From: a virus
Length of the DNA: 26,802 nucleotides
Direction: 5' to 3' (one strand)
Virus record (IMG/VR): IMGVR_UViG_3300020185_001490
Span: 1 to 26,802 of that record
In this document: one piece after another, positions 1 through 26,802 of the stretch
How the letters are laid out: every line of letters begins with the position of its first letter
How positions within the stretch are numbered: position 1 is the stretch's first letter
Notes under the pieces: model-generated
The model's input: the letters and a program-made list of their open reading frames with translations, nothing else
What the model was told of the DNA's origin: nothing
The model's database searches: none
Made by a program: the position numbers and the translations under genes

Positions 1-63
1 GTGCTTGAGCAGGCTGTGCTTGTGCTTGAGCAGGTTGTGCTTGTGCTTGAGCAGGTTGTGCTT
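1..63. repeat. 21-bp in-frame tandem repeat, at least 3 copies
   Basis: Three head-to-tail 21-bp units occupy 1-21, 22-42 and 43-63. Copies 2 and 3 are identical and copy 1 differs at one base. Read on the minus strand, each unit encodes a 7-residue Gln/Ala/Pro repeat, and a shorter Gln-Gln-Ala run borders it at 64-90. The array runs off the window, so its full length is unknown. It is coding low-complexity sequence; there are no spacers. Confidence 0.9.
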
Positions 64-1165
64 GTTGCTGTGCTTGTTGCTGTGCATTTTGTACGGGAGC
101 GGCTTGTCCACCGGCTGCCGCAGGTTGTGCTTGGCCTGCACCCTGTGCATCTTTAGCACCTTCTGGAGTCACACCTGCTGTTTTGGTTGCGGCATAACTT
201 CCTTTTCCTAACTTCGTTAAAATTGTTTGATCTAATTTTCCAGTAGTGTTCCATGCATTAGAAAATTCATCAACGATTCCTTTTAACGCCGGTCCATATT
301 CTGCTTCTGGGACACCTTGCATATAGTTTGCTAACCAGTCATTAAGAAACTGCTTCATTGTCTTTGTACCAGCCGCTTCGCCTAAGATACTTTCAAAAAT
401 GTTGTTAAGTTTTAAATAGTTGTTTGGTACTAGTCGATATTTGTTTGGTCTACCTTCAGTTAATACTGTGTAACCTAATTGCTTTAATGTAAAGCCACAT
501 GCTTCTGCAAGTTTATTCAACATATAGATATCATATGCTTCTTGTACGTTTCCTTTAGGAGCCGCACTAGGGTTTTGTGACTGTGTTTGTTGTGCTTGTT
601 TCAGTGGACGTTTTAATTGTCCGATCAGACCCATTGCAAACTTAGGATCTAAATTTTTCTTTAGTACCATCTCTGCTGTCTTAACACCGTTTTCCCATTC
701 AGCACGACCTTGACGATCTTTCATGTAGTTGACTAGTTCTTTAGATAACTCCATTTTTTGCTTTGGATCTTGTATCTTAGACATTTGCTGAGAGATGCCT
801 TTGATGTAATTGTTTGTTGCTTGAACTGCCGCTTGTGCCGCTTTACCGCCGTCACCTTGTGGTCTGGCAGCCTTTGCTTTTGCAGGTGCCGCTGGTGCTG
901 GTGCTTGTGCTGGTGCAGGTTCTGGTACTTCTGTTGGGTCAACGACTTCTCCATCTTTTACAATTAGGCCTGCATCAACCGCAGTTTGAATAGCACCGAG
1001 TGCATCACTTGTAAAATCTTGTAAGAAAATATCTTGTGCTAGAATGTGTTCTTGTGTTTGGCCTGATTGTTTACCAACACTTGATTTAACTCCAGCGGCC
1101 GCTCCTCGACCGAATAGGTTTGACATTACGCCTTCTTCTACTTTCTTTACATCATCGAATTTCAT
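1..1165 (-). CDS. Ala/Gln/Pro-rich phage protein, C-terminus cut by window edge
   Basis: The frame is open from an ATG at 1163-1165 to the window edge, giving about 388 residues with the 3' end missing. An AAGGT Shine-Dalgarno-like stretch lies just upstream. The N-terminus (MKFDDVKKVEEGVMSNLFGR) is followed by a Gly/Ala/Ser stretch. A low-complexity Ala-Pro-Gln-Lys linker lies near residues 85-105, a helical charged middle follows, and a Gln-Ala-Pro tandem repeat makes up the visible C-terminal part. No enzyme motif is visible and I do not recognise the family. It abuts the 79-residue gene upstream with no gap, so the two are probably co-translated. A virion-associated or scaffold-like role is possible but is only a guess from the low-complexity composition. 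The reading frame is sound; the function is unknown. Confidence 0.8.
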   Translation of the reverse strand, partial: MKFDDVKKVEEGVMSNLFGRGAAAGVKSSVGKQSGQTQEHILAQDIFLQDFTSDALGAIQTAVDAGLIVKDGEVVDPTEVPEPAPAQAPAPAAPAKAKAARPQGDGGKAAQAAVQATNNYIKGISQQMSKIQDPKQKMELSKELVNYMKDRQGRAEWENGVKTAEMVLKKNLDPKFAMGLIGQLKRPLKQAQQTQSQNPSAAPKGNVQEAYDIYMLNKLAEACGFTLKQLGYTVLTEGRPNKYRLVPNNYLKLNNIFESILGEAAGTKTMKQFLNDWLANYMQGVPEAEYGPALKGIVDEFSNAWNTTGKLDQTILTKLGKGSYAATKTAGVTPEGAKDAQGAGQAQPAAAGGQAAPVQNAQQQAQQQAQPAQAQAQPAQAQAQPAQA

Positions 1166-1405
1166 TTACTTTACCTTTTTCATTGTCTTAGAAAAGCGAG
1201 ATACGTCTCTGCCTCTAATAGAACTTAATAATTTTTTCTCAAGTAATTCTGCTTGGTCACTATCATAGTGTCGGCTGATATACTCTATAAGATTGATGGC
1301 ACTAGTAATAACATTAGATGCACGAGACTCTACCATATCTGGAATATTTCTATTCGCTCCAATAGTTTCAAGTTCTTCTAACAGGCTTCGTGTTTTCTTT
1401 TGCAT
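1166..1405 (-). CDS. Small conserved-looking phage protein, 79 aa
   Basis: A 79-residue, charged, mainly helical protein with no signal peptide or membrane segment. The ATG at 1403-1405 is preceded by a strong AGGTAGG ribosome binding site. Its TAA stop (1166-1168) directly abuts the ATG of the next gene (1163-1165), so the two are almost certainly translated together. The helicase gp41 gene ends 23 bp upstream. The C-terminus is basic (RGRDVSRFSKTMKKVK). No catalytic motif is visible and the function is unknown. The ribosome binding site and the packing make it a convincing gene. Confidence 0.8.
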   Translation of the reverse strand: MQKKTRSLLEELETIGANRNIPDMVESRASNVITSAINLIEYISRHYDSDQAELLEKKLLSSIRGRDVSRFSKTMKKVK

Positions 1406-1428
1406 ATTATTACCTACCTCGTATGTAT

Positions 1429-2859
1429 TTAGTCTTTATTGTTAACTTGCAATGAATTTAACAGTGATTTCAGTTTAGTATTCGTTTCTACACCTTTTAC
1501 TGCTTTAGTGGGCGGTTCTAGTTGCTCTTGCACTGCTCTATCTACTTGTCCAACTTGTGATGTTGTCTTAAATTTATCCATAAGTGCTTGTGCTGAAGGC
1601 TGTGCTTGACTTGCGATTGACAATGTATCGTCTACATCAGGATCACTGATACGCATTGTATTGATATCATATTCTAAGTCAATCTTTTGACCTACGCCTG
1701 TAGATGAACGTGACTTCATACACTGAAGTTGATACTTCCCACGTTCTCTCATACTACGTGATGTAAAGATACCAAATACATTATCTGCTGTATTGATTTT
1801 ACTGATACCACCTGCAATATGACTGTGATCAAACTCAATTTCTTCTACAGCACTTCTGTTTAACTGTGATGCTGTTACTAGAACAATGTTTAATTCCTGT
1901 GCTAAGTTACGTAGTTCTTCTGATACATACTTGTCTTTAATAAATTGATCGTTAGGGCTTACTTTAACTGATACAGGCATCACAAGATCCAAGTAGTCAA
2001 CCATAACAAAGTCAACTTTGATTCCTGTTTGAATCTGTACTTCTTTTAAGTAAGAACGAATGTCATTGACATTGCTTTGTGCCGCTAATGCTTTGACACG
2101 ATACTGTCCCATCTTCTTAGAAGCCATTCTGACTTTAAGAGCAGTGTTGTCAATGTCTTTACGAATATCTTTTGTACTCATGGAAGTCTGCATTGCATCA
2201 GTCCTCAATGATGTCAATTCTTCTGACAATTCTAATGTGATATAGACTCCACTAAGACCTTGTGACAACCAGTTAAGAGCAAGATTCATCATCAACAATG
2301 ATTTACCTGAACCTGAGCCACCAGCAAAGATATTCAATTCTTGTCTGGACATACCACCATATAATAGTCTATCCATTTGACCCCAGCCAGTACTGACTTG
2401 ACCACCTTGATTATAGTATTTGTTCAGACGAGCCGCTGGGTCTTCAAAGTAATCTGTTCCCATATCTCGTTGCAGAGAGATTTGTACTGCATCTTTAATA
2501 AGTTTTTCAACAGGGCCAAAATCACCCTTCTCTAACAAGTCTGCTGAAGACATAATTGCTCTTTCAAGTTCTTGTCTACGAGTAAACGATTCAAACTCAT
2601 TAAGAAACCAGTCTGAATGTAATTCATCTAAGTCTTCAACTGCTTCGATTAATTCACCTGTCGTTGCTTTTATTTGTGTTGTGTTAGGCAAGATGCCATA
2701 CTGTATAGTATGCTCAACCATGAACTCAGCCACAGGCCTTAGTTTACGATCAAAGTTTTCTGGGTTGAATATATTAGTGACACGCACATATAACTCTGCG
2801 TTTGTCACTATCATTCGCAAGAAAAGTTCTTGCACTTCTGCATTAAATTCTTTTAGCAA
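1429..2859 (-). CDS. 41: Replicative DNA helicase, T4 gp41 / DnaB family
   Basis: Hexameric 5'-3' helicase of the T4-type replisome, working on the lagging strand with primase gp61. It has 476 residues, almost exactly the length of T4 gp41 (475). The N-terminal helical domain (about 1-150) is followed by a RecA-like motor. Walker A is GGSGSGKS (180-187), the catalytic Glu is in TLELSEE (E210), Walker B is VMVDYLDLV (D288), and a SQLNR sensor lies at 331-335, which is typical of DnaB. The start is TTG at 2857-2859 with a GAGGA ribosome binding site about 9 nt upstream. It overlaps the end of the primase gene by 17 bp, so the pair is translationally coupled. The C-terminal 60-70 residues are Gln/Lys/Thr-rich and look flexible. 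The identification is secure. Confidence 0.96.
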   Translation of the reverse strand: MLKEFNAEVQELFLRMIVTNAELYVRVTNIFNPENFDRKLRPVAEFMVEHTIQYGILPNTTQIKATTGELIEAVEDLDELHSDWFLNEFESFTRRQELERAIMSSADLLEKGDFGPVEKLIKDAVQISLQRDMGTDYFEDPAARLNKYYNQGGQVSTGWGQMDRLLYGGMSRQELNIFAGGSGSGKSLLMMNLALNWLSQGLSGVYITLELSEELTSLRTDAMQTSMSTKDIRKDIDNTALKVRMASKKMGQYRVKALAAQSNVNDIRSYLKEVQIQTGIKVDFVMVDYLDLVMPVSVKVSPNDQFIKDKYVSEELRNLAQELNIVLVTASQLNRSAVEEIEFDHSHIAGGISKINTADNVFGIFTSRSMRERGKYQLQCMKSRSSTGVGQKIDLEYDINTMRISDPDVDDTLSIASQAQPSAQALMDKFKTTSQVGQVDRAVQEQLEPPTKAVKGVETNTKLKSLLNSLQVNNKD

Positions 2860-3817
2860 TTTTAGTCCTCATCATTTCTATTTTAATTTTACTGGAGGTT
2901 GCACACTCAAGTATACTTAGTAGTGTAGCCAGCCTTCCATATTTTATCAATGCATCATTTGCATCTTTTATATCATCTGCCCAGTTAGGCAATGATACGT
3001 CAAACCCTAGTTCTAATGCTCTATCGCATATCTCTAATCCTGTCTTGTCCTGATCTGGAACAACAATAATTCTTTTACCCAACTTCTTCAACACACCAAC
3101 TTGATTATCGTTGATTGTATTGTGAGTCAATGCACAACCATTCATTGAGATGGCGTCAAAGATTCCCTCGAATACTAAACACACTTCCCAATCAGGCTTT
3201 TGCAAGTCGATACCAAACACATACCCTGGCTGTTGATCATTAATAAACTTAGGTACTCTATTGTCTAAGTATCTGCTTGTACTACCTACAACTTTGTTTT
3301 CATATGTGTAAGGTATAATCAATCGTTGAGAGTTTCTACCTTCTTCATTGGGTGTGACTAAAAAAGGATAATCATTGTGTGTCATGCCTCGTGTTGCAAG
3401 ATAGTCAATGTAAACTTTATGTGCTGGGTTAGCAGTATAAATCAATTCACCTATAGGCATTTCTTGTTCTTTAAACGTAGGCACTGTATGTTGTTTCTTT
3501 TTAGTTAAAATAGAATCAAGCAAGTCTTTGTGTTGTAATGAATGCAAAGACCATTTGTTAATGTCTGAGTCATCCATGCCACACCAGCCTAAGAATCTAC
3601 GACAATTTCTGCTGATGTTTCTGCCTAATTTAAATCCACATTTAAAGTTACAGTTAAAACAATGATACTGCCAATTGTCGCCATCTTGTTTGATACCGCC
3701 TCGTCCACGTTTGTCTACACTATGCCCATTATGAATACAGCACGGAGCATTGAACGAAGTCCAACCACTCTGCGTCTGTTTCTTTTTGCCAGGGACAACT
3801 GTAAGTATATCAAACAT
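2843..3817 (-). CDS. 61: DNA primase, T4 gp61 family
   Basis: Makes RNA primers for lagging-strand synthesis together with gp41. It has 324 residues (T4 gp61 has 342). The N-terminal zinc-binding domain has Cys26/Cys27, His29/His32 and Cys53-x2-Cys56. A TOPRIM catalytic fold follows: Glu217 in LVFEGIFDAIS, the DxD of VVPDQDKTG (D255, D257), and a downstream acidic DDIKDANDAL (281-290). The stop overlaps the helicase start by 17 bp. Upstream is a promoter with its -10 only 7 nt from the ATG and no Shine-Dalgarno sequence, so the message may be leaderless. The identification is secure. Confidence 0.95.
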   Translation of the reverse strand: MFDILTVVPGKKKQTQSGWTSFNAPCCIHNGHSVDKRGRGGIKQDGDNWQYHCFNCNFKCGFKLGRNISRNCRRFLGWCGMDDSDINKWSLHSLQHKDLLDSILTKKKQHTVPTFKEQEMPIGELIYTANPAHKVYIDYLATRGMTHNDYPFLVTPNEEGRNSQRLIIPYTYENKVVGSTSRYLDNRVPKFINDQQPGYVFGIDLQKPDWEVCLVFEGIFDAISMNGCALTHNTINDNQVGVLKKLGKRIIVVPDQDKTGLEICDRALELGFDVSLPNWADDIKDANDALIKYGRLATLLSILECATSSKIKIEMMRTKIAKRI

Positions 3818-3824
3818 ATCTGAT

Positions 3825-3853
3825 ATTATATACGAAAGAGAGTGTTAAAACAA
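3825..3853 (-). promoter_or_regulatory. Sigma-70-type promoter for primase/helicase, leaderless geometry
   Basis: On the minus strand, TTGTTT (3848-3853), a 17-bp spacer and a perfect TATAAT (3825-3830). The primase ATG begins 7 nt after the -10 box, at the expected transcription start. A TTACC pentamer lies 8 nt upstream of the -35, as at two other promoters in this window (offset by 1 nt). Confidence 0.65.
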
Positions 3854-3867
3854 GTAATCAGGGTAAC

Positions 3868-4587
3868 TTATCTTGCCAAAAGAGTGACTATATTACCCAC
3901 ATTTGCTTCGAACTTAATTCTAATAAATGGATGATAGCCTGTCATTGTATAACCAATAGTTGATGATTCGCTGTTGCCGTTTGCGGCATTGCCATATCGA
4001 TATGAATTGATATCATAGTAGTCTGAATCAACTAGTGTTGATCCTTGCAATGTTACGTTACCAACATAATTTTCATAATCAATTGATGCTGTTAAGACAC
4101 CACTATTTTGTGTGTTGATCACACTTGAGAAAAATGTAACTGCTTCAGAGTTTGCATTTGCGTTTGCATTTGGAAGTGTCTGATCATTTGGTATTGTAAC
4201 AAGTTGAGAAGGAACAAAAGAAGGTAACACAGAGTCAACGATATTTAAATCACCTCTTGCTCCTGCCTTAGAATCTACAAAAACAGGTAAGTTTAGATTA
4301 GCACTAGGATATTCTAAAGAGTAATAACATTTTTGAGAGTCTATTGCTTCAATATCTGCGGCAGACGTGTTTAACACAAAAATACCATTGATATCAAGTA
4401 CCGGATCTAATGCCTTTCTGAAAAGGATTTCGGTTCCATCTGAATTAATGGCTCTAAAGGATATTTGCTCATTTGCTGTAGCAATAGCAGACAGATCAAC
4501 CGGCTTCTGTTCCTGATTCAGAAACTGAAATTGTAGTTGGTTGTCAACGCCTTTGTTTAACGTTAGTGGTTTTGCATAAATTGGCAT
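3868..4587 (-). CDS. Putative virion structural protein, 239 aa
   Basis: An Asn/Ser/Ala-rich, beta-strand-predicted protein with no cysteine-based active site or signal peptide. I chose the ATG at 4585-4587 because GAGGA sits 7-8 nt upstream. The open frame continues 60 codons further 5', but that extension has no ribosome binding site and a composition unlike the rest. The N-terminus (MPIYAKPLTLNKG) and the alternating beta pattern resemble N-terminal domains of phage baseplate or receptor-binding attachment proteins (BppU-like); this is a weak, by-eye resemblance. The C-terminal half has Asn-Ala repeats and a Tyr/Asn/Gly-rich segment of the kind seen in tail appendage proteins. A late-type promoter motif lies about 105 bp upstream, which fits a virion role. 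Confidence 0.6.
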   Translation of the reverse strand: MPIYAKPLTLNKGVDNQLQFQFLNQEQKPVDLSAIATANEQISFRAINSDGTEILFRKALDPVLDINGIFVLNTSAADIEAIDSQKCYYSLEYPSANLNLPVFVDSKAGARGDLNIVDSVLPSFVPSQLVTIPNDQTLPNANANANSEAVTFFSSVINTQNSGVLTASIDYENYVGNVTLQGSTLVDSDYYDINSYRYGNAANGNSESSTIGYTMTGYHPFIRIKFEANVGNIVTLLAR

Positions 4588-4690
4588 ATATTTCCTCGGG
4601 CTTGTGCCTGATAAAACCACAACGATTTGTCTGACTGTATATGTATAAACTGATGTAGTGTACGACACAAATTCTTCTCTCCTGTTCTTA

Positions 4691-4698
4691 TATTTATC
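4691..4698 (-). promoter_or_regulatory. Candidate T4-type late promoter (GATAAATA)
   Basis: The minus-strand octamer GATAAATA differs from the T4 late consensus TATAAATA at its first base and has no -35. It would start transcription about 95-100 nt before the putative virion gene at 4587. AT-rich DNA can produce this by chance, so confidence is moderate. Confidence 0.4.
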
Positions 4699-4740
4699 TC
4701 TACGGCTTTTAACTAGGAAAATATCTACCCATTTTTTTAT

Positions 4741-5145
4741 ATGGTAAATACTATTGTGAAAACACAAACACCAGCAGAATTCTTCATTAAACTATCTGAA
4801 ACTCACCCGTTTATAACGGTTGTCCAGTATGCTGGACAGGATTATGTAGGCATTGTTCAGAACCGTGATGATCTAGTTACAACTATCTATGACTATGGTG
4901 CTATTGCTGATTCACAATTAAAAGAAAAATTCTTAGAGTTAGGTGATGTGTGGTGGTGGGAAAGTAATCGTCAAATCCCTATTCATTTGTTTCTAAAGCA
5001 AGAGTGGATACTTTTCAAACCGTTCTTAAGAACATTCAACAACAAGTCACTTACGTTATTACACGGACCTATTGTCAGTATGACTGACTTTCAGAAGAAA
5101 AGAGTTAAGAGGAAGACGATAACGCTTGTGAAGCGATCTTATTAG
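4741..5145 (+). CDS. Uncharacterised phage protein on the opposite strand, 134 aa
   Basis: One of only two convincing plus-strand genes. The soluble protein is rich in Trp and aromatics (LGDVWWWESNRQIPIHLFLK at about 66-85) and ends in a strongly basic tail (KKRVKRKTITLVKRSY). This resembles, from memory, short conserved proteins of marine T4-like phages; I know of no function. No convincing Shine-Dalgarno lies before the ATG at 4741; an in-frame GTG at 4756 is an alternative. Its last 41 bp overlap the 3' end of the deformylase gene on the other strand, so the two transcripts converge tail to tail. The sensible composition and strand switch favour a real gene; the function is unknown. Confidence 0.65.
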   Translation: MVNTIVKTQTPAEFFIKLSETHPFITVVQYAGQDYVGIVQNRDDLVTTIYDYGAIADSQLKEKFLELGDVWWWESNRQIPIHLFLKQEWILFKPFLRTFNNKSLTLLHGPIVSMTDFQKKRVKRKTITLVKRSY

Positions 5146-5659
5146 CAAGTTTCTGTTTTAATCTTACTGCCTTTGCTCTACGTTTTTTAGCAAGACTCAA
5201 ACTTAATTCACCACAACGTTCATCAAACGTTACTCCAAGCAAATGATCATATTCATGTAAGAACACTCTTGCTTTAAGCCCTTCTAGTTTTTGTTTGTTG
5301 ACCCACTCTCCAGTTGATACTTGGTATGATACTAATGCTTCAGGATTACGTTTAACATGTAACCACAAGTTAGGAAAACTCAAGCAACCTTCTAAGTAAA
5401 TTTCCTTGTCACCCATGAGTTCGTCAATCTTTGGATTGATAACAGCAATCAAATTCTCATCTGTGCCCATGATGAATATGTTTTTCATTACTCCACATTG
5501 TGGTGCGGCTAAGCCTATTCCCTGTGTAGCAGGGTTGAGCATAATCTTTGTCATTGCAGTAATTAATTCAGTTGGATCACCATCTGCTTTAAAGTTCCAA
5601 TCTTCGCACTGTTGTTTTAACAGAGGATTACTTTCTGTTATTAGTTTTAGGTCTTCCAT
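5105..5659 (-). CDS. def: Peptide deformylase
   Basis: Removes the N-terminal formyl group from nascent proteins; a metalloenzyme. All three family motifs are intact: GIGLAAPQ (47-54), EGCLSFP (90-96, metal-ligand Cys92) and HEYDHLLG (135-142, ligands His135 and His139, catalytic Glu136). At 184 residues it is as long as bacterial enzymes and carries a basic Lys/Arg/Ala C-terminal tail that viral deformylases often lack. The ATG (5657-5659) overlaps the TAA stop of the upstream gene (TAATG), so translation is coupled. Marine phages are known to carry def; those characterised act on host photosynthetic or other abundant proteins. The target here is unknown. Confidence 0.95.
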   Translation of the reverse strand: MEDLKLITESNPLLKQQCEDWNFKADGDPTELITAMTKIMLNPATQGIGLAAPQCGVMKNIFIMGTDENLIAVINPKIDELMGDKEIYLEGCLSFPNLWLHVKRNPEALVSYQVSTGEWVNKQKLEGLKARVFLHEYDHLLGVTFDERCGELSLSLAKKRRAKAVRLKQKLANKIASQALSSSS

Positions 5660-5934
5660 TAATGTGACTGCCTCAGGTATTCATTATATAATGCAGTACC
5701 TGTAAGATGTTCGCCTATTATTTCTTTCTCTCCAGTAAAAATATACTCTCTTTCAATAACACCATCGTTAAATTCAACATCTAGTACTCGTAGTTCATCA
5801 CCTGATCTATCTGGACGTGTTTCATACCACAGTGATGTAAAAGGATGGGCATGTACAGATTTAACACCTTTTGCCCATTCTTCAGCCTCTAGTATTATCC
5901 TCTGCCTTTCTACTACGTTATCATACTGTCCCAT
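5659..5934 (-). CDS. Uncharacterised small protein, 91 aa
   Basis: A soluble acidic 91-residue protein with no known motif. The ATG at 5932-5934 has a good AGGAG ribosome binding site located inside the last codons of the upstream gene. It begins 1 bp after that gene's stop and ends overlapping the deformylase start. The middle (LRVLDVEFNDGVIEREYIF) looks like a beta hairpin. It is probably a real gene because of the packing and the ribosome binding site. Function unknown. Confidence 0.75.
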   Translation of the reverse strand: MGQYDNVVERQRIILEAEEWAKGVKSVHAHPFTSLWYETRPDRSGDELRVLDVEFNDGVIEREYIFTGEKEIIGEHLTGTALYNEYLRQSH

Positions 5935-5935
5935 A

Positions 5936-6499
5936 TTATGCTCCTAATAAATTCATGTGTACCACAACTAACTGTGCGTATGCTATGGCATGTGATTTTT
6001 TGAATGTATATCCTTCGTCTACATTTTCCCACACACTAGTACTTATTTCTTTAAATGTCTTTCCTATTAAATGTTTCTTGCCTGGTCTCATAACTGCTAA
6101 GAACATAGCAAGTCTAGGGATAGAATTAATATCTTCAGGCATCTGTTGTAATGTATCGAATTGTTTTCCCAAGTGAATTAACTGTTCGACAAATGCTTTG
6201 TCTTTTAATTTACTCCAATCAGGATCTCCCATTAATTGTACTAAATGCATTTCATTATGTACTCTACTATAGATGTTCACATTAAGCAAATCAAGTTTAA
6301 AGTACCCTCTTGCATCTGCTTCTTTGTAATCTAGTGAACACATATCATTGATAGGGTCATAGGGTGCCTCTGTGATATAAACACCCGTAGGGTGCTTTCT
6401 AATAGGTTCTACGTTACGCATTGCGGCTGGGATATGATTGATTAAAGCCAGAATTTTATCTCTGTCTCCAAAATCTATATCAATATCCGAATCTATCAA
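5936..6499 (-). CDS. Miniature DNA polymerase III alpha (DnaE/PolC)-like protein, 187 aa
   Basis: By motif order it resembles a condensed C-family polymerase catalytic core. An N-terminal DIDIDF (5-10, followed by GDRD) matches the two-aspartate active-site motif of DnaE. A HPTGVYI segment (36-42) resembles the H-A-G-V-V-I stretch that follows in DnaE. FKLDLL (67-72, Asp70) matches the KFDFLG motif carrying the third catalytic Asp. MRPG (137-140) matches the FRPG loop, and FKKSHAIAYA (166-175) matches the finger motif with its K-S-H-x-x-A-Y core. DnaE is over 1,100 residues, so PHP, most of the fingers, the beta-binding and the OB domains are absent. The start is TTG overlapping the TGA stop of the exonuclease gene. 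It may be a repair enzyme, a regulator or a relic; activity is unproven. Confidence 0.65.
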   Translation of the reverse strand: MIDSDIDIDFGDRDKILALINHIPAAMRNVEPIRKHPTGVYITEAPYDPINDMCSLDYKEADARGYFKLDLLNVNIYSRVHNEMHLVQLMGDPDWSKLKDKAFVEQLIHLGKQFDTLQQMPEDINSIPRLAMFLAVMRPGKKHLIGKTFKEISTSVWENVDEGYTFKKSHAIAYAQLVVVHMNLLGA

Positions 6500-7041
6500 A
6501 CTTGAATCCCTGCTTCTATTAATTTTTTATATCCTCTTTGCACAACGATTGCTTGATGCTCTGCATCTTCTACAGCCTTGTGTGATGTTACTGCGGCTCC
6601 GTCTTTAAGTGAGACATTAGTTAGATCATAGATTGTTCTACAATCTCTTACTGACCAGAAACGCCATGGATTAGACATGCCTAACTGAGTGAAAGCATTT
6701 TCAGCGATAACAACATCAAAAATAGAACCATTAGCCCAAATTGCTCTGCGGTTCCAACAAAATTTGTAGAGTTGATCCATAGCATCTTTAAATGATACTC
6801 TACCCTGGTCGCCCATTGCTTCATTTATTGCATCCTCTGATTGTTTGCCCCACCACTCTAAAGTTTCAGGGTCAATGTGTCTATCAAACTCTTCTGTTTG
6901 TTCATCTATTGTGGGTCTGATTTCTAATCGTTCTACAACACCACTGCCTTTAGGGTCGAATCGTACTGCTCCAATTGTTAATATGACACAGTTAGGTTGA
7001 GTACTCAACGTCTCCATATCTATCATCACATCATTTGCCAT
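6496..7041 (-). CDS. dexA: DnaQ-fold 3'-5' exonuclease, T4 DexA-like
   Basis: Predicted DEDDh exonuclease that degrades ssDNA or RNA 3' ends with two metal ions. ExoI is MIDMETL (Asp8, Glu10), ExoII is NGSIFD (Asn104, Asp109) and ExoIII is HKAVEDA (His154, Asp159). The LEWWGKQSEDA segment (61-71) and the FWSVRDCRT segment (128-136) match features of T4 DexA and related Rv2179c-like nucleases. It has 181 residues against 227 in T4. The ATG at 7039-7041 has GGAG 6 nt upstream, inside the end of the radical SAM gene, which it overlaps by 11 bp. Its TGA stop overlaps the TTG start of the DnaE-like gene, so an exonuclease and a polymerase-like protein are translationally linked. Confidence 0.85.
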   Translation of the reverse strand: MANDVMIDMETLSTQPNCVILTIGAVRFDPKGSGVVERLEIRPTIDEQTEEFDRHIDPETLEWWGKQSEDAINEAMGDQGRVSFKDAMDQLYKFCWNRRAIWANGSIFDVVIAENAFTQLGMSNPWRFWSVRDCRTIYDLTNVSLKDGAAVTSHKAVEDAEHQAIVVQRGYKKLIEAGIQV

Positions 7042-8944
7042 TACTACTCCACACGTTATCTTTTAATTTTACTTCTTGTATTATATCACTTCTGAGGTAA
7101 TTAATCAACAGTATTGATCGCTTTTTGGGTAAATGCAAGGGCATTGTTGAATGTAATAAACGAGTATTGTAAAACAAAATCGATCCTTTAGGCATGTCAT
7201 ATTGTTCTGCATGTAACTTGAAGTATTCATCATGTACACCCTCATAACAGGCTTGTATGTCCCAATCTGATTGATGACTATAAGGTATAACTCCAGTTGC
7301 TCCTGTGTCTTTATCTAAGTCATCCAGAGGAATAATAACTTGTACACCATAGACATCATTGTCACTTCTCATATTGTACTTTGGAAATCTATGTGGGGTA
7401 TCTATATGAGGACCGCACCATCGACTGGGTCCATTGATAGTCACAATGTCACTTGCATAAAATTCACAGTCTGGTAAGTGTACTTTTATCTCAGGGTAGA
7501 TGATGTCATGTATTGCTTTGACTTCTTTCCAATCATCAGTAAGTTGTGACCACCATACAGCGATACCCTTAGACTTTAGTTTTTCACAATCTTTGCCTTC
7601 TGCATATTGCTTTTTATGTGTTGACACTCTGACAGGATAGAGTTCATCTTTTCTGTCGTTGATATTGTCTATAATTTCAGTAGGAATGATATCACGTACC
7701 ATGTCAAACCCTTTACCTTCATGTTGTATTTCACTGTTTACACTTCTAAACATATTGTTTTTTAGTTCCTCCGCTAGTTCCGGAATATAATTATTTAAGT
7801 CTCTGTTTCTGTACTCATCTGATCCTGTTATTAATTGATGTAGATTTCTAATTGTCCACACACTAACAGATTGTGGCTCGACAAGCCATGCATGTAAGAT
7901 ATCAAGTTGATCTACATTAAATGTAGCAATCTTAGATTTTAATTGTTCTACTGCTTCGATGGCTTGTTGTCTATATTCAAGTGAAACAACATTAGTCTTA
8001 CACCAAACAGGTTCTGTTACTCTGTTTAAAAATATTCCAGGACGTACATCACGTGGACAACCATATTCCTCACATAAATCGCTCCACCATTCAATTAGTT
8101 TGGGTGACTGTATAATATTGAATATACTAACAGTATGACTTAAGTTTAAACTGTATCTTTCAGGTTCCTTTTTCTGTAAGTCAAATAACTTTCGTGTATT
8201 CTTTTCTATCTTATCCCATTTGAATGGATAACGTATGTAATCGTTTACCTTGCCATAGCCATCGATTGATAAACTGATATGCACTCCTTTAAAGTGCGAC
8301 CAAACGTCAATGAGGTCTTGTGTGATAGAAGTTAGATTAGTCACATATGATAATATTATGTTCTTTGCTCTATCTCCTTCAATCAATTGCTTACAGAACA
8401 GTTCATGTTCTTCCATGATAGTAGGTTCGCCACCAACAAATGCAATACGTTTTAAATTTGGAAATAAAGTATAGATATCAAGTGTCTGATCTTTTGTTAT
8501 GTTTATTTTTAAATGGTTATCTTCTTCAGATTCGATCTTCCATATGGTATTATATTCCTTTCCCCATTGGTCAGAGGAATAAGGATTACATGTAATACAT
8601 TTTGAGTTACATTTGTTACTAAAGGTTAAATCTAAGAAGTGAACATCATTAGGATCAACCTCAATGTTCATAGGAATATCATAGTCTTGTAAAGCAACAT
8701 TCCATATAGTACGCATAGACGTGCCTGATACTTTTTCAGAGTCTAAACAGTTTTTACAATCACTAGGCCAGTCGCCTTTTTTAAGTTGTTTTCTTATCTC
8801 AATAAGATTGTTATGATTTAAATTATCTGCATATGGTTTTTTTTCTACACCACCTGTATTTACAAGATTACAACAAGACTTATACCCGCCACCATCTATT
8901 GAGGCTGAGCCAAATGCCAAAGCACAATAGATAGGATCTTTCAT
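7031..8944 (-). CDS. Radical SAM protein fused to 2OG-Fe(II) dioxygenase-like domain
   Basis: A 637-residue two-domain protein. Residues 1-395 are a radical SAM enzyme: CNSKCITC (112-119) is the CX3CX2C motif that binds the 4Fe-4S cluster, and FVGGEP (169-174) binds SAM. Upstream Cys24/Cys25 and Cys63-x2-Cys66 (WPSDCKNC) look like a twitch/auxiliary-cluster region common in phage radical SAM proteins. Residues 410-637 look like a phytanoyl-CoA-dioxygenase-type domain: HID (His513, Asp515), distal His598 in RLLHSTMPLH, and Arg609 for 2-oxoglutarate. The start at 8944 is preferred over an in-frame codon at 8965: it overlaps the upstream TGA as ATGA and has GAGGTG 5-7 nt upstream. Possible roles are peptide or small-molecule modification; the substrate is unknown. 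Confidence 0.82.
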   Translation of the reverse strand: MKDPIYCALAFGSASIDGGGYKSCCNLVNTGGVEKKPYADNLNHNNLIEIRKQLKKGDWPSDCKNCLDSEKVSGTSMRTIWNVALQDYDIPMNIEVDPNDVHFLDLTFSNKCNSKCITCNPYSSDQWGKEYNTIWKIESEEDNHLKINITKDQTLDIYTLFPNLKRIAFVGGEPTIMEEHELFCKQLIEGDRAKNIILSYVTNLTSITQDLIDVWSHFKGVHISLSIDGYGKVNDYIRYPFKWDKIEKNTRKLFDLQKKEPERYSLNLSHTVSIFNIIQSPKLIEWWSDLCEEYGCPRDVRPGIFLNRVTEPVWCKTNVVSLEYRQQAIEAVEQLKSKIATFNVDQLDILHAWLVEPQSVSVWTIRNLHQLITGSDEYRNRDLNNYIPELAEELKNNMFRSVNSEIQHEGKGFDMVRDIIPTEIIDNINDRKDELYPVRVSTHKKQYAEGKDCEKLKSKGIAVWWSQLTDDWKEVKAIHDIIYPEIKVHLPDCEFYASDIVTINGPSRWCGPHIDTPHRFPKYNMRSDNDVYGVQVIIPLDDLDKDTGATGVIPYSHQSDWDIQACYEGVHDEYFKLHAEQYDMPKGSILFYNTRLLHSTMPLHLPKKRSILLINYLRSDIIQEVKLKDNVWSSNGK

Positions 8945-9327
8945 CGCCACCTCGTTTCTAACCACATACGTTCTTTATCTGTGGCTATATAGATTCTTTT
9001 TTGTCTGTGGTCTTCTTCATTAGACCAACACCAATGTTCGTTGAGTTGATTGTGTGTACTGTCATTATATTGTGCTAGGCTTACGTGGTGAGAGAGTTCA
9101 TGTATTCTGTCATAATCTTTTAAATCACAACTAGGTCCCCATGTATCCCAACACCAGTCACGTAATTGATTAAACTTAATAATCTTTGCTAAATCTGATT
9201 GTGCCATTGGCCTGGGAGTGAAACGTTCATACTGTGGTTTGATAATAGTAGTACACATCCATGTGAACATCTCATTCCCTTTAAATCGTCCATCTAACTT
9301 GTGAAACTGTAAATCTAACTCTTTCAT
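8941..9327 (-). CDS. Uncharacterised Trp/His-rich protein, 128 aa
   Basis: A soluble protein unusually rich in Trp and His, with clusters such as RDWCWDTWGPSC (56-67) and NEHWCWSNEEDHRQ (95-108). Four Cys and several His could bind metal, but there is no recognisable motif. The ATG at 9325-9327 overlaps the TAA stop of the upstream gene (TAATG), and its TGA overlaps the ATG of the radical SAM gene, so it is coupled on both sides. A partner or substrate role for the radical SAM enzyme is suggested only by this coupling. I do not recognise the family. Confidence 0.7.
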   Translation of the reverse strand: MKELDLQFHKLDGRFKGNEMFTWMCTTIIKPQYERFTPRPMAQSDLAKIIKFNQLRDWCWDTWGPSCDLKDYDRIHELSHHVSLAQYNDSTHNQLNEHWCWSNEEDHRQKRIYIATDKERMWLETRWR

Positions 9328-10025
9328 TAGAATCCAGCCTGAGACAACAACTCTTTGACTTCTGCAATTCTATGTGCATCTCTTTTAAACTTGATAGCCC
9401 AACGTTCAGGATCGATGTAATCTAAAACCATTTGCTGTTGTGTTTCATCCATTGATGCTAGAAACCCTAGACCAGATTCTGATTGATACAGTATCCATGG
9501 AGAAACCTTTCCTTTAGATATCTCATAACAAATTCTGTTCACTGGACCATATCGTAAGGCATCTTTGTTTTCTATTTTTTCATCACTAGAAATCTTAATC
9601 ATAGTTTCAATACTACGAGCAATTGCATCTAAAGGATCTTCTTCTCTAAGATACTCAATGATAAACTTAGTGTAGTTAGTATCACTTATCCATTTGTCAA
9701 TTTTAATTTGATTTGATAACAACCAATCAGCATATCGACCAATGTTAATTGCATTGACATTTACACAGTAATGACCAAACTTAACAAAGGCCAGATAATA
9801 ACTGCTTTTAATAAAGTCTAAATATGTTTTTTGTTTCTTTGTTGGAGTATGTTTTGCATAGAAATTTATCCAAGCATGAAATGCAATGCGATTACCTTTT
9901 AAATCTTTGTCTTGCCATCTGCGTTTGTTTTCACAGATATGCTTGGCCATTGTAGTTTCTCTTATAAAACTCCTGCCACAAAAATCGCAACCAAATTCTG
10001 ATTTAGTTGCCGAGTTCTTTTTCAT
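9327..10025 (-). CDS. Zinc-finger (C2HC-type) phage protein, 232 aa
   Basis: An N-terminal zinc finger (CDFC at 13-16, His29, Cys31; C-x2-C-x12-H-x-C) is followed by about 200 mostly helical residues with no known motif. The ATG at 10023-10025 is chosen: an upstream in-frame GTG at 10058 would add 11 residues deep inside gp62 and has no ribosome binding site. With the ATG start it overlaps gp62 by 23 bp. The conserved-looking middle (FHAWINFYAKHTPTKKQKT) suggests a nucleic-acid-associated protein. Given its place next to gp62, a role in replication or transcription control is plausible but is not shown by the sequence. Confidence 0.7.
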   Translation of the reverse strand: MKKNSATKSEFGCDFCGRSFIRETTMAKHICENKRRWQDKDLKGNRIAFHAWINFYAKHTPTKKQKTYLDFIKSSYYLAFVKFGHYCVNVNAINIGRYADWLLSNQIKIDKWISDTNYTKFIIEYLREEDPLDAIARSIETMIKISSDEKIENKDALRYGPVNRICYEISKGKVSPWILYQSESGLGFLASMDETQQQMVLDYIDPERWAIKFKRDAHRIAEVKELLSQAGF

Positions 10026-10590
10026 ATTCTTCGATTTCTGAATCTGTAATAATGTCACTTAGTAATTCCACCTCATCAAATTTTAAATTAGGATATTTTT
10101 CTGCAAGATACATTTTGCGATCATGTTGTTCACAAAATAATTTTGCTATCTCAGTCAGTTCACCTGCTGATAATTGTGGATATATCTTTTTATAATAATC
10201 CTTTATGTCTTTTGGCTTTGCTTTATCTTTTAGTTTAGCCACGCCCTGCTTGATCTGCGGTATCCAAGCATGAAACTGTTTGCCTATCCCTGGGCTTGCC
10301 GCACATAGCATCAACCATTGTAGTTTAGGATGCTTAGAAACATTCTCATTGAATAGATATTTATTTGCATGATGATCAACACTTTGTAAATAATACTGTG
10401 CCAATTCTTTTTTGCCTTTAACTACACTAATCCAATTGATCATCATAAAAGGAACAAACTTTCGTTGTTGTTCAGGAGTTAGTCGATCATAGTAGCCATA
10501 GTCTTTCTTGTCGATTGCAGTAATTGCCTCGAACAAGTTGAAGTCTTGCTTTTCAAACTTCTCATCTGTTGGTGTTTTTGCTCTAGCCAA
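10003..10590 (-). CDS. 62: Probable sliding-clamp loader small subunit, T4 gp62-like
   Basis: A 195-residue helical protein, close to T4 gp62 (187). The pattern KFVPFMMINWISV, then YLQSVDHHANKYLF, then KLQWLMLCA matches by eye the order of conserved segments in clamp-loader proteins of marine T4-like phages (Y-x-P-[FY] start, N-[KR]-Y motif, L-x-x-L repeat). gp62 works with gp44 to load the gp45 clamp; neither gp44 nor gp45 is in this window, so support by neighbours is limited. The start is TTG (10588-10590) with a strong AGAGG ribosome binding site. It sits 2 bp from a small membrane gene. The C-terminus is acidic. Similarity is weak in this fast-evolving family. Confidence 0.65.
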   Translation of the reverse strand: MARAKTPTDEKFEKQDFNLFEAITAIDKKDYGYYDRLTPEQQRKFVPFMMINWISVVKGKKELAQYYLQSVDHHANKYLFNENVSKHPKLQWLMLCAASPGIGKQFHAWIPQIKQGVAKLKDKAKPKDIKDYYKKIYPQLSAGELTEIAKLFCEQHDRKMYLAEKYPNLKFDEVELLSDIITDSEIEEYEKELGN

Positions 10591-10738
10591 AATAACCTCT
10601 TGCGATCCATCCTATTGCAATTGCTATAGGACCTATTATAAACAAATCAACTATCCAGTGCAATGCAATAGATAGTGTGACTATTTCTCTCCAATGTAAT
10701 CTACATACATTCTTCCAATGATCAAAACGCTTGTGCAT
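10583..10738 (-). CDS. Small membrane protein, 51 aa
   Basis: Starts at ATG 10736-10738 and ends at TAG 10583-10585. The N-terminal 20 residues are basic and Trp/His-rich. The remainder is a hydrophobic stretch (about residues 21-47, ending IGPIAIAIGWIA) forming one transmembrane helix or a tight hairpin. It overlaps the upstream gene by 17 bp and its stop lies directly before the TTG start of gp62, so it fills what would otherwise be a 130-bp gap. The ribosome binding site is weak; coupling to the upstream gene would explain translation. Function unknown. The family is not recognised. Confidence 0.6.
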   Translation of the reverse strand: MHKRFDHWKNVCRLHWREIVTLSIALHWIVDLFIIGPIAIAIGWIARGYFG

Positions 10739-11222
10739 AGTCTACGATTTCACAATTACGACTGATCTCTTTAACAAAGTAAACACATCTAGGCTTTGGA
10801 CCATCTTCGATAGGGACACATAAGAATTGTCCGTTACGTAGTCTAGGCGCATACCATGTTACGTCTGAATAGATATCAACAATTTCAATATCTAAAAAAC
10901 TAGGCGAGAATGATGTTAGTGGATTGAATGCAAACACTGTAAAACCTCTGTCGTTCAAACTAGACAATGGAATAGTCTCTAAGTCACCATGTTCTTCATG
11001 CCCAATTAATACTTGCCAATCAACAGGCATCTTAATTGTTTTGTTTCCTATTTCTAATACAACCGCGGGTGCATTGAATGACTCTAAAAAGATGAGTGGA
11101 ATGTAATGATAGTCTACATTCAGAGGGTTAGAGTTATCTAAGATAGCAAATCGTAAATCATCTACCTCATCTGGTAGTGTTTCTAAATCGTATGCCTGGT
11201 TGTCTAGTGTTAATATTTTCAT
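10722..11222 (-). CDS. Uncharacterised phage protein, 166 aa
   Basis: An acidic, beta-rich soluble protein. It opens MKILTLDNQAYDLETLPDEV and has a Pro/Ile-rich centre with the segment NKTIKMPVDWQVLIGHEEHG, followed by a beta-strand C-terminus. No catalytic motif is visible. It stands alone at the start of a transcription unit with its own near-consensus promoter whose -10 is 6 nt from the ATG. Downstream are the small membrane gene and gp62. Promoter and position suggest middle expression with the replication genes, but the function is unknown. Confidence 0.75.
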   Translation of the reverse strand: MKILTLDNQAYDLETLPDEVDDLRFAILDNSNPLNVDYHYIPLIFLESFNAPAVVLEIGNKTIKMPVDWQVLIGHEEHGDLETIPLSSLNDRGFTVFAFNPLTSFSPSFLDIEIVDIYSDVTWYAPRLRNGQFLCVPIEDGPKPRCVYFVKEISRNCEIVDYAQAF

Positions 11223-11228
11223 GTCTTT

Positions 11229-11257
11229 ATTATAACTCCTCTGTATGTTATTTTCAA
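11229..11257 (-). promoter_or_regulatory. Sigma-70-type promoter, leaderless geometry
   Basis: TTGAAA (11252-11257), 17-bp spacer, TATAAT (11229-11234), with the ATG of the 166-residue gene 6 nt after the -10. The 50-bp interval ending at this ATG matches the one before the gene at 15414 at about 37 of 50 positions, including an upstream TTACCA and the TATAATAAA-N-ACATG end. Confidence 0.7.
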
Positions 11258-11271
11258 TTTAAATGGTAACT

Positions 11272-12729
11272 TCAATATTTTAATTTTTCTATTGCAAACG
11301 GATAGTTTGCTTCTTTGTAAAATGCCTTACGAGAAGTTAAATGTCGTTTAGCAAATCTGCATGAACTTGTTAAGTCCCAGATTTGAACAAAGTCTTTATC
11401 GTCTGCTTTACGAATGCCACGACCGATAGACTGTATGACACGAACAAAACTTTTACCTGGTTCAATGAGTACAAGATTAAAAATCCTAGGAATGTTAATA
11501 CCAGTACTAGCCACGCCATAAGTAGCAATGATAACTTTATTAGTAGCAGTGGATACCTCATCATATTCTTCTTTTCTGTCATTGACTTTCATGCCTCCTG
11601 ATACAAATACTGCATCATCTAGTCGTTCTACAAGTGCATGTCCTGCATTGATACGATCAACCAAGACAAGTGTATTACCTGTTTCTTTTATTTTATCTAC
11701 TAACTCTGCCAACTTATCTAATCGTTTAGAATCTGAGAGTAAGTGTTTTAGTTCTGCTTGATAATTACTAAACTCTTGGTCGTCTTGTAATTGTACAATG
11801 TTCACATGACATTTACTTAAGACACCTTGATCTTGTAATTCTTTTGCAGATAGTTTATTAGTGACTGGACCTAAACTTACTTCCAATGCCATTCTTTCAT
11901 ATTCTGCTTTGGGAACAGTACCAGTCAGTCCCCATCGTATGGGAACATGTGACATGACGCCTGTTAACAGTGCCTTCAATGCATCTGCTTTAGCCATGTG
12001 TACTTCATCTACCATTACGCAAACAACACCTTCAATGAATTCATCGATAGTGCAGTCGGCCTCTCCTCTCTTGGTATTTTTTAAAAGGATGTTCAAGGAT
12101 TGCCATGTGCAAATTGTATGTTGCTTAAAGTATTCTTTACGATCACCGTAATAAACACCAACATCTAATCCTAGATTTATGTAATCTTCTTCGGTTTGTG
12201 TGACGAGACTTTTGTTAGGAACGATAACGATACTACGACCATAGAACTCTATGCTCTTACTCAGAGCGGCTGTCATAATCGTTTTACCTGCCCCTGTAGC
12301 GACCTCTTGTATCGACTGAGGGTTTGCTAAGAACTGATTGATAACTTCTACTTGATAGTCTCTCAGTTCGATGGATTGTCCTTCGCAGACATGTCCTGTG
12401 GGCCACTTAACATCTTCAAATGTGTTAGTGGTAATTTCATCAAAATCAAATGTGTTATTGTATTCCCTCATATCTTCTAACTCAATCGTGTAATTGAGTT
12501 CTTCCAAGATAGGAATAATTTGAGGTAATAAATTAATAAATGTGGAACCAGCAAGGCTACAATAACTAACCTTGCCGTTCCATCTACCTAGTTTAACACT
12601 GGGCATGTAACGTGCACCAGGAACCTCATACTCAAACTTTTTCATCAGTGCCCTACGAGCATCTAATTCAAGTCCGGCAATCTTTAGATTGACTTCATCT
12701 TTAATTTGTAGTGTTGCAGTTCCTGGCAT
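11272..12729 (-). CDS. uvsW: UvsW-type RNA-DNA and DNA-DNA helicase
   Basis: Superfamily 2 helicase that unwinds R-loops and branched DNA, switching T4-like phages from origin- to recombination-dependent replication. It has 485 residues (T4 502). The N-terminal domain (1-110) carries the UvsW-like KLGRWNGKVS segment (46-55). Then come Q-motif-like LRDYQ (122-126), Walker A ATGAGKT (144-150), DEVH (241-244), LTGT (268-271) and the arginine-finger motif QSIGRGIR (433-440). The ATG at 12727-12729 is 4 bp from the end of the TonB receptor gene and lacks a clear ribosome binding site, so it depends on readthrough translation. Identification is secure. Confidence 0.94.
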   Translation of the reverse strand: MPGTATLQIKDEVNLKIAGLELDARRALMKKFEYEVPGARYMPSVKLGRWNGKVSYCSLAGSTFINLLPQIIPILEELNYTIELEDMREYNNTFDFDEITTNTFEDVKWPTGHVCEGQSIELRDYQVEVINQFLANPQSIQEVATGAGKTIMTAALSKSIEFYGRSIVIVPNKSLVTQTEEDYINLGLDVGVYYGDRKEYFKQHTICTWQSLNILLKNTKRGEADCTIDEFIEGVVCVMVDEVHMAKADALKALLTGVMSHVPIRWGLTGTVPKAEYERMALEVSLGPVTNKLSAKELQDQGVLSKCHVNIVQLQDDQEFSNYQAELKHLLSDSKRLDKLAELVDKIKETGNTLVLVDRINAGHALVERLDDAVFVSGGMKVNDRKEEYDEVSTATNKVIIATYGVASTGINIPRIFNLVLIEPGKSFVRVIQSIGRGIRKADDKDFVQIWDLTSSCRFAKRHLTSRKAFYKEANYPFAIEKLKY

Positions 12730-12733
12730 TCGA

Positions 12734-14287
12734 TTACGGCCTGTATTGTAGTGTTATAAAGAATTCAATACCACCTGAGTTATATCCAGGGTTGAATTCA
12801 AATCTTCTATCTAGTATATCTCTTACTGTAGCAGATAGCAAGTAGTTAGGTGCAATTTCTGATTCGATCTTGTAATCGATTGAACTTACATCATCAAGCA
12901 TTTCTGTTCCATCATACGGTCCAGGCTTTCTATCGAATAGTCCAGTGTATGTGAATGACAATACATAGTTGTCTACATAAGATACAGATGATATGATTGC
13001 TTTATACTTTGCAACTCTAGGTTGATCTGAGTTAGTATAGCCAAACTCATAACCAAAGTCTGTGTCCATCCAATCAACACCTTTTGTTCCAGTCAGTCTC
13101 ACACCTTCAGTATCATATTTGCCAGTGTTGACAAACTGTGATGATGCAAAACTATAGTCGATACCTTCTGAAAATTTGTATTTAAATACAGTTATATTTT
13201 TATAACCAAATTCAATACCTGTTGCTTCCTCAGGGTCTAGTCCAGGATTAGGTGCAGTCCATGCATCACCATTTAACTCATATAGAGTTGGGTTACGATA
13301 TGATGTACCGAAACTTGAAAAGAAATCTCCCTTTGATGATCCAATACGATAAACAAATGCATCTTCACTTAAACGTAGACCTATGTTAATAGGCTCGTAG
13401 TTCAGCAATGCATACACAGAGATAGAGTCTTGTGACATACCTTCATACTTTTCATATTCAACTGTTGCACCATAGAGATTGTTACCAACTGTGTGCCTTG
13501 TATCTACAAATGCTCTTTCAGCATCTGAAGAATAAGTTTCTACGCCTTCAGTTTTATATTTTGCATCGTTAAAAGAATAACCAAACGTGTAGTTATCATT
13601 TCTTACTGATAAACTTCCTTTTGAACCTAACTGAGAACAATCATTTGATTGTGAGAAACTTGCGGTATAACAGTTGTCATAGTCATAGTCATATGATGTT
13701 GCTGAAATGTTCGTAGTGAACTCGCCTGTATCAAATTGACCTCTAGCAGTCATGTTTGTGTAGCCGTCAGTCTCATCATTGTCTGATCTAACACTATCAT
13801 TGTTAACATCAAAGTATGTAAAGTTTAAACCTTTACCTGTGTGTGTAACGAATGTATGTTGAGGTCCTAGTCTTAAAGTAGATTGATCTTTTGAAAGATC
13901 GTCTTTAATAAAGACTGTTCCACCTAAACTACCTGAACCATATAGTACACTGTTGACTCCGTTAACAACTTTAATTGTTTCGTTTCCTGTTGCAAAATCA
14001 TGTCCAAAGTCATACCATCCAGAGCCTGCATCATTTGCTGGAACTCCATTTCTGTATACACTTGTATGTACTGTTTGTGTTCCTCTTTCTGTGTAACCAG
14101 AAAAAGAACCATAACCACCTGCTTGAGTTGCTTCGGGTATAATTGTTTCTAATATATTAACGTCAGTCGAAGGGTCCGACTCTGCTTCATATGTTGTAGT
14201 TCCTACTACAACGATTTCTTCTATTTCTTGTGCATATACTGCTGTTGTTAAACACAACGATAATGCCAATGCTATTTTATTTTTCAT
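12734..14287 (-). CDS. TonB-dependent outer membrane receptor
   Basis: A 517-residue protein with a clear signal peptide (about 1-19, cleavage after AVYA). A TonB-box-like IEEIVVVG (22-29) follows. The plug is at about 40-127: VYRNGVPANDA (78-88), IKVVNGVNSVLYGSGSLGG (105-123). The rest is beta-strand rich and Tyr/Asp/Ser-rich, as in TonB receptors. The C-terminal part (VRDILDRRFEFNPGYNSG) resembles BtuB-type receptors. It is short: BtuB is about 594 residues mature, so the barrel may have fewer or shorter strands. The ATG overlaps the TGA of the 376-residue gene upstream (ATGA). It would sit in the host outer membrane, taking up a substrate via TonB or altering phage adsorption. The substrate is unknown. 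Confidence 0.88.
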   Translation of the reverse strand: MKNKIALALSLCLTTAVYAQEIEEIVVVGTTTYEAESDPSTDVNILETIIPEATQAGGYGSFSGYTERGTQTVHTSVYRNGVPANDAGSGWYDFGHDFATGNETIKVVNGVNSVLYGSGSLGGTVFIKDDLSKDQSTLRLGPQHTFVTHTGKGLNFTYFDVNNDSVRSDNDETDGYTNMTARGQFDTGEFTTNISATSYDYDYDNCYTASFSQSNDCSQLGSKGSLSVRNDNYTFGYSFNDAKYKTEGVETYSSDAERAFVDTRHTVGNNLYGATVEYEKYEGMSQDSISVYALLNYEPINIGLRLSEDAFVYRIGSSKGDFFSSFGTSYRNPTLYELNGDAWTAPNPGLDPEEATGIEFGYKNITVFKYKFSEGIDYSFASSQFVNTGKYDTEGVRLTGTKGVDWMDTDFGYEFGYTNSDQPRVAKYKAIISSVSYVDNYVLSFTYTGLFDRKPGPYDGTEMLDDVSSIDYKIESEIAPNYLLSATVRDILDRRFEFNPGYNSGGIEFFITLQYRP

Positions 14288-15414
14288 ACTATATCTATAG
14301 GTCTCCTGTTTATAATTTGTATATTTTTTATAGCGCCACCAACAATCTGTGGCTGTTCTTTTGTCGAACTGTATCTCAACAGTACCATCTCTTTAGTGAT
14401 GTCCTTAGCATCGTTTAGTAGGTTAGATTTCCCTCCGTTAATAATTTCAATATCGTTTTCATCAAATACTCTACGTATTTCTTTTGCTATTGTGGTTATG
14501 TCAATTTGTCTATGTCTGACTCTATCCGTTGAATTCTTTAAAGACATTGACTTTATATTATCCAGATTCAAGCCTCTGGTTACTACAACTGTTTTACAGT
14601 CTATTTCTTTTAGCCATGACACAAATTCTTCTAAGTGATCAATGTCTACTTCAGGCGCATATTGTGCAAAGAATTCTAAACGAGGAACCTCGTTTGTTAT
14701 ATTGCTGTCAATTGCAACACCATGATATGCTAAATTAGCAAGAGTCTTTGGCTCTGTATTTAGGTTGACATCTTTAAATATACTGTCAAGTGAGTCATTG
14801 CTTCCAGCAATAGAATACACTCCATCGTTTTCTACAAGTGTAGGATCCCATGTCTGTTTTTCCATTGCTTCTAGTTGTTCTATTACTTCTTTGACTTCGC
14901 CCTGATAGATAGTTTCAAAATACTTAGGCAAGACTTTATATGCTATTTTCAATGCGTGGGTAGATGCTGGTGCTTCATAACGTTTCTTTTCTTTGTTCCA
15001 CTTCCATATTGTATCGTCAGGATAATGATAGTTTTCTAACACCCCAAGCATGATACGTCTAAAGCCATTGATAAAATCCTTTTTAAAAGGAACCTTAAAT
15101 ACCAAAAGGTTTTCTTCTTTATTGTAACTAAGTCTGGCTCGTGTAAACTCAGGAAGACTTGGAATAATTTTTGACTTCCATTCTAAACTATGTAAGTATG
15201 GTTGTTGGAAGCCAGACTGTGATAATTGATGTTGGTATTTTGTTATTAGTCTAGTTAATAGATTGGATTGATTTTCAGTTATGTTTTTTTTCTCATGTAC
15301 AAGTTGCATCATGCTAGACAAAAAAGAATGGTCATAATGACTCAATCGAACATTGCCATGTTGTAACATCCAATAGATAATATGTTCTTTGTTTTGTAAT
15401 TCAATCTGATACAT
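14284..15414 (-). CDS. Uncharacterised phage protein with possible HARP-like segment, 376 aa
   Basis: I take the ATG at 15412-15414 as start; an in-frame GTG at 15429 lies at or above the predicted transcription start. The N-terminal half has a segment LEWKSKIIPSLPEFTRARLS, then FKVPFKKDFINGF, then WKWNKEKKRYEAP, which recalls the HARP/substrate-recognition modules found in front of SF2 helicases. This is a weak, by-eye likeness. The C-terminal half alternates VVVTRGLNL and I-rich strands with charged helices, with no Walker or DExH motif. It lies just upstream of the TonB receptor (ATGA overlap), with UvsW the next gene after that, so it may be a UvsW partner. Function is not established. 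Confidence 0.65.
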   Translation of the reverse strand: MYQIELQNKEHIIYWMLQHGNVRLSHYDHSFLSSMMQLVHEKKNITENQSNLLTRLITKYQHQLSQSGFQQPYLHSLEWKSKIIPSLPEFTRARLSYNKEENLLVFKVPFKKDFINGFRRIMLGVLENYHYPDDTIWKWNKEKKRYEAPASTHALKIAYKVLPKYFETIYQGEVKEVIEQLEAMEKQTWDPTLVENDGVYSIAGSNDSLDSIFKDVNLNTEPKTLANLAYHGVAIDSNITNEVPRLEFFAQYAPEVDIDHLEEFVSWLKEIDCKTVVVTRGLNLDNIKSMSLKNSTDRVRHRQIDITTIAKEIRRVFDENDIEIINGGKSNLLNDAKDITKEMVLLRYSSTKEQPQIVGGAIKNIQIINRRPIDIV

Positions 15415-15420
15415 GTTTTT

Positions 15421-15449
15421 ATTATACACTTCCTATAACTTATTATCAA
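15421..15449 (-). promoter_or_regulatory. Sigma-70-type promoter, leaderless geometry
   Basis: TTGATA (15444-15449), 17-bp spacer and TATAAT (15421-15426). The ATG at 15414 lies 6 nt after the -10 box. TTACCA precedes the -35 by a few bases, as at 11229-11257. Located immediately after the terminator of the AAA+ ATPase gene, so it starts a new transcription unit (376-residue protein, TonB receptor, uvsW). Confidence 0.7.
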
Positions 15450-15459
15450 TTTATTTGGT

Positions 15460-15488
15460 AATAAAAAAGGGACGACCTAAGCCGCCCC
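15460..15488 (-). terminator. Rho-independent terminator after the AAA+ ATPase gene
   Basis: The minus strand reads GGGGCGGC-TTAG-GTCGTCCC (15469-15488): an 8-bp stem with two G-U pairs and a 4-nt loop, followed by six T. It lies 18 bp after the stop of the AAA+ ATPase gene and before the next promoter. Confidence 0.85.
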
Positions 15489-15506
15489 TAACTCCTGACA
15501 CAGAGT

Positions 15507-16541
15507 TTAAACTCTACGCATACACGTTGATTCTGCTAACATCTTCCAGTTGTCATTCTTTTGGATCTTAAACAAGTCAGCAATCTTAAGAGCCATTCTC
15601 ATTGAGACTTCTCTTAACTTGTGTGCGTTCTCTTCCATGAAAGCAAATATCAAGTCGCCTTCACCATTCTCAAAATTGTAGTCACCGAACAATCCATCTG
15701 TACAGTCCCTATCAACTTGCTTGATTCGTAACATCTTGTCACGGTCATTGTCGATAGTAAGATCCAAGAAGTGACACCTAGACTGTAAAGCCTCTAAGTG
15801 ATCTTGTAACTTCTTAGACTTGATGTTTTCAAACTTCAAGTTAGTAATAAAGATTGCACTACCTTTGAACTCAAATGAGTTTGGAATGCCTTCTCTGTTT
15901 AACAGACTTGAGTCTGAGTTCCAACAAATCTTCCTAGACTTGCCTGAGTCAAGTGCCGCCTTGAGAATGTTAAGGGCAAGATCGTCAGCAAATACAGAGT
16001 CACAATCGTCAAACACTAAAACGTTTTTAGCATCTGAGTACTTGTAAAGAACTGCGTATAAGCCTAGAGCAGTCATTGCACCTTTGACAACCTCGTAACG
16101 AGTCCTGCTGTTAGTCAGTTGATCGAACAATGAAGCCTTCTCCATTTGTTGCTCAACACCGTAAGACTTGCCTACGCCTGGAGGGCCACTTACAATCATT
16201 GCTCTAATATCGCCACCGATTGTAGCCTTAGCCATATCGTCTAAGATATCAAATCTAGTTTTGATTCTGTCCATTGCATCAGCATCAGACTCTACTACAG
16301 CAGGTTGAAAAGCAATTGTTGAATCACCCATGATAGGATTCTCCGTTCCCCATTGAACATCATTGATGTTGTTTAATTGAATTTTTACATTCGCAATGTT
16401 AAACTGAGGAAATTGTCCCTCGTTTTTAACAGTGATATATCCACCACGTTTGCCTTCTGTGAAGCCTTTAACGAGAGTGAATTGTTGATCAACTACAGGT
16501 TGGTTCCTGTAAGTTCCGTATTTTACATTAATTGTAGACAT
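15507..16541 (-). CDS. AAA+ ATPase, phage type, function unassigned
   Basis: A 344-residue protein. About 100 N-terminal residues have no known motif. Then come Walker A GPPGVGKS (119-126), Walker B VLVFDDCD (174-181), a sensor-1-like ITNLKF and a possible sensor-2 helix (LREVSMRMALKIADL). It is not a convincing clamp-loader gp44: the N-terminal domain, the FDDCD Walker B and the lack of an SRC arginine-finger motif differ. It resembles stand-alone phage AAA+ proteins of unknown role. It has two sigma-70 promoters upstream, a GAGGT ribosome binding site 8 nt before the ATG and its own terminator, so it is a strongly expressed single-gene unit, probably early. Confidence 0.8.
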   Translation of the reverse strand: MSTINVKYGTYRNQPVVDQQFTLVKGFTEGKRGGYITVKNEGQFPQFNIANVKIQLNNINDVQWGTENPIMGDSTIAFQPAVVESDADAMDRIKTRFDILDDMAKATIGGDIRAMIVSGPPGVGKSYGVEQQMEKASLFDQLTNSRTRYEVVKGAMTALGLYAVLYKYSDAKNVLVFDDCDSVFADDLALNILKAALDSGKSRKICWNSDSSLLNREGIPNSFEFKGSAIFITNLKFENIKSKKLQDHLEALQSRCHFLDLTIDNDRDKMLRIKQVDRDCTDGLFGDYNFENGEGDLIFAFMEENAHKLREVSMRMALKIADLFKIQKNDNWKMLAESTCMRRV

Positions 16542-16574
16542 ATATTTTACCTCAGTGTCAGTGTGTAAGATTCT

Positions 16575-16603
16575 ATTATACTACCGTTGAGTAGCAATGT
16601 CAA
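16575..16603 (-). promoter_or_regulatory. Perfect-consensus sigma-70 promoter (TTGACA-N17-TATAAT)
   Basis: TTGACA at 16598-16603, 17-bp spacer, TATAAT at 16575-16580, both exact. The predicted start near 16568 gives a leader of about 27 nt carrying GAGGT before the ATG at 16541. This is the strongest promoter in the window and points to immediate-early host-polymerase transcription. Confidence 0.9.
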
Positions 16604-16661
16604 GCCTTTGGGCAAAAATAATTGAAATAATTTTAGTTGCTTTTTGATTTAACATACATGT

Positions 16662-16690
16662 ATTATACGGGGTTTTGGTACCAAAGTCAA
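16662..16690 (-). promoter_or_regulatory. Upstream tandem sigma-70 promoter with palindromic spacer
   Basis: TTGACT (16685-16690), 17-bp spacer, TATAAT (16662-16667), 87 bp upstream of the second promoter. The spacer holds a perfect 12-bp palindrome TTTGGTACCAAA (16674-16685) whose last base touches the -35, a place where a repressor would block polymerase. Confidence 0.75.
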
Positions 16691-16704
16691 GCATTATTTT
16701 ATTT

Positions 16705-16731
16705 ATTTTACAATTATTTGCCTTGTAAAAT
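16705..16731. other. 9-bp inverted repeat downstream of uvsY
   Basis: ATTTTACAA (16705-16713) and TTGTAAAAT (16723-16731) pair perfectly around a 9-nt loop, 14 bp after the uvsY stop. The bases following the stem on the minus strand are A-rich rather than T-rich, so it is not a classic terminator; it could be an mRNA 3'-end stabiliser or a protein site. Confidence 0.55.
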
Positions 16732-16744
16732 CAATGACTTACGA

Positions 16745-17203
16745 TTAGTCTACTGAAATATCTTCCATTCCAGCAGTCCTGAGACGAACTATGTGTCCCA
16801 TTTGCCACTGTTTTGCATCTAATCCCTTCATAATGCCCAGATACTTGTTTCTAAGCAGGGCTACTTCATTGATTAGATATTCAAAGTCTATGACTTCATC
16901 TTCACCATCTACATACTTCTCAGCATCACGTGAGGTTAATGCTCGTTGATACTTCTCTAAGTACTTCTGAAAGTATCCTCTACGTATTTTACGTAGTTTG
17001 ATGTTAAGCAAATTGAGCACCGCTTCAATCTCTTGTAATTGATTGAAACGATGTTCTGTTATGCCTGGGAGTGCTGTAATCTGTCTTTCAACTAATCCAG
17101 TCACTCTAACATCTACCTTAGACCCTATCAACTCATTTTCATAGTGAGCAATAAAGTCAGGTATGACTGCCAAGTCATGGCTTATGCGGGTGTACCAATT
17201 CAT
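16745..17203 (-). CDS. uvsY: Recombination mediator UvsY
   Basis: Loads UvsX on gp32-coated ssDNA in T4-type recombination. It has 152 residues (T4 137). The C-terminal half matches the family pattern: ALTSRDAEKYVDGEDEVIDF (about 88-107), then LLRNKYLGIMKGLDAKQWQMGH, aligning by eye with the T4 segment that ends in a helix before HIQDMRAF. The middle is a basic coiled-coil-like helix (KLRKIRRGYFQKYLEKY). The ATG (17201-17203) overlaps the TGA of the gene before it (ATGA). It lies in a cluster with uvsX and gp32, the proteins it bridges. A hairpin follows the stop. Confidence 0.85.
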   Translation of the reverse strand: MNWYTRISHDLAVIPDFIAHYENELIGSKVDVRVTGLVERQITALPGITEHRFNQLQEIEAVLNLLNIKLRKIRRGYFQKYLEKYQRALTSRDAEKYVDGEDEVIDFEYLINEVALLRNKYLGIMKGLDAKQWQMGHIVRLRTAGMEDISVD

Positions 17204-17397
17204 AGATCGACTCTACTCCAAGGATTGTTTGTTCTATGATCTAACAAATCCTGAATAGAATAGATACCTGCTTCCTTGTAAACATGGAGTGCCACTTTAT
17301 AAGGTGACTTTCCACGTGATACATAATACGCCTGCATTTCTTTAACATACTTCTTTAAGTCAGTAAAGTCACTTGCCATTGGCTTCATTACAGTCAT
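17200..17397 (-). CDS. Uncharacterised small protein, 65 aa
   Basis: Start chosen at ATG 17395-17397, 4 bp after the stop of the acidic 82-residue gene, with GGGAT upstream. The open frame extends 19 codons further 5', but that would overlap the neighbour by 53 bp. The protein is a short helical domain: FTDLKKYVKEMQAYYVSRGK then SPYKVALHVYKEAG and IYSIQDLLDH. It is coupled to uvsY by an ATGA overlap. No known function; a recombination accessory role is possible from position only. Confidence 0.65.
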   Translation of the reverse strand: MTVMKPMASDFTDLKKYVKEMQAYYVSRGKSPYKVALHVYKEAGIYSIQDLLDHRTNNPWSRVDL

Positions 17398-17401
17398 TAG
17401 T

Positions 17402-17650
17402 TTAATCCCAGTCGTCCTCGGTATCAATAGTATCTTCATCTTCTTCGATGGCATCTACATCTTCATCAGAAAAGTACGATAAGGCTTCAATGATTTCTTC
17501 ATCGTTACCAAATGCTTTTTTGATTTCTGTTGCAGACATGCCATCATCAGTAAGATGATTTACTAGAAGGTCTGCGGCCTCTTTTGGGTCGCCGTCTTCT
17601 ATACTTGGTCTGATCAGATGCCAGACCGTTGCTAAGTCATTTAAATTCAT
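17402..17650 (-). CDS. Small acidic protein, 82 aa
   Basis: A helical N-terminal domain (MNLNDLATVWHLIRPSIEDG) and a C-terminal tail of almost pure Asp/Glu (about 60-82, EEDEDTIDTEDDWD). The ATG (17648-17650) overlaps the TAA of uvsX (TAATG) with GAGG 5-8 nt upstream. Acidic tails of this kind often mimic DNA or bind ssDNA-binding proteins; that is a speculation here. The TEIKKAFGNDEEIIEAL segment looks like a helical hairpin. Family not known to me beyond its place in marine T4-like recombination clusters. Confidence 0.75.
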   Translation of the reverse strand: MNLNDLATVWHLIRPSIEDGDPKEAADLLVNHLTDDGMSATEIKKAFGNDEEIIEALSYFSDEDVDAIEEDEDTIDTEDDWD

Positions 17651-18729
17651 TATACCTCTTCCTCTTCAAGTTTAAGTGCTTCCTCGTTATTTAACTTATC
17701 GAGTGCCTCTTTAACATCAGAGTATTCAGTCATTACTAAATCCAAACAACCTTCAGCATTTGCTTCCCAAGGCTTTCTAAATTGCTTAATCTCAGTACCA
17801 TCTTGTGCGATATACTTCAAACGATTACCTTCTTTAACTAGAATTCCTGCTTTCTCAAACAAGTCTACTAGTCCACTGTAAGGATTCATACCAGTCTCGT
17901 AAGGAATCTTCACTTGCACACCCTCGAAAGGTTTTGCATAACGAGTCTTCATTACTTTACAGCCTGCACGAATACCTCTTACATCAGAAATTTTGTTGCC
18001 GTCTGCATCCTCTTTAAGTTTCATTTTCTTCATAGCAACTACGATACTTGATGCATAGATAAAGCCTTGACCACCTGATATTTTATCATCTGGGTCAAAC
18101 ATATCTTGTGATGCATATGTATGATTAGTTGCGACAAGTCCAACGTTATAACTTCCGAACATGTTAACAGAGTTTCTGACTAATGATGTCAGTGCTTTGG
18201 GCTTACGACCCATGTCACCTTTCATGTCACCTTTGTCGAATTGATCGACATCGGTTGGTGTCAACATCATACCTAATGAGTCAATTACAAATAACACTTT
18301 AGGACGTTCACCGTCTTCCATTGCTTTATAATCTTTCATAAAGGTTGATATTGTTTTTGCTACATCATCAATCATACTCATGCTTAACTTAAGAAGTTTT
18401 TCTTCTGAAGTGTCCACACCAAGTGCATGTAACCATGCTTCATCAAGTGCATTCTCTGTGTCAATTAAGACTACAAAGATACCCTGATCTTGTGCTGATT
18501 TAACAATGTTGCCTGCGGCAAAATAAGATTTGCCTGCTCCTGATTCTCCTGCAAAAACGGTTACCTTACCTAGAGGGACTCCTTTATTAAAGTCTCCGCT
18601 GATAAGATAGTTCAATGCATAAGAACCTGTTGAGATCCAGTCAGTTGGATCATTAAAACCTATCGACAAGCCGTCGATGGATTTTGTTATGTCTTTTCTA
18701 AATTTAGACACATCAAATGGTTTAGCCAA
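17650..18729 (-). CDS. uvsX: RecA-like recombinase UvsX
   Basis: Strand-exchange ATPase that drives recombination-dependent replication and repair with UvsY and gp32. It has 359 residues (T4 391). Walker A is GESGAGKS (61-68), followed by a VVLIDTENALDEAW strand with the catalytic Glu (about 86-99). Walker B is VLFVIDSLGMM (145-155, Asp150). A DNA-binding loop region with GDMKGDMGRKPKAL and a GGQGF segment follow. The C-terminus is acidic, as in UvsX. The start is TTG (18727-18729) with AGGAG about 8 nt upstream; no ATG fits better. Identification is secure. Confidence 0.96.
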   Translation of the reverse strand: MAKPFDVSKFRKDITKSIDGLSIGFNDPTDWISTGSYALNYLISGDFNKGVPLGKVTVFAGESGAGKSYFAAGNIVKSAQDQGIFVVLIDTENALDEAWLHALGVDTSEEKLLKLSMSMIDDVAKTISTFMKDYKAMEDGERPKVLFVIDSLGMMLTPTDVDQFDKGDMKGDMGRKPKALTSLVRNSVNMFGSYNVGLVATNHTYASQDMFDPDDKISGGQGFIYASSIVVAMKKMKLKEDADGNKISDVRGIRAGCKVMKTRYAKPFEGVQVKIPYETGMNPYSGLVDLFEKAGILVKEGNRLKYIAQDGTEIKQFRKPWEANAEGCLDLVMTEYSDVKEALDKLNNEEALKLEEEEV

Positions 18730-18738
18730 AATATACTC

Positions 18739-18975
18739 CTATCGTATTGATTGTTTGTTAATGATTCTATCAGAATTAGAAGGTTTGTCAACTATATCTG
18801 GGCAACTTTCTGCGATTTCGTCAATTTCTAAATCGTGTGGAAAATGCCTTAATATGCTTCTTGCCCTGTCTCTAATGAGACTGGGAACCCTAGGCGTTTT
18901 GCCAGGGTCACATAGTTCTTCTAATAATTTAGTACCTTGTTTGAGGGCTCTATACCTTTCTGTTGGTATGGTCAT
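18739..18975 (-). CDS. BPSL0761-like small protein, 78 aa
   Basis: The opening MTIPTERYRALKQGTKLLEEL, then DPGKTPRVPSLIRDRARSILRHFP, matches the pattern of the BPSL0761 family (T-P-x-E-R-x-R-A start, a helical centre, and a final R-x-L-L-R-H-[FY]-P). Members are short bacterial and phage proteins of unknown function. The ATG at 18973-18975 has AGGAG 8 nt upstream. It sits between gp32 and uvsX, past a terminator hairpin, so it is transcribed by readthrough from the gp32 promoter or from an unseen promoter. The C-terminal tail is polar. The role is unknown. Confidence 0.75.
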   Translation of the reverse strand: MTIPTERYRALKQGTKLLEELCDPGKTPRVPSLIRDRARSILRHFPHDLEIDEIAESCPDIVDKPSNSDRIINKQSIR

Positions 18976-18990
18976 TATAATTCTCCTATC

Positions 18991-19018
18991 AAAATAGGGA
19001 GAGGTATTTCACTCTCCC
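18991..19018 (-). terminator. Rho-independent terminator after gp32
   Basis: GGGAGAG (minus) pairs perfectly with CTCTCCC (plus coordinates 18997-19018, 8-nt loop), followed by TATTTT. It begins 12 bp after the gp32 stop. Because uvsX and uvsY follow with no strong promoter visible, it probably attenuates rather than stops transcription, keeping gp32 far more abundant than the recombinase. Confidence 0.8.
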
Positions 19019-19030
19019 GTTATCAACCTA

Positions 19031-20020
19031 CTAGCTATTGTTCTGTCTTGCACGAATCATTGCTAGAATGTCCTGTGCTTTATCGCTAGATGTATCTGTA
19101 GATGCCGCTTCTGCTACGGGAGCAGGAGTTGCCTCAGGTGCCGCTTCTGCTACGGGAGCAGGTGCCGCTGGTGCTGGTGTCGCTACAGACTCTGCTGGTT
19201 TAGCAGTTTCTTGTGACGCACTCGCTGGTGCTTGAATACCGTATGGACGATAGTATGCACCCCATTTGTCAACATCGTATGGACGACCATCTACAGATGC
19301 TTCGAACATTTCTTTGATGACCCTGAGTTCTGCTTCACTTGGCTTCTTAGGTAAGAAGTCTGCTAGATTGAATAGACCATGTGCTTCAATAGCCGCTTGT
19401 TCTACTTCAGTCAATGCAGATTCTTTACGTGACCAATTTGATGTTGAGTAATCAGCATACTGACCTTTAGTCGTTTTCTTAATGTTGAAATCAAGTCCAC
19501 GAACGTAATCAGTTGGTAACTCTTCCATTTCTGGATCCATCAATGATGCTTTGATAAGAGTAAAGATTTGTGGAGAGATAACAAATCTACGAATTGGGTT
19601 CGCAGGTGTTTCATCTTCACCGATAGGGTTTTGACGTACAAAGCCTTGAAAGAGATAACTTCTCTTCTTCCAGTATTTGTTAGCCATTTCTTTTAGAGTT
19701 TCGTCTTTGTACCAAGGACGAACTTCCGCTAGTACAGGACAATTTTCCCCAAACATCTCTACGCAAGGAACTTGAACAGTTACTTGTTTTGAGTTTATAT
19801 CACCTTTAACACCATTGAATGGTAGTTTGATGACTTGTCTTTCAATCCAAAAGAAAGAGTTCCCTGTATCAGCATCGGGCAAGAAACGCATAGATGCTAA
19901 TGCACCTTCGTCCATTTTCCAATGCGGATAGATCGCTCCATCAGATTGTGGGTAATTATTACCTGTCGATTTATTTTCTTGTGCCGCGAGACGGGCACGG
20001 ATGTCAGCTAGACTTGCCAT
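19031..20020 (-). CDS. 32: ssDNA-binding protein, T4 gp32-like
   Basis: Coats ssDNA and organises the replisome and recombination proteins. It has 329 residues (T4 301). The N-terminus (SLADIRARLAAQENK) is the counterpart of the cooperativity B domain. Then come HWKMDEGALASMRFLPD (33-49), and Cys at PCVEMFGENCP in the place of the zinc site. A third Cys and a clear His are not in their T4 positions, so the zinc site may be reduced. The central domain ends near residue 265. A long Ala/Pro/Glu linker (about 270-312) with a duplicated 12-residue unit follows. The C-terminus (KAQDILAMIRARQNNS) is not the strongly acidic tail of T4. The ATG has GGAGA about 9 nt upstream. Confidence 0.92.
   Translation of the reverse strand: MASLADIRARLAAQENKSTGNNYPQSDGAIYPHWKMDEGALASMRFLPDADTGNSFFWIERQVIKLPFNGVKGDINSKQVTVQVPCVEMFGENCPVLAEVRPWYKDETLKEMANKYWKKRSYLFQGFVRQNPIGEDETPANPIRRFVISPQIFTLIKASLMDPEMEELPTDYVRGLDFNIKKTTKGQYADYSTSNWSRKESALTEVEQAAIEAHGLFNLADFLPKKPSEAELRVIKEMFEASVDGRPYDVDKWGAYYRPYGIQAPASASQETAKPAESVATPAPAAPAPVAEAAPEATPAPVAEAASTDTSSDKAQDILAMIRARQNNS
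19103..19162 (-). repeat. 36-bp-offset internal duplication in the gp32 linker
   Basis: A 24-bp string is repeated exactly at 19103-19126 and 19139-19162 and encodes an Ala-Pro-Val-Ala-Glu-Ala-Ala unit (PAPVAEAA) twice, 12 residues apart. It lengthens the flexible linker of the ssDNA-binding protein. Confidence 0.85.
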
Positions 20021-20068
20021 ATTGTTTCTCCTATAATGTGCTTTAATTTTAGCTTTCGTTTAGTTGTC

Positions 20069-20108
20069 GCAAGACCGAAGTCTCACTAGTGTAGTTTTTG
20101 TTAAAAAC
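20069..20108 (-). promoter_or_regulatory. Two hairpins in the gp32 mRNA leader
   Basis: The roughly 100-nt leader between the sigma-70 promoter and the gp32 ATG holds GUUUUU-AAC-AAAAAC (20094-20108) and GUGAGAC-UUCG-GUCUUGC (20069-20086, two G-U pairs, closed by the extra-stable cUUCGg tetraloop). T4 gp32 represses its own translation by binding a structured 5' leader with adjacent unpaired A/U-rich sequence; the same arrangement is present here, with an A-rich stretch between hairpin and ribosome binding site. The regulation is inferred. Confidence 0.5.
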
Positions 20109-20128
20109 AATTTTTGACACATGAATCT

Positions 20129-20156
20129 ATTATACACTAATATCTTCCTATGTCAA
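20129..20156 (-). promoter_or_regulatory. Sigma-70 promoter for gp32
   Basis: TTGACA (20151-20156), 16-bp spacer and TATAAT (20129-20134), both boxes exact. Transcription would begin near 20122 and give a structured leader of about 100 nt before the gp32 ATG at 20020. Confidence 0.85.
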
Positions 20157-20160
20157 TAAG

Positions 20161-20168
20161 TATTTATC
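20161..20168 (-). promoter_or_regulatory. Candidate late promoter for gp32 (GATAAATA-CTTATT)
   Basis: The minus strand reads GATAAATACTTATT, close to the T4 late consensus TATAAATACTATT, ending just before the TTGACA of the sigma-70 promoter. T4 gene 32 also has early/middle and late promoters, which makes this arrangement reasonable. Confidence 0.5.
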
Positions 20169-20213
20169 ACTAATGTACCCAAAAGAATAAAAACTTAGTG
20201 CAGATGAAAAATC

Positions 20214-20229
20214 GGGTACTTTTTTACCC
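20214..20229. other. Weak hairpin GGGTA/TACCC in the divergent region
   Basis: GGGTA (20214-20218) and TACCC (20225-20229) form a 5-bp stem with a 6-nt loop. On the minus strand it is followed by GATTTTT, so it might be a weak terminator or boundary between the divergent genes. Confidence 0.3.
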
Positions 20230-20234
20230 CAAGC

Positions 20235-20242
20235 AATAAATA
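20235..20242 (+). promoter_or_regulatory. Candidate T4-type late promoter for the 20351 gene
   Basis: AATAAATACTA (20235-20245) matches 10 of the first 11 bases of the T4 late promoter consensus TATAAATACTATT. It lies about 110 bp before the plus-strand membrane protein gene and has no -35 element, as expected of a late promoter. Confidence 0.55.
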
Positions 20243-20299
20243 CTAGTGCGAACCATTATTACTAACTTAAGGAGCCACCCGAAATCTCATTTGCTATAT

Positions 20300-20307
20300 T
20301 ATTTATA
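20300..20307 (-). promoter_or_regulatory. Exact TATAAATA octamer, possible second late promoter
   Basis: A perfect minus-strand TATAAATA followed by ATATAGC, pointing towards gp32 with a long leader of about 270 nt. The downstream bases do not match the rest of the late consensus, so it may be chance in AT-rich DNA. Confidence 0.3.
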
Positions 20308-20315
20308 GCCGGCCG

Positions 20316-20345
20316 ATGCTCTGAAAATATTTTGCACAGGAGCAT
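20316..20345 (+). promoter_or_regulatory. Hairpin that pairs the ribosome binding site of the 20351 gene
   Basis: AUGCUCUG (20316-20323) pairs with CAGGAGCAU (20337-20345) with one bulged G, enclosing the AGGAG ribosome binding site. A competing hairpin, UUGCA with UGCAA (20332-20336 and 20347-20351), would leave AGGAG in its loop. T4 lysis and late genes use such hairpins to silence read-through transcripts; function here is inferred. Confidence 0.4.
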
Positions 20346-20350
20346 ATGCA

Positions 20351-20755
20351 ATGACTGAAGAAAACATCACAATCGAAGGCGGCGATGGAGTCGTTCATAA
20401 CTTAGATTTAGACAAGTACACTGATCTACTTTTAAAATTAGATGAGGCTAATGACAAAATCAAAGAGATGGAAGCATTGACCAAAGACTTAAGAAAAGTT
20501 TCCCATGAAGTGAAACCAAAAGAAAAGTTTACTATTAGTGGCCTATTCATGGACGACAACAAAATCAATGAAAAATCAATCATTGGCTTTGCATCGTTCT
20601 TTATGATGGTGGCGTTTGGTGTAGTAGACTTAGTGACAGGATTAGACGGCACAGATTTAGTCATATCAGACTTTATCTATACATCGTTTGTTGTTGTAAC
20701 ACTAGGATCATTTGGTATTGCTGAAGCAGGAAAAGCATTTAGCAGTAAACAATAG
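20351..20755 (+). CDS. Membrane protein with helical hairpin, possible holin
   Basis: A 134-residue protein. The first 55 residues are acidic and coiled-coil-like (LDKYTDLLLKLDEANDKIKE). Two transmembrane helices follow: TM1 about 77-97 (SIIGFASFFMMVAFGVVDLV) and TM2 about 107-126 (DFIYTSFVVVTLGSFGIAEA), separated by a short Asp-containing turn. The ATG at 20351 has AGGAG 10 nt upstream. A late-type promoter and the hairpin over the ribosome binding site suggest late, tightly controlled expression, which suits a holin. The long soluble N-terminal part is unusual for a two-helix holin, so other membrane roles remain possible. It is the second plus-strand gene of the window and its stop is one base from the convergent L33 gene. 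Confidence 0.6.
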   Translation: MTEENITIEGGDGVVHNLDLDKYTDLLLKLDEANDKIKEMEALTKDLRKVSHEVKPKEKFTISGLFMDDNKINEKSIIGFASFFMMVAFGVVDLVTGLDGTDLVISDFIYTSFVVVTLGSFGIAEAGKAFSSKQ

Positions 20756-20756
20756 G

Positions 20757-20960
20757 CTATTTGGTATGTGGGGGTAGTTTTGCTTCCACAAACCATTCAT
20801 GTATTCTTTTAACTGGGTTGTACTTTTTGAATCTTAACTTCTGATTACTAATAGTTAAGTTTTTTGTTTTAATTGCTGTGTAGTGATATGTGTGAGAGTT
20901 TCTAGTCTCACTTTCAGGTATCATATATACTTTCGATTGTTTCTTTTTCTTGTCTGCCAT
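20757..20960 (-). CDS. rpmG: 50S ribosomal protein L33 homologue (bL33)
   Basis: A 67-residue basic protein. The core matches bacterial bL33 by eye: a His/Tyr-rich strand near residues 23-27, a Lys/Asn-rich loop, then LRFKKYNPVKRIHEWFVEAK (about 42-61), equivalent to the LKKYDPVVRKHVLFKEAK signature at the C-terminus of bL33. The Lys-rich N-terminus (MADKKKKQSK) is also typical. bL33 binds near the ribosomal E site. Two variations: no Cys pair (zinc-free form) and a 7-residue PPHTK-type tail extension. The stop is one base from the plus-strand gene's stop. Phages are known to encode ribosomal proteins (bS21 most often); bL33 is less common. Confidence 0.72.
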   Translation of the reverse strand: MADKKKKQSKVYMIPESETRNSHTYHYTAIKTKNLTISNQKLRFKKYNPVKRIHEWFVEAKLPPHTK

Positions 20961-20965
20961 TTTTC

Positions 20966-21631
20966 CTATTGGTTATATAATTTAATATCTTCGGCATAAT
21001 ATGCCTTAATTTGTTCCATGTATCTTGGATTCGTTTGTATCTCAAAATGTATTCTGTGTTTAGTAAAATACTGAGCATTTTGTCCTGCGTCATTCTCCAT
21101 TAATTTAAAAGGGATTATATTACTTTTACTTAAATCTAATTCTAACTCAGTCTCTAAAAAGTCTATGACTTTATTTTGAAAATTTGAGAGTCTATTTGTA
21201 TTGGTAAGGTAACTATCCATTTTAAAAAATACACAATCATCAGTATTTATTCCCTCTAAGAATTTAACCTGAGGAACTGTGTGCCAATCAAAATGTACTT
21301 GACTGAACAATAAATCTAATACGTTTCTATCTTTTAAGTCCCTGAGTACTTCTTCGCCATGTAGATATTGAGTAATCCCTGAACACCAACGATCAATTGG
21401 ATCTCGTAATATAACTATATACTTTTTTGAATTCAGGGAAGAAACATTTGTAAAGTTTATTTGACTTGAAGATGATTCTAACACATCTTCCATCCATTTA
21501 GATGCGTTTTTTGCAATCATAATATATGCATAGTCTGTGCCAACAATATTTAACACAAGGCCTGGCTGACGTTGGATTCTATTTTTCAACTGATTAATTG
21601 CTAACTTTGAACCACTGTCCAGGATCGTCAA
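20966..21631 (-). CDS. Sulfotransferase-like protein
   Basis: Predicted to transfer sulfate from PAPS. A 5'-phosphate-loop-like IAKNASKWM (39-47), in the place of the PKxGxT/S loop, is followed by a strand-helix and the 3'-phosphate motif VILRDPIDRWCSGITQYL (73-90), with Arg76 and Ser84. The remaining 130 residues form alternating helices with WHTVPQVKFLEG (116-127), typical of the family. Start: the track's TTG at 21631 overlaps the protease gene by 38 bp; other in-frame candidates are not clearly better, so the first 10-20 residues are uncertain. The substrate could be a surface sugar or lipid. A related kinase fold is less likely given the RDPxxRxxS motif. Confidence 0.65.
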   Translation of the reverse strand: MTILDSGSKLAINQLKNRIQRQPGLVLNIVGTDYAYIMIAKNASKWMEDVLESSSSQINFTNVSSLNSKKYIVILRDPIDRWCSGITQYLHGEEVLRDLKDRNVLDLLFSQVHFDWHTVPQVKFLEGINTDDCVFFKMDSYLTNTNRLSNFQNKVIDFLETELELDLSKSNIIPFKLMENDAGQNAQYFTKHRIHFEIQTNPRYMEQIKAYYAEDIKLYNQ

Positions 21632-21992
21632 ACTTCATAAAGTATTTGAAATCGTACTTTGGTTTGTCTTTCCAATCATAAGGATTGCTATATCTGTTTT
21701 CTAATATGTACGTTTTGCCGTCTACAGCAACACCGCATACTAAATGATCTTCGCCTTCTTCTGTGACACAGTATATCACAGATACATCTTTCTTGTCAAT
21801 GCCTTCTTTGATTAATAACTCTGCACATGTATTAGCAAAGCCATCACAATCATCTTTGAATTGTTCACCTGCTAAAACTGCGTCTGCATGACTAGTCCAG
21901 TGTTCGGCTTGCATGTATTGTTTGTCATCATGTAGGTATGTGAATTTACTTTCGACTAATGCATGAACTTTCTTTGCGATATCCTTACTCAT
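21594..21992 (-). CDS. Transglutaminase-like cysteine protease (BTLCP-like)
   Basis: A 132-residue single-domain protein. The pattern EHWTSHADAVLAGE, then KDDCDGFANTCAELL (Cys49), then EDHLVCGVAVDGKTYILENR (His83 and Asn99 or nearby), matches the bacterial transglutaminase-like cysteine proteinase family (W-T-x-x-E, D-C-x-D-[FY]-A, H-[AL]-V, L-[ED]-N). The full Cys/His/Asn set is present. No signal peptide is seen, so it may act in the cytoplasm or ride on the virion. It overlaps the lipoprotein gene by 8 bp and the sulfotransferase gene by 38 bp. A possible role is cutting a host envelope or phage structural protein. Confidence 0.72.
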   Translation of the reverse strand: MSKDIAKKVHALVESKFTYLHDDKQYMQAEHWTSHADAVLAGEQFKDDCDGFANTCAELLIKEGIDKKDVSVIYCVTEEGEDHLVCGVAVDGKTYILENRYSNPYDWKDKPKYDFKYFMKFDDPGQWFKVSN

Positions 21993-22176
21993 CTACTTCT
22001 TCCTCTTTGCAAAGAATAGATTCAGGTTCTCTTTCACACATTTCTTTTTGTCCCTTAAGGACGATGTTGACTGGTTCGCCCTGCATTTCTGTAGGACCTG
22101 TGTCTTCGACTGTAGCACAACTTACTAAAAAGCAAATTGCAAATAGACTGATTAGCCTTTGTATTCTTCTTTCCAT
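21985..22176 (-). CDS. Small outer-membrane lipoprotein, 63 aa
   Basis: I use the ATG at 22174-22176; a GTG at 22185 is 3 codons earlier. The basic N-terminus MERRIQR is followed by the hydrophobic LISLFAICFLVSC, giving a lipobox LVSC with the lipidated Cys at residue 20. The mature part is 44 residues, acidic, ending EPESILCKEEEVDE. Small phage lipoproteins of this kind are often outer-membrane spanins (Rz1-like) or superinfection-exclusion proteins. The gene overlaps the small membrane gene 22152-22352, so the pair could be a spanin module, though that neighbour lacks the usual long periplasmic coiled coil. Confidence 0.7.
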   Translation of the reverse strand: MERRIQRLISLFAICFLVSCATVEDTGPTEMQGEPVNIVLKGQKEMCEREPESILCKEEEVDE

Positions 22177-22352
22177 AATGTCCACGCACCGTATGCTATA
22201 GCGGCATAAGCAACTAGTGTTGCAATACCCTTAAACATTAAGAAACATACGCCTGCTGTAATTAAAGCGGCTCCGTCCCAAGATGTTCTTTCTTTTAATC
22301 TTGCACTTACCCAACCTTTAATGAAACTGAAAATTCCTAAAATCTTATCCAT
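22152..22352 (-). CDS. Small membrane protein, 66 aa
   Basis: A basic N-terminus with an amphipathic start (MDKILGIFSFIKGWVSARLK), then TSWDGAALITAG and a hydrophobic stretch to residue 60 (TLVAYAAIAYGAWTLW). This is enough for one long or two short membrane helices, and the charged KEEYKG ends the protein. The GSTSWDG-like turn and the A-Y-A-x-I-A-Y-G-A-W-T-L pattern recall short conserved membrane proteins of marine phages; I know no function. The ATG (22350-22352) has only a weak ribosome binding site. It overlaps the lipoprotein gene by 25 bp. Holin or envelope-associated roles are possible. Confidence 0.65.
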   Translation of the reverse strand: MDKILGIFSFIKGWVSARLKERTSWDGAALITAGVCFLMFKGIATLVAYAAIAYGAWTLWKEEYKG

Positions 22353-22362
22353 AATATTATTC

Positions 22363-23247
22363 TCAATTAATAGTGTCTTCTGCGTCTACTTCAACATCGT
22401 ATACTTTGAAGTAATCTGCTTCTGTTGCTTTACAAACGTTACCCCATGGACAACTCCAATCATATAAGTTTTGCTTTGAACCAGGAGACCAAGGATCGTT
22501 CGCATCTTGCCAACGACTTAAGTTTAACCAATAGCCTTGGGCTCTACCTTCTGCCCAACGTTTGATTTGATCATCTGTGAAGATATCTGTTCCTGGAAAG
22601 CCTTGACCCATCGTGTATACAACAGTTGATATTGATCCTTGCTTAACAGTTATAGTCATGCCTGAATCATCTAAGTCAACTACAAAGTCTACAGGTTGTT
22701 TAATGTCAATGCCGTTCCATGATACTAGACCTTCAGAAGGAGTCAAGTTTTGAAAACATTGATTGTCTGTTGTTGAATAACTTAACTGAAAGTTTTGTGG
22801 GGCAGATGAACTACCGTCACCAATATGCATTGTGTGTTGAAAGACTACGTTGTTGTTTACTTCAAAGAAGTCAACTTCTTGGCAGTTCCAAGTTGGATTG
22901 TTTCCGCCAGCATCACAATAGTTGTCATGGAGAGGCTTTAATCCGGGATTGTTTGGATTGTTTACCATATAAAAAGTACTAGTAACAAAGTTACCAGATA
23001 CATTGCTCAAGTCTGCTGTAAAACGAATCTGTGAAATGTTAATGTAGCCTTCATTAGAGACAACTCTGCCACCACATGATTCATCTGACTTACCAAATTG
23101 TACTGACCCTTCTGAGGATGGAAAACTTATTTCTCCGCAATCTGTGTAATCAATAGCAAACGTAGGTTTGAATGTTTGTGATTCAGAGGCTGTGTAAGTT
23201 AGATAAATCGCAAAAGATGCGACAAATAATAATATATATCTTTTCAT
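22363..23247 (-). CDS. Secreted GH16/concanavalin-type glucanase-like protein
   Basis: A signal peptide (1-20 or so, MKRYILLFVASFAIYLTYTA) leads a 294-residue protein with 7 Cys, suggesting an oxidised, exported domain. EVDFFE (124-129) is an exact match to the GH16 active-site pattern E-[ILV]-D-[IVAF]-[VILMF]-E, in which the first Glu is the nucleophile and the last is the acid/base. Residues His138 and His141 follow on the next strand. Upstream ISQIRFTADLSNVSG resembles a beta-sandwich strand, and C-terminal DYFKVYDVEV (about 278-287) resembles the last strand of such enzymes. The ATG has AGAGGA about 10 nt upstream. It could cleave beta-glucans or other surface glycans at lysis, or bind them without cutting. 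Confidence 0.6.
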   Translation of the reverse strand: MKRYILLFVASFAIYLTYTASESQTFKPTFAIDYTDCGEISFPSSEGSVQFGKSDESCGGRVVSNEGYINISQIRFTADLSNVSGNFVTSTFYMVNNPNNPGLKPLHDNYCDAGGNNPTWNCQEVDFFEVNNNVVFQHTMHIGDGSSSAPQNFQLSYSTTDNQCFQNLTPSEGLVSWNGIDIKQPVDFVVDLDDSGMTITVKQGSISTVVYTMGQGFPGTDIFTDDQIKRWAEGRAQGYWLNLSRWQDANDPWSPGSKQNLYDWSCPWGNVCKATEADYFKVYDVEVDAEDTIN

Positions 23248-23257
23248 TTATTTTCCT

Positions 23258-25987
23258 CTAAAGTTTAATACTTCTAATAATGTCAAGTAAATCTTCATCT
23301 TCTTGTATGCTTTTACGATCAGCAACTGTCTCTGCATCTTGGTTGTATTTGTCGTTGGCTCCGTCGTCATCTGCACCAACGTTACCATCTGGTGAGTTTT
23401 CTGCTTCATCGACTTTAGGGTCTTTGCGTTTAGGAGTAATGATTTCTCCTGTACCTTGACATTTTGCACAATCTGTGCTTGGACCAGATGAAGTTATACA
23501 ACTACATACTTGAGGATTGCCCCCTTCTGGTTTAGTGTGACCGTGTGCTGGATCGTATTGCTTTAAGTCTCTTTCACTACTGTGTTTACTATTAGTAGTT
23601 GGCTTGCCTGCTTCTTCAAGTCCAGACAGTCTACGCATCTCTGACATTTGATCTGCATCTGCATTGTCAATCATCTGCTCAACCATACCGTGAATGATAG
23701 TATCTCTGTCATCGTCAGGATGTAATCCATGCTCCATTCCATATTCGTTAAGTTCTTGGTCAAACTCTTCAAGGCTCATACCTAATGCGTTTGCTAAACC
23801 TTCTTCGCCATGGGAATCATATGCCGCCATAGCCGCTTCAAATTGTTCTTCAGAGTCTGTTGGTTCGCTCATAGGATCAAAACTTTCTGATGCGCCAACT
23901 AAGTCGCCTACTTTAGCAGGTCTTCCTTTAGTCTTGCCTGTGTTCTTCCATTGTCCTGCTGAACCTGTTTTATAATTTCCAGCAAACTCCATTCCGCCTG
24001 ACTTTGTTTCGTCTAGTGGATAATCTTTTTTAATTTCATTGTAGTCGTAATCATCTCCGTACTTTTCTTCGAACTCTTCTTTGTCCATTTCTTGTGCATC
24101 ATGTACGATTTCTTTCATTCTGCCTTCATTGAGATTGTCATCAAACTCGTGTCCAACAATTTTTAGTCCTACTACTGAAGGGAAATAACTAAAGCCATCA
24201 TCTGTGTGAATTCTTCCAGTTGATGCTTGATGTTTTGGAGCATTAAAGCCTACGACAATGACCTCATCACCTCTGAAGTCTTTTGTTGTAAATGGTAATT
24301 TAACTTCTTGTCCAGTTTTTTTATCAACTAGTTTAGGATTAAACTTTTCTGGTTCATCTTCCCAACGTTCATCAGCATAATCTCTTTCTTGGAATTCTGC
24401 TAATCCCATGACTCCAGCAATTGCTCTACCTATTGCACTTTTGTCTCTATCGGAAGTTCTTGAGGACTTGTTTCTTTCTTTTTCAAGTTCCATCTTTGCT
24501 TGTAGGCCTGCCGCACTCAATGCATCTCCTTGAAATTTGGATCCGCTATAATTACCGTTAAACTCATCTTCCAAGTAGTCTTGTAATCTACCAGCCATGC
24601 CTAAGGCATATTGCTTTTCGACACTTTCTATATTTTTAAAGTCTTTAATCTTTTTAATATACTGTGATAACAAAGCCTCAATAGCGGCCTGTAGTGCTTC
24701 ATCTGACTGATGCTTTTGCTTAAGATCACTAATCAATTGGTCAAATTCATCTTGTAAATGATTAAAGTCTGACGCAACTTCATCTAATTTTTCTTTTCCA
24801 CAATCACATTTAGGACAACTAGCATCACATGTACATTTAGATTTTGGTCCACATCCACATGCACAACCAGAATCTTCTTCTAATTCACCTGGTTTGGATC
24901 CAAAGTATGCATCCATTTCGCTATCGATAGTATCTGGCTTATTGTCAGAGATGTTTTCTTCTACCACTTCTTCTGTGATCTCTGTAATGCCTTTAGCCCA
25001 TTGATCTAACTCATTGACTTCTTCAATCTCGTTGATGATGCCACTGTTTAGTCTGTTGAGAATAGGTAAAACACTTTCGATTCTTGGATCGATTGTTTCT
25101 TGTGCAAACATCTCTGCAATGCTTGATGAATCACCATCGTCTTCCATTAAAGGTGGTGTCCAAGATTCAAAGTAAGCATTGTAGCCTCTATGACTTTGCA
25201 TCTTTTGTAGTGATTCTTTTAATTTTTTATGATGATTAACACCTTCTGCAATAAGAAGTGCAACTGATTCGTTAAACTGTCCTTTGCGAGTGGCACGAAC
25301 AAAGCCTGCCATTTGAGTGTATTCTTCTACTAATGAAGTAATATGCTTACCACGATCATCGTAAGGAGTGCCGCCTTCTGCTACGTGTCTACCATAAACT
25401 CGTGCGATGCCTGGCATTCTTGTAGGAACAGCGAATCTTTCGCCTTCTGTGTTCTCTACAAAGATTTTGTGAACGTTTCTCCAACGTTGTTCACCCTCTT
25501 GTACTGCTCTATCATGCTGTATAACAACTTTTACGTTAGGTATATTGTCATTGTATGATGTCTTTTGATTAACTGCGTGATAGCCTTCTGACATCTTTTC
25601 TTTCTTTTTATTGGTTTCACGTTGTCTCATGTCATCTCCTGGTCTATCACCGTCTTGTAGTTCAAACGATAATTGTTTAGATTGAGCCCATTGTTTCAAA
25701 TGCCTTAAGAAACCAGACCATGAATCATCGAATGGTGCTCCTTTTGTCTTGCCTTTTGGACTATTTGATTGCTCATCATTGTAGTATACTTTTAAATTGC
25801 TGGCCTGATCGATAGTTATCCATGCTAATCCGTATGTATCATCGCCTTTTTTAAAGGTGAACTCAAATACTTCTGCATCTTGTGGAGTAGTACGTTCGTT
25901 GTTTACATCTCTAGGTACGGGCTTATAGCCTCGTGTCTTTAAAAGCGAATAAAGTCGTGTATTAAATGTTTCCTGATCGATTGCCAT
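23258..25987 (-). CDS. Large uncharacterised phage protein with Cys clusters, 909 aa
   Basis: A strongly acidic protein with no signal peptide. Residues 1-130 are a compact domain (KRGYKPVPRDVNNE near the start). Residues 150-330 are mixed helix-strand. A run of eight Cys at 375-396 (CACGCGPKSKC, then CTCDASCPKC) could bind metal clusters. Residues 400-600 are helical with coiled-coil character. The C-terminal third is Asp/Glu/Gly-rich with a second Cys pattern near 826-847 (CSC-x9-CAKCQGTG), like half of a DnaJ zinc centre, plus MRRLSGLEE. I do not recognise the family; a virion-internal or maturation role is a guess from size, acidity and the neighbouring terminase gene. The ATG at 25987 lies about 5 nt after a GATAAATA late-type motif. 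The frame is unbroken. Confidence 0.8.
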   Translation of the reverse strand: MAIDQETFNTRLYSLLKTRGYKPVPRDVNNERTTPQDAEVFEFTFKKGDDTYGLAWITIDQASNLKVYYNDEQSNSPKGKTKGAPFDDSWSGFLRHLKQWAQSKQLSFELQDGDRPGDDMRQRETNKKKEKMSEGYHAVNQKTSYNDNIPNVKVVIQHDRAVQEGEQRWRNVHKIFVENTEGERFAVPTRMPGIARVYGRHVAEGGTPYDDRGKHITSLVEEYTQMAGFVRATRKGQFNESVALLIAEGVNHHKKLKESLQKMQSHRGYNAYFESWTPPLMEDDGDSSSIAEMFAQETIDPRIESVLPILNRLNSGIINEIEEVNELDQWAKGITEITEEVVEENISDNKPDTIDSEMDAYFGSKPGELEEDSGCACGCGPKSKCTCDASCPKCDCGKEKLDEVASDFNHLQDEFDQLISDLKQKHQSDEALQAAIEALLSQYIKKIKDFKNIESVEKQYALGMAGRLQDYLEDEFNGNYSGSKFQGDALSAAGLQAKMELEKERNKSSRTSDRDKSAIGRAIAGVMGLAEFQERDYADERWEDEPEKFNPKLVDKKTGQEVKLPFTTKDFRGDEVIVVGFNAPKHQASTGRIHTDDGFSYFPSVVGLKIVGHEFDDNLNEGRMKEIVHDAQEMDKEEFEEKYGDDYDYNEIKKDYPLDETKSGGMEFAGNYKTGSAGQWKNTGKTKGRPAKVGDLVGASESFDPMSEPTDSEEQFEAAMAAYDSHGEEGLANALGMSLEEFDQELNEYGMEHGLHPDDDRDTIIHGMVEQMIDNADADQMSEMRRLSGLEEAGKPTTNSKHSSERDLKQYDPAHGHTKPEGGNPQVCSCITSSGPSTDCAKCQGTGEIITPKRKDPKVDEAENSPDGNVGADDDGANDKYNQDAETVADRKSIQEDEDLLDIIRSIKL

Positions 25988-25992
25988 AGTAT

Positions 25993-26000
25993 TATTTATC
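25993..26000 (-). promoter_or_regulatory. GATAAATA motif just before the 909-aa gene
   Basis: The minus strand reads AGAGATAAATAATAC directly before the ATG. It resembles a late-promoter octamer but lies so close to the ATG that the transcript would be leaderless. AAGAGA is the only candidate ribosome binding site. Chance is a fair explanation. Confidence 0.25.
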
Positions 26001-26004
26001 TCTT

Positions 26005-26802
26005 TTAGTTAATCACTGCAAAGAAGGGTAGCGGTGGCACCTTCTCATCATGGTCTCTCATTTGCTCAGTCAAATCGCCGTGGAAGTCTTTAATGTCTTG
26101 TAAGATTCTAACGACAAGCAATGATGCCATAATTAAATCATCGTTGTCCCCTATCTTGGCGGCATAACTACCACCGGAAGCTACAAATGTCTTTAATTCA
26201 CTGATAAGTCCCCTGCTATGTATTGTCATTTTCTTACTTTCAAGTAATGTTTTAAATTTAGCACATGCTGAAAGTTTAACTTTCTGTGTAGTTGTGTATC
26301 CTCTACGTCTTTTGCCCTTCTCACTTAAGAAGATGCCTTGAATATTTGATTCTCCGAACTCATTCAATGATATGAGTGCGGCTTCTCCAATTGAATTGTT
26401 TTCAACTGAATAATAGATATTATTAGGCTGGCCAGTAATGTCTGTTATATAACTTATAATTTGAGAAAGCGTTTTAATTTGCTTGGGAATGTCAGTCTTA
26501 TTATCTTTCCACTCGCCTATCTGTGTTGTTGTGTTTGCTTCGAAGATTTGTATTGCACAAGGGTCACCACCTGTTCCTAACGATGGATCTAAACCCAAAA
26601 CATAAATCATATCTTTCTTGGGCTTCTGAAACCAGCGTACTTGTCCCATGCGGTCAATAGGCTCAACTCCTTCCATCATAATTAGAGTGTTTGGATTGAT
26701 AAGTGTTTCATCAGCGATTAAGAATTCACAACCAATCTCACGTGCAAATCTGTCATCACCCAATTGGGATTTAATCTCTTCTGCCCACTTTTCATCACGT
26801 CC
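26005..26802 (-). CDS. 17: Terminase large subunit gp17, C-terminal part (5' end outside window)
   Basis: The frame is open to the window edge, so the N-terminal ATPase domain is missing; 265 residues are visible. The internal Met at 26763 is not the start, as GRDEKWAEEIKSQLG precedes it. This is the RNase H-fold nuclease half that cuts concatemeric DNA for packaging. The first catalytic Asp is in VLGLDPSLGTGGDPCAIQ, the Glu is in YSVENNSIGEAAL, and the last Asp is in DNDDLIMASLLV. GRDEKW, at the domain junction, is also seen in T4 gp17. It is followed by the 909-residue gene 17 bp further on. Confidence 0.9.
   Translation of the reverse strand, partial: GRDEKWAEEIKSQLGDDRFAREIGCEFLIADETLINPNTLIMMEGVEPIDRMGQVRWFQKPKKDMIYVLGLDPSLGTGGDPCAIQIFEANTTTQIGEWKDNKTDIPKQIKTLSQIISYITDITGQPNNIYYSVENNSIGEAALISLNEFGESNIQGIFLSEKGKRRRGYTTTQKVKLSACAKFKTLLESKKMTIHSRGLISELKTFVASGGSYAAKIGDNDDLIMASLLVVRILQDIKDFHGDLTEQMRDHDEKVPPLPFFAVIN

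Follow-up and report, generated by a model that had tools for sequence, protein, structure and literature searches.

TonB-dependent receptors are usually described as phage targets and not as phage cargo, and vitamin B12 limits many microbes. In the receptor BtuB, two calcium sites occupy a cage of five aspartates and B12 is bound by calcium-ordered loops; the affinity for B12 falls 1000-fold at sub-saturating calcium (PMC7360065). BtuB serves several phages as a receptor, among them the T5-like phages phiR2-01, EPS7, SPC35 and BF23, in whose genomes lipoproteins that block the receptor may be encoded (PMC8624392). These blockers are phage genes acting at a TonB-dependent receptor, in the form of small lipoproteins which block the receptor of the host and are not receptors themselves. 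TonB-dependent receptors encoded by phages have been annotated in the pelagiphage Polarivirus skadi, where the gene is flanked by tail tube genes on one side and the major capsid gene on the other and was taken to hint at the receptor used for adsorption (PMC10504331), and in the marine megaphage Mar_Mega_1, where a SusC-type receptor was proposed to be a nutrient-uptake gene (PMC9723777). The first-pass annotation of the DNA described here knew of no characterised phage example. We found none that has been characterised, but the annotations just cited mean that the presence of such genes in phages had already been noticed.

The window, by which we mean the whole stretch of DNA analysed, comprises 26,802 nt (positions 1 to 26,802 of the IMG/VR record IMGVR_UViG_3300020185_001490). 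One of its genes encodes a TonB-dependent receptor, which is very likely a phage-borne receptor of the BtuB type (Table 1). The Mar_Mega_1 gene, from a large marine phage, encodes a receptor of this superfamily too, but one of the SusC class; BFVD entry A0A8D9FQQ5, a TonB-dependent receptor SusC of an uncultured marine phage, has 805 aa and is 11% identical in a structural alignment. Unlike the T5-like blockers, the protein encoded here is itself predicted to be a plug-filled barrel.

Table 1. The receptor gene, its predicted parts and the bordering genes, in window coordinates
Feature	Coordinates	Strand	Evidence
uvsW-like helicase, downstream neighbour, 4-bp gap	11272..12729	minus	phrog_16, 4.6e-82
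TonB-dependent receptor, very likely phage BtuB-type, 517 aa	12734..14287	minus	PF07715, TIGR01779, fold model, Foldseek
Signal peptide, residues 1-19, MKNKIALALSLCLTTAVYA	14231..14287	minus	judged by eye, no predictor
Ton-box-type segment QEIEEIVVVG, residues 20-29	14201..14230	minus	alignment
Plug domain, about residues 23-132	13892..14221	minus	Pfam and alignment with BtuB
22-strand beta barrel, residues 135-515	12743..13885	minus	AlphaFold2 model, DSSP strands
Loops 2 and 3 plus intervening strands, residues 165-217, SVRSDNDETDGY ... YDYDYDNCYTASFSQSNDC	13637..13795	minus	alignments, conservation
381-aa gene, no known function, ATGA overlap with receptor	14284..15429	minus	comparison of contigs
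AAA-ATPase-like gene, other border of slot	15507..16541	minus	phrog_1250

The first-pass annotation had described a signal peptide, a TonB-box-like sequence and a plug in a single intact frame, with BtuB-like features towards the C-terminus, and had placed this frame between an ATGA overlap upstream and uvsW 4 bp downstream. All of these points held, on the minus strand, the annotation having given none. The translated frame contains zero internal stops, it begins within the ATGA overlap, and the spacing to uvsW reads TAA-TCGA-ATG. A hydrophobic leader was likewise found in the alignment of the other members of the receptor family, and residues E23 and E24 of the Ton-box segment EIEEIVVVG are invariant among the 44 members aligned. 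The Pfam Plug model PF07715 matched residues 43-124 with E=3e-9 (37.8 bits against a cut-off of 23.9), and it was above its cut-off in 17/17 related contigs. The match enters the profile at position 25 of 107, indicating that the N-terminal part of the plug is shortened. The plug was the only Pfam match; the Pfam barrel model PF00593 did not match the window receptor. The BtuB-like end of the protein was recognised by the NCBIfam TonB-B12 model TIGR01779 (E=2.6e-16), the best stretch being residues 322-516, equivalent to positions 403-613 of the 614 in the profile. This model matched 40 of the 44 family members, while its equivalog cut-off was missed by the window receptor (59.3 vs 599.7 bits).

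A structure prediction using the 44-member alignment as input yielded a plug together with a barrel of exactly 22 strands (pLDDT 80, pTM 0.81), with low confidence at the Ton box and in parts of the plug; failure to obtain a plug-filled barrel had been named beforehand as a possible refutation. When the model was compared with the PDB by Foldseek, the 12 best matches were all E. coli BtuB (top match 2gsk, E 4.8e-21), followed by three Bacteroides B12 transporters and then by siderophore and heme receptors. A phmmer search of the PDB with the single window protein returned no matches; with the receptor-family profile, BtuB was found among PDB sequences at about 1e-15, and the sole other match was PhuR at 6e-4. 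In a Klebsiella genome, only the btuB locus passed E<=0.001 with the same profile. Representative genomes were also scanned with the patterns S[YF]R[NK][PA][TN]LY[EQ] and Y[DE]YDYDN, and the six relatives confirmed were all enterobacterial BtuB-type proteins, at 21% identity. BtuB is the nearest solved and the nearest cellular kin of the phage receptor.

With E. coli BtuB (PDB 2gsk/1nqh; TIGR01779) the phage protein shares the plug and 22-strand barrel, the Ton box, a C-terminal barrel region alignable over about 195 residues, and, as far as they could be aligned, the positions of the calcium cage in loops 2 and 3. It differs in being about 100 residues shorter, which bears out the earlier remark that it is short for such a receptor, and its identity to BtuB-type proteins is just 18-26%. 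The plug has about 20 residues fewer before the conserved RG, with ERGTQT at offset 66 and the BtuB equivalent at 87. The same shortening is present in the other aligned family members, and such a trimmed plug would represent a natural minimal TonB-dependent transporter. Further differences are the phage-specific loop signature YDYDYDNC...SNDC, the location of the gene in a phage replication cluster, and the lack of a riboswitch, none having been found in the window.

Riboswitches are a feature of the cellular relatives. We ran the receptor-family profile on 399 Pseudomonadota genomes, and a cobalamin or AdoCbl riboswitch stood at the gene start in 13/15 of the best cellular matches, compared to 2/20 of other TonB-dependent receptors from those genomes (Fisher p=1e-5); the 20 controls were high plug-scoring receptors and not a random draw. 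The best cellular match (L114, G414:C5) has 613 aa, a full plug and an RF00174 riboswitch upstream, in all of which it is unlike the phage receptor, but it shares the loop signatures (NTEDDGYEN and AEYDNC...STNDC in the cellular protein, SDNDETDGYTN and YDYDYDNC...QSNDC in the phage family) and gave a profile-profile E of 7.9e-22. The riboswitch-linked relatives tested also missed the TIGR01779 cut-off, with 272-327 bits. Judged from their sequences, these cellular relatives are B12 receptors.

The presumed ligand face is strongly conserved in the family. Residues E172, D174, Y203 and D204 were found in 44/44 members and D216 in 42/44, and they align with D190, D192, Y226, D227 and D238 of Klebsiella BtuB, positions which, with an offset of three, we take to be the calcium ligands of E. 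coli BtuB. The correspondence is partial, comprising four acid positions and one tyrosine; one of the acids is Glu in the phage, the fifth aspartate is unaligned, and the ligand identities rest on the alignment offset. A strict regular expression for the cage motif gave no separation (3/15 BtuB-like vs 2/21 other receptors), being too strict. The two invariant cysteines of the loop region, C206 and C217, could be linked by a disulfide. Overall, conservation is higher in the extracellular loops than in the strands of the barrel (p=8e-5), which is not the pattern of a surface engaged in an arms race. Pairwise dN/dS of the receptor was about 0.17-0.24, and the gene is under purifying selection.

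Receptors of this kind are normally bacterial, and several BtuB-matching records in the phage collection look like bacterial contigs, both of which would speak for an assembly chimera or bacterial contamination of the contig; a host/phage junction at this locus had indeed been flagged in advance as a possible artefact. A scan of viral contigs detected 108 stretches encoding relatives of the receptor, of which 80 were retained. In about 75 of these, the receptor directly precedes uvsW, or the gene order matches as far as the contig extends, with the receptor following the AAA-ATPase-like gene and with uvsX, uvsY-like and gp32 genes close by. The same junctions were present on identical and on diverged contigs from other metagenome assemblies, the GC content of the receptor gene (0.36) is like that of its neighbours, the window as a whole having 0.37, and in a tree with the cellular set the receptors form a clade of phage sequences alone (support 98/100, to be taken with caution in view of the long cellular branches). 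As the uvsW-adjacent synteny persists at only 32-48% receptor identity, we rejected the artefact, which retains hardly any credibility. Gene order on these contigs assigns the receptor gene to the phage, as the first-pass annotation had proposed. Being of a cellular metabolic or transport type and residing on a genuine phage genome, with synteny on about 75 contigs, it qualifies as a phage auxiliary metabolic gene. In three contigs the receptor is located elsewhere (L064, L078 and L079), near baseplate genes in L078.

The replication cluster itself, with uvsX, gp32, a uvsY-like gene and uvsW, is as first described, but the close kinship with T4 implied by calling it T4-like is not. By uvsW and uvsX, the nearest isolates are the jumbo phages Sinorhizobium Phosso, Agrobacterium Atu_ph07, and those of the PA5oct and Rak2 types, and the baseplate protein of L078 indicates jumbo-phage kinship too. 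Going by these genes, the phage is a relative of jumbo myoviruses of the Rak2/PA5oct/Atu_ph07 kind and not close to T4. No isolate record with the receptor was found: two family members compared against 50,697 phage records gave weak matches only, to bacterial BtuB or to unannotated contigs; no Polarivirus was among the matches, the presence of that genome in the collection being unconfirmed. Two further genes on the minus strand of the window may be mentioned: a 644-aa frame at 7031-8965 which fuses a radical-SAM domain to a phytanoyl-CoA dioxygenase-like (PhyH) domain, and a phage peptide deformylase gene at 5105-5659 (PF01327, 3e-31).

What might such a receptor do for a phage? The explanation that we prefer, and consider somewhat probable (roughly 0.6), is a phage-specific outer-membrane transporter of the BtuB type, for which corrinoid import via the TonB of the host is inferred in the absence of ligand, transport or expression data. 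The first-pass annotation had suggested uptake of B12, iron or another nutrient. Among these, vitamin B12 is now favoured by the fold, the profile, the riboswitches of the nearest cellular relatives and the conserved calcium-cage positions, and a corrinoid is on balance the probable substrate, pending ligand data. The receptor would be exported by the host Sec system during infection, inserted into the outer membrane by host BAM, and energised by host TonB-ExbBD; since the Ton box is conserved and a search of 18 contigs revealed no tonB-like gene, the protein presumably relies on the TonB of the host. The calcium-ordered loops would then bind a corrinoid (vitamin B12 or a relative), and corrinoid supply to the infected cell would rise, to the benefit of cobalamin-dependent enzymes of host or phage. 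If this is true, a conserved phage-borne relative of BtuB implies that some phages manage the uptake of a growth-limiting vitamin, and infection by this group of jumbo phages may let the virus draw vitamin B12, where it is scarce, into its host.

The main rival, unlikely in our estimate and not excluded, is superinfection exclusion, whereby a look-alike outer-membrane receptor, or titration of TonB, would shut out colicins and competing phages that depend on BtuB or TonB. The use of BtuB as a receptor by several phages, and the possibility that these carry receptor-blocking lipoproteins (PMC8624392), make this conceivable, but the phage protein, a predicted barrel, is not a small lipoprotein or inner-membrane blocker of a host receptor, although exclusion by another mechanism is still possible. 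The surface of a decoy or competitor should vary, yet the extracellular loops rank with the best conserved regions of the protein; titration of TonB needs no conserved cage on the ligand side, and additional intact receptors could even offer rivals more docking sites. Promoter sequences are among the evidence that we count towards the transporter. In one subclade, a near-perfect sigma70-type promoter, TTGAC(A/T)-16-TATAAT (11-12 of 12 consensus bases), directly precedes the receptor, suggesting early transcription there, for which there are no expression data, and early-type promoters would fit exclusion as well. Sequences matching 11 or more of the 12 consensus bases were found before 52% of clade B receptors vs 19% of other gene starts, but over clade B as a whole promoter strength did not shift significantly (p=0.13), only the one subclade being strong. 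In L056, L057, L061, L062 and L066, the receptor gene is immediately preceded by a near-perfect sigma70-type promoter, and upstream of this lies hairpin-like GC-rich or repeat sequence with a T-run.

Slightly more doubtful still is that the protein, of BtuB ancestry, has changed its substrate and now transports another scarce nutrient, such as siderophore iron, heme, another metal complex or an organic ligand. Its low identity to known BtuB, the phage-specific invariant residues with a possible loop disulfide, weak matches of 27/44 members to the hemoglobin/transferrin/lactoferrin receptor subfamily, and the siderophore and heme receptors among the Foldseek matches would all permit this. Nevertheless, BtuB came first in the comparisons of fold, profile, genome and family model, and cobalamin riboswitches precede most of the best cellular relatives, leaving corrinoid import as the preferred reading.

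Besides the low identity to BtuB and the missed TIGR01779 cut-off, the phage's own enzymes speak against corrinoid import: a need for B12 on their part was considered as an explanation and did not hold up. CobS was looked for and not found. Ribonucleotide reductase was detected in one long relative only, as a class I NrdA/NrdB-type pair, so that the dNTP supply of that relative would not need B12. B12-binding radical-SAM genes occur in 2/15 receptor-bearing vs 2/13 receptor-less relatives and are thus not enriched. Such proteins are encoded on the receptor-bearing contigs L238 (16-1899) and L239 (1-2184).

Two phage clades have retained the receptor, each in the same slot of the replication cluster. 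In receptor-less relatives (uvsW 68-75%), the order is the ATPase, often a gene of the 14284-15429 type, and then uvsW, and the plug domain was absent from 13 long receptor-less contigs (one of 344 kb); L168 could not be counted as receptor-less, its upstream sequence being missing. The 381-aa gene of the window matched nothing in PHROG or Pfam at E<=0.001 and is very fast-evolving (identity of about 36%, against 82-90% for its neighbours); it directly precedes uvsW in receptor-less phages and is absent from the distant receptor-bearing clade. Mapped onto the uvsW tree, the distribution of the receptor requires two changes, the gene being present in the window's clade and in the distant clade and missing between them, and the trees suggest that it arrived twice. 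In the receptor tree, the window's clade is nested in the diversity of the other clade (AU p=0.03 against a topology that keeps the others together). This is compatible with passage of the gene between phages into the same slot, the probable route on this evidence. The wider picture remains tentative, with the odds slightly against it: a jumbo-phage lineage of B12 transporters, in which the plug is trimmed and the calcium-ordered ligand face is fixed, would move between phages into the same replication-cluster slot and raise corrinoid import in infected cells. Finally, the 77-kb viral contig L094 carries at about 7944-8100 a receptor-type leader, FAFMMFMLWASEAKASEIE, which is not followed by a receptor, suggesting a remnant of a lost receptor copy.
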